From contig CAJAIK010000066.1 in the NCBI GenBank assembly GCA_903939765.1, positions 1 to 64,000 on the forward strand: a DNA stretch of 64,000 bases, written 5' to 3'. The notes beneath the pieces are model-generated. The model was not told the DNA's origin. It saw only the letters and a program-made list of their open reading frames with translations, and did not search any database. The position numbers were made by a program, and so were the translations under genes. Below, piece after piece: positions 1-64,000 of the stretch (the stretch's first letter is position 1; every line of letters starts with the position of its first letter). The stretch comes from an uncultured Chlorobiaceae bacterium. GTDB lineage: Bacteria; Bacteroidota; Chlorobiia; Chlorobiales; Chlorobiaceae.

Positions 1-141
1 ACCGGTTTATAAAAGTCCATAATGCCAAACACGCAAAACCTTTCAGATGGACGAAAAGTGCGAATGCAATTCTGGCATCGGTTCAACGGGCTAAAGATAG
101 CCTTTCTAATAACACAAAGGATTAACCATTCGGGACACTAG

Positions 142-1425
142 TCGCAACCGGGGCTGGATGAGAAGTTCAAGGAGCCAGAAGATCCGTTGCGCATCGTCTT
201 CCTCTGCGCCATGTGGCTGACTGGTTTTGACGCGCCGAGCTGCTCGACCGTCTATCTCGACAAGCCGATGCGGAACCACACCTTGATGCAGACCATCGCT
301 CGCGCCAATCGCGTTTTTCCCGGCAAACACAGCGGCATGATTGTCGATTACGCGAACGTCTTTGCCTCACTTGAGCGTGCGCTGGCGATCTACGGAGCAG
401 GGAAGGGCGGTGCAAGTCCGGTGCAGGACAAGCAGCAATTGGTTGCGGAATTGCGCAAGGCGATTGAGGCGGCGACCACCTTCTGTGCTGCTCATACGGT
501 GATGCTTGGCAATATCGAGCAGCTCATTTCCTGCAGCATGGAGCGGTTGCAGCAGATGGATGATGCGGTCAATGCGCTGATTTCACCTGACCCGCTGCGG
601 CGCGAGTTCTTTAGCCACGAGCGCCTGGTCAGCACCCTCTACCGGGCGGTGAAACCCGATCCGGCGGCGCTGGAGTTTGCCAGCCGTGTTGCCTGCCTGG
701 CAACGCTCGGCGAAGCGATCCGCGCCATGCTGAACCCGAATCCTCCGGATATTTCGCAGGTGATGAAGGCGATCAACGGCCTGCTCGACCTTTCCATTAC
801 CGGCCATGAAATCCGCGACTCGGGGCCACCTGCGCTCGACCTCTCCAGGATTAATTTCAAGGCGCTGGCTGCACGCTTTAATAAATCGAAGCACAAAAAC
901 AGTGACCTCGAAGTGCTCAAGGTGGCCATCCGTGCCCAACTGGAAAAGATGATCAGCCTGAACCGGACGCGGGCCGACTTTGCCGGGAAGTTTGAGACAC
1001 TGATCGAGAGCTATAACGCTGGAAGCCGCAGTATTGAAGAGCTTTTCCTTGAACTGGTGAAGCTCTCCAGCAGCTTGAATGACGAAGAGCAGCGCCATGT
1101 TCGCGAAAACATGAGCGAGGAGGAGCTGGTCATCCTCGACATCCTCACCCGCCCGGCACCGGAGCTCAGCACTGAGGAGCGCGACGAGGTGAAGAAGGTT
1201 GCCCACGATTTACTTGTCAAGCTCAAGGGGTTGCTGGTGCTGGACTGGCGCAAGAATACTGTTGCACGTTCAAAAATGAAACTGGAAATCGAAGACACCC
1301 TCGACCTTGGCTTGCCCCGAGCCTACACGCCTGAACTCTACCGACAGAAGTGCTCGGCGGTGTTTGAGCATGTCTATGAATCCTATTCCGAACGGGATGC
1401 AGGGGTCTACGCCGAGGCGGGATGA
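142..1425 (+). pseudogene. hsdR: Type I restriction enzyme HsdR, C-terminal remnant
   Basis: HsdR is the ATP-driven translocase and endonuclease subunit of type I restriction-modification. Only the C-terminal part remains. The reading frame is open from the base after an in-frame TAG at 139-141, and HsdR-like sequence begins at about 154 (LDEKFKEP), before the first usable start (TTG at 187). The end of the helicase region is recognisable (WLTGFDAPSC, then MQTIARANRVFPGK, the motif VI area), followed by the long helical C-terminal region. A full HsdR has roughly 1000 residues and about 430 are left. The N-terminal nuclease and Walker motifs are missing, and no hsdM or hsdS lies in the window. 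Bases 1-141 show no gene I can identify. It is most likely a dead fragment, although the left part of the gene could lie elsewhere after a rearrangement. Confidence 0.85.
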
Positions 1426-1437
1426 GCGGTATTCTCG

Positions 1438-1722
1438 TCAGGAAGTTAGCTCAATCCTGAATTTTTTTCCAAGTACAGATGCGGCGCTGGAAAGTGTGGT
1501 CAGGGTAAGGCTTGTATCTGTCGCATCAAGCAGGCGGTTCAGCGCAGCGCGGCTGGTGTGCATTTTTTTTGCCATCGATGTTTTGGTGAGCTTCTGCGTT
1601 TTCATTTCCTCTGCGATTTGCCATGCAATAACGCGCTTGACGGCCACTGCTGTGGCTTCATCCAGAAGAGCCTCTTCTTCAAGAAAATCATCGAAACTAC
1701 TGCCAATATTGTTTTGATTCAT
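1438..1722 (-). CDS. higA: HigA-type XRE-family antitoxin
   Basis: This 94-residue protein has a helix-turn-helix of the XRE/HigA type in its C-terminal half (residues ~47-80, KTSMAKKMHTSRAALNRLLD), after an acidic N-terminus. Family members bind the toxin and repress their own operon. The start overlaps the end of the upstream toxin-like gene by 4 bases (toxin first, antitoxin second), which is the higBA order. It looks complete, while its partner does not. It lies tail to tail with the hsdR fragment, 12 bases from its stop. With a damaged toxin it may now act only as a DNA-binding repressor. Confidence 0.8.
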   Translation of the reverse strand: MNQNNIGSSFDDFLEEEALLDEATAVAVKRVIAWQIAEEMKTQKLTKTSMAKKMHTSRAALNRLLDATDTSLTLTTLSSAASVLGKKFRIELTS

Positions 1723-1949
1723 TGTGTACTCCGCATTCTGTTTTTTGCCAATTGCAGTTCGCTCTTCGGTGTTGCCTGAGATTTTTTAATGAGTGGCCAG
1801 CCATATTGTACTGTTTTGATATCTTCACCTATTCTTTTTCGATCGATAGCCGGTAAAGCGCGTAACCAATCCCGCACTGGTTCGGTACCGCTATCGGTTC
1901 TGTAGAATCTGACTTCGAGAGCTGCTTTGTTTATTTTGGAATGTATCAA
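1719..1949 (-). pseudogene. higB: HigB/Gp49-family toxin with an internal deletion
   Basis: The N-terminal 45 or so residues match the phage Gp49-like/HigB RelE-fold toxins (EVRFYRTDSGTEPVRDWL, then GEDIKTVQYGWPL). The last 25 match the family C-terminus (IKKSQATPKSELQLA). In family members these are separated by about 35-40 residues that hold the central beta strands, including the conserved L(Y/W)E(V/L)R and V(L)LHGF segments. Here they are fused in frame, giving 76 residues instead of about 110-120. The simplest reading is an in-frame deletion that removed the RNase core and left an inert toxin linked to an intact antitoxin. A family of naturally short toxins is less likely. Confidence 0.75.
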
Positions 1950-2060
1950 AATAGATACGACGCGGCAAGCTGTTTTTCAATAAGATCAAGCCAGCCGTGA
2001 GATAGTGTTCATAAGAGAGATGCTTTTTAACTTCGTCCTATAAGAGATATTTCATCGTTT

Positions 2061-2101
2061 AAGTATGTAAATTGAATACTTTATTTTCAATTTACATACT
2101 T
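2061..2101. repeat. Perfect 16-bp inverted repeat, AT-rich
   Basis: AAGTATGTAAATTGAA at 2061-2076 and its exact reverse complement at 2086-2101 are separated by 9 bases. It lies between the start of the higB remnant and the stop of the MFS gene. It is too AT-rich for a classical terminator. It could be an operator, a cruciform, or a scar of mobile DNA. Nothing else is visible in 1950-2227. Confidence 0.7.
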
Positions 2102-2227
2102 GTTTCTCGAAAAGGCAAAATTTTTTCACCTTGTACGTGATGCTGGTGCAAAATTAACTTTTGCATCACAGCACTGAATCGTTCAAGTGAGCTGTCCGGC
2201 TCACTCTCTTCTCCCTCTTTTCGGGCA

Positions 2228-3436
2228 TCAGTACAGTTGGTGCAGCTCAAGCCTGCGCAGTTTTGGAGCCAGCTTTGCTGTGGCAGCAACCACTGCCAGC
2301 GTCATTATTCCGCCAAAAATCACTGATGGCACCAGCCCCATCAGGCGCGCAGCAATACCTGATTCAAAAGCTCCCAGTTCGTTGGAGGAGCCAATAAAGA
2401 TGCCGCTGATGGCGGAGACCCGGCCGCGCATGGCATCGGGTGTTACGAGCTGTAAGATGGTTGTACGCATGACCACTGATACGCCGTCGCAGACACCGGA
2501 GAGTATCAGCAGAGTCCCGGCGAGCCAGATGTTTATGGATAAGGCAAACGTGATCATGCAGATGCCAAATCCGGCTACAGCTCCAAGCAGCCAGCGTCCG
2601 GCATGAAGATTGATGGGATGGCGTGTCAAAAAGAGTCCTGTAACCATGGCTCCTATTGCCGGCGCTCCACGAAGAATGCCCAGCCCTTCCGGACCGTAAT
2701 GAAAGACATCTTGAATGAAGGCTGGCAGCAAGGCTATCGCCCCGCCGAAGAGAACCGCAAACATATCGAGTGACAGTGCGCCGAGGATAATCTGGTTGCT
2801 GAACACAAATCTGAGCCCTCCTGCAATGCTTTTGAAGACAGGTGTACTCTCTGCCGGTGGGGGTTCTTTGACTCGGAGTAAAAGCAGTGCCGCTGTTGCA
2901 CCGAGGCTGAGGAGTGAGGCGGCGCTGTATCCGGCCGTCTTGCCTGCCCATCCAACCAGGATGCCGCCCAATGCAGGGCCAATTACCAGTCCAAGCTGGA
3001 AGGCGGAGCTGCCGATAGCGGATGCGCGACCATATTGTTCACGGGGCAGAATGATGGCAAAGAGGGTGCTGTATGACGGGCTGATAAAGGCGCGGGCGAC
3101 CCCGTTAAAGGCGATGGCGCCGTAGAGCCAGTATAAAGGGTTTCCACCTGTCCAGCCGGCCGACACGGCGGTGAGCGTCAGGGCGCTGAGAAAGACCATC
3201 AGGGAGGCGAGTACTCCGAACAGCCGCCTTGAGTAGTGATCGACCGCGTAACCGGCAAAAAGTGTGCAGGAGAAGTAAGGAATAATCTCGGCCAGTCCTA
3301 TCAAACCAAGTGCAAGGGTATCGTGTGTCAGTTCATAAATGTGCCATCCAACAACAACGGCCATCATCTGATAGGCAAGAACAATCAGGATACGAAAAGT
3401 CAACAGCTTTAAAAAAGCGTTATTCAATTTGATCAT
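2228..3436 (-). CDS. Major facilitator superfamily exporter
   Basis: A polytopic inner-membrane protein of 402 residues with about 12 hydrophobic segments. It has the loop 2-3 motif of the superfamily in modified form (GYAVDHYSRR) and resembles the MFS_3/EntS-like drug or siderophore exporters. The frame is open back to 3586, which would overlap the acylphosphatase gene by 26 bases. ATG 3436 is preferred because it follows a purine-rich AGAGAGGAC and begins just before the first membrane helix (FLKLLTFRILIVLAYQ). The substrate cannot be told from sequence. It is probably cotranscribed with the acylphosphatase upstream. Confidence 0.85.
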   Translation of the reverse strand: MIKLNNAFLKLLTFRILIVLAYQMMAVVVGWHIYELTHDTLALGLIGLAEIIPYFSCTLFAGYAVDHYSRRLFGVLASLMVFLSALTLTAVSAGWTGGNPLYWLYGAIAFNGVARAFISPSYSTLFAIILPREQYGRASAIGSSAFQLGLVIGPALGGILVGWAGKTAGYSAASLLSLGATAALLLLRVKEPPPAESTPVFKSIAGGLRFVFSNQIILGALSLDMFAVLFGGAIALLPAFIQDVFHYGPEGLGILRGAPAIGAMVTGLFLTRHPINLHAGRWLLGAVAGFGICMITFALSINIWLAGTLLILSGVCDGVSVVMRTTILQLVTPDAMRGRVSAISGIFIGSSNELGAFESGIAARLMGLVPSVIFGGIMTLAVVAATAKLAPKLRRLELHQLY

Positions 3437-3560
3437 AAATTTTATGAATGTCCTCTCTCTTGGAAGGACGAGTGCTTTTGGAAATGCAATGATGATTATG
3501 TAACCGCAGCGAAAGGTAAAGCTTAGAAGAGCCAATACAATGGAGAAATCTGTTGTATCT

Positions 3561-3839
3561 CTACATGACAACCGTGAATTGCTCAAGATCTTTGTCTGGC
3601 ACTCTTTCTTCTTTCCGGATGGAGCTCACCAATGAGCGTGACGGCCCTTTTTTTGCCTGACGGAGTAACTCTTCTATTGCTGTTTCCGGGCCTTGGGCGT
3701 CAATTTCAACAGTGCCGTCCATGCGATTTCTCACCCATCCCGAGAGATTCAGCTCTTTTGCTTTCCGGTCGATAAACATTCTGAACCCGACACCTTGTAC
3801 AGCACCAGCAACAATCAGGTGTACTCTTTTTTGCATCAA
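3561..3839 (-). CDS. acyP: Acylphosphatase
   Basis: This small cytosolic enzyme of 92 residues hydrolyses carboxyl-phosphate bonds such as acetyl phosphate or 1,3-bisphosphoglycerate. The family signature is complete: VQGVGFR near residue 15 supplies the phosphate-binding loop and catalytic Arg, and WVRNRMDGTVEI near residue 35 supplies the catalytic Asn. The length is normal. It is followed directly by the MFS gene on the same strand. No regulatory site was seen. Confidence 0.95.
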   Translation of the reverse strand: MMQKRVHLIVAGAVQGVGFRMFIDRKAKELNLSGWVRNRMDGTVEIDAQGPETAIEELLRQAKKGPSRSLVSSIRKEERVPDKDLEQFTVVM

Positions 3840-3914
3840 TATTTTCGGTTTATGTTTTTTCGTTGCAGAGGCGATCCAGTGTCTGGCAAAAGTGATAAGG
3901 TGGTGCTGTGCTCT

Positions 3915-4151
3915 CTATAAATGGTGCCTTGTACAAAAAGAATAGGGGAAGCAATATCCGACGCGTTGCTCCCCGGCGCCCGAATGGGCATCAATCTCAG
4001 CCAGCGTAATCTCTGTTTCGGTACAATTAAACCCTTCGCTGTTGATAAACTCAATCTTCGCGTTGATATTCTCAAGAGATATAATACGTTTTTTGAAGGC
4101 GATATCAGATTTCATCCGCTTGATCAACGCCTTGGCATGGTCTATTGACAT
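3915..4151 (-). CDS. Nif11-like leader peptide, candidate RiPP precursor
   Basis: This 78-residue peptide has an N-terminal part (residues 1-52, with AKALIKRMKSDIAFKKRI and FINSEGFNCTETEI) that matches the Nif11-like leader fold, which serves as leader for several ribosomally made, modified peptides. The leader ends in a short HSGAG stretch resembling a double-glycine-type cleavage site. A small, distinct C-terminus follows (EQRVGYCFPYSFCTRHHL), with two Cys, one Ser and one Thr that could be modified. A strong ribosome site (AGGGGG) precedes ATG 4151. No modifying enzyme, protease-transporter or cyclase gene lies nearby, so enzymes encoded elsewhere would be needed. Alternatively it is an unmodified Nif11-domain protein. 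Confidence 0.65.
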   Translation of the reverse strand: MSIDHAKALIKRMKSDIAFKKRIISLENINAKIEFINSEGFNCTETEITLAEIDAHSGAGEQRVGYCFPYSFCTRHHL

Positions 4152-4167
4152 AATGCCCCCTGCACGT

Positions 4168-4263
4168 TTATATGGAATATGGCATTATTTGATTTTTTTC
4201 CCGTTCTCTTCCCAGAGGTTCTTCGTCCAATTCCGGGTTTGTCTCATTTGCTTTTTTTGCCAT
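4168..4263 (-). CDS. Possible 31-residue charged peptide
   Basis: A short ORF (MAKKANETNPELDEEPLGRE and on to PYSI) lies just upstream of the Nif11-like gene on the same strand and overlaps another small ORF. It is hydrophilic and highly charged, and I see no clear ribosome site. I do not recognise it, and it may be chance. Confidence 0.2.
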   Translation of the reverse strand: MAKKANETNPELDEEPLGREREKNQIMPYSI

Positions 4264-4348
4264 AGCTGTAATTGTTGTCGTTATTAAGCCAAAAGACCAT
4301 GGTTAACAGCAACAATATCATCAATAAAAAGCTGCCTGTAAATCCCAT
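4244..4348 (-). CDS. Possible 34-residue single-pass membrane peptide
   Basis: A short ORF reads MGFTGSFLLMILLLLTMVFW and then a polar tail ending GKKSK. It has one clear hydrophobic helix and a positively charged C-terminus, as many small membrane proteins do. It lies upstream of the Nif11-like gene and could be cotranscribed with it. I see no ribosome site, so support is weak. Confidence 0.25.
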   Translation of the reverse strand: MGFTGSFLLMILLLLTMVFWLNNDNNYSYGKKSK

Positions 4349-4351
4349 AGA

Positions 4352-4558
4352 AGCGGGATATTGTAATACTGTCGTTGGGTTAGTCAGCTTTGATGCTGGC
4401 CTTTTTTACGTAGTTCTTGATATATTTTCTGATATTGATGATGGTGTTGCTGACGGCGGCATACAGACAGAACTGGAAAAGGAGGTCTCGTAATAAAACC
4501 CTTCTGATTGTCCGAAAATGATCTTTTTAATCTTCAAGAGCTATTTATCCTTCCTTTT
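4352..4558. other. Intergenic stretch before ald
   Basis: No convincing gene here. On the minus strand the frame 4383-4526 is open and reads like protein (for example VSNTIINIRKYIKNYVKKAS) but has no ATG or GTG start, so it may be the end of a vanished gene. The ald promoter should lie here, and I could not pick it confidently. Confidence 0.4.
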
Positions 4559-5662
4559 ATGAATATTGGTATCCCCAAAGAGATAAAAATAAAGGAGAAC
4601 AGGGTCGCCTGCACTCCTGCGGGTGTTCGCCATCTCGTCAGCGCCGGCCACCATGTTGTTGTTGAACGTGGAGCAGGTAAGGGAAGCGGTTTCAGCGATG
4701 AAAAGTACAAGCGTTCCGGTGCCATCATTGCCTCTTCGGCTGAAGAGGTCTGGAAAAATGAGCTTATTGTAAAGGTCAAGGAGCCACTTGCCGAGGAGTT
4801 TGCATTTTTTCGTGAGGGCCAGATTCTCTTTACCTTTCTTCATCTTGCCAGTGCGCCGGAGCTTGCCCGTCGTATGATCAAGTCTAAAATAACCGGGATT
4901 GCCTACGAAACGGTTGAGCTTGGCGGCCATCTGCCCTTGCTGGCGCCGATGAGCGAAGTTGCCGGAAAAATGAGCATCATCATGGGTGGTTTTTATCTTG
5001 CAACTCATCAGGGTGGCAAGGGCAAACTGCTTGGCGGCCTTCCGGGAGTTCTTCCAGCCAAAGTGCTGATTCTTGGTGGTGGTTCTGCCGGGACGAATGC
5101 GGCAAGAGCAGCCGCTGGCCTCGGAGCGGAAGTTACCATCATGGAAATTAATCAGGAGCGGTTGCGTGAGCTCGACAATTTGCTGCCACCCCAGGTGCAT
5201 ACCCTCTACGCCAACGAACAGAATCTTGAGGAGATGCTTGCTGATGTTGATCTTATCATCGGCGCGGTGCTGGTGACCGGTGCAAGTGCGCCGAAACTGT
5301 TGACGCGATCGATGCTTCAAAAAATGAAACCGGGGAGTGTGATTGTCGATATTGCCATCGATCAGGGGGGCTGTTTCGAAACTTCACATCCCACGACGCA
5401 CGAAAATCCGGTCTTTATTGAAGAGGGGATTATCCATTACTGCGTTGCCAATATGCCAGCCGCTTATCCCCGCACGTCCACGGATGGGCTCACGGGTGCG
5501 ACCCTGCCCTACATCAGAAGAATTGCGGATCTTGGTCTTGAAAGTGCCATGGTGATGGTGGCGGGACTTTCGGGCGGGCTCAATACATGGAATGGAGAGG
5601 TGACCCATAAAGAGGTTGCCCGTTCACTTGGTTTACCTTTTCACGAGAACCCCTATATCTGA
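4559..5662 (+). CDS. ald: Alanine dehydrogenase
   Basis: This cytosolic NAD-dependent enzyme interconverts L-alanine and pyruvate plus ammonia. It has 367 residues, normal for the family. The N-terminal substrate-binding part (IGIPKEIKIKENRVACTPAG, RVA being the pyruvate-binding Arg region) is followed by the Rossmann domain with VLILGGGSAGTNAARAA near residue 170. The substrate-loop residues are present (YETVEL, and NMPAAYPRTST near the end). The frame opens at 4508, but ATG 4559 matches the family start (MNIGIPKEIK). It converges with the encapsulated desulfurase gene, whose by-product is alanine, which suggests but does not prove a metabolic link. Confidence 0.95.
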   Translation: MNIGIPKEIKIKENRVACTPAGVRHLVSAGHHVVVERGAGKGSGFSDEKYKRSGAIIASSAEEVWKNELIVKVKEPLAEEFAFFREGQILFTFLHLASAPELARRMIKSKITGIAYETVELGGHLPLLAPMSEVAGKMSIIMGGFYLATHQGGKGKLLGGLPGVLPAKVLILGGGSAGTNAARAAAGLGAEVTIMEINQERLRELDNLLPPQVHTLYANEQNLEEMLADVDLIIGAVLVTGASAPKLLTRSMLQKMKPGSVIVDIAIDQGGCFETSHPTTHENPVFIEEGIIHYCVANMPAAYPRTSTDGLTGATLPYIRRIADLGLESAMVMVAGLSGGLNTWNGEVTHKEVARSLGLPFHENPYI

Positions 5663-5702
5663 AACAAGGAGCTGTACGAACAGGATGGCTCCCTGTTTCA
5701 GA
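5659..5702. terminator. Bidirectional hairpin between ald and the desulfurase gene
   Basis: CTGAAACAAGGAGC pairs with GCTCCCTGTTTCAG with one bulge, around a 16-base loop. It begins at the ald stop codon and ends 17 bases before the end of the facing desulfurase gene. There is no T-run, so it may stabilise 3' ends rather than terminate. Confidence 0.5.
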
Positions 5703-5719
5703 TTCGGCAACGCATCACT

Positions 5720-7945
5720 CTATCTGCGCTGGATGTGGTTGATGACCTCCGCAAGCCGGTCGATCTCCTCTTTTGTATTGTAGAAGGCGAGGGATGGCCG
5801 TATGGTGCCTTCAACACCGAAGCGCCGCAACGATGGCTGGGAGCAGTGGTGGCCGGTACGGACGGCAATGCCTTCGCGGTCGAGCAGTTTACCGACCTCT
5901 TCATTGGGGAGATTGTTGAGCACAAAGGAGAGGACGCCGACCTTGTTTCGTGCCGTTCCGATCATGCGCAGTCCCGGAATTCCGATCAGGCGTTCGGTAC
6001 CGTACTCGGTCAGTTCATGCTCATAACGGGAAATGTTGTCGAGTCCGATTTTGCGCACATAGTCGAGCGCAGCTCCAAGACCGATAGCGTCGCCAATAGA
6101 GGGCGTTCCCGCCTCGAATTTTGCCGGAGCTTCATTGTAGATGGTCTCTTCAAACCGTACATCCTTGATCATGTTGCCGCCGCCCTGCCATGGAGGCATC
6201 AGTTCGAGCAGCTCCCGTTTGCCATAGACGGCACCAATACCGGTCGGCGCAAAAATTTTGTGGCCTGAAAAGACAAAGAAATCGGCATCGAGATCCTGCA
6301 CGTTGACCGGGATATGGGCCACCGACTGGGCGCCGTCGATGAGCACTCTGGCGTCAAACCGTTTGGCTAACTGTATCATCTCCTTAATCGGAAGAATGGT
6401 GCCGAGGCCGTTTGAGGCCTGGGTGAGTGAAACAAACTTTGTGCGTGGCCCGAGCAGTTTGGTGTACTCTTCCATGATGATCTCGCCCCGGTCGTTAACC
6501 GGCACCACCTTGATGCGTGCTCCTCTTTCGTGTGCAACCATCTGCCAGGGCACAATATTGGCGTGGTGCTCAAGGATGGAGAGGACAATTTCATCACCCG
6601 GCTGGAGGAACTTCCGTCCCCAGGTTTGTGCTACCAGATTGATTCCTTCGGTGGTGCCCCTCACATAGATGATCTCCGATGCCGAGCCAGCACCGATGAA
6701 TTGCCGGATTTTCTCACGAGCCCCTTCATAGGCATCGGTTGCGCGGGCGGCGAGGGTGTGAGCACCTCGGTGGATGTTCGAGTTGTCGGTTGCATAGAAC
6801 TGAGCCACAGCGTTGATGACGCTCAGCGGCTTCTGTGTTGTTGCAGCGTTATCGAACCAGACAAGCTGTTTGCCATGAACCAACTGGCGCAGCACCGGAA
6901 AGTCCTTGCGTATGGTGGCTACGTCAAACCCCTCAGGCTGGTGTGCCGATGAGCGTGGCTCACGCAGAAAATAGTATGGTTCTCGGGGAACATCTGGCAG
7001 GCTGAACGGTAAAATGGTGCTGTCAGGTTTTGCCGGAGTGGCGGTCGGGCGTATCGGAGCAGGGGCTTTTCCAGGCAGTTCAGGAAGTGTCGCTGAGGAG
7101 AGCCCAGCGGTTCCCGGGAAGGGGAGGCTGGCAGGTGCCCCGGTTCCACTGCGGAGAGCCTGAAAAATAACTTCAAGATCAGGGCTTCCCTGTTCCTGTG
7201 CAAACGTCTGATAGAGCTTTGCAGCATAGCATTGACCGTCTGCAGGTACGCCGGCAGTGCCGGGCAGTTCTGGACGCTGTTCCTGGAACTGATTGGTGGA
7301 AAAAGCCTCCGGGCTGAAGGCTTGCGGGTTCAGGCTCTGATGGGCAGTTGAGGTCGATATGGGGTCCTGAGCTGCAGCAAGAAGAACTCTAAAGGAAAAA
7401 TCGTCTTCAGAGGGGAGACCGCCATTCAGCGTGTTGAAAAACGGTGCAATGCTTTCCGGACTGGTTTCTGAAAAACTTTCAGCACTTTCCGGCCGTGGAG
7501 GCAGGCTGCGAAGGATAAACTGGTCGAGACCGTAAGAGCCGTTTTTATTTTCGGAATAGTTCTGCTGCTCGGTCAGTTTATTGGCGTGATGGCCCAGTGG
7601 CTCCTGCTTTTTTTCTTGTGTGCCGGAAAGGAAATAGAAATCATGCTCTGGCTGCTCTGGCATCTTATCTGAAAAATAGGGGAGATCGGGGTTCCTGGGT
7701 AATGGTTGCTGAGGGAGCGGATTGCTTGATTCCCAACTGGCCGGTTCATCGCCAAGAGCTTTTTTGTCCGCTAAAGTTGCCGCAAGAGAGGATGGAGCTC
7801 CTGCTATGTCCGTTTCATATTTCGGAACGCTGCCAGCTTCAGGCAGCTCATTGAACAGCCGGCTTGCCATCTGTGCAATGAAGACCGGGCTGAGCAGGTC
7901 ACTGCCGATTTCCGGTACGCCGGGTTGCTTGTTGTCATTTGGCAT
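5720..7945 (-). CDS. SufS-type cysteine desulfurase with 340-residue cargo-type N-terminus
   Basis: The enzyme removes sulfur from cysteine as persulfide or elemental sulfur and releases alanine. Residues ~341-741 form a complete group II (SufS/CsdA) PLP enzyme: N-terminal WFDNAATTQKP, PLP lysine K563 in FSGHKIFAP, catalytic C701 in RTGHHCSQP. Residues 1-340 are low-complexity, rich in Pro, Ser, Glu and Gln, and predicted disordered. They contain short hydrophobic islands: QMASRLFNELP (25-35), FYFLSG (103-108), LPGTAG and FPGTAG (227-232, 276-281), and YYFLREP (324-330). Such N-terminal extensions direct desulfurases into family 2 encapsulins, and the shell gene lies 76 bases upstream. This extension is unusually long by my recollection of about 200-230 residues in studied systems. 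The last gene of a cysK-encapsulin-desulfurase run. Confidence 0.92.
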   Translation of the reverse strand: MPNDNKQPGVPEIGSDLLSPVFIAQMASRLFNELPEAGSVPKYETDIAGAPSSLAATLADKKALGDEPASWESSNPLPQQPLPRNPDLPYFSDKMPEQPEHDFYFLSGTQEKKQEPLGHHANKLTEQQNYSENKNGSYGLDQFILRSLPPRPESAESFSETSPESIAPFFNTLNGGLPSEDDFSFRVLLAAAQDPISTSTAHQSLNPQAFSPEAFSTNQFQEQRPELPGTAGVPADGQCYAAKLYQTFAQEQGSPDLEVIFQALRSGTGAPASLPFPGTAGLSSATLPELPGKAPAPIRPTATPAKPDSTILPFSLPDVPREPYYFLREPRSSAHQPEGFDVATIRKDFPVLRQLVHGKQLVWFDNAATTQKPLSVINAVAQFYATDNSNIHRGAHTLAARATDAYEGAREKIRQFIGAGSASEIIYVRGTTEGINLVAQTWGRKFLQPGDEIVLSILEHHANIVPWQMVAHERGARIKVVPVNDRGEIIMEEYTKLLGPRTKFVSLTQASNGLGTILPIKEMIQLAKRFDARVLIDGAQSVAHIPVNVQDLDADFFVFSGHKIFAPTGIGAVYGKRELLELMPPWQGGGNMIKDVRFEETIYNEAPAKFEAGTPSIGDAIGLGAALDYVRKIGLDNISRYEHELTEYGTERLIGIPGLRMIGTARNKVGVLSFVLNNLPNEEVGKLLDREGIAVRTGHHCSQPSLRRFGVEGTIRPSLAFYNTKEEIDRLAEVINHIQRR

Positions 7946-8021
7946 AAGTAAGGGAGTAATCCATAAAGAGACAACCGCAATTCACTTTTGTGAAAAGGGT
8001 TGTCTCTCTATAGTGGTTGGT

Positions 8022-9485
8022 CTATTTTGTTTTTGAGCCTGTCTGCCGATGTTCGTAATCGTGATAGTAGCCCACTTCAACATTTTCAAGAATCGCCAGG
8101 GCATCGTCGGTCAAAACGGCCAGCGATGAGTAAAGTGTCAGCAGATAGGAGGCAACGCCAAGCTTGTCGAGCCCCATCAGCCGAGCTGAAAGGCTTGGGC
8201 TGATCTCTCCCGGGATTCCGGCCTGATGCAGTCCAACCACGCCCTGCTCGTTTTCGCCGACACGGACAAGTATGATATTGGTTGTGCCGTGACCTGATTT
8301 GTTGTTCTTGTTGATTTCAAGCTTGTCGCACGGGACAAGCGGCACGCCACGCCAGGTCAGTACAGGAGTGCCGAAGAGATTGATGGTCGGAGGAGGAACG
8401 CCGCGCCAGGTGCATTCGCGCTCGAAGGCTGCGATGGCTTTTGGGTGCGCAATAAAGAATGCCGGCTTTTTCCATACCTTTGTGAGCAGATCGTCAAGGT
8501 CATCCGGGGTCGGTGTGCCGTAGCGGGTGCTGATACGCTGTCCGGGGTCAGCAGAATGGAGCAGGCCAAACTCCCTGTTGTTGATGAACTCCCACTCCTG
8601 ACGCTCCTTGATGCCCTCAATTGTCAGGCGCATCTGCTGTTCTATCTGGTTGTAGGGTTCATTGTAGAGGTCGGAAACCCTGGTATGGACACGAACAACG
8701 GTCTGTATGGCCTGGAGCGAGTATTCACGGGGTTTATTGGAGTAGTCTACATACGTTTCAGGTATTTCGACATTTTCAGCGAAACCGGCAATAAGGTCAA
8801 TGTGCTTTTCGCCATGCTTGTTGACGGTCGAGCGGATTTTCAGGTACTCTTCAACTGAAGCCTGAAAAGATTCCTTCAGTGAAGGCGATTCCTTGAAGAG
8901 CTTTTCGATATCGACACTTGAGATAGAGAAATAGGAGCCAGGGGTAATAGTGCGAATGGTGACTGATGATGGCTTGTCGGAGACAAGGTCTTCTTCACCG
9001 AAGTACTCTCCCTCTGAAAGCAGGGCGATACGAAGATCCTCTCCATGAAGTCCCTTGCTTAAAACCTCGACCTGTCCGTGCGCAATGATAAAGATTTTAT
9101 GGCGATCTTCGCCCTCAAGGATGAGGGTGTTGCCAAGTTCCGTCTCTTCAAGGACAAACTTTTTTGCCAGGCTGCTGATGATTTGGTTATCAAACGATGC
9201 GAAAAGCGGAATGCTTTTCAGGGCTTCAGGGCGAAATGATGCGATGCCTCTATGGAAATCAATGCCGATACGCTCGGGTTTTTGCAGCTCAATCTTTGTG
9301 CGGTTGACGCGGTAGGTGCCGGAAGAGACATGAACCCACGGGAGAAGCTTTAACAGCCATCTCGGGGTTATGGAGTTCATCTGGGGAGCGGTTTTGGTCG
9401 TATTCGCCAGATTTCTTGCTACGGTTGTTGTTACACTGCGCTGTAACTGACTGCTTGGTTCCTGTGGTGCGTTTGACATTGTCAT
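8022..9485 (-). CDS. Family 2 encapsulin shell protein with cNMP-binding-like insert
   Basis: This 487-residue protein has the HK97-phage-like fold of family 2 (SrpI-like) encapsulins, which self-assemble into icosahedral compartments. Residues ~36-90 are the N-terminal arm and start of the shell domain (NSITPRWLLKLLPWVHVSSG). Residues ~92-215 are a Crp/cNMP-binding-like domain (GNTLILEGE, GQVEVLSKG, EGEYFGEEDLVSD). Residues ~225-487 are the rest of the shell (YSLQAIQTVVRVHTRVSDLY, RISTRYGTPTP, FFIAHPKAIAAFERECTWRG, HGTTNIILVRVG). Such an insert defines subfamily 2B. In the phosphate-binding cassette the usual Arg is Ser (FGEEDLVSDKPSSV), so classical cAMP binding is doubtful. It sits between cysK and the cargo-like desulfurase. 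Confidence 0.9.
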   Translation of the reverse strand: MTMSNAPQEPSSQLQRSVTTTVARNLANTTKTAPQMNSITPRWLLKLLPWVHVSSGTYRVNRTKIELQKPERIGIDFHRGIASFRPEALKSIPLFASFDNQIISSLAKKFVLEETELGNTLILEGEDRHKIFIIAHGQVEVLSKGLHGEDLRIALLSEGEYFGEEDLVSDKPSSVTIRTITPGSYFSISSVDIEKLFKESPSLKESFQASVEEYLKIRSTVNKHGEKHIDLIAGFAENVEIPETYVDYSNKPREYSLQAIQTVVRVHTRVSDLYNEPYNQIEQQMRLTIEGIKERQEWEFINNREFGLLHSADPGQRISTRYGTPTPDDLDDLLTKVWKKPAFFIAHPKAIAAFERECTWRGVPPPTINLFGTPVLTWRGVPLVPCDKLEINKNNKSGHGTTNIILVRVGENEQGVVGLHQAGIPGEISPSLSARLMGLDKLGVASYLLTLYSSLAVLTDDALAILENVEVGYYHDYEHRQTGSKTK

Positions 9486-9545
9486 GTAATGGGTTAATAG
9501 TTGTCGGTGAACAATTTATTTTGAACACCAAAAACGGCCTTTTTT

Positions 9546-10499
9546 TTATATAACGATGGGTTCATTTTCAAACTGGTAGAGCAGTGTCGAGAGGTATCGC
9601 TCGCCGGTATCGGGCAGGATGACGACAATTCGTTTTCCTTTATTCTCTTCGCGCTGAGCCAGTTGCAATGCGGCGTAAACGGCCGCACCTGACGAAATGC
9701 CTACAATAAGTCCTTCTGTCCGGGCAAGTTCGCGACCGGTACGCAGGGCGTCTTCGTTTTTGACCGGGATAATTTCATCAATAATCTCTTTGTTCAGGAT
9801 ATCGGGCAGAAAGCCAGGGCCAATTCCCTGTATTTTGTGTGGTCCAGGCTTGCCGCCAGCAAGAACCTGTGAGTCAAATGGCTCTACAGCAACAATTTTT
9901 ATCTCAGGGTTTCTCTCCTTGAGCACCTCTCCAACGCCGGTGATGGTGCCGCCGGTGCCAACGCCGCTGACAAAAATATCAATGGCCCCGTCAGTATCGT
10001 TCCATATCTCTATGGCGGTTGTTGTGCGGTGAATTTCAGGATTGGCCGAGTTTTTGAACTGCTGCAGAATAATGGAATTCGGATATTGTTCGTGCAGTTC
10101 ATTGGCTTTTTTGATTGCGCCAAGCATTCCTTCTGATCCGGGCGTCAGCACCAGTTCAGCGCCAAGTGCCTTGAGGAGGTTCCGGCGTTCAATACTCATC
10201 GTCTCAGGCATTGCAAGAATCAGGCGGTATCCTTTGGCTGCGGCGATAAAGGCCAGGGCAATGCCGGTATTGCCACTCGTCGGTTCAATGATAACACTAT
10301 CCTTGTCTATCAGCCATTTTTTCTCAGCATCTTCGATCATTGAAAAACCGATCCGATCCTTCACACTTCCGCCTGGATTGAAGTATTCGAGTTTTGCAAT
10401 AATCGTTGCCTCAGCACCGTGTTCACGGCTGAAATTTCCGAGATCAAGAAGAGGAGTGTTACCGATAAGATCGGTCAGCTTTTTTGCAATACGTCCCAT
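9546..10499 (-). CDS. cysK: Cysteine synthase A (O-acetylserine sulfhydrylase)
   Basis: This cytosolic PLP enzyme makes L-cysteine from O-acetylserine and sulfide. It has 317 residues, normal length. The PLP lysine is K47 in [11 protein letters not shown], the substrate loop is TSGNTG (74-79), and the phosphate cup is GTGGT (181-185). It is the first gene of a three-gene run with the encapsulin and the encapsulated desulfurase, about 60 bases before the encapsulin. It could supply the desulfurase with cysteine from sulfide, which a green sulfur bacterium has in plenty. It may also be the general housekeeping enzyme. Confidence 0.95.
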
Positions 10500-10543
10500 G
10501 AGCTCTGAATTTTTTTAGGGGTGTTGTTCATTTTTTTTATCAC

Positions 10544-10557
10544 AATTGTTAACAATT
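10544..10557. promoter_or_regulatory. 14-bp perfect palindrome upstream of cysK
   Basis: AATTGTTAACAATT is a perfect palindrome 45 bases upstream of the cysK start, in an AT-rich stretch. It fits a dimeric repressor or activator site for the cysK-encapsulin operon. The regulator is unknown. Confidence 0.4.
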
Positions 10558-10877
10558 TTATGGTGAACTTTATTGTTTTTATTTGGTATTTCCTAATCAA
10601 TTTTTTCTGACCGCTCTCGTGCCATTCTCCTTGTTTTTCTGCGTCTTGTCCTTTGCCTGTGGTGGTGTCAAAACATGAAAAAATCTCTTTGTAAAGTGGA
10701 CAAAGAATGGTAAATTTTCGCCGGATTGACTGGTGAGTCTGAACGATTTGCATTTGTTTCATTTCAATGCAGACGAGCGTCCCTGACCAGGTATTGAAAA
10801 AAAGACCATGAGTTCGATGCCTCCCCTTTCTGTCTTGATATCAATGCCGGGTTTTGTCAACGTCCAACTCAACGGAT
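10558..10877. other. Divergent intergenic region, cysK / Nramp-type gene
   Basis: No gene is seen. Minus-strand ORFs here lack protein-like character. The region must contain the promoters of the sulfur operon (minus) and the transporter operon (plus). Confidence 0.5.
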
Positions 10878-12146
10878 ATGGATTTTTTTTCCGTTCTCTA
10901 CTACCGGTTCAAAAAAGTCTGGAAAGCTGTCCGCCTCTACCTCGTTATTGCTGGTCCCGGTCTTGTGGTGATGATTGCCGACAATGATGCTGGCGGAATT
11001 ACTACCTATGCGGCCACCGGCGCCAAATATGGTTATCACCTGATCTGGTTTCTGCTTCTTCTCATTCCGGTTGCCTACTATGTACAGGAGATGACGGTGA
11101 GACTGGGAGCTGTGACCAAGCGGGGACATGCTGAGGCAATTTTTGAAAGTTTCGGTGCCTTTTGGGGATGGTTCTCTCTTCTTGATCTCATGATAGTTGA
11201 CTGGCTGACGCTGGTTACTGAATTTGTGGGGATGAGTGCGGCCCTTGGTATTTTTGGAGTTCCTGTCTGGTTGACCGTGATTGTTGTTGTGCTGCTCATG
11301 AGCATCATTGTGTTGAACGGGCGCTACTGGACATGGGAAAAGATTGCACTGGGATTCTGCCTGCTGAACCTGATCTATATTCCTGCGGCATTCATGGTTA
11401 ACCCGTCACTTTCTGACATTGCCGGTCAGGGACTTATTCCCAATCTCCCCGGAGGTCTTACCAATGAGCTTTTTTTCCTGCTCATGGCCAATATCGGTAC
11501 CACCATTGCTCCGTGGATGCTCTTTTTCCAGCAAAGCTCAGTTGTTGATAAGGGATTGCAGGAAAAAGATATCAAGATGGGCAAGCTCGATACCTTTATC
11601 GGGTCAATCATTACCGTCTCGATTGCTATTTTCATTGTGATTGTAACAGGTACCTTGCTGCACGGGACGCCAATCGATGATGCCGCCACCGCAGCAAAAC
11701 TGTTGATGAAAACGAACCACTATGTCGGCGCCTTTATGGCCATAGGGCTCTTTGATGCAGGTCTGCTTGGAGCAATCTGCATATCGCTGGCAAGTTCCTG
11801 GGCCTTTGGCGAAATTTTCGGATGGGCTCACTCCCTTAATACCAAGGTGAAGGAAGCCCCCTGGTTTTACGTCTCCTTTTTCATTACCCTGGCAACTGCC
11901 GGTGTTGTTCCCCTGATACCGGGAGCCCCGCTTGTACTCATCACTCTTTTTGTCCAGGTTATTGCGGTCACTCTTCTGCCAGCAGCACTGGTTTTTCTGA
12001 TTCTCCTGCTCAACGATAAAAAGACGATGGGGGAGTATGCCAATACAAGGTTACAGAATATTGTCAGCACCATTATTGTTGTCTCAATCATTATACTCTC
12101 GACCATGTACGGCGTCAGTGCACTTTTTCCCAATCTTTTCCAGTAA
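10878..12146 (+). CDS. Nramp-related divalent metal transporter, Mg2+-type (NRMT-like)
   Basis: An inner-membrane carrier of about 422 residues with 11 or so hydrophobic segments. It is homologous to Nramp Mn2+/Fe2+ transporters, but the metal site is changed. The helix 1 motif DPGN is DAGG here (IADNDAGGITTYAATGAKYG), and the helix 6 MPH motif is APW (NIGTTIAPWMLFF). Loss of the soft helix 6 Met ligand is the mark of the Nramp-related magnesium transporters. A soluble MgtE-domain protein follows two genes later, which agrees. The frame is open from TTG 10854. ATG 10878 is preferred, though neither has a strong ribosome site. Mg2+ rather than Mn2+ is an inference. Confidence 0.85.
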   Translation: MDFFSVLYYRFKKVWKAVRLYLVIAGPGLVVMIADNDAGGITTYAATGAKYGYHLIWFLLLLIPVAYYVQEMTVRLGAVTKRGHAEAIFESFGAFWGWFSLLDLMIVDWLTLVTEFVGMSAALGIFGVPVWLTVIVVVLLMSIIVLNGRYWTWEKIALGFCLLNLIYIPAAFMVNPSLSDIAGQGLIPNLPGGLTNELFFLLMANIGTTIAPWMLFFQQSSVVDKGLQEKDIKMGKLDTFIGSIITVSIAIFIVIVTGTLLHGTPIDDAATAAKLLMKTNHYVGAFMAIGLFDAGLLGAICISLASSWAFGEIFGWAHSLNTKVKEAPWFYVSFFITLATAGVVPLIPGAPLVLITLFVQVIAVTLLPAALVFLILLLNDKKTMGEYANTRLQNIVSTIIVVSIIILSTMYGVSALFPNLFQ

Positions 12147-12158
12147 AGGTGTCAGGCC

Positions 12159-12335
12159 ATGAGGACAATCAATCAGTTTATCAACAAGATCCGTGAAATC
12201 AATCAGCGCTATGCCAAGCCAAAAGTCGAAATGTCGCGGGCGGTCAAAATCTCTTTGGCAGTACTCCGGGTTTATCTCTTTCTTCTGGTGGTGCTGATGG
12301 TCTACAAATTCATAACCGTTATGAATGTTTTATAA
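12159..12335 (+). CDS. 58-residue single-pass membrane protein in the metal operon
   Basis: A small ORF from ATG 12159 (12 bases after the transporter stop) to TAA 12335, preceded by AAAGGTG. It has a basic amphipathic N-terminal half (TINQFINKIREINQRYAK) and one hydrophobic helix (ISLAVLRVYLFLLVVLMVYKF). The stop is 17 bases before the next gene, with the next ribosome site (GGGAGACGAGG) in the gap. Its position between the transporter and the regulator-like protein, with tight spacing and a good ribosome site, argues that it is real. I know no family for it. It may be an accessory or regulatory subunit of the transporter. Confidence 0.65.
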   Translation: MRTINQFINKIREINQRYAKPKVEMSRAVKISLAVLRVYLFLLVVLMVYKFITVMNVL

Positions 12336-12352
12336 AAAGGGAGACGAGGAAA

Positions 12353-13603
12353 ATGGTTACTGTCCTGGATCGTGAATTTTTTCTGAGCGAAATTGTTGGT
12401 CGCCGGATCTATCTCAAATCGAACTCAATCGGCAAGCTTAAAGATCTTGTTATACAGGAGAATGCGGGCAAAATTCCGGAAGTGACCCACCTGCTTGTTC
12501 ACCGACCCTATGGTGACCCTCGCCTTTTGATTCCCTGGGATAAAATCACCCTGATTTCAAACACTGAAATTGTTTCGGAAATTACCAGCACTGAAGGCTA
12601 CGAACTTGAGGCGCTCAACAACCACATTTTTCTGAAAGACTATATTCTTGACAAGAAAATCCTTGACATGGATGACCATGAAATTGAGGTGGTTTATGAC
12701 GTAAAGCTTCTCTTTCAGAACGAGCGGCTTTTTGTCAGCGAAGTGGATTTTAACCGTTTTCGCATCCTTCGCAGGATGGGCTTTAAAAAGCTTGCCAACT
12801 ATCTTGCCCGATATAAGGAGGGTTCCAGTATTTCATGGCTTTATGTTCAGCCGCTGCCGGAAACCATTGGAAGCTTTGAAGGGAATGTCAAGCTCAATGT
12901 GCTCAAGGAAAATATTAATGACATCCATCCTGTTGATCTCGCCGATATTCTTGAAGAGCTTGAGGGTAATCAACGCCTGGCGGTCTTCAACGAAATTGAG
13001 CCGGAACTGGCCTCAGATACCCTCGAAGAGGTTGAACCGAGGGTGCAACGGGAGTTGATCCGCTCAATGGAAAAAGTGCGGGCTGCTGGATTGATCAACG
13101 AAATGAGCCCTGCACAGGTTGCCGGAATCCTCTCGATTCTACCGGCATCAGATGCCGACGAGATTATCGAATTTGTTGATAGTGAAAATAAGCAGAGGGT
13201 ACAGCAGATCATCGACCAGCATGATGAAAACATCATGCTCTACTCTACACAGAAAGTGATCAAGCGGCCTGTCGAGACCATTGTGAAGGACGTTATAGGA
13301 AATTACCGTGCGGTTGCCGCCGATATGGATGTCATTATGTACGTCTATGTTGTCGATACAAGCAACATGCTTCAGGGTGTTGTCGATATCCGCGAGCTTA
13401 TCGAGGCCGATCCCGATCAGACACTTGGTGAGATTATGACAGACAGTCTTATCACGCTGAACCCGGATGACACGCTTCATGACGCTGTTGACATGTTTTT
13501 CCGCTACTCCTTCCGGGCAATCCCGATCACTGATGACAATGATTGTCTGCTTGGTGTTGTCTCTTTTCATGATATCAAGGGTATCAAGCCCCGACTGGAT
13601 TAA
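12353..13603 (+). CDS. Soluble PRC-barrel/MgtE-N/CBS-pair protein
   Basis: A 416-residue cytosolic protein without membrane helices. Residues ~8-165 contain one or two PRC-barrel-like units (EIVGRRIYLKSNSIGKLKDL and LDKKILDMDDHEIEVVYDV). Residues ~185-290 are an MgtE N-terminal superhelix (NDIHPVDLADILEELEGNQR, SPAQVAGILSILPASDADEI). Residues ~300-416 are a CBS pair (TIVKDVIGNYRAVAADMDV, LGEIMTDSLITLNPDDTLHD). In MgtE these domains sense Mg2+ and gate the channel. Here they stand alone behind an Nramp-type transporter and a small membrane protein, so the protein probably regulates that carrier by Mg2+ or nucleotide binding. Similar stand-alone proteins are often annotated as CBS domain-containing. 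Confidence 0.85.
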   Translation: MVTVLDREFFLSEIVGRRIYLKSNSIGKLKDLVIQENAGKIPEVTHLLVHRPYGDPRLLIPWDKITLISNTEIVSEITSTEGYELEALNNHIFLKDYILDKKILDMDDHEIEVVYDVKLLFQNERLFVSEVDFNRFRILRRMGFKKLANYLARYKEGSSISWLYVQPLPETIGSFEGNVKLNVLKENINDIHPVDLADILEELEGNQRLAVFNEIEPELASDTLEEVEPRVQRELIRSMEKVRAAGLINEMSPAQVAGILSILPASDADEIIEFVDSENKQRVQQIIDQHDENIMLYSTQKVIKRPVETIVKDVIGNYRAVAADMDVIMYVYVVDTSNMLQGVVDIRELIEADPDQTLGEIMTDSLITLNPDDTLHDAVDMFFRYSFRAIPITDDNDCLLGVVSFHDIKGIKPRLD

Positions 13604-13627
13604 CTGATTTACAAGAAATTGACGTGA

Positions 13628-14149
13628 ATGGCTTTACATGATAAGATGAGTCATGCACTCAGGGTGGTGGCGGTACTTGAAGCCTGTAAGGGTATTCTTG
13701 TACTCTTTGCCGGCTTGGCTCTGTTTTCGTTTATACATCAAAATATTCAGTTAACGGCCGAGCAACTTGTCGGGCACCTGCACCTCAATCCAGCAAAAAA
13801 CATCCCGAAGATCTTTATAGAGGCCTCCCGCCATCTGACTGATGCGCGTATGCTTTTTCTGGCGCTCGCTGCATGTTTATACTCTTCCATGCGTTTTGTT
13901 GAGGCTTATGGACTATGGTTCGCAAGGCGTTGGGCTGAATGGTTTGCCTTGTTGAGCGGATCCGTTTATTTGCCAATTGAACTGTTCGAGCTGGTAAAAG
14001 GTGTTACCTGGATCAAAATGGTGTTTATCTCAATTAATCTTGTTATAGTATGTTACATGGTCGTTATGCTCAAGCGAAACGGAACAAGACATGGTAATAA
14101 TAAAAGAGGTTTCGATGCCATTGACGCAGACATGCGCGCAGAGAGTTAG
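13628..14149 (+). CDS. DUF2127-family membrane protein
   Basis: A 173-residue inner-membrane protein with about four hydrophobic segments. The N-terminal ALRVVAVLEACKGILVLFAG and central RFVEAYGLWFARRWAEWFAL stretches are typical of DUF2127. No biochemical role is known for the family. It starts 24 bases after the CBS protein stop and 48 bases before the sigma factor, so it may be read with either. Confidence 0.75.
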   Translation: MALHDKMSHALRVVAVLEACKGILVLFAGLALFSFIHQNIQLTAEQLVGHLHLNPAKNIPKIFIEASRHLTDARMLFLALAACLYSSMRFVEAYGLWFARRWAEWFALLSGSVYLPIELFELVKGVTWIKMVFISINLVIVCYMVVMLKRNGTRHGNNKRGFDAIDADMRAES

Positions 14150-14197
14150 TGTCCTGTTTGCGTAGTGAAACGGCTAATGACTGATTTTTAACAAGAT

Positions 14198-14779
14198 ATG
14201 ACCTACACTCCACGAGATAGAGAAGAGCAGCAGTTCAGTGATCAGGACCTGGTTACAAAAACGATTAAAAACAAGCAGGCATTTGCTGCGATTGTTGATC
14301 GATATGAAGCACCTCTTTTGCGATATATCTCCCGTCTTGGATGCAAGGATAGCAGTGCAGCCCGGGATCTGTTACAGGAGATATTTATCAAGACCTTTGT
14401 CCATCTCAATGACTATGATCACTCGCTTCAGTTTTCATCGTGGATCTACAGAATAGCCCATAATGAAACAGTCAGTTATTTTCGAAAGGAAAGGAGCCGT
14501 CCGGGTGTACTAACAAGAGTGGAAGATTTTTTTCTGTTTGAAACGATTGCCGATGATGCGGGCTGGAGCGATCCTAAGGAGCAACGGCATACGGCTTTGG
14601 AAATAAAGGCTGCCGTGGATCGGCTTGAGCCAAAATATCGTGATATCATTGTTCTCAAGTTTTTTGAAGAAAAATCCTATGAAGAGATCTCTGATATTCT
14701 GCAGATCCCCCAAGGGACGGTTGCAACGCTTGTCAGCAGGGCGAAGAAGAAAATAAAAATATATCTTGAAAAGAGTTAG
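14198..14779 (+). CDS. ECF-type RNA polymerase sigma factor
   Basis: A 193-residue sigma-70 family factor of the ECF group. Region 2 spans ~20-95 (FAAIVDRYEAPLLRYISRLG, DLLQEIFIKTF, FSSWIYRIAHNETVSYFRK). Region 4 spans ~130-190 (LEPKYRDIIVLKFFEEKSYE, then EISDILQIPQGTVATLVSRA). It directs RNA polymerase to stress or envelope promoters. The next gene, 2 bases after its stop, encodes a membrane protein, the usual position of an anti-sigma factor. The target genes may include the envelope genes downstream, but I could not derive a shared promoter. Confidence 0.9.
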   Translation: MTYTPRDREEQQFSDQDLVTKTIKNKQAFAAIVDRYEAPLLRYISRLGCKDSSAARDLLQEIFIKTFVHLNDYDHSLQFSSWIYRIAHNETVSYFRKERSRPGVLTRVEDFFLFETIADDAGWSDPKEQRHTALEIKAAVDRLEPKYRDIIVLKFFEEKSYEEISDILQIPQGTVATLVSRAKKKIKIYLEKS

Positions 14780-14781
14780 CT

Positions 14782-15579
14782 GTGACGAATATGCAGAATG
14801 TGAGATCAGGATTCATCCTCGAAGAGATTGAAAAAAGAAATGCGGCGCTGATTCCGCGCTGGCACTTTCTTGTCAGACGGTTTGGATTTTGGATGCTTGC
14901 CGTAATTTCGGTTTTTACCGGTGCCATATCCATGGCAACCGCAATTTATGTTTTCCTTGATCATGATTTCATTGAAGATCAAGACTATATCAACCGTTTT
15001 TTCATTGAGCGTCCGATCATTGCCGATATTATTGCCAGTATACCCTACGTGTGGCTTGCCGCGCTTGCACTCTTTCTCCTGATTGCATTTTTCGGGTTCC
15101 GGCACACACGAAAAGGTTACCGTTATTCCTCAACGAAGGTTATTGTGGCCTCCCTCTCCGCAAGTCTTTTGCTGAGTGTTGCTCTTAACACCGTTGATAT
15201 TGGCGAGTATATCCACCATTACCTCATCGAAAATGTCCATGTCTATAACAAGCTGATTTATGCCAATGAACACCGCTGGACAAATTCAGAAAAAGGACTG
15301 CTGGGCGGAAAGGTCATTAAAATCGATAAGTATAGCCGTCTTCTTGTGGTAAGAGACTTTAACAAGGCGATTTGGTACGTTGACATCAGTAAGGCTGAGT
15401 TGCATTCGAAGACACTGGTTGCGCCGGGTAAATATCTGAAAATTACGGGTGTGAAAACCGGCAAGAGAGCTTTTCAGGCACTTGCAATACAGGGTTGGGA
15501 GAAGAGATATCACAAGCGCACCTTGCCAGCTCAGAATGAACCATCAACGACGAAAAGTGGCGATACAAAAGTTATTTGA
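14782..15579 (+). CDS. Membrane protein, candidate anti-sigma or signalling partner
   Basis: A 265-residue protein from GTG 14782, two bases after the sigma-factor stop. It has a cytosolic N-terminus (residues 1-30), three or so membrane helices (about 33-55, 82-102, 115-138), and a C-terminal ~115-residue domain (VKIDKYSRLLVVRDFN to ALAIQGWEKRYH) that looks like a small beta-rich domain. Coupling to the sigma factor suggests it holds the factor at the membrane. I see no classical zinc anti-sigma motif (HxxxCxxC). Alternatively it is an unrelated membrane protein in the same operon. Confidence 0.6.
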   Translation: MTNMQNVRSGFILEEIEKRNAALIPRWHFLVRRFGFWMLAVISVFTGAISMATAIYVFLDHDFIEDQDYINRFFIERPIIADIIASIPYVWLAALALFLLIAFFGFRHTRKGYRYSSTKVIVASLSASLLLSVALNTVDIGEYIHHYLIENVHVYNKLIYANEHRWTNSEKGLLGGKVIKIDKYSRLLVVRDFNKAIWYVDISKAELHSKTLVAPGKYLKITGVKTGKRAFQALAIQGWEKRYHKRTLPAQNEPSTTKSGDTKVI

Positions 15580-15672
15580 CCTCAATGCGTTATTGTTTTT
15601 TTACCACTTGTTCCCGGTGATTGCCTGAATGTGCAGGAATGCAAAAGTAAACAAGCGATCGGTATAATTTCT

Positions 15673-15766
15673 TTGAAAGAATATGTGGGGTGGTGCGTAG
15701 TAATAATCAGGAAGGCAGATAACTGGCTTCTGTTTCATTACTTGCAAACTTAAAACAACCGGAACT
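15673..15766 (+). promoter_or_regulatory. Conserved 94-nt leader, copy 1
   Basis: The 94 bases before the start begin TTGAAAGAATAT and contain TGGTGCGTA and CTTCTGTTTC. The same leader precedes the two paralogs at 21029 and 22689. A -10-like TATAAT at 15663-15668 places the likely transcript start at the beginning of the conserved block. Confidence 0.6.
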
Positions 15767-16012
15767 ATGAAAAAGAATTTGATTGCTGGTGTTGTTATCT
15801 CTCTCGGGATGGTCGGAATGTTTGGTGGTCTCTCTTTTGCGGCTGAAAGCGCAACGGCAGCAAAGCCCGCTGTTGCCGCTGTAAAAACAGAAGCTCCTGT
15901 GGTTGCGAAGAAAGCAGTAAAAAAACATGCCAAGAAGAAAAAAGTCGTTAAGAAAGTTGGAGCAAAAACGGTAGCAGTCAAGAAAGTGGCTGCTCCTGCA
16001 GAAGTCAAGTAA
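15767..16012 (+). CDS. Lys/Ala/Val-rich secreted small protein, copy 1
   Basis: An 81-residue protein with a clear signal peptide (MKKNLIAGVVISLGMVGMFG, cleaved near SFA/AES). It is followed by a mature part of almost only Ala, Lys, Val, Thr and Pro (VAKKAVKKHAKKKKVVKK). The net charge is strongly positive, as in histone-H1-like or cell-wall-binding tails. Two paralogs lie at 21029 and 22689 with the same leader. The function is unknown. Possible roles are binding acidic polysaccharide or lipid A, or envelope stress protection. It sits between the ECF-sigma pair and the OmpH chaperone gene. Confidence 0.8.
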   Translation: MKKNLIAGVVISLGMVGMFGGLSFAAESATAAKPAVAAVKTEAPVVAKKAVKKHAKKKKVVKKVGAKTVAVKKVAAPAEVK

Positions 16013-16111
16013 GGCTTCGACTCTGAAAAGAAGCATAAGAAGAAATGAGCTGTGTTTGATTGTGAGAAGAACGATGATTATGGATGGCCGTTCAGCTCAT
16101 CTCTTTTTTGT

Positions 16112-16145
16112 AAGGAAAGGCCGCTTCACGGGAAGCGGCTTCCTT
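16112..16145 (+). terminator. Hairpin after the Lys/Ala-rich gene
   Basis: AAGGAAAGGCCGCTTC pairs with GAAGCGGCTTCCTT across ACGG. A strong stem, 100 bases after the stop, but with no run of T, so termination is uncertain. Confidence 0.55.
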
Positions 16146-16245
16146 CATATTATGTTATAATTAAATTATTCAGGGGGAACGTAATTTTCGCTTGCATATC
16201 AGCGATTATTAACCCGGTCGGTTCACCATTTGTAAAACCTAACTC

Positions 16246-16785
16246 ATGAATCATTCCGGAAAATATATGAGCGTTTCGTATCGGGTCTTCACTGCAGCAG
16301 TATTCTCTCTGGTGTTGCTTGCTCAGCCATTATTCCCGGCACAGGGAGCCGAAAGAGTTGGTATTGTCGATTCCGGCAAAATCCTGCGGCAAATGCCGGA
16401 AACGAAACAGGCAGAAACAACTCTGCAGGCAGCGGCTATTCCTTTGCGAAAAGAGCTTGAGCGCATGAATCTGGACTTGAAGAACTCAATTGCCTCCTAT
16501 GAGCAGCAAAAAGCTTCATTGGCCAAAGCGGCAAAAACACAAAAGGAAAAAGAGCTGACAATCAAGGCACAAGCCATTCAGAAATACCAACAGGTTAACA
16601 GTGGCGTTCTTGAAAAGAAAAAACAGGCGCTCTTTCTGCCCATTCGTCAGAAAATATTGGCGGCTATTCAGTCAATTGCGCAAAAAAACGGGTTCTCTGT
16701 GGTGATTGAGAAAAGCACTGCATTATACGTATCAGTGGATCATGATCTTACCTTACAGGTGATGACCCAGTTGCATGTCAAGTAG
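16246..16785 (+). CDS. OmpH/Skp-family periplasmic chaperone
   Basis: A 179-residue exported protein. A signal peptide covers about residues 1-34 (AAVFSLVLLAQPLFPAQGAE). The family start follows (RVGIVDSGKILRQMPE), then a long coiled-coil of Lys, Gln and Glu-rich helix (about 60-125) and the short C-terminal beta part (GFSVVIEKSTALYVS). Skp/OmpH proteins hold unfolded outer-membrane proteins in the periplasm. It lies between the small secreted protein and the tail-specific protease, a quality-control setting. A strong terminator follows. Confidence 0.85.
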   Translation: MNHSGKYMSVSYRVFTAAVFSLVLLAQPLFPAQGAERVGIVDSGKILRQMPETKQAETTLQAAAIPLRKELERMNLDLKNSIASYEQQKASLAKAAKTQKEKELTIKAQAIQKYQQVNSGVLEKKKQALFLPIRQKILAAIQSIAQKNGFSVVIEKSTALYVSVDHDLTLQVMTQLHVK

Positions 16786-16790
16786 GCCGC

Positions 16791-16838
16791 AAGGGAGAGT
16801 TCCGATGCTCATCGGAACTCTCCCTTGTTCTGTTTTTT
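16791..16838 (+). terminator. Rho-independent terminator after ompH
   Basis: AAGGGAGAGTTCCGA and TCGGAACTCTCCCTT form a perfect 15-bp stem with a 6-base loop, followed by GTTCTGTTTTTTT. It starts 6 bases after the ompH stop. Confidence 0.9.
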
Positions 16839-16924
16839 TGTAAAACCATTTTGGATGTCAAAGACGAACTACTCTTCTGAAGCAGCTTTATGCACGAAAA
16901 ATCATTGATCATCATACCGCAACA

Positions 16925-18982
16925 ATGCTAAAAAAAAGTCTGCTCCTTCTTGTTATTGCATTTTGCAGTGCTCTGCCAGTATTTGCCCGAAATGTTGCCA
17001 GAATAACCAAACCAGCTCAGGTTGTTGTTCTCAAGCCGACGGCCGTCGAGGCAGAGGCAGCTAAATATATTGCACAAAATCTTTTGCAGAACCATTACAG
17101 AAAGGTGGCTATCAGTGATTCCCTTTCTCAACAGATATTTAATCGATATATCGACGATCTGGACGGCAGTAAAAACTATTTTTTGGCAAGCGAGGTTGAA
17201 AGTCTCCGTCATGTTTACGGCAGTCGTCTTGATGATGAATTACTTTCAGGCAAGGCAACTGTCGGGTTTGCTCTTTATAACTCGTTTCTTAAACGGGCCC
17301 GGGAGAAAATGCGATTTATGAGGGTTGCCGCCGATACCGTTCATTTCAATTTTTCAACGCCCGAAACTCTCGACCTCAATCGCAAGAGCGATCCATGGCC
17401 TTCCGACCTGCATCAGTTAACCGAACTGTGGCGGAAAGAGCTGAAATATCAATGGCTCAATCTCAAATATTCCGGAGAAAGTGATAAGACCATTCGTGGA
17501 GCCCTTGCCAAAAGCTACGCAAGCCGGCTGAATCTTTTGAACCGTCAGAAGCCGGAAGACGCATTCCAGTCCTATATCTATGCTTTGACAACATCGTTCG
17601 ATCCTCATACAAGCTATTTCTCTCCGGACGAGTACCAAAACTTTCAGATTGATCTCAGTCGTTCGCTTGAGGGAATTGGCGCCAAATTGCAAACAGAAGG
17701 GGAGTATACCGTTGTTTATGAGATTATTCCCGGCGGTCCTGCCTTCAAAAATAATACACTGAAAAAAGGCGATAAAATTATTGGCGTCGGACAGGGAAAA
17801 ACAGCCGTTATTGTTGATGTCACTGGTTGGCGGATCAATGATACCGTAAAACTGATTCGCGGGAAAAAAGGCACTTTTGTCCGCATGAAAGTGCTGCCTG
17901 CAAGCCAGGGAGGCAGGGGTGAAGCAAAAATAGTCGAGCTCTTGCGTGACAAAATAAATCTGGAAGAACAGGCAGCGCAGAAAAGTGTTATCAGTCAGAA
18001 CGGTCGAAAAATCGGAGTTATTACCATACCCTCCTTTTACCTTGATTTTGAAGGTGAGGAGCAGAATACGGGCAATTATAACAGTACAAGCCGTGATGTA
18101 AACCGTATTCTGAATGAACTGAATGCTGAGCATGTCGATGGTATTATCATGGATCTTCGAAACAACGGCGGAGGATCGCTTGAAGAGTCGGTGAAAGTTA
18201 CGGGCCTGTTTATTCCTTATGGCCCTGTCGTCCAGGTCAGCAATGCTGCGGGTGGAAAAACGGTACTTAAAGATGACGACAGCAGGGTGATGTATAGCGG
18301 ACCGCTTGCAGTGCTTGTTAACCGTTACAGCGCATCAGCCTCCGAGATTGTCGCTGCGGCGCTTCAGGATTATGGTCGGGGAGTTATCATCGGAGAGAGA
18401 ACGTTTGGCAAGGGAACGGTTCAAGACCTCATTAAACTTTCAAGACCGGATACTTTTTCGGGAAAGCCGCCTGAACTCGGAGAGATGACGCTCACTGTTG
18501 CAAAGTTTTACAGAATTACCGGAGGCAGTACCCAGCATAAAGGGGTTGAACCTGATATTTTTATGCCATCCATGATTGATGCGACAACTATCGGTGAGGA
18601 TACTTATACCAGTAGTCTGCCATGGAGTACCATTTCACCCTCATTGTATCAGCCCGCAGCGGAGGTCAGCCCGGAAGAGATTGGTCTGCTTCGCCAAAAA
18701 TTTCAGGAAAGATCATCGAAGGATGCGCTCTACCAAACCTATCTGCATGATATTGATACCCTTGACCAGATACGAAAGAAAAAGACGGTATCGCTTGAGG
18801 ATTCAGCGTTCAAATCAGAAACGGAAACGATGAAAAAGATTGAGAAGCAGTGGGTGATGGAGACCGATGCGACCAGGAGGGATACGAACAAGGATGTGCT
18901 GCTCAGCCAGTCAGCAGCAATTGTTTCCGATATGGCAGGATTCAAGGCAGTAGCGTCACCATTGAATCCTTTGCATCACTGA
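16925..18982 (+). CDS. prc: Carboxy-terminal processing (tail-specific) protease, S41 family
   Basis: A 685-residue periplasmic protease that degrades or trims proteins from the C-terminus. A signal peptide (residues ~1-22) is followed by the Tsp N-terminal helical domain (~40-235) and a PDZ domain (~240-330, GIGAKLQTEGEYTVVYEIIP). The S41 core (~355-520) has catalytic S471 (RYSASASEI) and K496 (RTFGKGTVQ). A C-terminal helical domain extends to 685. The length matches E. coli Prc. A decayed copy of its first ~45 codons and upstream DNA lies at about 21330-21560. Confidence 0.93.
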   Translation: MLKKSLLLLVIAFCSALPVFARNVARITKPAQVVVLKPTAVEAEAAKYIAQNLLQNHYRKVAISDSLSQQIFNRYIDDLDGSKNYFLASEVESLRHVYGSRLDDELLSGKATVGFALYNSFLKRAREKMRFMRVAADTVHFNFSTPETLDLNRKSDPWPSDLHQLTELWRKELKYQWLNLKYSGESDKTIRGALAKSYASRLNLLNRQKPEDAFQSYIYALTTSFDPHTSYFSPDEYQNFQIDLSRSLEGIGAKLQTEGEYTVVYEIIPGGPAFKNNTLKKGDKIIGVGQGKTAVIVDVTGWRINDTVKLIRGKKGTFVRMKVLPASQGGRGEAKIVELLRDKINLEEQAAQKSVISQNGRKIGVITIPSFYLDFEGEEQNTGNYNSTSRDVNRILNELNAEHVDGIIMDLRNNGGGSLEESVKVTGLFIPYGPVVQVSNAAGGKTVLKDDDSRVMYSGPLAVLVNRYSASASEIVAAALQDYGRGVIIGERTFGKGTVQDLIKLSRPDTFSGKPPELGEMTLTVAKFYRITGGSTQHKGVEPDIFMPSMIDATTIGEDTYTSSLPWSTISPSLYQPAAEVSPEEIGLLRQKFQERSSKDALYQTYLHDIDTLDQIRKKKTVSLEDSAFKSETETMKKIEKQWVMETDATRRDTNKDVLLSQSAAIVSDMAGFKAVASPLNPLHH

Positions 18983-19006
18983 TCACTCTCCTTGAGGCAG
19001 GATTGC

Positions 19007-19885
19007 ATGGTGTTGCAAGATATTTTTGCAAAAAAACATGCAATCGCATACGGAATTCAAAAAACAATCGTCGTGATGGGTTGTGTAAAAAAAATGTATG
19101 GGCAACTCTTTGAACACTCAGGAGTTGTGTTTTTTGCTCCCGCCTCTGTTATTAAAATAGGTATGGTCATGATTCTGGCCATTTTTTGTTCAGTTCCCGC
19201 TTTTGGGGAGCATCCCCTTATCACTGATGATACTGGAACTCAAGGAAATGCAAAATATCTGCTTGAGCTGAACAGCGAATTTTCGACAAAAAAAATCGAT
19301 GCTGGCGGAGGGATGGCCGCAGCTCTTACTTTAGGTATAGCCGATAATCTTGATCTTTGTGTCGGGTTTCCCTATCAATGGTGCCCGTTGAATGGTATGA
19401 GCGATCTACCAGTTGAAGTCAAATGGAGGATGTTCGAATGTGATGAAAATGGTTTGAGTTTCGCCTTGAACCCTGGATTTTCCATTCCCTCGGGTGATGA
19501 AAAACAAGGACTTGGAAACGGTGCTTTTACCGGAGGTCTGATGCTGATTGTCACCAAGGCATGGCGACAAGGTGCCGTACACTCAAACATTGGGCATACA
19601 TGGAATGCTTATGGCCTGAAATCTGATGCAGAGCTATCAAGAAAGGATATCTGGCATGCCTCAATTGCCACAGAAATCCATGTAACAGAAAATCTTCGTT
19701 CAGTGTTCGATGTTGGCATTGATACAAATCCGGATAAGAGCTCAGATCGTCATCCAATTTATTTTATTGGCGGTCTTATCTACAGTGTGACTGAAAACCT
19801 TGATATTGATTTTGGTGTTAAGCAACTACGTAATAAAGCAATACCGGATACGATGTTTCTGACCGGTCTTACGGTGAATTTATAA
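19007..19885 (+). CDS. Outer-membrane transporter-like protein (MetA-pathway type)
   Basis: A predicted beta-barrel-like exported protein. After a hydrophobic export signal (MVMILAIFCSVPAFG) it reads HPLITDDTGTQGNAKYLLEL, the typical start of the Phenol_MetA_deg/alpha-amylase-like transporter family, then amphipathic strands to a C-terminal LTVNL. ATG 19007 has a good upstream AGGCAGGA but gives ~52 residues before the signal core, which is odd. ATG 19094 or 19163 would give a more usual signal peptide. The substrate is unknown. It is convergent with the next gene. Confidence 0.65.
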   Translation: MVLQDIFAKKHAIAYGIQKTIVVMGCVKKMYGQLFEHSGVVFFAPASVIKIGMVMILAIFCSVPAFGEHPLITDDTGTQGNAKYLLELNSEFSTKKIDAGGGMAAALTLGIADNLDLCVGFPYQWCPLNGMSDLPVEVKWRMFECDENGLSFALNPGFSIPSGDEKQGLGNGAFTGGLMLIVTKAWRQGAVHSNIGHTWNAYGLKSDAELSRKDIWHASIATEIHVTENLRSVFDVGIDTNPDKSSDRHPIYFIGGLIYSVTENLDIDFGVKQLRNKAIPDTMFLTGLTVNL

Positions 19886-19890
19886 TTACA

Positions 19891-20670
19891 TTAAGGCGTC
19901 TGTGTTCCAATTTTATGGTCTTTGCCGGCTGCTTTTTGTGGGAAAATCGCGATCAATATCATCATAAGAACGAACAATATAATTGATGCTGTATATCGGC
20001 TCAGTTCTAATCCTCCTTTGGCAAGTGGCTTGTCAAGAAAGTCTCCTACGACTGCTCCTAACGGTCGAGTAAGAATAAAAGCGGACCAGAAAAGAAAAGT
20101 ATGGGACAATTCAGTCCAATAGTATGCTGCAGCAACGAATGCTAACAGCGCAGAAAATATCGCAGCACCACCTGCATATCCCAACCCTGCCGTATCCGCA
20201 CTCCAGTCTCCGAGTGCAGTCCCGAGAGTTTGTGAAAACATGATGGTAACCCAATAGAATAATTCAGTTTTTGGAGAGCTGACGGTATCAACTGAAACAG
20301 AGCCCTGAGTTCGATACCAAATGATAAGCGATACCATGAGCAGAGTAAACAGAAGCGCGGTACCACCCGAATAGCCGATACCCATGGACCGGTCTGCAAA
20401 GTCAGCAAGCGTTGTTCCTACTGTTGTTGTAGAAATAATTGTTGTCCAGTATACACCTGGATGAAATTTTTTTGCAGCAATTTGCACAATAACGGCAACA
20501 AGGAAGATGGTACCAAAAATTGCAGTTCCCACCAGGTAGCCAAGATTCATGGACATTGAAACGGCGTCGCCACCGGTTTCACCAAGAGTTGTGGCAAGAA
20601 TTTTGATAATCCAGAAGATCAAGGTAACCGCCGGAACCTTGATGAGATCACCTTTATTTGGCGTTGTCAT
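19891..20670 (-). CDS. COG4705-type membrane protein with four internal repeats
   Basis: A 259-residue inner-membrane protein with eight or so helices. It consists of four repeats of about 60 residues, each with a TxLGxxxGD-like first helix and a GxxxA second helix: ATTLGETGGDAV, TTTVGTTLADFAD, SQTLGTALGDWSAD, TRPLGAVVGDFLD. Proteins of this type are annotated as conserved membrane-anchored proteins of unknown function. The repeated small-residue/Asp motif suggests a channel or carrier built by two duplications. Confidence 0.75.
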   Translation of the reverse strand: MTTPNKGDLIKVPAVTLIFWIIKILATTLGETGGDAVSMSMNLGYLVGTAIFGTIFLVAVIVQIAAKKFHPGVYWTTIISTTTVGTTLADFADRSMGIGYSGGTALLFTLLMVSLIIWYRTQGSVSVDTVSSPKTELFYWVTIMFSQTLGTALGDWSADTAGLGYAGGAAIFSALLAFVAAAYYWTELSHTFLFWSAFILTRPLGAVVGDFLDKPLAKGGLELSRYTASIILFVLMMILIAIFPQKAAGKDHKIGTQTP

Positions 20671-20934
20671 TTATCAGCTTTTCCATTAAAGAAACACTCA
20701 CATTTGCGTTGGCTGACATTGACCATAATGATTTACCAAATTTGGAAAAGCAGTAGAGAGGTATCTTGTTATCGGGATTATTCAGAGTATTGCACTGCAC
20801 CTTCTGAGGTTACTCGCTAAAATAATAAATAAGAGCGTTTTCCAGTATGATTTTCTGTAGAGTATCCACCCTTGCCCGAGGAAGGGAGAAGAGATGCTAT
20901 AAACAAAAAAAATAAAGCTGCCGGCAGATTTTTT
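20671..20934. other. Intergenic region upstream of copy 2
   Basis: No ORF worth calling. AT-rich, with A-runs near 20905. It holds the promoter of the minus-strand membrane protein and whatever remains of the copy 2 promoter. No clear -10 like that of copy 1 is present. Confidence 0.4.
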
Positions 20935-21028
20935 TTGAAAGAATATTCAGTGTGGTGCGTAACATTGTGGATGAAGAAAAATGAATTACTTCTGTTTCGT
21001 TACCCGCAAACCAATAATAATCTGAACG
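20935..21028 (+). promoter_or_regulatory. Conserved 94-nt leader, copy 2
   Basis: It aligns without gaps to the copy 1 leader over 94 bases: TTGAAAGAATAT, TGGTGCGTA and CTTCTGTTTC fall at identical offsets. It ends at ATC instead of the ATG start. Confidence 0.6.
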
Positions 21029-21256
21029 ATCAAAAAGAATTTTATTGCGGGTGTTATTATTGCTCTTGCGATGGTCGGAATGTTTGGTAGTGTCTCTTTT
21101 GCTGAAAGTGCAACGGCAGTCAAACCTGCGGTGGAATCAGTAAAAGCGGAAGCTCCTGCGGTTGCAAAGAAAACAGGTAAAAAGCATATCAGGAAGCAGA
21201 GCGTAGCCAGGAACGTTGCAGCGAAAAAGGTGACAACTCCTGCAGCAGTCAAGTAA
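21029..21256 (+). pseudogene. Lys/Ala-rich secreted small protein, copy 2, start codon lost
   Basis: The frame encodes IKKNFIAGVIIALAMVGMFG, then the same Ala/Lys/Val-rich tail as copies 1 and 3 (75 residues). The start codon that is ATG in both paralogs is ATC here (21029-21031). The next ATG (21071) would remove most of the signal peptide. Several tail lysines are also replaced (HIRKQSVARNVAAKK). It is probably a decaying duplicate, although the frame is still open and followed by its own terminator. Rare AUC initiation cannot be excluded. Confidence 0.7.
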
Positions 21257-21272
21257 GGTTTTGACGATGGCA

Positions 21273-21325
21273 GAAGCAAAAGAGAGTTACCGGTAATTTC
21301 GGATCTCTCTTGCTTCATTTTTTTT
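21273..21325 (+). terminator. Terminator after copy 2
   Basis: GAAGCAAAAGAGAG pairs with CTCTCTTGCTTC with one bulge around a loop of about 17 bases, followed by ATTTTTTTT. It is 16 bases after the copy 2 stop. Confidence 0.75.
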
Positions 21326-21329
21326 GCAG

Positions 21330-21560
21330 AACCATTTTTTTTGAGGCCGTGGTGTGCCGCTCTCTTGATGCAATGTTATTTGCGGATTACCCCTGACCAT
21401 TATACAGCGGCAATGGCGAAAAAAGTCTGTTTTTTCCCTGTCGTTGCATTGCAGCGTATTGTGCCCAACTTTGTCAGAAATACCACTGCAAAATTTAATT
21501 CGATTGTGGACGTCTTTACCCTCAAGCCGACGGTCGCACCCGTTAAAGCGCAGTTGTGCC
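21330..21560 (+). pseudogene. Decayed duplicate of the prc 5' end
   Basis: The segment parallels 16845-17063. AGAACCATTTT corresponds to AAAACCATTTT. ATG 21413 starts MAKKVCFFPVVALQRIVPNF, against MLKKSLLLLVIAFCSALPVF in the protease. Both then read into LKPT followed by an Ala/Val/Glu or Lys-rich stretch (CTCAAGCCGACGG is identical). After about 45 codons similarity ends. Together with copy 2 it shows that a block of small secreted gene plus protease was duplicated and has decayed. Confidence 0.6.
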
Positions 21561-21633
21561 CGAATGGCGGGATTCAAGAGAGGGAAGCCGGAAGTGCGTC
21601 CCCTTTATCATTTCATAAAAATATGCTGAGAGT

Positions 21634-22221
21634 GTGGAAGAGATAAGTGAGCTTCAGGAAAAACTTGGTCTCTCTGTGGCCAGGAATCGCCTCAATAACT
21701 GGGTAGCCATAAGCGTCTCTCTCATTTCTGTTTTTATGGCCGTTACAAAAGTAAAAGACGACAATATCGTTCAGGCCATGCTCCAGACCAAGTCGGATGC
21801 TGTTGACACCTGGAACGAATATCAGTCGAAAAAGATCAAGCATCATCTTGCTGAGCTGGGTCTGAATCAGGTAAAGGCTCTGCAGGTGGCCTATGGGAAA
21901 GGAAATGCTGAGCTCTCATTCCAACAGAACAGTTACCAGGCAGGCATTGCCCGTTATCAAAAAGAGGAAGAGACGTTGAGTCAGAAGGCCAGGAAGTTCG
22001 AAAAACAGTACGATGATCTGAATTTCCGGGATGACCAGTTCGACCTCTCTGATGCCATATTTTCCATTACTCTGGCTATGCTTGCCATTACAGCGCTGAC
22101 CGGAAAACGCAAACTTCCTGTGCTGGCTTGGCTCTTTGCAGGTTTTGGATTGTTGATGGGAGTTGCCGGGCTTATGGGGCTCGCGCTGCACCCAACTGCT
22201 CTGGTTCGATTGCTTTCGTAA
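21634..22221 (+). CDS. DUF4337-family membrane protein
   Basis: A 195-residue protein from GTG 21634. One N-terminal helix (NNWVAISVSLISVFMAVTKV) is followed by a charged coiled-coil-like stretch (~45-130) and two C-terminal helices (~140-190, ending ALHPTALVRLLS). This layout, with DTWNEYQSKKIKHHLAEL, is typical of DUF4337, whose function is unknown. The start overlaps the prc remnant frame. Confidence 0.75.
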   Translation: MEEISELQEKLGLSVARNRLNNWVAISVSLISVFMAVTKVKDDNIVQAMLQTKSDAVDTWNEYQSKKIKHHLAELGLNQVKALQVAYGKGNAELSFQQNSYQAGIARYQKEEETLSQKARKFEKQYDDLNFRDDQFDLSDAIFSITLAMLAITALTGKRKLPVLAWLFAGFGLLMGVAGLMGLALHPTALVRLLS

Positions 22222-22247
22222 TGAACATTTTGCGCTCATAATCGAAA

Positions 22248-22535
22248 GTGCCGAAAAAATTGAGACTTGTGCATGAAACGCTACTCATTTATACCATTAA
22301 GATTATGATTTATATTGCGTTAATAATTGTATTGGTCATCTTGTTTTTAATTGTCTCTGTTTTGCAGGCAGAGCGACTTGAACGTCACTGCTATGTGGTA
22401 ATCAATAATCGAGGTGAACGCATAACTTCGGGAAGCCATTCACACTGTTTGGAAAGGATGCATGCACAGAGAGCTTCTGACAAAGCGTTTCGTGTCATAA
22501 GACGGTCCTACAAAATCAGAAAAGTTGCAGGGTGA
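22248..22535 (+). CDS. Small membrane-anchored protein, unknown
   Basis: 95 residues from GTG 22248, or 76 from ATG 22305. One strong hydrophobic helix (IALIIVLVILFLIVSVLQ) is followed by a basic cytosolic tail of ~50 residues with two Cys and several His (RHCYVVINNRGERITSGSHS, HCLERMHAQR). No family recognised. It lies 26 bases after the DUF4337 gene, so is probably cotranscribed. Confidence 0.5.
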   Translation: MPKKLRLVHETLLIYTIKIMIYIALIIVLVILFLIVSVLQAERLERHCYVVINNRGERITSGSHSHCLERMHAQRASDKAFRVIRRSYKIRKVAG

Positions 22536-22594
22536 TTGCTGTGGACGGAGTTTTGTTTTTCTTGCCGCAAAAAAAAGAACCGGAAGTATATTTT

Positions 22595-22688
22595 TTGAAA
22601 GAAAATTGAAAGAGGGACGTATCAGGAAGAGGAAGGTAGGTAGATTGGTTCTGTTTTTTTTACATTCAAATAACAAACAACCGTAATT
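22595..22688 (+). promoter_or_regulatory. Conserved 94-nt leader, copy 3
   Basis: TTGAAAGAA starts exactly 94 bases before ATG 22689, as in copies 1 and 2. TTCTGTTT is also shared, shifted by one base. TATATT at 22587-22592 could be the -10 box. Confidence 0.55.
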
Positions 22689-22916
22689 ATGAAAAAGAAT
22701 TTTATTGCTGGTGTTGTCATTGCTCTTGCGATGGTCGGAATGTTTGGTAGTGTCTCTTTTGCTGAAAGTACAACGGCAGCAAAGCCTGCGGTGGAAGCAG
22801 TAAAAACGGAAGCTCCTGTGGTTGCGAAGAAAACAGTTAAAAAGCATGCCAAGAAGAAGAAAGTAGCCAAGAAAGTTGTAGTGAAAAAGGTGACAGCTCC
22901 TGCAGCAGTCAAGTAA
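22689..22916 (+). CDS. Lys/Ala/Val-rich secreted small protein, copy 3
   Basis: A 75-residue intact paralog of the proteins at 15767 and 21029. It has a signal peptide (MKKNFIAGVVIALAMVGMFG, cleavage near SFA/EST) and a highly basic tail (VAKKTVKKHAKKKKVAKKVV). Copies 2 and 3 are closer to each other than to copy 1: their first 60 bases are almost identical. A clear terminator follows 24 bases after the stop. The function is unknown. Confidence 0.8.
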   Translation: MKKNFIAGVVIALAMVGMFGSVSFAESTTAAKPAVEAVKTEAPVVAKKTVKKHAKKKKVAKKVVVKKVTAPAAVK

Positions 22917-22940
22917 GGCTTTCGATACGAAAAAATGTAA

Positions 22941-22966
22941 AAAACCCCTTCATCAGGAGGGGTTTT
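22941..22966 (+). terminator. Rho-independent terminator after copy 3
   Basis: AAAACCCCT pairs with AGGGGTTTT around an 8-base loop, ending in a run of six T. Confidence 0.9.
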
Positions 22967-23126
22967 TTACTCTATAGGCAAGAAGCATCTATCAAGAGGT
23001 CTGTTTGCGATAAAGTGTTTTTTTTGTGACAGAGAGTCCATCGGACAGGTATTCCACCGTTACGACGTGGTTTTTTTTGTTATCATTTACCTGATTTTTG
23101 CATCCATCCATAGATAATAGTAAGTC

Positions 23127-24341
23127 ATGCCACCTCTGTCGACAACAAGCTCAACTGTTTTTGGCGCAGCTCTTCTTGCTGCTGCGTTTGCGTTGCCCTC
23201 AGTGCAGTTGGCCTATGCAGACACGGCCCCTGAACGGGGTGTTGTCAGCATGAAGTACCTGAATTACCAGGATAGTCAGTCAGCCGATTCTCCGTTAACA
23301 GCAAGCTTGCCGAGCATGGATCGAATTGCCGTTAATGCGCTTTCGATCAAGGCTGTTGTGCCCGTTGCCGGTGAGTGGTCTGTAGGAGTCTCATTGATGG
23401 AGGATTCTGTTACCGGAGCATCACCGGCTTATCACTCATCAGGTTTTCCTGCGAGTAAAAGCGATGCCAAATCGGGAGCGTCAGGGGAGTTGCGTCACGC
23501 TGTCGATATCCAGCTTACACGATACTTTCAGCAGGGAAGTGTTACGACAGGTACAAGCTATTCGACTGAGTCCGATTATGTTTCGCGCAGTTATTCCCTT
23601 CAGGCAAGCCTCTCTACCGAAGACAAGAATACCTCGTTCACCCTTGGGGGAAGTTTTAACGATGACTCCATCGATCTCAACAAGCCGAATGTTGTTGCAT
23701 CAAAACAGCAACTTCCAGCAGAGAAAAAGCAGGTTGTTGCAGGGTTATTTGGTGTTACGAGGGTTTTGACGAAGAAGGATATCGTTCAGTTTAATCTGGG
23801 GTATACCAACGGAAGTGGCTATTTCACCGATCCCTACAAGGATCCTGACAACAGGCCGCGGGATCGCAACAGTGTGACCGCATTGGGCCGATGGAACCAC
23901 CATTTTGATAGCACCGATGGTACCGCACAGCTTTCGTATCGTTATTACGCCGATACCTTCGGTATCCGGGCGCATACCCTTGAAGCTGAATATGTTCAGC
24001 CCCTCCAACATGGCTGGACTCTCACTCCCTTGCTTCGTCTCTACACACAAAGTGAAGCTGACTTTTATTTTACGGTCGCAGAAGAGCAGGTCAATGGAGA
24101 TGGAACACCGAAACCACCAACCAGTGGAGCCTATTATACAGAGGATCAGCGCCTTTCAGCCTTTGGCGCACTCACTCTTGGGCTGAAGGTGAGCAAACAG
24201 TTGAATCAGGATTGGCTGGTCGACCTGAAATTTGAAAAATACGAGCAGCGAGATGAGTGGAATTTGGGTGGATCCGGCGATCCCGGCGTGGCAACATTCA
24301 GTGCAAGAACTATTCAGATTGGTCTCTCCCGCAAGATTTGA
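23127..24341 (+). CDS. DUF3570 outer-membrane protein
   Basis: A 404-residue exported protein. The signal peptide is about residues 1-31 (ALLAAAFALPSVQLAYADTA). The mature part is rich in alternating amphipathic strands and ends in an aromatic/hydrophobic strand (ARTIQIGLSRKI), as in beta-barrels. DMALSIKAVVPVAGEWSVGV-like strands and the LSYRYYADTFGIRAHTLEAE segment are typical of DUF3570, which often occurs with small lipoprotein and redox genes, none of which is adjacent here. The role is unknown. Confidence 0.75.
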   Translation: MPPLSTTSSTVFGAALLAAAFALPSVQLAYADTAPERGVVSMKYLNYQDSQSADSPLTASLPSMDRIAVNALSIKAVVPVAGEWSVGVSLMEDSVTGASPAYHSSGFPASKSDAKSGASGELRHAVDIQLTRYFQQGSVTTGTSYSTESDYVSRSYSLQASLSTEDKNTSFTLGGSFNDDSIDLNKPNVVASKQQLPAEKKQVVAGLFGVTRVLTKKDIVQFNLGYTNGSGYFTDPYKDPDNRPRDRNSVTALGRWNHHFDSTDGTAQLSYRYYADTFGIRAHTLEAEYVQPLQHGWTLTPLLRLYTQSEADFYFTVAEEQVNGDGTPKPPTSGAYYTEDQRLSAFGALTLGLKVSKQLNQDWLVDLKFEKYEQRDEWNLGGSGDPGVATFSARTIQIGLSRKI

Positions 24342-24345
24342 CTCA

Positions 24346-24378
24346 TTCGTCCCCTCAAAAAACAAAATGGGGGACGAA
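24346..24378 (+). terminator. Hairpin after the DUF3570 gene
   Basis: TTCGTCCCC and GGGGACGAA form a 9-bp stem with a 15-base A-rich loop. There is no T-run. Confidence 0.45.
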
Positions 24379-24453
24379 GTTGATCCTGCTGTATTTATTC
24401 TCAAGAGATTCTGTTTTTGAGACGCTTCGCTTTACTGCTTGACATAAATGGTT

Positions 24454-25743
24454 TTAACCGTTTCTTCGTTCGCCGTAGTAACGCTCAATACCCGATGCTA
24501 TTGCTGTTGTGGCCCCGATGAATCCTTGAACGAATGCGGCGGCCTTCATTCCGCTCTTTTTTCTTTGTGCACAATCGGTAGTCAGGGTTTCAAGGGCCTC
24601 GGCAAGCTCTTTTTGATCGTGAATAACTGTGGCGCCGCCTGCGGCAACAAGACCTTCTGCTTCGGGAGAGTTGTGGTAGCGGGGCCCGAAGAGAACCGGA
24701 ATGCCCTGGACTGCTGGTTCAAGAGTGTTATGCACATTGACACCGAAGCCTCCTCCTACGTAGGCAATGGAGGCGAGTGCATAGAGTTCCGCCAAGTAGC
24801 CTGTCTGGTCGATGACGAGGATCTGCCGTTCCGGATCGAATGTATCGTTCAGGACCGATACCGCCATAAAATCCAGAGATAGATTCTGGAGCTCCCGGTA
24901 GAGGCGTTCCATCTTCTCGGTGTTAACTTCATGAGGTACCAAAAGAAGTGCCGGGCGTTCATCAAGCTTCTTCCAGACGGGAAGCAGCAGTTGCTCATCT
25001 TTTTCCCAGACACTTCCGGCAACCAGTACCGTACGGTTTTCAAAGAGCGGTTTCAGGTGAGCAACCCTTCCCTGGTTCCTGCTTCGCAGAAAAACCTGGT
25101 CAAACCTCGGGTCGCCTGCGGTTTCGGCCTGCTGGCAATTGAATGTCTGCTGAAAAGCAAGCGTGTCCTGCTCTGATACAGTATAGATATGGTCGAAAAG
25201 GTGAAATATGCTCCGGTAAAAACCCGTCAACACGGGGTTGAAGTATGCAGAGCCCTTTTGGAGTACAGCCGCGGCAAGAATCAGCTTTATGCCGCATCTT
25301 TTTGCTTCAAGGAGGTGGTTCGGCCAGAAGTCGTAGCGCATGAGAAGAAGCAAATCGGGCCTGATGAGCGAGAGCAGTTGTTTTGCGTTATTTTGGGTGT
25401 CGGCGGGAAGGTAGAAGACGGCGGCAGCATCCGAAAAGTTTTTCCGGGCATTGTAGCCTGAATCAGAAAGAAATGAGATAAAAAGAGTGACGTCCGGGTG
25501 TTTCTCTTTCAGTGCAGCAATGATTGGACGCGCTTGCTCAAATTCACCGACCGAAGCTGCATGTACCCATAACCGGAAAGAAGAGGGGGGGAGTTTGCGG
25601 ATTTTTTGTTCCAGCTCTTCAAGCAACCCTCTCCTTACCGTGAAAAAAGTCTGGAGCTTGGGGTTCAGTGGACTGAAAAGTTTTGCTGTACCCAGAAGCA
25701 AGGGGAAGAGCCGCGTATAGAGGGAGAGGGCAAAGCCATTCAT
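24454..25743 (-). CDS. kdtA: 3-deoxy-D-manno-octulosonic acid (Kdo) transferase
   Basis: A 429-residue GT-B glycosyltransferase anchored to the inner membrane by its N-terminus. It adds Kdo to lipid A precursor. The family acceptor motif with catalytic Glu is in WVHAASVGEFEQARP (near residue 67). LLMRYDFWPN replaces the usual ExELWPN-type motif. The C-terminal CMP-Kdo binding region has VGGGFGVNVHNTLEPAVQG (E being the conserved glutamate). Its presence shows an LPS outer membrane. It is convergent with the DUF3570 gene. Confidence 0.92.
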   Translation of the reverse strand: MNGFALSLYTRLFPLLLGTAKLFSPLNPKLQTFFTVRRGLLEELEQKIRKLPPSSFRLWVHAASVGEFEQARPIIAALKEKHPDVTLFISFLSDSGYNARKNFSDAAAVFYLPADTQNNAKQLLSLIRPDLLLLMRYDFWPNHLLEAKRCGIKLILAAAVLQKGSAYFNPVLTGFYRSIFHLFDHIYTVSEQDTLAFQQTFNCQQAETAGDPRFDQVFLRSRNQGRVAHLKPLFENRTVLVAGSVWEKDEQLLLPVWKKLDERPALLLVPHEVNTEKMERLYRELQNLSLDFMAVSVLNDTFDPERQILVIDQTGYLAELYALASIAYVGGGFGVNVHNTLEPAVQGIPVLFGPRYHNSPEAEGLVAAGGATVIHDQKELAEALETLTTDCAQRKKSGMKAAAFVQGFIGATTAIASGIERYYGERRNG

Positions 25744-25877
25744 AACGATAGTATTTGTCGTAAAGAATCTGAAGGTAATAAAAAAGTCAACCGCAGTGCA
25801 GTGCCTCGCGGCTCTTTTCGTGAAAAAGTTGTAACATTAGACAGCCTGTGCGTTTTTTATGACAAAATTTATCAATA

Positions 25878-26309
25878 ATGCTCATGAGATGCCGCTACTG
25901 GATTGTTGGTTTGCTGGTTTTGTTCTGTTCGGCCTCGCCCCCTGTGGGTTCGGCAGAGAGCCGCTCTCGTGCAGATTTTTACACTCCGCCGCCGGGCAGT
26001 GCTGAGCGCAGGGTGGTGCTTGATCTCTTGCACGCGAAGATCGCAGAACTTCAAGCTCTTGATGTGGTGTTTGTGGTTAAAAGAATGGAGATTTCAAAAG
26101 GGTGGGCGTGGGTGCATACCCTTCCGCAATCAAGGGATGGGCGCAGCCGTTACGAGGATTTTTTTGCTCTTCTCCACCAACACAACGGGAGATGGAGCGT
26201 AGCAGAGATACCGTGCACTGAATTTGATAATCCGGAGTGTATCGATAGTCCAGACTATTTTCGCCGTCTCAGGCAGCGTTTTCCGGCAATGCCGGATTTT
26301 CGTAAATAA
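25878..26309 (+). CDS. Secreted protein, unknown function
   Basis: A 143-residue protein with a signal peptide (residues ~1-26, YWIVGLLVLFCSASPPVGSA). The mature domain of ~115 residues begins with a basic Pro-rich linker and contains VFVVKRMEISKGWAWVHTLP and RYEDFFALLHQHNGRWSVAE. This pattern of helix plus three strands, ending in WSVAEI, resembles the small SnoaL/NTF2-like or periplasmic binding domains often seen in exported hypothetical proteins. I cannot assign it further. Confidence 0.65.
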   Translation: MLMRCRYWIVGLLVLFCSASPPVGSAESRSRADFYTPPPGSAERRVVLDLLHAKIAELQALDVVFVVKRMEISKGWAWVHTLPQSRDGRSRYEDFFALLHQHNGRWSVAEIPCTEFDNPECIDSPDYFRRLRQRFPAMPDFRK

Positions 26310-26338
26310 ATTCGCCATTGGTAAAAAAAAATAATACA

Positions 26339-26367
26339 TTGCAGGCGTTTTACATGCGTGGTATAAT
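26339..26367 (+). promoter_or_regulatory. Sigma-70-type promoter of deaD
   Basis: TTGCAG at 26339-26344 and TATAAT at 26362-26367 are separated by 17 bases. This predicts a transcript start near 26374 and a leader of ~205 bases before deaD. Confidence 0.65.
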
Positions 26368-26386
26368 ATGCTAAGAAAGGACGCAG

Positions 26387-26420
26387 GGAAACTCAGTGGT
26401 CGCGGTGACCGATAGTTTCC
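26387..26420 (+). promoter_or_regulatory. Nested stem-loop in the deaD leader
   Basis: GGAAACT (26387) pairs with AGTTTCC (ends 26420), enclosing GGTC/GACC. It lies near the 5' end of the predicted leader. Confidence 0.5.
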
Positions 26421-26529
26421 GGCGTTTGTGACGATACGATGGCACTCAGATTGTCTGAAGTTGCCCGGGTGTTTTCGGTTGATGAGAACTCTTCTTCATT
26501 TTTTTCTTTCCTGCATTGCTGCCACTCCT

Positions 26530-26551
26530 GCCTCGTACGAGGCTCTTTTTT
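26530..26551 (+). terminator. Terminator-like hairpin (attenuator) before deaD
   Basis: GCCTCG-TA-CGAGGC followed by TCTTTTTT, 27 bases upstream of the deaD start and inside its predicted leader. It is positioned to stop transcription before the gene unless the leader refolds. Confidence 0.6.
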
Positions 26552-26578
26552 ATCAATGTTCCGGAAAAGGAAAATACA

Positions 26579-28381
26579 ATGAAAGAACAGCAATTATTGC
26601 CGAAGGATTTCCTCGGCCTTCAACTCGCAGAGCCGATAATGAGAGCACTGGCAGAGGTCGGGTATGAAAACCCGACTCCGATTCAGGCTCAGACAATTCC
26701 CCTGATTCTCGAAGGGCGTGACGTCCTCGGTCAGGCCCAGACCGGCACAGGAAAAACCGCAGCGTTTGCCCTGCCGATTCTCTCCAATATTGATCTTGAA
26801 CATGCCGAGCCCCAGGCGCTTGTGCTGGCCCCGACAAGGGAGCTTGCCATACAGGTTGCCGAGGCATTTCAGCGTTATGCTGAATATCTCAAAGGTTTTC
26901 ACGTTGTGCCTATTTACGGTGGTCAGGATTACGGTATTCAGCTTCGCATGCTCAGGCGTGGTGTGCATGTTGTTGTCGGCACACCTGGCCGTGTTATGGA
27001 TCACATGCGTCGCGGTTCACTCAATCTTGCATCACTGAAATGCCTGGTGCTTGACGAAGCCGATGAAATGCTCCGCATGGGATTTATTGATGATGTCGAA
27101 TGGATTCTTGATCAGACCCCGAAAGGTCGTCAGGTAGCACTGTTCTCGGCAACCATGCCTTCGGCCATTCGTCGCATTGCCCAGAAGTACCTGAACACTC
27201 CTGCGGAAGTTACCATACAGACAAAAACCACAACGGTTGACACCATTCGTCAGCGTTACTGGATTGTCGGTGGAAGTCACAAGATCGACATTCTGACAAG
27301 AATCCTTGAAGTCGAGCCGTTTGACGGTATGCTCATTTTTGTGCGTACCAAAACCATGACGCTTGAACTTGCCGAAAAACTTCAGGCAAGGGGATATGGC
27401 GCAGCCGCCCTGAACGGCGATATGGCCCAGAACCAGCGTGAACGCACGGTTGAGCAACTGAAGAACGGTACGTTAAGCATTGTTATTGCAACCGACGTTG
27501 CTGCACGAGGGCTTGATGTTGAACGCATCAGCCATGTGATCAATTATGATATTCCTTCCGATACCGAATCTTATGTGCACCGCATTGGGCGTACCGGACG
27601 TGCCGGACGTGCCGGCGATGCCATTTTGTTCGTCTCTCCAAGAGAGAAAAACATGCTCTATTCCATTGAGCGGGCAACCCATAGCCGCATTGAGCTGATG
27701 GAGCTTCCGACAACGGAGGTGATCAACAACAAGCGGATTGCAAAGTTCAACCAGCGCATTACCGATACCATTGCTGCTGAAGACCTTGGATTTTTTACTA
27801 CCCTTATCGAGCAGTACTGTCATGAGCATGATGTTCCTGCACTTGAAGCTGCCGCTGCGCTTGCAGCGATGGTTCAGGGTGAAACACCGCTGCTTTTATC
27901 CAACAAGCCAGAGAAAAGGTCGCACGATGATCGTGATGGAGCCAGCAGGGATCGCGGCTTCGACAGAGAGCGCAGTTCAGAGAGGGATCGTGGTCCTGCG
28001 AGGAAAAGAAGCAAGGGCGAGACCTATGGCGATGAAGGCAAACAGAGGTATCGTCTTGAAGTTGGCAGTGAGCATGGTGTGAAAGCGGGGAATATTCTTG
28101 GCGCTATCCTCAACGAGGTGGGTCTTGATCCTGAATCGGTCGGCCATATTTCCATCAACGACAGCTACAGCACGGTCGAACTGCCGCAGGGCATGCCGGA
28201 CAATGTTTTTCATGAACTGAGAACCGTCAGGGTTTGTGGTCGTCAACTGCGGTTGAGCAAAATGGAAGATCAGGAACGCGAGTCGCCCTACGGCCCGAAA
28301 AAAAGTTTTAAAAAGCCTTTTAAACCGGCAGGAAAAGAGACCGCATTCTTTACCGGCGCCAAAAAGAAGCGCAAGGGTTAA
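26579..28381 (+). CDS. deaD: DEAD-box RNA helicase DeaD/CsdA
   Basis: A 600-residue cytosolic ATP-dependent RNA helicase for ribosome assembly and RNA decay, usually cold-induced. The motifs run in order: Q motif (YENPTPIQAQTIP), I (AQTGTGKT), Ia (PTRELA), DEAD variant VLDEADEML, III (FSATMP), V and VI (ATDVAARGLDVE, HRIGRTGRAGR). The C-terminal ~75 residues before a basic tail form a DbpA-like RNA-binding domain (RLEVGSEHGVKAGNILGAIL). An Arg/Asp-rich linker (~445-490) joins them. The frame opens at 26516. ATG 26579 follows GGAAAAGGAAAA and begins at the family position. The leader is structured (see the hairpins). Confidence 0.95.
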   Translation: MKEQQLLPKDFLGLQLAEPIMRALAEVGYENPTPIQAQTIPLILEGRDVLGQAQTGTGKTAAFALPILSNIDLEHAEPQALVLAPTRELAIQVAEAFQRYAEYLKGFHVVPIYGGQDYGIQLRMLRRGVHVVVGTPGRVMDHMRRGSLNLASLKCLVLDEADEMLRMGFIDDVEWILDQTPKGRQVALFSATMPSAIRRIAQKYLNTPAEVTIQTKTTTVDTIRQRYWIVGGSHKIDILTRILEVEPFDGMLIFVRTKTMTLELAEKLQARGYGAAALNGDMAQNQRERTVEQLKNGTLSIVIATDVAARGLDVERISHVINYDIPSDTESYVHRIGRTGRAGRAGDAILFVSPREKNMLYSIERATHSRIELMELPTTEVINNKRIAKFNQRITDTIAAEDLGFFTTLIEQYCHEHDVPALEAAAALAAMVQGETPLLLSNKPEKRSHDDRDGASRDRGFDRERSSERDRGPARKRSKGETYGDEGKQRYRLEVGSEHGVKAGNILGAILNEVGLDPESVGHISINDSYSTVELPQGMPDNVFHELRTVRVCGRQLRLSKMEDQERESPYGPKKSFKKPFKPAGKETAFFTGAKKKRKG

Positions 28382-28409
28382 TCTCCCGGTAGTTTTGTTT
28401 TTATTTCAG

Positions 28410-28439
28410 GCGGGGAATATTCTTTCCCCGCTTTTTTTT
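28410..28439 (+). terminator. Rho-independent terminator after deaD
   Basis: GCGGGGAA and TTCCCCGC form an 8-bp stem with a 6-base loop, followed by eight T. 28 bases after the deaD stop. Confidence 0.92.
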
Positions 28440-28456
28440 ATACTATCCAGAATACA

Positions 28457-28936
28457 ATGTCAGTGACTTCGTTTAAAGAACTTGTTCCTATTCTTCAAAC
28501 CGCAATCGGCCCGATGATTCTCATCTCCGGTCTCGGTCTTCTGCTTCTTACCATGACCAACAGGCTTGGTCGTATTATCGACCGCTCTCGCTCCCTGCTC
28601 GACAATCTTGAATCCTATCCCGAGTCCTATATCATCAGGATAAATAAAGAGGTTGCCATTCTCTGGAAACGGGCGCGCTACATCCGTATCTCTATTCTGC
28701 TTGCCTGCATGACATGCCTTGGAGCCTCAATGCTCATCATGATGCTTTTTCTCAGCGCGCTGATCAATCTTGATCTGCCGATGCTCTTGTCGGCGATTTT
28801 TATTGTCAGTATGCTCTGCCTGAGTTTTTCTTTGCTCTTTTTCCTTGCTGATGTGAATATGACCTTGTCGGCCCTGAAAATAGAGATGGAGAGCCATGAC
28901 AGAAAAAGGCTGATTATCGAGACAAAGGGCTACTGA
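28457..28936 (+). CDS. DUF2721-family membrane protein
   Basis: A 159-residue inner-membrane protein with three hydrophobic helices (about 16-34, 76-105, 110-132) and the typical NRLGRIIDRSRSL and LWKRARYIRISI stretches of DUF2721. Function unknown. It converges with xerD. Confidence 0.8.
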   Translation: MSVTSFKELVPILQTAIGPMILISGLGLLLLTMTNRLGRIIDRSRSLLDNLESYPESYIIRINKEVAILWKRARYIRISILLACMTCLGASMLIMMLFLSALINLDLPMLLSAIFIVSMLCLSFSLLFFLADVNMTLSALKIEMESHDRKRLIIETKGY

Positions 28937-28949
28937 ACCCGGAAAATGT

Positions 28950-29864
28950 TCATCCCCTCGGGTGAAAGCTTTTGTGTACCTCTTTGATGAATGAGCGGTC
29001 GATATGCGTGTAGATCTGTGTGGTGACGATGGAGCGATGTCCAAGCATCTCCTGGACAGCCCGAAGATCGGCTCCTCCCTCAAGGAGATGGGTGGCAAAG
29101 GTGTGGCGGAAGGTATGCGGGCTGATATTTTTTTCAATCCCGGCCATGAGGGCATATTTTTGCACCATGGTAAAGAGAGCCATGCGTGACAGTTTTATGC
29201 CGCGTGCATTGAGAAAGAGGAAATCATCAGAGTTGCGCTGCACCAGTACAAGACGAAGTTCCGCCTGATATCGGCGGATCCATGCGATGGCGGAACCGCC
29301 TACAGGCACAAGCCTCTCCTTTGACCCCTTGCCGAAAATCCTCACAAAACCCGCATCCAGATAGAGACTCTGCTGCCGGATGTTGATAAGTTCACTCACC
29401 CTGACGCCTGTTGCATAAAGAAGTTCGAGCATCGCCTTGTCACGCAGATCATATTTTCCTGGCGGGTTGAGCGCCTCCGGCGCAGCGAGCAGGCGCATGG
29501 TCTCCTCAACCGTCAGGACGCTCGGCAGGTAGCTTCCTTTTTTTGGTTGATGAACGTGTTCCGCCGGGTTTGTGCCGAGTGCGCGTTCGAGCACCAGGAA
29601 TTTATGAAAGGAGCGGATCGCAGAGACGTTCCTCGCTATTGAGCTTGCTTCGAGACCAATGTCATAAAGCTCACCCACGAACTCCTCGACATGCTGGTTT
29701 GTGATCTTCTCCATGGCTATGGAGCTCCGCTGCATGAAGAAGAGGTAGCGCTTGAGATCGTTCTGGTACGACTCCCGGGTGTTGGCCGAAAAATTGCGAT
29801 CAATGATCATATAATTCAGGAAACTCTCAAGAGCGCTCTGGTAGATATGACGCAGCATCTCCAT
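28950..29864 (-). CDS. xerD: Tyrosine recombinase XerD/XerC type
   Basis: A 304-residue site-specific recombinase that resolves chromosome dimers at dif. An N-terminal core-binding SAM-like domain (~1-90, FLNYMIIDRNFSANTRESYQ) is followed by the catalytic domain. Its active residues are all present: Arg in ATGVRVSELINI, Lys in GKGSKERLVP, HTFRHTFATHLL, GHRSIVTTQIYTH with Tyr. The frame is open back to 30158 inside rsmB. ATG 29864 follows AAGGG and lies 4 bases after the rsmB stop, so the two are translationally close. No dif site was identified in the window. Confidence 0.9.
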   Translation of the reverse strand: MEMLRHIYQSALESFLNYMIIDRNFSANTRESYQNDLKRYLFFMQRSSIAMEKITNQHVEEFVGELYDIGLEASSIARNVSAIRSFHKFLVLERALGTNPAEHVHQPKKGSYLPSVLTVEETMRLLAAPEALNPPGKYDLRDKAMLELLYATGVRVSELINIRQQSLYLDAGFVRIFGKGSKERLVPVGGSAIAWIRRYQAELRLVLVQRNSDDFLFLNARGIKLSRMALFTMVQKYALMAGIEKNISPHTFRHTFATHLLEGGADLRAVQEMLGHRSIVTTQIYTHIDRSFIKEVHKSFHPRG

Positions 29865-29868
29865 CTCT

Positions 29869-31206
29869 TTACCCTTTTGTCTTGCGCAGTCGCTGGCAGA
29901 AGCCGCCATCAAACCCCGGATGCTCGCCTGGCAGGGTAAGGAGTGCACCACACCCCTCATCACCCTGACGGAATAGTTCCGGAACACTCTCTCCTGCCGG
30001 GTCAGCAATAAAATCGGGGTGCCGCCGCAGAAATGAGTAGATCTGCTGGCTGTTTTCCTCAGGCTCAATGGAGCAGGTCGCATAGACCAGAATGCCATCC
30101 TCATCAAGCAGTTCCGCCGCATGATCGAGCAGCTCCGCTTGCAGTATTTGAAGCTCAAGGAGAGTTTCCGGGTTCAGTTTCCATCGCAGTTCAGCGCGCC
30201 GCCCAAGCACTCCGGTTCCCGAGCAGGGAGCGTCGAGCAGGATGGCGTCAGGACGAATATCGGGGGTAAAGCTTCGGGCATCCTCCGCTACGGTACGGAT
30301 AATGGTGATGCCGAGAGCTTCGGCGTGCGACTCAGTTTTTGCAAGTTTCTGTTCATAGCGGTCAACGGCGGTAATTTGCCCACTGTTGTTCATCAGCTCA
30401 GCCATGAAAGTGGCTTTTCCTCCAGGTGCGGCACACAGGTCGAGCACCTTGCTGCCAGGAGCAGGATTGAGCAGCAGGCATGCAAGCGCCTGTGTCGGGT
30501 TCTGAACGCTGAGGCGTCCGTCGAGCACCGCAGGTTCAAAAGAGCTGAAATCCTTTGAGAGAAAGAAGTTCTCAATGCCGCACTCTTCGTGTGTCACAAC
30601 TGCCATGGTCGATTCGGAGAAAAGCTCTTCTGCTGAACGCTTCAATCGGTTGATCCTGAATCCAAAAGAGGGAAACTGGTTATTGTAGATGAGCGTTGCC
30701 TCACACTTTTCTCGACCGTAAGCCTTGATCCACCGTTCAACGAGCCACTGCGGGTGTGAATATGTTACAGCAAGTTGTTCTCCCGCGTTTTTTCCTTTCA
30801 GCCACTCTTCAAGGGTGACGTTCTCCGGGGTAATTTTTCTCAAAACACCGTTTACCAGTTTCGACATTCTCTCTCCCTTGTATTTTCGGGCCAGTTTCAC
30901 GCATTCATTGACGGCTGCCCAGTCGGGGACCTTGCTGAGAAAGAGGATCTGATAAGCTCCGAGGCGGAGAATATTTTTCAGGACCGGAGCGGCCTTTTCA
31001 AGATTATGGTGGTAGAATCGTCCGATAATGAAATCAAGCTGAAGCCGGTAGCGCAGAACTCCGTTGACCAGCCCTGTGGTGAGTGCCCGGTCAATACGGT
31101 TCAGTACAGAGTGCTGCAGAGCGTAGTGCAGGATCTGGTCAGATCGCTGTTTTCCGGTTTCAAGTGACTGCAGGACATGCAATGCCAGTTCTCGTGCTGT
31201 GGTCAT
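29869..31206 (-). CDS. rsmB: 16S rRNA (cytosine-967-C5) methyltransferase
   Basis: A 445-residue SAM-dependent enzyme (Sun/RsmB) that modifies 16S rRNA. Residues ~1-140 are a NusB-like RNA-binding domain (ALHVLQSLETGKQRSDQIL). The Rossmann methyltransferase follows, with motif I (VLDLCAAPGGKATFMAEL), motif IV (LLDAPCSGTGVLGRR, structural Cys) and motif VI (YATCSIEPEEN, catalytic Cys). Length normal. Upstream of xerD in the same operon, 4 bases apart. Confidence 0.93.
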   Translation of the reverse strand: MTTARELALHVLQSLETGKQRSDQILHYALQHSVLNRIDRALTTGLVNGVLRYRLQLDFIIGRFYHHNLEKAAPVLKNILRLGAYQILFLSKVPDWAAVNECVKLARKYKGERMSKLVNGVLRKITPENVTLEEWLKGKNAGEQLAVTYSHPQWLVERWIKAYGREKCEATLIYNNQFPSFGFRINRLKRSAEELFSESTMAVVTHEECGIENFFLSKDFSSFEPAVLDGRLSVQNPTQALACLLLNPAPGSKVLDLCAAPGGKATFMAELMNNSGQITAVDRYEQKLAKTESHAEALGITIIRTVAEDARSFTPDIRPDAILLDAPCSGTGVLGRRAELRWKLNPETLLELQILQAELLDHAAELLDEDGILVYATCSIEPEENSQQIYSFLRRHPDFIADPAGESVPELFRQGDEGCGALLTLPGEHPGFDGGFCQRLRKTKG

Positions 31207-31313
31207 GGGTAATCATTAAAAACAATTAAAATACATTGGCCCTTCAGGCTGTTTGTAAAATACTATTCCCTGTTGTAGATTAATCAGACTAAATGTTCTT
31301 TTCAAGATTTCAA
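31207..31313. other. Divergent promoter region, rsmB / metX leader
   Basis: An AT-rich 107-base gap holding the promoters of rsmB (minus) and of the SAM-riboswitch transcript (plus). No gene. Confidence 0.5.
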
Positions 31314-31426
31314 GCTATCATCGAGAAAGGTGGAGGGACTGGCCCTGAGAAGCCTTGGCAACCGTCATTGCCACAATGAGCGGTGCCAATTCCATCCCGG
31401 CTGTAAATGTCGGGAATGATGATGGT
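31314..31426 (+). promoter_or_regulatory. SAM-I (S-box) riboswitch
   Basis: It shows the S-box core in order: closing stem ATCATC (31317) with GATGAT near 31419-31424, GAGAAAGGTGGAGGGACTGG, CCCTGAGAAGCCTTGGCAAC, then GCGGTGCCAATTCC and a small hairpin. It binds S-adenosylmethionine and lowers expression of the downstream metX. It begins 351 bases before the metX start. Confidence 0.93.
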
Positions 31427-31492
31427 ATGTATGCCTTTCTGCCGGGTTCATACCTATCTTCAGATATTTTCCTGTAACTTGTTATTTTTTTA
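31427..31492 (+). promoter_or_regulatory. Riboswitch expression-platform segment
   Basis: GGTATG (31424) can pair with CATACC (ends 31454), forming a hairpin next to the aptamer. It is the likely antiterminator/terminator switching region. Confidence 0.4.
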
Positions 31493-31512
31493 ACGGGTTC
31501 CCTGTTTTTTTT
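31493..31512 (+). terminator. Possible riboswitch terminator
   Basis: ACGGG-TTC-CCTGT (one G-T pair), followed by a run of T. Weak stem but a good T-run, 67 bases after the aptamer. It fits transcription attenuation in high SAM. Confidence 0.5.
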
Positions 31513-31664
31513 GAGCAGCAGTGCACTCCATTCTCCAGGGTTCCGCTTTTTGACATCTGCGGCGAGTTACCGTCAAACAGGTAGGGGACTCTTCTGTGGA
31601 TAGAGCATATCGATACTATCAAGGCCGTTTTTGAACAAGCCATTGCAAAACTGAGACGAAGCGC

Positions 31665-32741
31665 ATGAGAGCATATACGGAGATGATTTCCAAAAAAACG
31701 CACTACTTCGACATAACCGAACCATTTATGACCGAACTTGGGGGTATGCTCCCTTCGGTGCGAGTTGCCTATAGAACCTGGGGAACGCTGAATGAACGCA
31801 AAGACAATGTAGTGCTTGTCTGCCAGGCCCTCACCGGCTCTGCTGATGCAGATGGATGGTGGGAGGGAATGTTTTCTCGGGGGGGAGCTTTTGATGAGAG
31901 CGTAGATTTCATGATCTGCAGTAATGTGCTTGGCAGTTGCTACGGCACAACCGGTCCGACCTCCCTCAATCCTCTCACCGGTCGCCATTACGGCCCCGAT
32001 TTTCCGTTGATTACGATCAGGGACATGGTTGAGGTACAGCGACTTTTGCTTGCCGGGTTGGGCATTAAGCGTGTCAAGCTCGTGGTTGGAGCCTCTCTTG
32101 GTGGCATGCAGGTTCTTGAGTGGGGGGCCCTCTATCCTGACATTGTTCAGGCTCTTATGCCGATGGGTGCTTCTGGCCGTCACTCGGCATGGTGCATCGC
32201 GCAGAGTGAGGCTCAACGGCAGGCGATCTATGCCGACCGTGACTGGAATGATGGATGGTACACCGATGTTCATCTACCCGCACGTGGGCTTGCAGCCGCA
32301 AGAATGATGGCTATGTGCAGCTACCGGAGCTTTGAAAACTTCCAGTCACGGTTTGGCCGGGAGTATCATCACGGTACAACCTTTAAGGCGGAGAGTTACC
32401 TGCACCATCAGGGTCAGAAGCTGGTTGAGCGTTTTGACGCCAATACCTACATCACCCTTACCAAGGCGATGGATATGCACGATCTGGGGCGGGGCAGGGG
32501 AGTTTATGAGGATGTGTTGCGTTCCATCCAGCTTCCTGTAGTAATCCTCTCTATCAATTCCGATGTTCTCTACCCGAAAGAGGAGCAGGAGGAGCTTGCC
32601 CGGTTTATGCCGAAATCAAACATTCTCTATCTTGACGAACCATACGGCCACGACGCTTTTCTCATTGATGTTGAAAAGGTGAGCCGTATGGTGAGGGAAT
32701 TTCTGGACGGAAGGGCTTTGCAGGATCACTCCGCGCTCTGA
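31665..32741 (+). CDS. metX: Homoserine O-acetyltransferase
   Basis: A 358-residue alpha/beta-hydrolase that acetylates L-homoserine from acetyl-CoA, the committed step of methionine synthesis by direct sulfhydrylation. The triad is S144 in [10 protein letters not shown]300 in SINSDVLYP and H329 in YGHDAF. The oxyanion region ([14 protein letters not shown]) is normal. Members specific for succinyl-CoA look alike, so the acyl donor is inferred. It is controlled by the SAM-I riboswitch 240-350 bases upstream. Its 3' end overlaps the converging serS gene by 16 bases. The partner metY is not in the window. Confidence 0.93.
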
Positions 32742-34021
32742 GTAATCTCGTCAAACCTTGTGTAGTGACGCAGAACCTCCGGAACCATGATACTCCCTTC
32801 CGCAGTCTGGTAGTGCTCAAGCAGGGAGACCATAAGCCGCGAGGTTGCCAAGCCTGAGCCATTCAGCGTGTGGACGAACTCCGGTTTTGAATTGCTCTCT
32901 GGCTTGAAGCGGATGTTGGCACGCCGAGCCTGGTAATCCTCAAAGTTTGAACAGCTCGATGCTTCAAGGTATTTCTGTTCAGCCGGTGACCATACCTCAA
33001 TGTCATAACATTTTGTTGCGTTGGCACTGATGTCGCCGCTGCAGAGCAAAAGTACCCGGTAGGGGATTTTCAGGGCCGTCAAAATTGCCTCCGCATTCGA
33101 GCGAATTTTTTCAAGTGCCTCGTAGGACTCTTCAGGCCGGGTAAACTTCACCATCTCAACCTTGTTGAACTGGTGTACCCTGAGGAACCCTCTGGTATCC
33201 TTGCCGTAGCTTCCTGCTTCACGGCGGAAACAGGCTGAATAGGCCGCATAGCAGATCGGCAGCGCCCTCACATCGAGCATTTCACCCCGGTGCAGATTGG
33301 TTACCGGCACCTCCGCTGTTGGAATGGCGTAGAGATCATCCTCCTCCATATGATAGACCTGATCGGCAAATTTTGGCCACTGTCCGGTGCCCCTGAGCGA
33401 CTCCCGGTTGACAAAAAAGGGAGGGAAGACCTCCGTATAGCCGTGGCGCTCGGTATGGTAGTCGAGCATGAAATTGATCAGCGCGCGTTCAAGGCGGGCA
33501 CCTTTACCCATGTAGACTGGAAATCCTGCACCGGAAACCTTTGCTCCCCGTTCAAAATCAAGAATCTTGAGAGATTTGCCCAGCTCGAGGTGATTTTTAA
33601 TTGGGAAGTCAAGATTGTGGAAAAATGCTACCGGTTCGCCGAAGAGCTGATTGTCGTCAGCAGAGCGCCCGGAGGGAACTGATGAATGCAGTTTGTTGGG
33701 CAGGCCCAGAAGAATGGACTCAATTTGCTCTTCAAGAGTAGCAAGCAAGCTGTTCATTCCGGCAATTTCCTCCGAAACTGATTTCATCTGACCTATCAGC
33801 TCTTCAGATGAGCCAACCCCGCTTTTTTTAATATCAGCGACCTCTTTTGAAACCTTGTTGCGTAGCGCTTTCAGATCGTCTGAGCGCTGTACCAGCCCCT
33901 TGCGTTCCCTGTCGAAGTCGAGAAGTTGCGCCACTTTTGGCTCTTCCGAAGCAAGCTGACGATGGTGCAGCATGGCAACAACCTCATCCGGATTCTGGCG
34001 TATATAGTTGATATCAAGCAT
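32726..34021 (-). CDS. serS: Seryl-tRNA synthetase
   Basis: A 431-residue class II aminoacyl-tRNA synthetase charging tRNA-Ser. The N-terminal long coiled-coil arm (~30-105) binds the variable arm of tRNA. Motif 2 ([20 protein letters not shown]) and motif 3 ([17 protein letters not shown]) are intact. Length normal. Tail-to-tail overlap of 16 bases with metX; upstream on the same strand is the YqeY gene. Confidence 0.97.
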
Positions 34022-34039
34022 GATAGTGAAGGATATTGG

Positions 34040-34498
34040 TTATGCTGAAAGCAGTGACTTGACGATTTCCTGAACTTTGGTGCCATCAGCCTTTCCTTTA
34101 AGGGCCTTCATGGCCTGGCCCATGACTTTTCCGATATCTTTCATTGATGTCGCTCCTGTTTTTGCCACAATATCCTCCACAGCGGCTCTGACCTCTTCAT
34201 CTGAAACCGGTTCCGGCAGATACTCTTCGATGACGGCGAGTTCTGAAAGCTCTATTTCTGCCAGGTCGGGACGCTTTCCGACGGTAAACTGCTCAATGGC
34301 ATCCCGCCGTTTTTTCGCAAGGCTGACAAGCACCTCAACCTCCTGCTCCTCACTCAGCACTCCCTTTCCTGCCACCCGGATGGATACCTCTTTTTCAAGG
34401 AACGATGCCCGGATGGAACGGATGGCGTTCAGACGGATCTTGTCGCCGCTTTTCATTGCATTTTTCAGATCAAGATCTATTTTTTCTTTCAGACTCAT
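34040..34498 (-). CDS. yqeY: GatB/YqeY-domain protein
   Basis: A 152-residue protein of the YqeY family, homologous to the tail domain of GatB amidotransferase. SLKEKIDLDLKNAMKSGDKI at the start and the C-terminal GKVMGQAMKALKGKADGTKV are diagnostic. It is thought to touch tRNA, but its role is not settled. It lies 18 bases upstream of serS and is probably cotranscribed. Confidence 0.92.
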   Translation of the reverse strand: MSLKEKIDLDLKNAMKSGDKIRLNAIRSIRASFLEKEVSIRVAGKGVLSEEQEVEVLVSLAKKRRDAIEQFTVGKRPDLAEIELSELAVIEEYLPEPVSDEEVRAAVEDIVAKTGATSMKDIGKVMGQAMKALKGKADGTKVQEIVKSLLSA

Positions 34499-34584
34499 GG
34501 TTGTTGGTGCTCAAACGTTGATTTAAAAGAAGAATGCGCAAAATAAAGGAAAAAAGCGGCTTTCCCACAAGAGCTTTTGCTTTG

Positions 34585-35316
34585 TTATTCATTGATATCC
34601 CCGCAAACCGGTCTGATGACAAGCTCTTCTACCGATGTTCGCTGTGGCATGAAATAGGCGCCAACAACAGGGGCTGCAATATCTTCAGGCCTCATCATGA
34701 CAGATTTCATCGCATCGGGAACCTCTCCCCACATCGGCGTGTAAACCGCACCGGGCATGACATTGGTAATACGGACATTACATGTTTTTGCATAGAGCCG
34801 TATTGCCTCAACCAGCCCGTTCTGTCCGAATTTCGACATACAGTAAAGAGAAGAACTTTTGAAAGCCATCTTTGCGGCAATTGAAGTGATAAAGAAAATA
34901 TGGCCTGATCTCTTCTCTTCCATGACGGCAAAAACTCTTTGTGTGAGGAAAAAAGTGCCCTTGAGGTTTATCGACATCGTGTAGTCAAAATCCTCTTCTG
35001 TCAGCTCTGCAAGTGGTTTGAACCGCCCGACCCCGGCATTGTTGACCAGACAGTCAATGGTGCCGTAGCGCTCAAGCGTCGTGCTGACGAGGCGCTCAAT
35101 CTGCGCGGTATCGGCAATGTCTACCTGAAAAATATCCGCTGTTGCTCCAAACGAGCGGCATTCGGTGGCAACTGACTCCAGATCGGAAATGGTTCTTGAA
35201 GCAAGGATCAGGACGGGATCAAACCCCGTCTGCTTTTCTGCTGCCCTGGCAAATTCAAGGGCAATGGCTTTGCCGATTCCCTTGCCAGCCCCGGTGATGA
35301 TGATAATCTGTTTCAA
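34585..35316 (-). CDS. Sepiapterin reductase-like short-chain dehydrogenase
   Basis: A 243-residue NADP(H) Rossmann enzyme. Motifs: TGAGKGIG near the start, NNAGVGRF, and catalytic Ser-Tyr-Lys in FITSIAAK and YCMSKFG. From memory, the sequence runs closely parallel to the Chlorobium tepidum sepiapterin reductase, which makes L-threo-tetrahydrobiopterin (for example VLVNNAGVGRF-, MSKFGQ- and PGAVYTPMWG-type stretches). It would reduce 6-pyruvoyl-tetrahydropterin, and a pterin synthase lies 1.3 kb away. Only TTG starts exist: 35349 (254 residues) or 35316. The shorter one fits the family, and neither has a good ribosome site. Confidence 0.85.
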   Translation of the reverse strand: MKQIIIITGAGKGIGKAIALEFARAAEKQTGFDPVLILASRTISDLESVATECRSFGATADIFQVDIADTAQIERLVSTTLERYGTIDCLVNNAGVGRFKPLAELTEEDFDYTMSINLKGTFFLTQRVFAVMEEKRSGHIFFITSIAAKMAFKSSSLYCMSKFGQNGLVEAIRLYAKTCNVRITNVMPGAVYTPMWGEVPDAMKSVMMRPEDIAAPVVGAYFMPQRTSVEELVIRPVCGDINE

Positions 35317-35527
35317 TTTTTTTATAGGTTTCTGTTGATATTTCCTCAAAACAAGAACTCTTGATGCTTTTGATATATGACGTTCAGAGTGTAATGCAAA
35401 GCTGCTTTTTTTTGTAAAAGCGAAATAAGTGTGAAAATATTTATATATTTATGGCGTAAATAAATTGCTGGTGCGTCATTTGGCAGCATTGCTCATCCCC
35501 GAAAAATGGTAAATTTTCAGGTTTATC

Positions 35528-35782
35528 ATGGCAAAAAGTAAAGTTAAATGGTTTGATGGCAAGAAAGGCTACGGCTTTCTTCTGAATCCCGAGGGTGGAG
35601 AGGACATCTTTGTCCATTTTTCCGCCATCCAGTCTGATCAGAATTTCAAGGTACTGAATCAGGATGCCGACGTTGATTTTGAACTCGACAAAACGCAGAA
35701 AGGGTTGCAGGCAAAAAATGTTCGTGAAATTTCCTCGAACGACTCGGCAAATTCTGCGACTGTCCAGATGTCGTTCGGCTGA
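35528..35782 (+). CDS. csp: Cold-shock domain protein
   Basis: An 84-residue cold-shock/RNA chaperone protein. RNP-1 (KKGYGFLLN) and RNP-2 (DIFVHFSAI) are present. The C-terminal 20 residues are a Ser/Asn-rich tail. The AT-rich leader (35350-35527) contains the promoter. Convergent with radC, 10 bases apart. Confidence 0.93.
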   Translation: MAKSKVKWFDGKKGYGFLLNPEGGEDIFVHFSAIQSDQNFKVLNQDADVDFELDKTQKGLQAKNVREISSNDSANSATVQMSFG

Positions 35783-35792
35783 AAAGCTGCTT

Positions 35793-36467
35793 TCAGAGAA
35801 GGCCACTCTCGCGAAAGCTGAACCATCCCGTTTTTCCGGTGATAATATGGTCGAGTAGTTCGATCTGGATGACTGCGCTCGCTTTTTTGAGGAGCTCTGT
35901 GACCTGTTTGTCGGCGTTGCTCGGTTCTGTATCGCCTGAGGGGTGGTTATGTACCAGAATGATGGCGTGAGAACTCTCTTTTATGGCGGCCTTGAAAACC
36001 TCCCTTGGGTGAATGAGGGCCGCGTTAAGTGTTCCAACAGAGACAAGCTCGGTTTTGGTGATCTGGTTTTTGGTGTTCAGGTGAAGCACAAAGAGATGCT
36101 CCTTTGTTTCATCTGGCACCCGCCCTGCCATGTACTCGAAAATGTCGCTTGCCGCCTGTATTTTTTTATTCTGATTGCGGCTGTAATGGAGCCGCTTGTT
36201 CAGTTCAAAGACCGCGACGATCTGCATTGCCTTTGTCTTTCCGATTCCCTTGACCTCCTGGAGCTCTTTGATCGTTATGGTTGAAAGTTTTTCAAGGGTA
36301 AATTTTGCAATGATTTCGTTGCAAATGTCAACAATGTTGAGGTTTTTTGTGCCAGTGCGCAGAACAATTGCAAGGAGCTCAGCCGGGCTGAGCGAAGCGG
36401 CTCCGCTGTGGAGAAAACGCTCTCTCGGCCTCTGCTCAGGGTCAAAATCATGGATTCGCATCGCCAC
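35793..36467 (-). CDS. radC: RadC/JAB-domain protein
   Basis: A 224-residue protein with an N-terminal UPF0758 helix-hairpin-helix region (~1-95, [16 protein letters not shown]) and a C-terminal Mov34/JAB metalloprotease-like domain ([20 protein letters not shown], then HNHPSGD, the zinc ligands). Once linked to DNA repair, the role is not established. Confidence 0.93.
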
Positions 36468-36596
36468 CCCCTCCTCTTGGCGTTAAACTGCCGTTACATT
36501 TTTGCTGTAATAAAGATGTATTGGTCCAACGTAAAGAAAAAGAGGGAGAAGTGAAAATGCTACTTTTGCAGGGTTGCTCAGCTTTTGCTGACAGGA

Positions 36597-37028
36597 TTAC
36601 TCGCCATCATAGTCTGCCCAGTTGTTCGGCGTCTCGTACCATCGGAGTTGTTGAAGTGTAACCCCTTCCGGCATGCGTTGCTGAAGCTGGTTGAACGCCC
36701 ATTTTGCAAGGCACTCTGCCGTTGGCGGCTCATCGGTAACCAGCACCCGTGAATTGCGTTTCAGAATAAAGTCGAGATCTTCATGATCATTTTTCCATAC
36801 CGCAAAGCCATGATCGAGTTTTTCGTGAATCTCTGCTACCATGATCTCCTTCAAAAACTTGAAATCCATCACCATTCCCTCTTCGCTGTCACCCTTTCGC
36901 TCAATCAGTTTTCCCTCGACCGTAGCCACCACTACCCCGCGGTGACCATGTAACTGGTTACAGAAGGAGAAGCTGTTCGGAAGCGTATGGCCGTAATCAA
37001 TCTCTATTTTTCTTGAAATGCGCATCAT
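36597..37028 (-). CDS. 6-pyruvoyl-tetrahydropterin / 6-carboxytetrahydropterin synthase
   Basis: A 143-residue T-fold enzyme acting on dihydroneopterin triphosphate. It is either PTPS (biopterin route) or QueD (queuosine route). Zinc ligands and catalytic Cys are visible: the first His in YGHTLPN and CNQLHGH. ATG 37028 (or 37025) is chosen; the frame opens at 37100, but the family begins near MRISRKIEIDYGH. Proximity to the sepiapterin reductase-like gene argues for the biopterin role; the family cannot settle it alone. Glu in WYETPNN is the substrate anchor. Confidence 0.88.
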   Translation of the reverse strand: MMRISRKIEIDYGHTLPNSFSFCNQLHGHRGVVVATVEGKLIERKGDSEEGMVMDFKFLKEIMVAEIHEKLDHGFAVWKNDHEDLDFILKRNSRVLVTDEPPTAECLAKWAFNQLQQRMPEGVTLQQLRWYETPNNWADYDGE

Positions 37029-37149
37029 TTTCTTGGTATTCTCTTTACAGGGTTCTCTCTGGCTCTGCAAAGTGTACGCAAAATATTGCTGTTTCGCCAA
37101 TTCGCCGCTTTTTTGTTCTTAGTTACAGGTCGTTGCGATGCATTTGCGT

Positions 37150-39816
37150 CTATTGAGAAAGTTTAACAATGGTATAGCCTGCCTCCTTCAGCAAGCGGGG
37201 AATATTTTGTGAAACCTGGGAGAGCTGTTTATCTTTTTCCTCTTTCGGCAGTTGTTCCCAGTCAACGAGCAGTGCGTGACGTTTTTTCTCTTTGTTGGTC
37301 TGAAGGGCAAATATCCACCCATCCTTGAGTTTGGCATCCATCCATCGTTCGTGTTCAAGTATCGCCATCTCTTTGAGTTCCGGTATCAGGAATTCAGCCG
37401 GTTGTTCATTGTTGCGCATAGGAACAATGGCATAGCCAAAGGCCGCAAGTTTATTGGGAATATCGCGGACGATGGCACGATTTTTTTCCTTTTTGTGGGC
37501 TGAGAGCTCCGAATAGGTTATCAGCGAACTGTGTTTTTTCGGCTCAGCATTGTCATCAGTAACATCTCCCCATACATATCCCTGGCTTTTAAGGTTGTTG
37601 TAAAACAGTTGGTGGTTAAGCTTGGCCAATTTTTCAAGCAACTCTTCATTGAGTTCCAGGTGATGAACCATCGCTATAAAGGAGTGAGGATCAACATGCA
37701 GTTCCAGTTGTTCTTCGGGAGGCAGGTAGGAACGGTTGAAATGCGTTGCTTTGCCAAGTCGGCTCATGGCGACAATTGCCTCCATTGAGCGGGAGCCATG
37801 TCGATAGTTCTCAACCCGGAGAAATGCGCGCATGATTCCTGTGTCGATACGGAGTATGTGATTTTTGTCGAATAACTGGGGAGTCAGCCGCTCGAACAGT
37901 GATCGAAGGAGAAGCGCCCGGCGGACAATGAAATAGGGGTCACTGCGACCTTCAGCAATTTGCGGATTCGGGCCAAGCACATTGAGAAAGCCCTTCAGTC
38001 GGCTCAGGAAGTCCGGAGCTTTGGCTTCAACAAGCTCTCTCTGCTTTTTTGATTTTGTAAAAGAGTCGAGACTCGAAGAGGTGCCACCTGCAAAAACAAA
38101 AATAGCTTTTCCGATTGGATGGGTGAGCTCCCCTTGCTGAAATTCACCATCCTGCATTGGCGCGAGAAAGAAGCGCAGCCATCCGAGTTTTTTGCCATCA
38201 AGCGATGAGTCGAACTCATCCCAGAATGCCAGCGGTATTTTCCCCGATAAGGCCACATCACGAATCTGATGAAAGGCATCAATCAAGTCAGCAGGGCTTT
38301 TGAACTGGGAGAGATTAAAGGTATGCGTTTTCTCCGCAATTTTTTTTTCAGGACTGGCTGCTTTGGCAATTTGTTTGACGGCAAACGATTTGCCTGAACC
38401 GGGAGGGCCAAAAACAGCAATTGAAATGGGACGATCTTCCTGCTGATTGCAATATTCTGAAATCAGGCTGTGAATACTTCTCAGAGACTCAATTTCCTGA
38501 CGATCCACCGTGACAAGTTCTCCGAATTCCCCGATTGGAATGTTTTTCAGAGCAGCTTTTGCTCCTTGAAGGACGATGCGGCGACTTAACTCTTCAAGGT
38601 CGCCATAATAACGATCTCTGAGGATTGTCCAGGATGATGGCTGCGATTGTTGTTCCGCGTCACGTGTCGGGCACTCGGCAACGGCAAGCGGCGAATGTTC
38701 ATCCTTCAACTGCGTAATGACACTTTCAATCGGAAAGCGCAGACGAGGTGAAGAGTCGGTACCGCCATCATACCCGATTTTGTGGAGATGACGCATTGCC
38801 AGTACGCCAGCCTGGATTCCTTTGATAAGGTCAGGCTTTTTATTGGCAATAATTATTTCGCGCACGATTCCTGTTACCAGTACCGATGTTTTGCCAATAA
38901 TCTCTCCTTTTCCTGAGGGCCACTCCCGTTCCATGTGGAGTGGATCAAAAAGGAGTTGGGGGCGCTCATGTTTTTTTACTCCTGGAAGAAGCAGTGCTCC
39001 GGTAGGACCGAATGAAACGACCGTATAGGCTGAATTGGTCAGGCTGTTAATCATGGGATTATGGGTCAGTTCCCAAATCAGCTCTTGCGCGGTTTTTTCC
39101 CACGAAATCTGTGCGCTGACCTGAATGGCTGACTCCCGCAAATCGTTAATGCTCAAAACAACAATAAGGCGATCAGAAAAGTTGGATAAAAGATGATCCC
39201 ATAAGGCACCTTCCGCAATTGGTTGCGACATCTTGACAATAACCCATGGCGCTTTCTGGTTACTGCCTGGGTGAGTAATCGCTTTTGGCCAGTGAGATGG
39301 TTGATCTCTGAAGCCAAGGTTACTGTCATCGATCACGATAATATCCGGATTTTCCGGGCCCGACAAAGCGTTGTCTACTCCAGATTGTTCCATGGTGATT
39401 TTGGAAGAGCGGTCAAGGCCGAGAAAGCGTTCAACCCGCCAGATAACGGTTTCGGGAGCATCCTTGTCGTGGTATGGAGCCCAGACAGAGTAGCAGTGGT
39501 AGTAGCCAGGGTCGTATGGATCAATCGTTTTTGCCAAGGTTGTGTTGGTCGTTGTAACTTCAACAGGAAAGGGCAGATCGCCCCTGAGTTGAGCGATCAT
39601 GGATGTAACCAGATCAGCAAGGAGAGCGGCGCTGCCATGCTGCCAGCTCATTCGGCACAGGAGAGCGGCACTGCCATGCTGCCAGCTCATTCGGCAACTG
39701 TCTCCACCAGTCCAGTCAGTTAACTCATTGTACTCGCTGGATATATGTGCGATGTTCCAGTCAATTGTCACGTCACCGGTAACAAACAGCGAGAGAGGAT
39801 CGTTCTTTATTTGCAT
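37150..39816 (-). CDS. Ribokinase-like/AAA+/double-RyR-domain protein
   Basis: An 888-residue protein with three parts (numbering from TTG 39867). Residues ~25-345 look like a degenerate PfkB/ribokinase fold (LFVTGDVTIDWNI, IIVIDDSNLGFRD, VVSFGPTGALLLPG). Residues ~470-690 are an AAA+ ATPase: Walker A GPPGSGKS (487-494), Walker B PLAFWDEFD (545-553), sensor-like FAGGTSSS (592-599). Residues ~755-815 and ~828-905 are two RyR (ryanodine receptor) domains (SQGYVWGDVTDDN and ILEHERWMDAKLKDGWIFAL). Prokaryotic RyR domains are thought to bind nucleotide-like ligands. ATG 39816 is preferred over TTG 39867. No clear partner gene. A conflict or signalling ATPase is my inference. Confidence 0.8.
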   Translation of the reverse strand: MQIKNDPLSLFVTGDVTIDWNIAHISSEYNELTDWTGGDSCRMSWQHGSAALLCRMSWQHGSAALLADLVTSMIAQLRGDLPFPVEVTTTNTTLAKTIDPYDPGYYHCYSVWAPYHDKDAPETVIWRVERFLGLDRSSKITMEQSGVDNALSGPENPDIIVIDDSNLGFRDQPSHWPKAITHPGSNQKAPWVIVKMSQPIAEGALWDHLLSNFSDRLIVVLSINDLRESAIQVSAQISWEKTAQELIWELTHNPMINSLTNSAYTVVSFGPTGALLLPGVKKHERPQLLFDPLHMEREWPSGKGEIIGKTSVLVTGIVREIIIANKKPDLIKGIQAGVLAMRHLHKIGYDGGTDSSPRLRFPIESVITQLKDEHSPLAVAECPTRDAEQQSQPSSWTILRDRYYGDLEELSRRIVLQGAKAALKNIPIGEFGELVTVDRQEIESLRSIHSLISEYCNQQEDRPISIAVFGPPGSGKSFAVKQIAKAASPEKKIAEKTHTFNLSQFKSPADLIDAFHQIRDVALSGKIPLAFWDEFDSSLDGKKLGWLRFFLAPMQDGEFQQGELTHPIGKAIFVFAGGTSSSLDSFTKSKKQRELVEAKAPDFLSRLKGFLNVLGPNPQIAEGRSDPYFIVRRALLLRSLFERLTPQLFDKNHILRIDTGIMRAFLRVENYRHGSRSMEAIVAMSRLGKATHFNRSYLPPEEQLELHVDPHSFIAMVHHLELNEELLEKLAKLNHQLFYNNLKSQGYVWGDVTDDNAEPKKHSSLITYSELSAHKKEKNRAIVRDIPNKLAAFGYAIVPMRNNEQPAEFLIPELKEMAILEHERWMDAKLKDGWIFALQTNKEKKRHALLVDWEQLPKEEKDKQLSQVSQNIPRLLKEAGYTIVKLSQ
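39621..39698 (-). repeat. 39-bp tandem duplication inside the RyR/AAA+ gene
   Basis: Two adjacent 39-base copies with one mismatch, encoding CRMSWQHGSAALL twice (residues 58-70 and 71-83). In frame, so the protein is lengthened by 13 residues. Recent, given near identity. Confidence 0.9.
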
Positions 39817-40304
39817 TGTCAGTGGAATGAGATTTTGAGAAAATTTACGGTAAACTGCGGACAGCAATCATTTAACTTTTTCTTAAATAATTGCTTTAAA
39901 TATGGTGCGGTGCCAACGCCAAAAAATCAAGATTAATATTTGTACGGCTCAAAAACATACATATCCTCCCTCATGTAAAGGGCAGGATACAAACACGGAC
40001 GATAGATGACCTGACAAAAAGATAGTAAATAATAGGCAATTAGTTGCGTTGTCCTCCTTTTATGCGTTTTGTTGCATCTCTCGTCAGTGCGTAGCTGTTG
40101 AATCGTTTCGGAGTGTTACAGGTGTAGTCTCGCATTGCGAGACGAGGCTGTTTGAGCCTTTTTTTTGTTTTTGCGTGTTAGTTGCGTACCTTGATGGGTG
40201 AACTTCTTGCGGGTATGGAAAATATCGCGCAGTAAGTTTGGCTCACTTTCGGGTTATAACAGCTAAACTTTAAATTCTTGATAACCTGGTTTAACAGGAT
40301 AACG
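39817..40304. other. Long intergenic region
   Basis: About 490 bases without a credible gene. The AT-rich left half must include the promoter of the RyR/AAA+ gene. The right half ends in two consecutive hairpins and a T-run at 40127-40166 on the plus strand, with no ORF upstream that they could serve. A short untranslated RNA is possible. Confidence 0.45.
40127..40166 (+). terminator. Double hairpin with T-run
   Basis: GTCTCGC-ATT-GCGAGAC (perfect 7-bp stem) is followed three bases later by GGCT-GTTTG-AGCC and eight T. A good rho-independent terminator. The transcript it ends is not a known gene. Confidence 0.7.
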
Positions 40305-40541
40305 ATGAAAAAGAAGATCTGGTTGGTATTGGGAGTTGCAGGTATGCTTCTCGGGGTTCCCCATCTCGATGCTCAGGCTGTAGTCAAGGTTAAGATCGGT
40401 GTCGGAGTTGGAAGGGCGCACCATCACCACAGCAGGTATGCTGAGTCCCGCCGATACCGCGAAGAGAGGCGGCGTCAGCGTGATATTGAGTATCGCAGAC
40501 ACCATCATCATCGTAACAGCGGTATAACTATAAAGTTGTAA
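40305..40541 (+). CDS. His/Arg-rich small secreted protein
   Basis: A 78-residue protein from ATG 40305 (ribosome site CAGGA, 5 bases). A signal peptide (MKKKIWLVLGVAGMLLGVPH, cleavage near AQA) is followed by a mature part with AHHHHSRY, an Arg/Glu-rich stretch, and RRHHHHRN. The two His clusters could bind Ni, Zn or Cu; the arginines could bind acidic surface polymers. No family recognised. The frame reaches back to 40278. Confidence 0.6.
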   Translation: MKKKIWLVLGVAGMLLGVPHLDAQAVVKVKIGVGVGRAHHHHSRYAESRRYREERRRQRDIEYRRHHHHRNSGITIKL

Positions 40542-40665
40542 ATGAGTTTTGTTCTGCAGTTGAGCGGTTTTCAGACTCTTGTGTCGTAAAGCTTGGACGT
40601 CGCGGTTGAAAATGTTGTGCATGGCTTGACTGTATGACCTTTACCAGGTGCTCTTTTCCAATCAA

Positions 40666-40697
40666 TGCGGAACGGCTTTTTTCAAGCCGTTCCGCAC
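40666..40697. terminator. Bidirectional terminator-like hairpin
   Basis: TGCGGAACGGCTT pairs with AAGCCGTTCCGCA with a TTTTTC loop (13-bp perfect stem). It lies between two converging secreted-protein genes. No long T-run. Confidence 0.6.
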
Positions 40698-40708
40698 GTG
40701 GAGGCTTG

Positions 40709-41056
40709 TTATGGCCGTGTCCAGACAGATCCTCCGAATCCACCGGTTTTATGGGTGGCAGTTGCTTTGTTCGGGGTATCCAGACGAAGGATCAAGTTCC
40801 CCGACTGCATTATTGAGCCTTTTGGAACATCTGCCCAGCGGAGATTGATCTGGTTTCCAATAACCTGGCCTACCGCAACATTCGACCAGGTAGGAGCGGT
40901 TGGAGAGAGCTCCCCAAACCAGTAGACATCTCTTCCAATCTGACGCAAGTAGTAGGTGCCACCATCATCACAGCTCCATCTACCGGTAAGATCGGCAAAT
41001 GCAATCGCAGGAAGTGAGAACATGACAAGAAAAAGCAGGGTTTTCAGTTGTTTCAT
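40709..41056 (-). CDS. Small secreted beta-rich protein
   Basis: A 115-residue protein with a signal peptide (MKQLKTLLFLVMFSLPAIAF, cleaved near AFA/DLT). The mature part starts LTGRWSCDDGGTYYLRQIGR and continues VYWFGELSPTAPTWSNVAVG. Lipocalin-like small secreted proteins share this GxW...C/DDGGTYY...VYWFGE pattern; I know no function. ATG 41056 is chosen (the frame opens at 41131). Confidence 0.7.
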   Translation of the reverse strand: MKQLKTLLFLVMFSLPAIAFADLTGRWSCDDGGTYYLRQIGRDVYWFGELSPTAPTWSNVAVGQVIGNQINLRWADVPKGSIMQSGNLILRLDTPNKATATHKTGGFGGSVWTRP

Positions 41057-41397
41057 GATTGCCTCCAGGGTTGGTGTTTGGAAAAAGGGGGAAACAACCC
41101 CCGAAAAGGTATCGCCTATCCTCCAATGCACTTGACTGTTATGGCTGCACGAACGGCAGCCTCAGTGCCGCTTACAGAACATTTGCGATGGCCGTGGAAA
41201 AATTTCGATGCGATGGCCCATTGCCAATGGAGCCGTAGCCGCAACGATAAGCGTTGTAATGATAGATGAAGTAAAAAAACAAATTCTCTGATTATAAAAA
41301 AAACAGAGAGACTACGCAATTCTTTTTTCTTTCACCTCGAATTTTCCGCTTAATCCTTTTTCTGCAGATATCCAGGCTACTCTTTGCGGATGTGGTT
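41057..41397. other. Intergenic region with a possible broken small gene
   Basis: On the minus strand, 41116-41319 is open and ends SGTEAAVRAAITVKCIGG, protein-like. The preceding frame instead gives a signal-like TTLIVAATAPLAMGHRIEIF. A single frameshift near 41195 would join them into a short secreted protein. Too weak to call a gene. Confidence 0.25.
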
Positions 41398-43086
41398 TCA
41401 AAACCGTTTTACCGCCTGGACAAAAATCATGGGGGAGTCGGTGGGGTTGCTCTCACCGGCGATTTTCCATGCGCATGTTGCCTGCAGGCTGTAGTTGCTG
41501 ACATTGAACCATTTCAAACCGATCCCTGCTCCCGTCATGTTGCGGGTGTTCGTCTCGCCCTCAGCGGAGGGATTGGCATGAAGAAGGGCATAACCATGGT
41601 CGATAAAAGTGCTGAGTTGCAGTGTGCCAGGGAGCTCTCCGAGAGAGCCAAGCAGGTAACGCAGCTCGGTTGTTGCGACAAGACCCTTGTCGGCGTATGA
41701 TTCGCCTCTTTGCCATGCACGTACCGCACTCGGTCCACCGAGGGAGAGTTGTTCCGAGCTGGTCAGGTTTTTACTGGTCCACTGGCCATAGGCTCCCGCA
41801 TAGAGAGAGAACCCGTGCGAGATGTTCTGGCTGCGCCCAAGAGCCATGGTAATTTTTGAATAACCACCGTTGGTGTGCAGCCCGGTTGGTGCCTGGTCCA
41901 TTGAAAGTGCTTCGGAATCGTTAATATCGAGGCGTCCTCTGACGAAACCAAGCGAAAGTGAGGTTGCACCACCGTCCAGAAAGTCGTCCCTTTGGACTGC
42001 GCTGAGGCCAGCCTGCCAGGAGAGGCTTTGACGGCTGTTTCTGAGTGGGATGCTCTCCATCCGGTCGTCAAGCATGTTGCCTTCGCTGGCTACGGTTGCA
42101 TTCACAATCAGGTTTCTCTGGCGTATGAGCGGCTGTGTAACGGCAAGAGTCAGGTTGTGACCATTGCCCTCAGCATGCAGTGATTCAAATAATCCTTCCA
42201 ACTGGTAGCTCACAAAGCTGTAGTTCACTCCTATTCTGGTTCCGGAGAGTGTTATTGGTATTGCATAGCCAGCCTGTATATTTCGCAGATCTCCGGTTGT
42301 CGAGCTCTGCATGCGCAGGGTGAACTGATCTCCGAGATGAAATGGAGAGTAGAGCTCCATGGTGGCGCCAGCGTGATTCTCTCCCGTTGCATGGTTGCCG
42401 AAGTTGTCGAGGTCGAGTGAAAAGCTGTAGGGTCGGCCTTCGATCACTTCAAGGGTCGCCTGTGTTGTGCCTGGTCTTGAACCCGGTTCAAGCAGAATAC
42501 GGGAAGAGATATTAGGGAGTTCATTGACTCTCATGACCATGGAGGTAAGGGCTCTCTCTTCAAGAGGTTGATCGCGGGGTACCTGGCTGGCATAACTTTC
42601 AAGAAGAGATTTTCGTATTCTTGTCTCATGCGGTATTGTCTCAAGTGCTATTTTTTCCAGTACACCTTCAACAACTTCAATGACGACAGGCTCGCCTTCT
42701 TTCACCGTTTGTGGGGGGAAAAAGAGTGAAGCGAGGAAATAGCCTTTTTTTCGGTAAGCGTTCGTGATTGCTGCGGTAGCCTCATTCAGTCCGGCAAAGG
42801 TCATCTCTTTGCCGATGCAGCCCGACATAAGCGCTGAAAGCTCGTTACCGGAAAAGAGTGTGTTGCCCACAAAGGTAAAGCCCGTCACCTTGATCACGGT
42901 GCTGCCTCCGGCCAGCTCTTTGTGTGTCAACGGACGTTGAAAAACTGGTACCTCTTTTTGCACTTCAAGGGACGGCGGCGCAGTACTCTCCTTGAGAAGG
43001 CGGCCAGCGTCAGGAATATCAGCAGCCAAAACGCTGCTTGCTCTGCAGACTGACGCAAAGAGGAGTATTTTCAATGATCTGCACAT
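41398..43086 (-). CDS. Two-partner secretion outer-membrane transporter (TpsB)
   Basis: A 562-residue Omp85-superfamily pore of the ShlB/FhaC/HecB type. Signal peptide (residues ~1-21), then a POTRA domain with FVGNTLFSGNELSALMSGCI and YFLASLFFPPQTVKEGEPVV, then a 16-strand beta-barrel (LDLDNFGNHATGENHAGATM and others) ending in a C-terminal Phe. It secretes its partner, the large TpsA encoded 75 bases upstream. ATG 43086 follows GGAG at 6 bases; the frame opens at 43134. Confidence 0.92.
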   Translation of the reverse strand: MCRSLKILLFASVCRASSVLAADIPDAGRLLKESTAPPSLEVQKEVPVFQRPLTHKELAGGSTVIKVTGFTFVGNTLFSGNELSALMSGCIGKEMTFAGLNEATAAITNAYRKKGYFLASLFFPPQTVKEGEPVVIEVVEGVLEKIALETIPHETRIRKSLLESYASQVPRDQPLEERALTSMVMRVNELPNISSRILLEPGSRPGTTQATLEVIEGRPYSFSLDLDNFGNHATGENHAGATMELYSPFHLGDQFTLRMQSSTTGDLRNIQAGYAIPITLSGTRIGVNYSFVSYQLEGLFESLHAEGNGHNLTLAVTQPLIRQRNLIVNATVASEGNMLDDRMESIPLRNSRQSLSWQAGLSAVQRDDFLDGGATSLSLGFVRGRLDINDSEALSMDQAPTGLHTNGGYSKITMALGRSQNISHGFSLYAGAYGQWTSKNLTSSEQLSLGGPSAVRAWQRGESYADKGLVATTELRYLLGSLGELPGTLQLSTFIDHGYALLHANPSAEGETNTRNMTGAGIGLKWFNVSNYSLQATCAWKIAGESNPTDSPMIFVQAVKRF

Positions 43087-43161
43087 GGTGAACTCCATAA
43101 AATTTATGTAGAGGTGAGAGTGGATCACTACCACAACTGGAACTTTTTTTTACAGAAGTCG

Positions 43162-46100
43162 TTATCCGATTTTTATCAGCACAACCGATCGAGCCTTGTC
43201 ACCAAACTGGTCTTTGGCGACAAGTTCTACCCGGTAGACACCTTTTGCCTCTTTTGGTGCTTTTCCGCTTATGACCTTTTGATTTTGGTCAAACGCCATC
43301 CAGGCGGGTATTGATGAACCATTGACCGACTCCACTTCAAGGGAGATAACCGCATCAGGATTGCTATGGCTGAACAGGGTGCCTGGGAGTGGGAAAATAA
43401 AGAAGGTATCAGCAGCTTCAGGCACCTCTATCGTGTTTACGGCAATAAACCCGCCTTTCGCTACCTTTTTTCCTGTAACACGAACTGATTTCTGCTGGAT
43501 AGTATTGCTTCTGCTGATAGTACTGATTGCCCGATGAAAACTGTTGAGAACGCTTTCAGCGGTCATCACCTTCCGGCAACTCTGTTGCGCATCAGCCAGC
43601 CAAGCCACTGCCGGATTGTTCAGGCTTGGAATACCGGTGAAAATAAAGCCGTCGCCGGATTCGCTCACGCTGGAAGGCGGGTAGTTACTGTAGCTTGCTC
43701 CGTAGCGACGAAAGTCGGCGGTCAGTTTTCCCTTGATGGTTGCGTCTGGATTGGCAGAATAGACTATCCACCGGGCGGTTCCAGCGGTTGAGAGCATTGC
43801 ATTGGCGCTGTTGGTGAAATTCTGGCCAGCCAGAACAATACTGCTGCCGCTGGAGGCGCTTGCAGAGAGGGTGCCTGACGCAAGAGTAATGCCGGAACCG
43901 GCTGTTGGGCCAAAGTTCACGGCACTGATGCTCTCAGCCGTGATGGTGCGCAAGGTGATTTCACCGCTCTCCCTGTTGCTGTTGCCCGATCCGTCGCGCA
44001 GTTCAATGGTGACGTTTCCTGAGCCAGAGTCGATGGATGTGCCAGGGGCCATGGTAATGGTCGCCTTTCCGGCCGAGCGGCTGGTGTCAACAATTCCGTT
44101 TTCCTGCCTCTCATTGGAAACCAGTGTCAGGTTGCCGTTGTCGGTTGCGATGCTGGCATTGATCAGAATACTCTTTCCGGCATTCAACTCAAGATTGCCG
44201 CCATTGCCAAGAGGGTTATTGGCAAGAATGGCTGAATTGATGGAAATATCGTTATTCGCCTTCAGGATAACCCGCTCACCCGCATTGAGCAGCGCAGTTA
44301 TCTGGCCAGGAGTGAAGCTGTAGTCCTTATCGGGATTAAAGGAGTACTCCTGCTGCACCGATTCACGATCGGTGATTGGCGTAAAAATATCGGCTTTTCC
44401 GGTTTTGTTTGACCAGTTAAAGGAGCTGACAACAAAACTCCCTGCCGTGCTGCCCGCGCTCAGCGGTGTAATGCCGCCAATGCCCAGTTGATCCTCTTTA
44501 TTGGTGCCCAGCCGGCTGTTTGAAGAGCTTATCTCCCCGACGGTGCTCTCCACTCCACTCAGCCAGGTTATTGCGCCAGCATTGGTGATTGAGCCTCTGT
44601 CCCAAAAGGGTGAGGAGACAACGAAGCGGCCATCAGGAAGGGCGGTCACTGCTCCCACATGATCGCCTGTTTTTGACCCTGCAAGACTGTTCTCTGCGCT
44701 TATCGCCCCGACAGTTCCGCCAAGGCCATCACCCCAGGTCACTGCACCGGCATTGGCTGTTGCTCCCTTGTCCCAGAATGTTGATGAAACAACATAATTG
44801 CCATTTTTCAATGCGGTTATTCTGTTTGTTCCTGAAGCATCCGATCCGGCATAGTCATTTTTGGTTGATCCCACCAGACTGTTCGCTGCGGTTATCACCC
44901 CGATGGTGCCGCCGATGCCATTCCCCCAGGTTACCGCTCCCGCATCGGTGGATGAACCATTGTCCCAAAACGGCGAGCCTACAACGTAATGACCATTTGT
45001 GAGTGGTGTTATGTTAAAGTGGGCACCATCATTTGTTGCAGGGCCGACCAGACTGTTGGCTGTGCTTATTGTTCCGACTGTACCTCCATTGCCATTCCCC
45101 CAGGTCACTGCTCCGACGTCGGCAACCAACCCGTTGTCCCACTTTGGTGAAGCGACCACAAAATGACCATTGGTCAGTGCTGTTACGGTTGAAGAAAGAG
45201 CATCGTTCGTTGTTGAACCGACCAGACTGTTGGCCGCACTGATTATCCCGGCAGTAACGCCGACTCCACTTCCCCAGGTCACTGCCCCAGCATCGGCAAC
45301 AGAACCATTGTCCCAGCCGGGGGAGTTAATCACAAAGTGGCCATTGGTCAGAGGCGTAACATGAGCTGATACCAAGTCACCGGTGGCAGGGCCAATCAGG
45401 CTGTTCGCAGCGCTTATTGTTCCCGTTATGCCGTTGACACCATTCCCCCATGTTACTGCACCAGCGTCAATGGTTTCACCGTTGTCCCAGCTTGCTGAAA
45501 CAATCAGGAAGTTTCCGTTGGTCAGGGCCGTTATCTCTCCTCCAACTTTGTCCTCTTTTTTGGAACCGACAAGGCTCTTCGAGGTATTGACTGTCCCGAT
45601 CGCGCCGGTGACTCCGTTCACCAGAGTTACCATACCGGCATTGGTGAGTGTGCCGTTGTCCCAGTTTGGCGCGTTTATGACATAGTTGCCGTTTGTAAGA
45701 GCTGTTACGTTGCCAACCTGATCACCTCTTTTGGTGCCGACCAGGCTGTTGGCAGCGCTGACTGCGCCAACGGTACCTCCATTTCCATTCCCCCAGGTCA
45801 CCGCACCGACATTGGTGACGTTTCCACTGTCCCACGATAAGGAGGAAACAACATAATTGCCATTAGCAAGAGCTGTTATGGTTCCGACCTGATCGTTATT
45901 GCTTGAACCGGTCAGGCTCTTTGTTGTGCCGATTACCCCTGCGGTACCTCCATTTCCGTTTCCCCAGGTTACGGCGCCAGCATCAATGGCGGTACCATTG
46001 TCCCAGCCTGGTGTGCTGACCACAAAGTTGTTGTTGGTGAGGGTAATGACACGGGATGATTCACCGTCATCGGTCGAAGAGCCCACCAGACTGTTATTTT

Positions 46101-47946
46101 CGGAGACAGTTCCGCTGACACCCGCAGTTCCGTCGATCCAGGTTACCGAACCTGCGTTGGCTTGGCCAGCATTCGACCATTTGCTTGTCACTGTCACGGC
46201 ACTGTTTCTGCTTTTCAGGGCGGTCACGGTTTCACCTACCTGATCATTTGCGGTAGAACCGCAGAGCATGGAGAGCAAGGTGCCATCCGGCCTGTAGAGT
46301 CTGACCGCTCCAGCATCGGTTGCCACAAAGTCGTCGAGGGGGCTGGCAACCAGAATATTGCCATTGCCCAGTTCGAGGATGGTGCCGGAGCCATGCTCGT
46401 CACCTGCCGCAGGACTCAGGTCAGGCAGCGAAATGAGGGAAAAGAGGGGGATCGTGGTATTGGCATCAATGGTGATGTTTCGCGGATCAAGCAGCAGAAA
46501 GCCGGTTTTACCATGGGGTGCGTTCGTCACGACCTGACCGGGGAAGGTGAGCTTTTCATGGCTCGATACCTCGACCTTTCCGCCGTCACCGCTTTTGTTG
46601 CCTCCTCTGGCCTCTATGGTTCCACCAAAGGCTGTGGAGAACTCCGACCAGAGCGCGACGGTACCGCCGTTGCCGCTCTCAACAGCGTTGGCTGTCAGCA
46701 AGCTGTTTTTTGTTACCGTGGTGGTCGACGCGTTGTTGAGAGAGCCATCCTTTCCCTGCCAGCCGCCACCGATGAAGATCTCTCCGCCGCCCTTCTGGCC
46801 ATCAGCCTCTATCCGGGTTCCTGCAAGAAAAGTTTGCGGTGCAGTGATGGTGATCTGGCCGCCCTCTCCGGATGTGCCGTTTGCACCGAGCGTTCCGGAG
46901 AGGTAAAGAGTTTTTCCTGCATTGATGTGGATATGGCCACCATCGGCTCCATTGGCCGCCATCCGGCTTGCCGCAGTCTGCTCAATAGTGCCTGATGCAT
47001 CTATTTGTATGGTGCCGCCTCTGCCATTGCCCTCCGCACTCCATCTGCCGGCATCGACAAGATTGTTTCCTCTGGCGTTGATGTCGGCAGCGGAGAATGA
47101 GCCGGTGTTGATGATCGTGCCGCCTTCGATGACAATGGTGCCGTCGCGTTCCGCCATGCGGGCCGCACGCACTTTGCCGGTGTTATTGACCACTGAGGCA
47201 AGCAGTTCCCCGGCTGCCGGGGCAGTGATTATTACGGTACCACCATCAGCCTCAATCACTCCATTGTTCGTTATCCGGGCGTTCCAGGAGCTTTTATCCA
47301 CCTTGAGCGCCACCAGTCCACCGGGATCAATATTGAGGGTGATCATTTCTCCGGCAGCCATTCCGGTTGTTCCTTTGGCAGTGACAAGTGTTCCGCTGTT
47401 TGTGAGGGCACTCTCTCCGAGCAGCGCGATAAATCCTCCGTTCACCTGCCCCTCGTTGACCACTGAAGCGGCAGTGCCATTCGTGGAGAAGTTGTATTGT
47501 TCAGAGAGAAAGTCGCTGTCGCTGATTGCTAAAGTCGAGGCCACCAGCCCACCAACGTTGACGCTGGCGCCGGGAGCAAAAAGAATGCCGCTCGAATTTA
47601 CCAGAAAGATTTGTCCGTTCGCCGTAAGTGTACCGAATATTTCAGAAGGATTGCTCCCTGTAACCCGGTTGAGCAAGATGGAACGGGTGTCGGGCTGGGC
47701 AATGTTGACCGCTTCACCACGGCCAATACCGAAGGAGTTCCAGTTGATAATGGCACTGTTGCTTTTCTGCTCGATAAGCATCGCTGTGGCCGCTGGCTTG
47801 CTGATTGTTGCACTCCCAGCAGCGACCACCCCCTCCGAGGGCAAGGCAAATGTGTTATATCCCGTCAGTAACGAGAGTGTCACAACAGCAGTTAAAATCC
47901 AGCTATTCCTGACATTGTTCCCCGTACCGTGACAAAGGGCGTCCAT
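43162..47946 (-). CDS. Two-partner secreted exoprotein (TpsA) with propeller-like repeats
   Basis: A 1594-residue secreted protein. A long signal peptide (~1-33) precedes a filamentous-hemagglutinin N-terminal secretion domain (~35-160, IINWNSFGIGRGEAVNIAQP, LNRVTGSNPSEIFGTL). A beta-helix follows to ~500. Residues ~510-1170 hold about a dozen repeats of ~53 residues with core ALTNGxxVVxSPxWDNG, DAGAVTWGNGxGGTxGxIS and NSLVGS. A further beta-helix segment and a C-terminal Ig-like domain (~1490-1594) follow. The repeats look like small beta-sandwich or propeller blades. The start at 47946 follows GGAG at 9 bases. It acts as adhesin or cell-cell factor, by family. TpsB is downstream. Confidence 0.88.
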   Translation of the reverse strand: MDALCHGTGNNVRNSWILTAVVTLSLLTGYNTFALPSEGVVAAGSATISKPAATAMLIEQKSNSAIINWNSFGIGRGEAVNIAQPDTRSILLNRVTGSNPSEIFGTLTANGQIFLVNSSGILFAPGASVNVGGLVASTLAISDSDFLSEQYNFSTNGTAASVVNEGQVNGGFIALLGESALTNSGTLVTAKGTTGMAAGEMITLNIDPGGLVALKVDKSSWNARITNNGVIEADGGTVIITAPAAGELLASVVNNTGKVRAARMAERDGTIVIEGGTIINTGSFSAADINARGNNLVDAGRWSAEGNGRGGTIQIDASGTIEQTAASRMAANGADGGHIHINAGKTLYLSGTLGANGTSGEGGQITITAPQTFLAGTRIEADGQKGGGEIFIGGGWQGKDGSLNNASTTTVTKNSLLTANAVESGNGGTVALWSEFSTAFGGTIEARGGNKSGDGGKVEVSSHEKLTFPGQVVTNAPHGKTGFLLLDPRNITIDANTTIPLFSLISLPDLSPAAGDEHGSGTILELGNGNILVASPLDDFVATDAGAVRLYRPDGTLLSMLCGSTANDQVGETVTALKSRNSAVTVTSKWSNAGQANAGSVTWIDGTAGVSGTVSENNSLVGSSTDDGESSRVITLTNNNFVVSTPGWDNGTAIDAGAVTWGNGNGGTAGVIGTTKSLTGSSNNDQVGTITALANGNYVVSSLSWDSGNVTNVGAVTWGNGNGGTVGAVSAANSLVGTKRGDQVGNVTALTNGNYVINAPNWDNGTLTNAGMVTLVNGVTGAIGTVNTSKSLVGSKKEDKVGGEITALTNGNFLIVSASWDNGETIDAGAVTWGNGVNGITGTISAANSLIGPATGDLVSAHVTPLTNGHFVINSPGWDNGSVADAGAVTWGSGVGVTAGIISAANSLVGSTTNDALSSTVTALTNGHFVVASPKWDNGLVADVGAVTWGNGNGGTVGTISTANSLVGPATNDGAHFNITPLTNGHYVVGSPFWDNGSSTDAGAVTWGNGIGGTIGVITAANSLVGSTKNDYAGSDASGTNRITALKNGNYVVSSTFWDKGATANAGAVTWGDGLGGTVGAISAENSLAGSKTGDHVGAVTALPDGRFVVSSPFWDRGSITNAGAITWLSGVESTVGEISSSNSRLGTNKEDQLGIGGITPLSAGSTAGSFVVSSFNWSNKTGKADIFTPITDRESVQQEYSFNPDKDYSFTPGQITALLNAGERVILKANNDISINSAILANNPLGNGGNLELNAGKSILINASIATDNGNLTLVSNERQENGIVDTSRSAGKATITMAPGTSIDSGSGNVTIELRDGSGNSNRESGEITLRTITAESISAVNFGPTAGSGITLASGTLSASASSGSSIVLAGQNFTNSANAMLSTAGTARWIVYSANPDATIKGKLTADFRRYGASYSNYPPSSVSESGDGFIFTGIPSLNNPAVAWLADAQQSCRKVMTAESVLNSFHRAISTISRSNTIQQKSVRVTGKKVAKGGFIAVNTIEVPEAADTFFIFPLPGTLFSHSNPDAVISLEVESVNGSSIPAWMAFDQNQKVISGKAPKEAKGVYRVELVAKDQFGDKARSVVLIKIG

Positions 47947-48118
47947 TGGAATCGCTCCGGATTAGTGCGATTTTACTATAAAAACAAAGTGTTAATTACG
48001 CAATATTTTAAAAAACGCAAAAAAAAGTTTTTTCAGCTTTTTTGATATCACTGTTCCGGCAGAGTTCTTTTTTGTGTTTTTGGCGTTCAAGCCAGGCATT
48101 GCAGGGAAAAGGCGGTGT
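47947..48118 (-). promoter_or_regulatory. Upstream region of tpsA
   Basis: AT-rich, with A- and T-runs (48012-48030). Presumed promoter area for tpsA. No gene. Confidence 0.4.
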
Positions 48119-48171
48119 AAAAAAACCCTCTTTGGAGATCAGCCAGCGGGTGGTCATTTCGCCAAAGAGGG
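48119..48171 (-). terminator. Terminator after aroC
   Basis: Read on the minus strand, CCCTCTTTGG pairs with CCAAAGAGGG around a 26-base loop and is followed by a run of seven T. 22 bases after the aroC stop. Confidence 0.75.
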
Positions 48172-48192
48172 CACGACAACGAGGTCAGAGGT

Positions 48193-49386
48193 TCAGGCTC
48201 GAAAGGTGGTGCGGATGCTCTCCCGGTAAAGGTCAAGGCGCTGACGGATTTCATTCAAGTGATCGCCGCCGAGTTTTTCAAGCAGTGCATTGGCGATGAC
48301 GGGGGCCAGAACAGCTTCGGCAACCACACCGGCAGCAGGTACGGCGCAGGTATCGCTCCGCTCAAAGCGTGACGGGGTTGGTTGCAGGGTTTCAACATCA
48401 AAGGAGAGCAGGGGAGTGACCAGCGATGAGATTGGCTTCATGGCTGCCCGCAGGTGGATGGTCTGCCCGCTCGACATGCTTCCCTCAAGGCCGCCAGCAC
48501 GGTTGGTTTTTCTGGTCACACCCTCTTTTGGAGAGAGGTGAAACTCGTCGTGCACCTGAGAGCCCGGCTTTCCCGCATTATTGAAGGCGGTGCCGATCTC
48601 AACTCCCTTGATGGCCTGGATGGAGATAATTGCGGCTGCGAGTGCGGCATCAAGACGCCGGTCGTGCTGCACATAGCTCCCGAATCCGGGCGGGACTCCG
48701 GTGATGAAGATTTCAATGATTCCTCCAAGGGTGTCTCCCTGTTCACTCGCGGCATCTATAGCGGCAAGAGCTTCTGCTTCAGTTTTTTTCCCAAGCATAC
48801 GCACTGGCGAGAGGTCTGCCTGGCGAGCAACGGCCTCAGCCCCTTCATGGAGAAGTGCTTCAAGTTGTGGATCCCGAGAGGGTTCTGCTGCTGGGCCAAT
48901 AGCCGAAATGTAGCTGCCGATTTCAATGCCGAGCGCTTTGAGAAACACTCTTGCAAGTGTCCCGGCGGCCACTCGTGCGGCGGTTTCCCGTGCCGATGAG
49001 CGTTCAATGACCGGGCGGATATCGTCAAAGCCATATTTGATACGCCCTGCGAGATCAGCATGGCCAGGCCTTGGAATGGTTATTTTTGCGCACTCTTCAC
49101 CTGGTTTCTCAAACTGGGCCATGGTGGTTGTCCAGTTTTGCCAGTCGCGGTTTTTGATCACAAGCGAAATGGGGGAGCCGATGGTTTTACCGAACCGGAT
49201 ACCGGAGAGAACCTCTGCCTTGTCGCTCTCTATTTTCATGCGTCCGCCCCGGCCATGTCCCTGCTGCCGGCGGGCTAACTGGTGGTTGATCTCCTCCAGC
49301 GTGATGGGAATTCCGGCTGGCATTCCTTCCACTATGGCCGAAAGCGCCGGTCCGTGGGATTCTCCGGCAGTAAAGTATCGTATCAT
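48193..49386 (-). CDS. aroC: Chorismate synthase
   Basis: A 397-residue flavoenzyme (reduced FMN needed) making chorismate from EPSP, the last step of the shikimate pathway. The family start MIRYFTAGESHGPALSAIVE is at ATG 49386, while the frame opens at 49536. GQGHGRGGRM, GTLGGIIE and SGQTIHLRAAMKPISSL are conserved motifs. Length normal. Downstream of hemB on the same strand, separated by a hairpin. Confidence 0.96.
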   Translation of the reverse strand: MIRYFTAGESHGPALSAIVEGMPAGIPITLEEINHQLARRQQGHGRGGRMKIESDKAEVLSGIRFGKTIGSPISLVIKNRDWQNWTTTMAQFEKPGEECAKITIPRPGHADLAGRIKYGFDDIRPVIERSSARETAARVAAGTLARVFLKALGIEIGSYISAIGPAAEPSRDPQLEALLHEGAEAVARQADLSPVRMLGKKTEAEALAAIDAASEQGDTLGGIIEIFITGVPPGFGSYVQHDRRLDAALAAAIISIQAIKGVEIGTAFNNAGKPGSQVHDEFHLSPKEGVTRKTNRAGGLEGSMSSGQTIHLRAAMKPISSLVTPLLSFDVETLQPTPSRFERSDTCAVPAAGVVAEAVLAPVIANALLEKLGGDHLNEIRQRLDLYRESIRTTFRA

Positions 49387-49402
49387 TTTTTTTAACGGTG
49401 AC

Positions 49403-49440
49403 AAAGCCCGGCTGCGTTCTGAATCTTGCAGCCGGGCTTT
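49403..49440. terminator. Hairpin between hemB and aroC
   Basis: AAAGCCCGGCTGC pairs with GCAGCCGGGCTTT, 13-bp perfect stem, 12-base loop. 34 bases after the hemB stop on the minus strand. T-run short, so partial readthrough into aroC is possible. Confidence 0.7.
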
Positions 49441-49474
49441 AATGAAATGTGGAGTAGTTCTTTTAAAAAGAGGT

Positions 49475-50482
<1,008 letters not shown>

Positions 50483-50575
50483 TTAAAAAGGCTGAAAATA
50501 CGAAAATCCATGAACATCATGAAGCTTTTCCCGCATGCAATCATTATTAGCTTTTGCCGATACCAAAAAAGAGCG

Positions 50576-51709
50576 TTACATAAAACTCATCAAGATGGCG
50601 GCGGTAATGGCTGAAGCGATGACGCCTGCCACATTAGGAGCCATGGCGTGCATCAGCAGATAATTGTTAGGATCGGCTTTCAGTCCCTCAACCTGCACCG
50701 CGTTCGCGCTGTCGGGGATGGCTGCAAGCGTGGCTGCCCCGATCAACGGATTCACTTTATTTTCTCCCGAAAGAAAAATGTTCATGATTTTGGCAAACAG
50801 GATTCCTCCAGCCGTTGCAATGACAAAAGAGATCGCTCCAAGTATGAAAATAAGCATTGACCCTTCTGACAGAAAGACGGTTGCCTGGGTTGATGCACCG
50901 ACGGTGACGCCAAGAATAATGGTAACAATGTCGGTTATTGTGTTTCTGGCGGTATCGGCAAGACGCTTTGTCACCATCGACTCCTTGAGCAGATTGCCAA
51001 AAAAAAGCATACCGAGAAGCGGCAGGGAGGCGGGTACGATAAAGCCGGTCAGGAGAAAAGCGAGAACCGGGAAGAGCACCTTCTCTTTTTTACTTACCGC
51101 GCGGGGAAGTTTCATTCGGATCAGGCGCTCTTTTTTTGTCGTCAACAGGCGCATGATCAGTGGCTGAACGGTCGGTACAAGAGCCATGTAACAGTAGGCG
51201 GTAATGGCGATGGATCCCAGGATGTGCGGAGCAAGCTTTGAAGCAAGAAAAATTGCAATCGGGCCGTTGGCCGCACCGATAATACCGATTGAGGCTGATT
51301 CCGGATTGGTGAAGCCAAGGGTCAGTGCCGCGAAATAGGTCAAAAAAACACCGAGTTGTGCGGCAACACCAATCAGCATAAGCTTCGGATTTGAAATCAG
51401 TGTTGAAAAATCGGTCATGGCGCCGATTCCGAGAAAAATCAACGGTGGAAAAATACCCTTGAACATGCCCATGAAGAGGTAATTCATGACGCTGCCCTCT
51501 TCATAGATGCCGAGCCGCAGCCCGGAATGCTCCATAAACGGAATGTTGCCGATGAGGATACCGAAGCCAATCGGTACCAGAATGAGTGGTTGATACTCAT
51601 ACCGAACAGCAGCGTAGATGAAGAGCAGTCCGACAAGGATCATAAAGAGGTGTCCCGGAGTTGCATTGGCAAAACCGGAATAGTCCAATAACCGTGCAAT
51701 TGAGTCCAT
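50576..51709 (-). CDS. Na+-translocating decarboxylase beta subunit
   Basis: A 377-residue polytopic membrane protein of the OadB/MmdB/GcdB family, the Na+ pump that takes CO2 from carboxybiotin. MNYLFMGMFKGIFPPLIFLG, TDFSTLISNPKLMLIGVAAQ and GAANGPIAIFLASKLAP are conserved helices; NAVQVEGLKADPNNYLLMHA near the C-terminus. ATG 51709 is preferred over the upstream TTG 51730 that overlaps the biotin-protein gene. Last gene of a four-gene operon (alpha, gamma, biotin, beta). Confidence 0.93.
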   Translation of the reverse strand: MDSIARLLDYSGFANATPGHLFMILVGLLFIYAAVRYEYQPLILVPIGFGILIGNIPFMEHSGLRLGIYEEGSVMNYLFMGMFKGIFPPLIFLGIGAMTDFSTLISNPKLMLIGVAAQLGVFLTYFAALTLGFTNPESASIGIIGAANGPIAIFLASKLAPHILGSIAITAYCYMALVPTVQPLIMRLLTTKKERLIRMKLPRAVSKKEKVLFPVLAFLLTGFIVPASLPLLGMLFFGNLLKESMVTKRLADTARNTITDIVTIILGVTVGASTQATVFLSEGSMLIFILGAISFVIATAGGILFAKIMNIFLSGENKVNPLIGAATLAAIPDSANAVQVEGLKADPNNYLLMHAMAPNVAGVIASAITAAILMSFM

Positions 51710-51716
51710 AGTGATA

Positions 51717-52133
51717 TTATTCAATTTCAATCAGGATATCTCCCTGCATGACGGTGTCGCCCACAGCAACTCTGATGGTTTTAACGATGCCGGGTTTGTC
51801 AGCAAAAACATTGTTTTCCATTTTCATGGCTTCGAGCACCAGTACCGGCTGTTCCAGTTTTATCTGCATGCCCGGCGTAACTGAAATGGCAATGATCGTT
51901 CCAGGAAGAGGTGCCTTGATCATGCTCAGGCCGGAGATATTGAGCGCTGGCGCTTTTGGTGGCGCTGGAGGGGTATAGCGAACAAGTTTAGGTGTTTGCG
52001 GTGTTTTGATCTCCTTGCCAAGTTCAACTTGGTACGACGTACCGTTTACCTCAATTTCGGCAATGTTTTCTTCGAGGGATTTGATTTCAACGTTGTACTT
52101 GTTGCCGCCTATCGTGAATTTATATCGCCTCAT
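51717..52133 (-). CDS. Biotin carboxyl carrier subunit of the decarboxylase
   Basis: A 138-residue protein: N-terminal ~55 residues typical of the family, a Pro/Ala linker (TPPAPPKAPALN), and a C-terminal biotinyl domain with the biotin lysine in LEAMKMENNVF. It carries CO2 from the carboxyltransferase to the membrane pump. The start overlaps the gamma-subunit stop by 4 bases. Confidence 0.92.
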   Translation of the reverse strand: MRRYKFTIGGNKYNVEIKSLEENIAEIEVNGTSYQVELGKEIKTPQTPKLVRYTPPAPPKAPALNISGLSMIKAPLPGTIIAISVTPGMQIKLEQPVLVLEAMKMENNVFADKPGIVKTIRVAVGDTVMQGDILIEIE

Positions 52134-52519
52134 CGTTGAAAACGGTTAAAATTAATAACATTGTAAATTTTTGAATTCCAGGGAGAATAGGTTTTCCCTA
52201 CTTTTTTGATCGTGAGAATTGCTGTTTCCTGATCGTGCAGCTCATCAAAGTATATTGAAATGGCCATGGCGATTGCAGCACTCACCTCTCCCGGCAGCAT
52301 GTTGTTGCCGGGATGAGCGGTTTTCTCCGTGTCACCCTCTTGCTGTATAATTTTTCCGGGCTTCCAGTTGTAAAGCTTCGGCAGAATGGTGAACACAAGA
52401 GAGAGCAGCAAAAGCGCAAAAAAGAGCGTGCAGAAGCCTGCAACGGCAAGAGCCAGATTTCCTTTCACACTTGCCAGAAAATCAACCGGGACTATTTGAA
52501 TGATTGCGGTCATTGACAT
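52130..52519 (-). CDS. Sodium pump decarboxylase gamma-type subunit
   Basis: A 129-residue OadG/MmdD-like protein. One N-terminal membrane helix (NLALAVAGFCTLFFALLLLS) and a hydrophilic tail, ending SISIYFDELH-like helix and a basic C-terminus (YNVINFNRFQR). It stabilises the pump and joins cytosolic and membrane parts. Four-base overlap with the biotin carrier gene and 7 bases after the alpha subunit. Confidence 0.75.
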   Translation of the reverse strand: MSMTAIIQIVPVDFLASVKGNLALAVAGFCTLFFALLLLSLVFTILPKLYNWKPGKIIQQEGDTEKTAHPGNNMLPGEVSAAIAMAISIYFDELHDQETAILTIKKVGKTYSPWNSKIYNVINFNRFQR

Positions 52520-52526
52520 GAAGCGG

Positions 52527-54068
52527 TTAAAGTGGCAGCGTAGAGTGCTTTTTTGGAGGATTGTTATCTTTTTTGGTCAAGAGCGTCTGAAGTGCCCGGA
52601 TGATCCTGAAACGGGTATTGCGCGGTTCGATGATATCGTCAATATAACCGTATTTTGCCGCTTCATAGGGGTTTGAAAATTTTTCCCGATACTCCGCCGC
52701 ATTGTCAGCAACAAATTTTGCCCGTTCCTCGGCGCTTTCGATAGCATTCAGTGAACGGTTATAGAGCACTTCAATGGCGCCTATTGGCCCCATGACAGCA
52801 ATTTCGGCCGTTGGCCACGCATAGTTGACATCTCCCCGCAGTTGCTTTGAGCTCATGACGATGTATGCTCCACCATAGGCTTTTCGCAGGATGATGGTGA
52901 TTTTTGGTACAGTGGCTTCGGCATAGGCAAAAATCAGTTTTGCGCCATTGGCTATTATGCCGTCAAACTCCTGAGCACTGCCGGGAAGAAAGCCTGGAAC
53001 ATCGACAAGAGTGACGATGGGAATATTGAAGGCATCGCAAAATCGGACAAATCTTGCTGCTTTACGAGATGCGTTAATGTCAAGACATCCGGCAAGGTAG
53101 TTTGGCTGGTTGGCGACGATACCCGTGGAGATGCCATTGAAGGTGACAAAGCCGACAACAATGTTTCTTGCATATTGCCGCTGTATTTCGAGGAACTCTC
53201 CGTTATCGGCAATCGAGTGGATAACATCCTTGATGTCGTAAGGAATGGATGGCTTTTCCGGTATAATAGAGTTCAGCTTGTCATCGAGCCGATCAGCGGG
53301 ATCATTGCAAATGGCAAGAGGTGGTTCTTCAAGATTGTTCTGTGGCAGGTAACTGAGCAGTTTTTTAATCAGCAGAATTCCTTCGGTTTCATCTGCGCCG
53401 ACAAAATGGGTGACTCCTGATTTTGTCGCATGAACCGAAGCGCCCCCAAGATCCTCGTCGGTGATGCTCTCTCCGGTAACGGTCTTTACAACTTTTGGAC
53501 CGGTGACAAACATGTGACTGGTTTTTTCGACCATGACCACAAAATCAGTAAGTGCAGGAGAATAGACCGCGCCGCCCGCACATGGTCCGAAAATTGCCGA
53601 TATCTGGGGAATGACTCCCGACGCCATGACGTTTCTCTGAAAAATAGTAGCGTATCCGGAAAGACTTCTTACTCCCTCCTGAATTCTTGCTCCGCCGCTG
53701 TCGTTGATTCCGATGAAAGGAGCGCCGACTTTCATTGCCTGGTCCATCACCTTGCAGATTTTCAGTGCGTTGGTTTCTGAAAGTGAACCGCCAAGAACGG
53801 TAAAATCCTGTGAAAAAAGATAGACTGTTCGCCCGTCGATGGTGCCATGACCAGTAATGACTCCGTCTGCAAGATAGTTTTCCTTGTCAAGACCAAAATC
53901 TGTTGTCCGATGCCTGACAAACATGTCATACTCTTCAAAACTACCTTCGTCAAGCAGCAAGTTGATGCGTTCGCGAGCAGTAAACTTGCCCTTTTTATGC
54001 TGTGCTTCAATGCGTTTTTCTCCACCTCCGAGGCGGGCTTTTTCGCGTTCGGCAATCAAGCGTTTCAT
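52527..54068 (-). CDS. Acyl-CoA carboxyltransferase (methylmalonyl-CoA decarboxylase alpha type)
   Basis: A 513-residue crotonase-fold carboxyltransferase of the MmdA/PccB group. Conserved [45 protein letters not shown] and [17 protein letters not shown]. With the downstream gamma, biotin and beta genes it forms a membrane Na+-pumping decarboxylase, probably for methylmalonyl-CoA; it could instead run toward propionyl-CoA carboxylation. First gene of the operon. Divergent from the hisN-like gene. Confidence 0.92.
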
Positions 54069-54219
54069 TGTGTTTTACGATATTGATTAACTAACTTGTC
54101 CGTCGAAAGCCTCTCTTCGGATGTTTTTCCGGGGTTGTGCGGGAGCACTGCATTTGCAGCCATTGGATTAATTTTTATTTACCCCTGTTCCTCAAGATAT
54201 TAAAAGAAAAGATAAAACA

Positions 54220-54990
54220 ATGAATCCTGATCTTCAGCTTGCTGTTGAACTGGCCGAACAGGCAGGCCAGTTAACCCTTAACTACTTTTCCCGCAAATCG
54301 CTACAGGTTTTTACCAAAAGGGATGCGACTCCCGTCACAGAGGCCGACCGGAAAGCTGAAGAGCTCATCCGGGCAGCCATAGCCTCTCACTATCCGGAGG
54401 ATGGAGTGCTTGGCGAGGAATTTGCCGAGCGTCCATCCGGCAACAACCGTCGATGGATCATTGATCCTATTGATGGCACAAAGGCCTTTATTCACGGAGT
54501 GCCGCTCTATGGCGTGATGATTGCCCTTGAGATTCAGGGAACAGTGCAGCTTGGGGTTGTTCATTTTCCCGCGCTTGGTGAGCTCTACTGCGCTGAACGT
54601 GCAGGCGGAGCATTTCTCAACGGCTCACCGATAAGCGTATCCTCCATCAGCGATATCAGGAATGCAACGGTTCTGTATACCGAAAGAGAGTATCTGCTCG
54701 ATTCCTTGTCTCAACACCCTGTAGATCAGCTTCGCCATGAAGCAGGCCTTGTGCGCGGGTGGGGCGACTGTTATGGCCACATGCTTGTTGCCTCCGGCCG
54801 GGCGGAAGTGTCGGTCGATAAAATCATGAGCCCGTGGGATTGTGCGGCACTGATTCCTATCGTCACTGAAGCTGGAGGGTGTTGTTTTGATTACCGGGGA
54901 AAGACAACGATATCCGGAGAAGGGCTTGTCAGCGCCAACAAGGCTATCGGTACAGCGCTGCTTGCAGCAATTGACAAAATGGATAATTGA
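54220..54990 (+). CDS. hisN: Histidinol-phosphatase / inositol-monophosphatase family
   Basis: A 256-residue Mg2+-dependent phosphatase. Metal and active motifs: LGEEF (~64-68), DPIDGTKAFIHG (~84-95), and the second Asp in SPWDCAALIPIVTEAGG. It resembles HisN-type histidinol-phosphatases most, but inositol and fructose-1,6-bisphosphatase activities share the fold. It converges on hemD, only 6 bases between stops. Confidence 0.85.
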   Translation: MNPDLQLAVELAEQAGQLTLNYFSRKSLQVFTKRDATPVTEADRKAEELIRAAIASHYPEDGVLGEEFAERPSGNNRRWIIDPIDGTKAFIHGVPLYGVMIALEIQGTVQLGVVHFPALGELYCAERAGGAFLNGSPISVSSISDIRNATVLYTEREYLLDSLSQHPVDQLRHEAGLVRGWGDCYGHMLVASGRAEVSVDKIMSPWDCAALIPIVTEAGGCCFDYRGKTTISGEGLVSANKAIGTALLAAIDKMDN

Positions 54991-54996
54991 CAATTG

Positions 54997-55740
54997 TCAA
55001 CTGTTCATTGCCTTTGCGATTGCTTTGGCGAAACTGGGCGCGTCGAAAGAATCGGGGATAATGTCGACCTGAAGGCCAAGTTTCTTGAGAGCGTTGGCCG
55101 TTGTGGTGCCGATGGCGGCAATCTGCACTCCGGCAGGAAAGGCGGTTGTCCCCATCGCCTCAAAAAAATTGACGGCAGTTGACGGACTGGTAAATGAGAG
55201 GCAGGAGAGTTCGCCCTGCTCCAGGAGCGATTTTATTTTCGCGCTCTCTTCAAGCGAAGGGGGCAGATTTTCATAGACGGTCAGCTCAATGCAATGGCCA
55301 CCCCGTTTTTTGATCACCTCTGGAATGGTTCCAAGCGAAAGGCTCCCTCTGAGAAAGAGAAAGGTGTGACCAGCAATGGTTTTGCTGTCGATCTCTTCCA
55401 TGAGCGTGACGGCATCGGCAATTTTTGGTATTGGCTGGGTTTTGACACCATGCCTGGCAAGATCTTCGGCCGTTGTTTTCCCTACGGCCCACACCTTGAG
55501 CTGCTGAAGCGTTTTCAACTCCTCCGGAGAGTCGCGAAGCAACTGCTCCATGAAAAAGGTGACGCTGTTGGGGCTGGTGAAAAAGAGACCATCAAAGAGG
55601 CTGAGGTCGGGAACCTTCCAGCCGGAAACCGGCCTGATTTCGATTGTCGGAAAAACAATCGAATCAAGGCCGTACTCTTCCAGTTTTTTCACAAACGACG
55701 CTGCCTGATCTTTAGGACGGGTAACAAGAACCGTTTTCAT
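54997..55740 (-). CDS. hemD: Uroporphyrinogen-III synthase
   Basis: A 247-residue enzyme closing hydroxymethylbilane with D-ring inversion. Two HemD lobes; [15 protein letters not shown] and [15 protein letters not shown] are typical. HemD is poorly conserved, so the call also rests on the position right after hemC, with 1-base overlap. Confidence 0.9.
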
Positions 55741-56681
55741 CAGCGGGTTTTGCGGATTTGTGACAGAATTGCGTCTGCGCCCTGTTTCAGCAGCTCTTCC
55801 GCAAGTGCGATACCAGCCTCTTCAGCCTGTTCCGGCGAGGTGAGTCCTGTTCTCGTGATTTCGTTATGCAAGCCAATCTTGCCATCAACCGAGCCGACAT
55901 AGGCAAGCAGTTTCAGTGTGCCGTTTTTGAACGAAGCATAAGCACCGATAGGAATCTGGCAACCACCCTGCAGATGGCGAAGCAGTGCGCGTTCAGCGCG
56001 GCAGCAATATTCTGTTGTGGAGTGATTGAGTATTCTGACAATCTCTCTGGTCTGCTCGTCATCAATACGGGTTTCAATACCAAGAGCGCCTTGACCGACA
56101 GCGGGAAGCATCACTTCGTGCGGAAGAATTTCAGAGATGCGGTCGCTGAAATTAAGACGGAATACACCGGCATAGGCAAGCATCATGGCATCAAAGTCGC
56201 CATCATCAAACTTCTGAAAACGGGTATTGAGATTGCCTCTGATATCCTGTATCTGCAAGTCAGGGCGCAAGCTCAACAACTGCGACATGCGACGAAGGCT
56301 GCTTGTTGCCATTTTTGCGTTCTGTGGCAGATCTTTCAGCTTGATGCCATTTTTTGAAATAATGACATCTCTCGTATCCTCACGTTCGGTGAAGGAGGTG
56401 ATAAGAAGCCCATCAGGGGTGCTTGTCGGAACGTCCTTCAAACTGTGAACCGCCAGGTCGATCTCCTTGGCAATCAGATGTTTCTCAATGTCCTTGGTAA
56501 AGAGACCCATGTCCCCGATTTTGGAAAGGGGAGAGTCAAGAAGGATATCACCGGTCGTTTTAACCAGTTTAAGCGTGATATCGAGTTCAGGAAAATGCCG
56601 GGAAAGTTCCGCCTTGGTAAATTCTGCCTGCCACAAAGCGAGCGGGCTGGACCTGGTGCCGATGATGAGCTGTTTTTTCAA
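55740..56681 (-). CDS. hemC: Hydroxymethylbilane synthase (porphobilinogen deaminase)
   Basis: A 313-residue enzyme assembling four porphobilinogens. [14 protein letters not shown] start, [12 protein letters not shown] and dipyrromethane-cofactor Cys C241 in [10 protein letters not shown]. Overlaps hemD by one base; follows hemA by 19 bases. Confidence 0.96.
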
Positions 56682-56700
56682 AGCGATTACGGATTTTTAT

Positions 56701-57978
56701 TTAGCGTGACTGATTTGGTTCTTCAAGATCGAAAACGTTGCGCACAAGATCGACTCTGCTTGGCATCGAGTCTGTCGTGTCAATCGGAGCTTTGAGCATT
56801 TTAATGGGGTGGTGCAGGATTTTTTTCAGGATCCGGTCAGTAAGATGTTCCATTCGCTGAAGCTCCTCTTCGCTGACCTTGTAGCGGTATCGTTCAAGTT
56901 CCTTCTCCTTGATCTCTATGAACTTCGACTGAAGATCCACAATGGTTGGACGGACTTTCAGTGTGTTGATCCATTGACCGAAACCGACGAGCTCTTCCTC
57001 AATGATCGCATTTACTTTTGGAAGTTCACGGCTCCGTTTTTCAAGATTTTTGTCGATGATATGCTTGAGGGCGTCGATATCCTTGAGGAACATGTTCTGA
57101 AGCTTGCCAATGTCAGGATCGACGTTTCTCGGCAGTCCAAGATCAAGAATAATGACCGGTTTCAGTCGGCGTTTGATCATGCTCTGGTGCATGTCTGCCT
57201 CACTGAGCACATACTCCTTTGTGCTGATGGCCGTTATGATGATATCGAACTCGTGCAAATGCTCCTTGAACGATTCAAACGGCAGCACCTTGTTGGTTCC
57301 AAGCTCTTCTGCCAGGGTTTCAGCTTTCGAGAGCGTCCGGTTTGTAATAACGATGTTGCGGGCATTTTTCTGAAACATGTGTTTCGCCGCCAGTTCTCCG
57401 GTTTCACCGGCCCCAACAAGCAACACCTTCTTCATCGAAAGGTTCGAAAAAATTTTCTGGGCAAGCTCAACGGCCGCATAGCTTACCGAAACAGCCCCCT
57501 CCATGATCTTGGTCTTTGTTTTGACCCTCTTGGCAACACTGAATGCCGTGTGGCAGAGACGGGTAATCAAAATACCCGCGCACTGTGCTTCAGCCGCAAT
57601 ACGGTAGGCGTTTTTGACCTGTCCGAGAATCTGGCCTTCACCAAGCACCAGCGAATCAATGGCGCTTGCAACCTCAAAAATATGGCGTGCCGTGCCGCAG
57701 TAAAAACGATTGAAAAAGTGCTCGGGCCGAACCTCCTTGCGAGCGTCCTTGAAAGAGATCAGATACTCCTTGAGATACTCACCAGTCACCTCAGGCATCG
57801 CAGGCACAACATACACTTCTGTACGATTACAGGTGGAGATGACCATCGCTTCCTGGGCCAGCCCGCTTGAGATCAGGCCAGTAATGAACTCCTTGTTTTG
57901 AACTTCTGAAAGGGAGATTCTTTCGCGGATTTCAATAGGTGCGGTCTTGTGATTGACACCAACTGAAATGATGTTCAT
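56701..57978 (-). CDS. hemA: Glutamyl-tRNA reductase
   Basis: A 425-residue NADPH enzyme giving glutamate-1-semialdehyde from Glu-tRNA, first step of C5 tetrapyrrole synthesis. [16 protein letters not shown], catalytic C50 in [22 protein letters not shown], and [13 protein letters not shown] in the NADPH domain are intact, with a C-terminal dimerisation helix. First of hemA-hemC-hemD. A CcsA-like gene precedes it, as in several hem operons. Confidence 0.96.
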
Positions 57979-58094
57979 GGCAGGGTTGTTTAAGTGAACT
58001 GATGACGTATAATTCGATCAAAATGCTGCGTCCTGAACAAAGCAATGATTCCTTAATATATTCTAAATGCCGGTATTTTCAAAGAACCGGCTGT

Positions 58095-58940
58095 TTAAAA
58101 GGTCAGTCCATGAAATGTTGGGGAGAAAAAAGTCATCAACACAATCAGGATGGTAACGAAGATAAAGAGAAAGATAAAGAGATAGGCCATGTGCTTGATA
58201 TCCCAGCCGATGATTGGCTTGATGAAGATTCCTGTGCCATAGAGCAGCCAGATAATGACGAGGGTGACAAGCTTTGGTTCGAAAAGGTCGATAGCCTCGC
58301 CGGAAGCATTCTGTTCAATTACGCCGGCAAACAGGGTAATCGAAAGAAAAAGAAACCCGAACGCTACGGCATGCATGGTGAGTTTCTCAAGCACTTCAAG
58401 GTTCGGCAGACGCTGAAAGAGCAATTCAAAACGGTTTTGCTCTATCTGGCGGAAAAGCAGCAGATAAAGGATACTGTACAGACCGGCAATTGCGATGGCG
58501 CTGAAACCGAAAATTGCGGCAATAAGGTGTACCCCGATGCCGATGCCTCTGAATGTAATTCCGACATTTGATATCTGGGCCGTCAGTATGGCAGAGATAA
58601 GCTGTGCGCCAGCGGCAAAAGAGATGACAAAAAATCCTGTCTTGTCGCTTTTGGTCGTAAACTCAATAAAAAGATAGGTAATGGTCAGGGTCAACCCTAC
58701 CATGGTCATCAGGTTTACCGTTGAATAGTTGATTTTATACCCCTCAATCGAGGTAAGAAGTCCGAGATAGACCACATGAGTGAGTACCGTCAACGCCAGA
58801 AGAGGCTGCTTGTATTTTCGGGCAAGCTGGTTGTCGCGAAAAAAATCGGCGCCATACAGAAATGTTGTAATCAGGTAGAAGACCGAAACGAGCTGGTTGA
58901 GGACAAGCAGCGGTAGATTATCGAATAATATATTGTTCAT
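58095..58940 (-). CDS. CcsA/HemX-type membrane protein
   Basis: A 281-residue protein with about eight helices, of the CcsA/YpjD cytochrome-c-assembly superfamily (HLIAAIFGFSAIAIAGLYSI). ATG 58940 begins MNNILFDNLPLLVLNQLVSV; the frame is open from 59168 but the extension overlaps the typA leader. A heme-transport or HemA-regulating (HemX) role is usual beside hemA. No WWD motif is clear. 116 bases before hemA. Confidence 0.75.
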   Translation of the reverse strand: MNNILFDNLPLLVLNQLVSVFYLITTFLYGADFFRDNQLARKYKQPLLALTVLTHVVYLGLLTSIEGYKINYSTVNLMTMVGLTLTITYLFIEFTTKSDKTGFFVISFAAGAQLISAILTAQISNVGITFRGIGIGVHLIAAIFGFSAIAIAGLYSILYLLLFRQIEQNRFELLFQRLPNLEVLEKLTMHAVAFGFLFLSITLFAGVIEQNASGEAIDLFEPKLVTLVIIWLLYGTGIFIKPIIGWDIKHMAYLFIFLFIFVTILIVLMTFFSPTFHGLTF

Positions 58941-59114
58941 GGTGTTGTTTAGGAGGTGAAGGTCATGAAGCTGGCAGAATTCTGGACTGCGCATGTGCCA
59001 AACGCGCACGAGCATATCCATGACCGGACAAAGATTGTGGCCGTTATTACAAAGAAAAAATGTATATTCCGCCCGATACGAAGCACAAATATACTTATTT
59101 ACAAGGATAAAAAG

Positions 59115-60941
59115 ATGAGCTTGACAAAGAATATCAGAAATATAGCCATTATCGCTCACGTTGATCATGGAAAAACGACGCTGGTTGATTCAATTTTTCA
59201 GAAAACAGGTGCCTTCAGAGAAAATCAGCAGGTTAACGTACGTGTACTTGACTCAAATCCCCAGGAAAGAGAGCGGGGCATTACTATTTTTTCAAAAAAC
59301 GCAGCAGCAGTTTATAATGATCACAAGATCAATATAGTTGACACTCCCGGTCATGCCGACTTTGGTGGCGAGGTAGAGCGTATTTTGCAGATGGTTGACG
59401 GCGTGCTGCTTCTTGTGGACGCATTCGAAGGGCCCATGCCGCAGACCAAGTTTGTGCTGCGCAAAGCCCTTGAACTTCACTTGAAACCGATTGTGGTCAT
59501 CAACAAAATCGATCGCCCGCAGTCTGACCCTGTCAAGGTGCACGATCAGGTTATTGATCTCTTCATTGCCCTTGGTGCCGAAGAGCATCAGCTTGATTTT
59601 CCCTATATCTTCACATCCGCCAAAAATGGCATTGCCAAATACAGCATGGATGATGAAGACGGCGATATGAGCCTTCTGCTCGACATGATCATCAAGGAGA
59701 TTCCAGCTCCGGTGGCCAATGACGAGGGAGGCTTCCAGATGCTGGTCACCACGCTCGACTACAGCGACTATATCGGCAAAATCGCCATTGGTCGCATCCA
59801 TCGCGGCAAGGTAAGCCCCGGCAGCCAGCTTGCAGTTGTAGGCCCCGATGGCGTGATGGGCAAGGGAACGGTTACAAAAGTTTTTCAGTTCGACAAGGTT
59901 CAGAAAGTTGAAGCCAAAGAGGCGACATCGGGTGACATTATCGCAATCGCCGGTATACCGGACGCCACGGTCGGTATGACCCTTGCATCAATTGAAGATC
60001 CGGTATCGCTTGATTCATTCGACATCAGCAAACCAACGCTCTCCATGCTCTTTTCGGTCAACGACTCACCCTTTGCAGGACTTGAGGGTAAAGAGGTCAC
60101 CAGCCGCAAAATCCGTGAGCGTCTGATGAAAGAGAAAATGACCAACGTCGCACTTAACGTCGAAGAGACCGACAGTGCCGATACCTTCCGCGTTTCAGGA
60201 AGGGGAGAGCTTCACCTCTCCGTGCTGATCGAAACCATGAGGCGCGAGGGCTATGAAATTGCCATTGCAAGGCCTGAGGTTATCATGCACCGTGACGAAG
60301 AGGGTACACTGCTTGAGCCTATCGAGCACGTCATGATTGATATTCCTGAAGAGTACACCGGCGTCATCATCGAAAAAATGGGTCGCAGAAAGGCTGAAAT
60401 GACCAATATGGGCACGCTTCGCGGCGGCATGGTCAGGGTTGAATTTGAAATCCCCACCAGAGGACTGATCGGTTACAACCTTGAGTTTACCACCGATACC
60501 AAAGGCGAGGGCATCATGTCGCACGTCTTCCACAACTATCAGCCGTTCAAAGGCAAGCTGCCTTCACGCGAGACCGGTGCACTGGTCGTTTCTGAAGCAG
60601 GTATCTGCGTTGCTTATGCTTTGAGCGCCCTTGAAGACCGAGGCACCTTCTTTGTTTCGCCAAACACCAAGGTTTATGGCGGCATGATTGTTGGTGAATC
60701 GACAAGAGGGCTCGACATCACCCTCAACGTCTGCAAAACGAAAAAGCTGAGCAACATGCGCTCCTCCGGAACTGATGAATCGCTCCGCCTCACTCCTCCG
60801 AAACTTCTTTCGCTCGAGCAGGCACTCGAATTTATCAACGACGATGAGCTTCTGGAAGTAACACCCCAGAGCATCCGGCTCAGAAAGAAAATTCTTGACG
60901 TCAACCTCCGCGCAAAAGCCACCAAAAAGGCCAACGCCTGA
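59115..60941 (+). CDS. typA: Ribosome-binding GTPase TypA/BipA
   Basis: A 608-residue translational GTPase. G motifs: [26 protein letters not shown]. Elongation-factor-like domains and the C-terminal BipA-specific domain ([20 protein letters not shown]) follow. The frame opens at 58956, but ATG 59115 has AAGGA at 8 bases and matches the family start ([20 protein letters not shown]). It helps ribosome assembly at low temperature and stress. Followed by a terminator. Confidence 0.96.
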
Positions 60942-61008
60942 CGGAACCGCAAGGTTGATATCCCGATACCGGGTAACACCGGATTGGATTATAAAAAGAA
61001 GAGTAAAC

Positions 61009-61045
61009 CGCAAAAAGGGCTGCCTCAAAAGGTGGCCTTTTTTGC
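61009..61045 (+). terminator. Rho-independent terminator after typA
   Basis: GCAAAAAGG-GCTGCC pairs with GGTGGC-CTTTTTTGC around CTCAAAA. A symmetric A/T-flanked stem that works in both directions. Confidence 0.8.
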
Positions 61046-61152
61046 GTTGTGCAGTTAAAATAGGCGCATCTTTTTCTGACCTCAGTCAGGAAAAATTCCT
61101 ATTATAATGATCGACCGGATTTTGCAGTAATCATATCATCATACCGTTTCTT

Positions 61153-62742
61153 ATGGCAAAATGGCAATGTGGGTTATGCTCCTCTATCTATGATGAAAAC
61201 AGCGAATCCGTCGCGTGGGATGCCCTCCCGGATGACTGGATATGCCCTGTCTGCGGCTCGCCAAAATCCTCATTTGCCCCGCTGAAAGAACTACAACCCG
61301 TGGCCCCGGCAGTCGAAAGCGAATCCAGTACCACAAACATCTATGAATGCGCTCTCTGTGCGTATGTCTATGATGAAGCCAAAGAGAGCTCCCTGTGGCC
61401 AGCCCTTCCCGACTACTGGAGCTGTCCGGTCTGCGGCTCAGGCAAAGAGAGTTTCAGGCGAGCAGCATCCGGTCGACCGCCAGCCAGGGGGATTGGCGCT
61501 GAAACAGTTTCGGGAGAAGAGTACCTGGCCGAATGGCGACGACCGACTGACGATTTCGAGACCAATATGGCCGATATCCACTACCTTGCCATGACGGGAA
61601 AGTCGATTATCGAACCTATGCGTACGCGCCTTCCCTCCTTCTCGTGGGATGAAATCCTCTTCAAAGGGGCGCAGCTTGCAAAACTACCGCTCAACAACAC
61701 ACAGCCGGTTGTCACCGAAACGCTGATCGGTCCCGCCGCAGCCTTGCCACTCATGCTTGAAACTCCGGTTTTTGTTTCCCACATGTCCTTCGGCGCCTTG
61801 TCGAGAGAAGCAAAGCTCGCTCTTGCCAAAGGCAGCGCACGGGCTAAAACAGCCATGTGCTCAGGTGAAGGAGGTATTCTGCCCGAATCACTTGAGGCCT
61901 CATACCGTTACATTTTCGAATACGTGCCCAACAAATACAGTGTAACCGACGAGAACCTGAAGCTGGTCGATGCCGTTGAAATCAAAATCGGGCAGTCCGC
62001 AAAACCGGGAATGGGCGGTTTTCTTCCGGGGAAGAAGGTCACCCGTGAAATCGCTGCCATCCGGGGATTCCGGGAAGGACAGGATATCATCAGCCCGTCG
62101 CACTTCCCTGATATCCGCTCAAAAGAGGAGCTGAAAGCCACGGTCAGCCATTTGCGACTGAAAACCGGGGGTAAACCGATAGGCATCAAGCTTGCGGCTG
62201 GCCATATCGAAGAGGATATCGATATCGCTCTCTATGCCGGTGTCGATTTCATCACTATCGACGGCCGGGCAGGAGGGACAGGCGCGTCTCTCAAGGTTGT
62301 CAAAAACGCGGCTTCAGTGCCAACCATTTTCGCTCTGGCAAGAGCAAGAAAAATACTTGATTCAAGAGGGGCCGACAGCGTTTCGCTGATTATTACCGGT
62401 GGCTTGCGCCTCTCTTCAGACTTCGCCAAGGCGCTGGCAATGGGGGCCGATGCCATAGCGGTCGGGACCGCAGCAATGATGGCCGCAGGCTGTCAGCAGT
62501 ACCGTATCTGCAATACCGGCAAATGTCCCGTCGGCATAGCCACGCAGGATCCAGCCCTTCGCGCCCGTCTGGATGTCGATCAATCAGCCATCCGTGTTGC
62601 AAACTTTTTCAAAGCCGTTACCGAAGAGCTCCGTGACTTTGCGCGCCTGACCGGCAACGATAATGTTCACCACCTCTCACCGGCTGATATATGTACCACC
62701 AATTCCGAAATTTCCAATCATACCCCTATCGAGCACGTTTGA
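61153..62742 (+). CDS. Double-rubredoxin/glutamate synthase-like FMN protein
   Basis: A 529-residue cytosolic protein. Residues ~3-42 and ~63-102 are two rubredoxin domains with Fe-Cys4 pairs C6/C9-C31/C34 and C66/C69-C91/C94. Residues ~110-520 are the FMN/iron-sulfur (synthase) domain of GltB-like proteins: SHMSFGALSREAKLALAKGS, SGEGGILPE, GQSAKPGMGG, HFPDIRSKEEL, DGRAGGTGAS, and the cluster Cys in GCQQYRICNTGKCPVGIATQ. No glutaminase domain. It should pass electrons from rubredoxin to FMN and Fe-S; the reaction (glutamate synthesis or another) is unknown. 62 bases before rubrerythrin. Confidence 0.88.
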   Translation: MAKWQCGLCSSIYDENSESVAWDALPDDWICPVCGSPKSSFAPLKELQPVAPAVESESSTTNIYECALCAYVYDEAKESSLWPALPDYWSCPVCGSGKESFRRAASGRPPARGIGAETVSGEEYLAEWRRPTDDFETNMADIHYLAMTGKSIIEPMRTRLPSFSWDEILFKGAQLAKLPLNNTQPVVTETLIGPAAALPLMLETPVFVSHMSFGALSREAKLALAKGSARAKTAMCSGEGGILPESLEASYRYIFEYVPNKYSVTDENLKLVDAVEIKIGQSAKPGMGGFLPGKKVTREIAAIRGFREGQDIISPSHFPDIRSKEELKATVSHLRLKTGGKPIGIKLAAGHIEEDIDIALYAGVDFITIDGRAGGTGASLKVVKNAASVPTIFALARARKILDSRGADSVSLIITGGLRLSSDFAKALAMGADAIAVGTAAMMAAGCQQYRICNTGKCPVGIATQDPALRARLDVDQSAIRVANFFKAVTEELRDFARLTGNDNVHHLSPADICTTNSEISNHTPIEHV

Positions 62743-62804
62743 TCAACCCTACTCTCCCCGACAGAAACAGGGAGAGGTATAAAAACAATAAGGAGAAACA
62801 CATC

Positions 62805-63305
62805 ATGTCAACAATGGATAATCTGCAGAACGCTTTTGCAGGAGAGAGTCAGGCAAACCGGAAATATCTTGCGTTTGCGAAAAAAGCAGAAGAAGAGGGA
62901 CTGCTCCAGGTAGCAAAGCTTTTTCGCGCTGCGGCTGAAGCGGAAACCGTTCATGCCCTTGCGCACCTTCGTGTGATGGGGGGAATAAAAAGCACTGCTG
63001 AAAATCTTCAGGAAGCCATCAAGGGCGAGGAATTTGAATTTACCGAGATGTATCCAAACTATCTGGCCGAAGCACAGCAGGAAGGCAATAAACCGGCCGA
63101 ATTTTCCATCAAGAATGCTCTGGTTGTAGAAGAGATCCATCACGGGCTTTACTCAAAAGCACTTGAAGCTGTAAACAGCGGCAAAGACCTGTCAGCAGGA
63201 AAGATCTACATCTGTCCGGTCTGCGGTAACACCGTCGAGAACAGCATTCCGGACACCTGTCCCATCTGCAACGTTCCGGGAAGCAAGTTCATCGAAATCA
63301 GCTAA
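62805..63305 (+). CDS. rbr: Rubrerythrin
   Basis: A 166-residue diiron peroxidase protecting anaerobes from H2O2. The four-helix bundle has Glu ligands in AGESQANRKYLAFA, EAETVHALAHL and VVEEIHHGLY. The C-terminal rubredoxin-like iron site uses C137, C140, C152 and C155. ATG 62805 follows AAGGAGAAA; the frame opens at 62691 inside the previous gene. Probably cotranscribed with the double-rubredoxin protein, a possible electron donor. Confidence 0.96.
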   Translation: MSTMDNLQNAFAGESQANRKYLAFAKKAEEEGLLQVAKLFRAAAEAETVHALAHLRVMGGIKSTAENLQEAIKGEEFEFTEMYPNYLAEAQQEGNKPAEFSIKNALVVEEIHHGLYSKALEAVNSGKDLSAGKIYICPVCGNTVENSIPDTCPICNVPGSKFIEIS

Positions 63306-63555
63306 CAGTACCTTGACCAACGCCCCAAATCACAAGGTGGTGATGGTTTTCGGCCATCACCACCAGACGATTCTCGAAGCTTTGCGTTTGCCTTCGTCCC
63401 CGCTACTCATCGTTCAGTCACCCCAGCCTTTCAGAAGAAAGAAAACCCGGTATTTTTAGTGGCTTAAACATGGTGTTCGGGGGCCGTCTACCTCTCTCTG
63501 CAAAATCCAATATGAACGCTGGCTGTGCCGTATAATTTTCTCCAACAGGAGATGA
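63306..63555. other. Intergenic, with a hairpin after rbr
   Basis: No gene. GGTGGTGATGG at 63336 pairs with CCATCACCACC (ends 63364), an 11-bp stem after rbr, without T-run. Nothing else seen. Confidence 0.5.
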
Positions 63556-63747
63556 ACTATTTTAGAGAGCCTCAAGATCTATCGTGACCTGAAGAATGTT
63601 GTCGATACCGCTTATGATGAGGGTAAGGCAGAAGGAATTCAGCAAAAAGCGCTGGAAGACGCCAAAAGGTTCAAAGATGCAGGTGTTGACATCGAAACGA
63701 TTGCACGTTGTACTGGTCTGCCGGTCACCCTTGTGGAAGGGCTGTGA
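63556..63747 (+). pseudogene. C-terminal fragment of a Rpn/PD-(D/E)XK transposase-like protein
   Basis: The frame opens after a TGA at 63553. It reads ILESLKIYRDLKNVVDTAYD, then EGKAEGIQQKALEDAKRFKD and DIETIARCTGLPVTLVEGL to TGA. This is the C-terminal tail (charged EGKAEG linker plus the small IxxATGL domain) of recombination-promoting nuclease/PDDEXK-transposase proteins. The nuclease part (~200 residues) is missing and there is no start codon. A degraded remnant. Confidence 0.7.
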
Positions 63748-64000
63748 CTGGTTTGTTCACCAGCTTCCCGTCAAAGTGCCCTGGCCACCGTGGCTGTTTT
63801 TCTTCCTGCGTTCGCAGGCCGATCTCGGGTACACCAACTTGAGAAAAAGGTAGAGCATGTGAAGATTGTCATGGTATTTTTTGCCGGAGCACTCTTTGTA
63901 GGTCGTCGAGTTTGATTCCGGATGATGACCATGATCTTCACGATCCTTCATTTGGTAGATCGCTTTGTCGGACAATCGACAGGGGAGTCATCTTAAAAAG
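63748..64000. other. Right edge, unassigned
   Basis: No convincing gene. Minus-strand open frames here lack protein-like character. It may be remnant mobile DNA or the 3' part of a gene beyond the window. Confidence 0.3.

Follow-up and report, generated by a model that had tools for sequence, protein, structure and literature searches.

The 64,000-nucleotide stretch of Chlorobiaceae DNA analysed here (the window) carries a mobile single gene whose 888-amino-acid product joins a sugar-kinase-like domain that is probably dead, a predicted ATP-driven switch and two RyR domains. We propose that this product acts as a cytosolic sensor-switch of a conflict system, probably an anti-phage one, that reads an ADP-ribose-derived signal; we regard this reading as roughly an even call. 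The extent of the gene and its domain order, as given in the original prediction, were confirmed by open reading frame analysis and by Pfam, which finds RyR twice, as well as AAA. Translation starts at the ATG at 39816, and an alternative TTG start would add 17 codons. The source genome (G000) is 2.98 Mb in size and its close relatives are all Chlorobiaceae, i.e., Chlorobium-type green sulfur bacteria; homologues of the same length within the genus are 77–96% identical to the 888-residue protein. The features of the gene are as follows (window positions; supporting evidence in brackets).

37150..39816, minus strand: whole gene, coding for the 888-residue ribokinase-like, AAA+ and tandem RyR protein (open reading frame, Pfam RyR and AAA matches, same-length homologues)
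38527..39816, minus strand: N-terminal domain, residues 1–430, probable ribokinase-like pseudokinase (profile–profile score, Foldseek)
39757..39786, minus strand: FVTGDVTIDW-type motif with D15 and D19, the substrate-side motif of ribokinase-fold kinases (invariance)
39620..39696, minus strand: 39-bp in-frame tandem duplication, CRMSWQHGSAALL twice, in the G-S-A-A-L-L loop (Tandem Repeats Finder)
38881..38907, minus strand: position of the GAGD catalytic motif, residues 304–312, GEIIGKTSV, with the Asp missing (all homologues have Ser or Thr here)
37702..38499, minus strand: AAA+ ATPase domain, approximately residues 440–705 (Pfam AAA at 468–539; lowest dN/dS of the three parts)
38386..38409, minus strand: Walker A, GPPGSGKS, residues 470–477 (K476 invariant)
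38209..38232, minus strand: Walker B, LAFWDEFD, residues 529–536 (D533 and E534 invariant)
37426..37647, minus strand: RyR repeat 1, degenerate, with H735, F738, H762 and N779 (above PF02026 cut-off; residues)
37165..37371, minus strand: RyR repeat 2, with H822, W825 and H847, and Q864 at the catalytic Asp position (above PF02026 cut-off; residues)

The two RyR domains are recognised with confidence (PF02026, 67.2 bits against a cut-off of 27.4, E = 1.6e-18), the best stretch being residues 816–884. In a profile search of the window's own genome both repeats scored above the curated cut-off, so that the predicted tandem pair behind the ATPase is real, and the solved Bacteroides RyR structures 6uag and 3nrt were matched at ~1e-6. 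Throughout the 86 genomes of the family, every RyR match falls in the RyR-AAA gene or in its fragments. The Pfam match to AAA is borderline (21.3 bits against a cut-off of 21.2). Walker A and Walker B are nevertheless complete, as had been claimed, the latter with its catalytic Glu. Neither their key residues nor R606 and R676 vary in any homologue that covers these positions. A full-length structure model of low confidence retrieved mainly AAA+ proteins, none significantly. Structure models were poor because the permitted alignment was shallow.

The N-terminal domain had been said to resemble PfkB kinases while lacking a catalytic GAGD-type motif. It gave no Pfam match at E ≤ 1, no Pfam or NCBIfam family model recognised it as a kinase, and it had no direct sequence match to solved structures. 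A profile built from 13 homologues was compared with those of PfkB (score 30.1) and of the RfaE/HldE type (27.6). The maxima of 150 column-shuffled controls were 24.1 (PfkB) and 25.6 (RfaE), and 14 unrelated families used as controls scored 12–21. When the alignment setting was relaxed, the profile matched the RfaE-type set collinearly over 317 columns, placing GDVTID on GDVMID, GSAALLA on GGAANVA and VIDDSNLG on VLEDYNKG, and VVSFGPTGA on the VVT..KGM strand pair. Thus, the protein shares with PfkB/RfaE kinases, in the same order, the GDV..D motif, the GSAA/GGAA loop, VxDDxNxG and the VSFGPTGA strand pair, but its similarity lies below detection by family models and it is devoid of the catalytic GAGD Asp. 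A weak AlphaFold model of this domain (pLDDT 46.6) retrieved mostly pyridoxal-kinase and PfkB-type structures with Foldseek, none of them significant (best E = 0.026), and no other fold fitted. The fit to the kinase fold is weak but specific.

On the substrate side, D15 and D19 are invariant in all homologues, including those of Methylobacterium and Streptomyces; G61 is likewise unchanged as far as these two, and the three residues stay the same down to ~30% identity. All homologues, in contrast, carry Ser or Thr where the GAGD Asp would stand, and this position is not filled by another acidic residue. Since the Asp is absent throughout, the N-terminus is probably a ribokinase-like pseudokinase, as alignment and modelling suggest, although the fold itself is not secured. 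The 39-bp duplication in its loop (two copies, 97% match) is found only in the window's subclade.

What the RyR domains may bind is suggested by recent work on phage proteins (PMC13232231, a 2026 preprint), in which RyR domains bind or cleave 2′/3′cADPR. RyDEP acts as a glycosidase and its homologues as sponges: six of eight phage RyR homologues tested bind cADPR signals and none of the eight cleaves them (PMC13232231). In RyDEP, H75 and D117 contact the ribose and are involved in catalysis, W78 contacts the adenine and H100 the phosphates (PMC13232231). H75, W78 and H100 map with identical spacing to H822, W825 and H847 of the second RyR repeat, and these three residues are invariant across the family. 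The position of catalytic D117 is occupied by Gln (Q864) in the window protein and by Arg or Tyr in its nearest relatives; Asp is found there in two lineages (L007 and L015), in the cassette-linked copies described below and in Methylobacterium. The first repeat keeps both His residues, except for the second in Methylobacterium, and has Phe, Tyr or Leu at the Trp position and Asn at the Asp position. As judged by these residues, the window copy, which retains the ligand contacts of a RyDEP-type glycosidase and is without its catalytic acid, looks like a putative binder that has lost that acid, and some of its relatives may be enzymes. The earlier idea that RyR domains read a nucleotide-derived ligand is now backed directly by the phage biochemistry (PMC13232231), and the contact residues are conserved here.

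The likeness to RyDEP lies in the PF02026 domain and its equally spaced His-x-x-Trp ... His set. RyDEP is a small, phage-encoded, stand-alone homodimer, whereas the window protein is host-encoded, has tandem RyR repeats fused to AAA+ and a pseudokinase, and is without the catalytic Asp. Four proteins from other genera of the phylum (L039, L040, L041 and L043) are also bacterial and also end in RyR; in them, however, an NAD-binding TrkA_N domain replaces the ribokinase-like and AAA+ parts, and there is one RyR rather than two.

By its RyR domain, the gene was found in 20 of 86 family genomes, with a patchy distribution in the genus (Chlorobium type), and it occupies at least six unrelated insertion sites:

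window's site: between the two-partner-secretion tpsB gene and a PTPS/QueD-like gene
other site: between LptE and a nucleotidyltransferase
other site: beside a P-type ATPase
other site: beside a type I restriction gene
other site: between OGG glycosylase and SecA
other site: near FtsX

Chlorobium ferrooxidans DSM 13031 (L015) is among the carriers of the solo gene. Most sites of the solo gene lie among housekeeping genes and not in defence islands. The original prediction would have failed if homologues sat in plain metabolic operons; the neighbourhood survey revealed no one such operon, the sites being many and unrelated and their housekeeping neighbours variable. In one relative (G304) the window's site is empty: tpsB is followed directly by the QueD-like gene, and the window has ~4.3 kb more. 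Two others (L128 in G044 and L127 in G291) hold internally deleted remnants of the gene at this site, and in the L127 remnant the first ~31 residues are fused in frame to the last ~40. At one site shared by two species (L004 versus L018/L019), the gene is ~96–99% identical while flanking genes are ~74–85% identical. The tract of high identity, which begins 57 bp ahead of the start codon and covers most of the gene, is a sharply bounded, recent lateral exchange of one gene. Within the clade dN/dS is ~0.09–0.13 and is lowest in the AAA+ part, which corresponds to purifying selection. It follows from the many sites, the exchange and the purifying selection that the solo gene is laterally mobile and kept functional; taken together with the patchiness, the empty site and the deleted remnants, they fit an accessory gene of defence type.

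Transposition by terminal repeats was rejected, since no inverted repeats flank the gene. In two loci (L009 and L010) a short start fragment of the P-type ATPase gene from another site travels with the gene; given this remnant and the missing inverted repeats, movement looks recombinational. In five loci representing one site (L007, L008, L013, L020 and L021) a cation P-type ATPase gene directly follows the RyR-AAA gene. A functional link to this ATPase was rejected because the pairing is specific to that site.

Beyond the Chlorobiaceae, the search yielded just two homologues of nearly full length, in Methylobacterium and Streptomyces, both on plasmid records, and the Streptomyces one lacks RyR entirely. 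On the Methylobacterium plasmid (NZ_CP107533.1), a gene for a 2082-aa SIR2-domain protein (L022, 4308–10556) lies near the homologue, with transposase genes between the two. No viral homologues of the full-length protein were found. Among family models of defence (PADLOC-DB, NCBIfam), the window protein gave nothing beyond a 26-residue P-loop match to mad8 of PADLOC-DB, far from the match over most of the protein that we required, and the homologues gave no PADLOC-DB matches.

As the original prediction stated, no effector gene is next door to the window copy, which stands alone in the window. Small upstream ORFs at 40263–41131 were considered as partners and rejected, since they occur at one site only and have no family match. 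The gene adjoins that of a ShlB-type transporter (41398–43134) of a two-partner-secretion protein; the latter, a 1594-aa protein with ~10 DUF5650 repeats, is encoded nearby at 43162–47946.

The situation is different in a diverged clade (~60% identical). At both visible loci (n = 2; L121 in genome G213 and L122 in genome G248), which are at different chromosomal sites, an effector gene lies downstream in the same orientation, at distances of 41 and 47 bp. Its product of ~570 residues contains SLOG-type motifs at the N-terminus (RIGVTGHRNL, ISPLAKGADR and IWDG...GGTAEIV; recognised as motifs, with no Pfam SLOG match), while the C-terminal half, with its ~4 hydrophobic segments, is matched weakly by DUF4231/SLATT_3 and SLATT_1. 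We predict from these features a membrane effector consisting of a SLOG-like domain and two SLATT-type 2TM domains. Hence only the copies of the window's clade can be called self-contained, as originally suggested; those of the diverged clade belong to a two-gene cassette.

The same effector family is present in five more loci of the genus (L202, L203, L204, L205 and L206, from G173, G193, G044 and G197), where its neighbours are TIR_2-DUF4062 and nSTAND1 genes, or TIR-Sel1 and a TrkA_N channel-like gene. The latter adjoins the effector gene in L202. One effector copy among these loci has three internal stops. SLATT is a predicted nucleotide-responsive, pore-forming effector (PMC7159879), and DUF4062 is a TIR-like NADase in anti-phage defence (PMC13174449). 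To judge from its gene neighbours, the family seems to be a modular conflict effector whose sensors can be exchanged. Since this family stands beside TIR/DUF4062 genes elsewhere, the RyR-AAA gene occupies the place that NAD-consuming sensors have in those loci. The diverged relatives therefore resemble SLOG/SLATT conflict systems (PMC7159879) and TIR-nSTAND loci in adjoining the same effector family, and differ from them in that the RyR-AAA protein replaces the TIR/nSTAND genes; the window copy differs further in having no effector. With Thoeris (ThsA/ThsB) there would be a common signal class, presumably cADPR isomers, and, in relatives only, a SLOG-type domain; however, there is no TIR, SIR2 or Macro effector here and no Thoeris gene beside the window gene.

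The effector family was not found in the window's genome. A SLOG-SLATT partner acting in trans was rejected as a general rule, because the family occurs in few genomes and is absent from the window's. DUF4231 showed no clear pattern of co-occurrence with the gene across the genus; a single stand-alone DUF4231 gene (153 aa) lies on a different contig of the window's genome.

In the mechanism that we propose, the C-terminal tandem RyR would bind an alarm nucleotide (2′cADPR, 3′cADPR or ADPR) such as TIR or DUF4062 NADases produce. The N-terminal ribokinase-like domain would offer a pocket without catalytic activity, which may accept a second ligand (a nucleoside or sugar) or serve in assembly, and the AAA+ core would translate ligand binding into ATP-dependent assembly. 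The neighbouring SLOG-like, double-SLATT effector would be the output of the cassette form and would permeabilise the membrane; the window copy would be a solo form, with output in trans or through the AAA+ machine itself. We counted in favour of a sensor the RyR and AAA domains themselves, the match of ligand residues, the cassette at both loci and the effector family beside TIR, DUF4062 and nSTAND genes. Against it, we counted the lack of the effector and its family in the window's genome, the number of cassettes (n = 2), the lack of a defence-model match, the mostly housekeeping surroundings of solo sites and the Streptomyces homologue without RyR, as well as the facts that the cADPR evidence is a preprint on phage proteins and that the first repeat has Phe for Trp and Asn for Asp.

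The main rival explanation is an off-switch or signal buffer, i.e., a host-encoded RyDEP-like protein that keeps the host's TIR systems from firing. More specifically, copies with Asp would hydrolyse cADPR-type signals, the window copy with Gln would sequester them, and the cassette form would restrain its own effector. RyDEP is itself a glycosidase with sponge homologues (PMC13232231), copies of the L007/L015 type, those linked to a cassette and that of Methylobacterium retain the catalytic Asp, and a solo form of a buffer needs no effector. However, it is not obvious what the AAA+ domain, the most constrained part of the protein, would do in a simple buffer, and no TIR-linked effector locus was found in the window's genome. 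We consider the buffer unlikely.

One can also imagine a metabolic or stress regulator unrelated to conflict, in which pseudokinase and RyR sense a housekeeping nucleotide or NAD metabolite and AAA+ remodels a client protein. The housekeeping genes around most sites, strong purifying selection and the joining of RyR to TrkA_N in other members of the phylum would suit such a role. The patchy, mobile distribution, with repeated loss, many sites and recent lateral exchange, makes it less likely, and the cassette with a SLATT-type effector also speaks against it, so that we hold this explanation to be improbable. Finally, the N-terminus could be an active kinase whose phosphorylated nucleoside or sugar is read by the RyR of the same protein. 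The invariance of D15, D19 and G61 would be expected of such an enzyme, but with Ser or Thr for the GAGD Asp in every homologue, no acidic substitute in that column and no family model recognising a kinase, it seems very improbable.

Extending the sensor-switch reading beyond this gene, one may speculate about a class of immune receptors in which tandem RyR senses TIR-made cyclic ADP-ribose via an AAA+ switch and drives SLOG-SLATT membrane effectors; we put this forward tentatively and with more doubt than confidence. If true, the tandem RyR module, a homologue of the R12 domain in animal calcium-release channels, would be a bacterial immune sensor and a host counterpart of phage RyR sponges, and would connect cADPR, RyR domains and membrane permeability in prokaryotes. 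That phage RyR proteins bind or cleave cADPR immune signals has been shown only recently, and a host-encoded, mobile RyR-AAA+ protein with a predicted pore-forming effector in relatives would be their counterpart on the receiving side. A soluble bacterial protein would then allow a test of the long-standing question whether cADPR is sensed by RyR domains.

Phages commonly encode small RyR-domain proteins (L186, L187, L188, L189 and other records). At a loose cut-off, 296 phage records match the RyR protein of Arthrobacter phage Uzumaki, whose gene lies one gene away from that of a PnuC-like nicotinamide riboside transporter.
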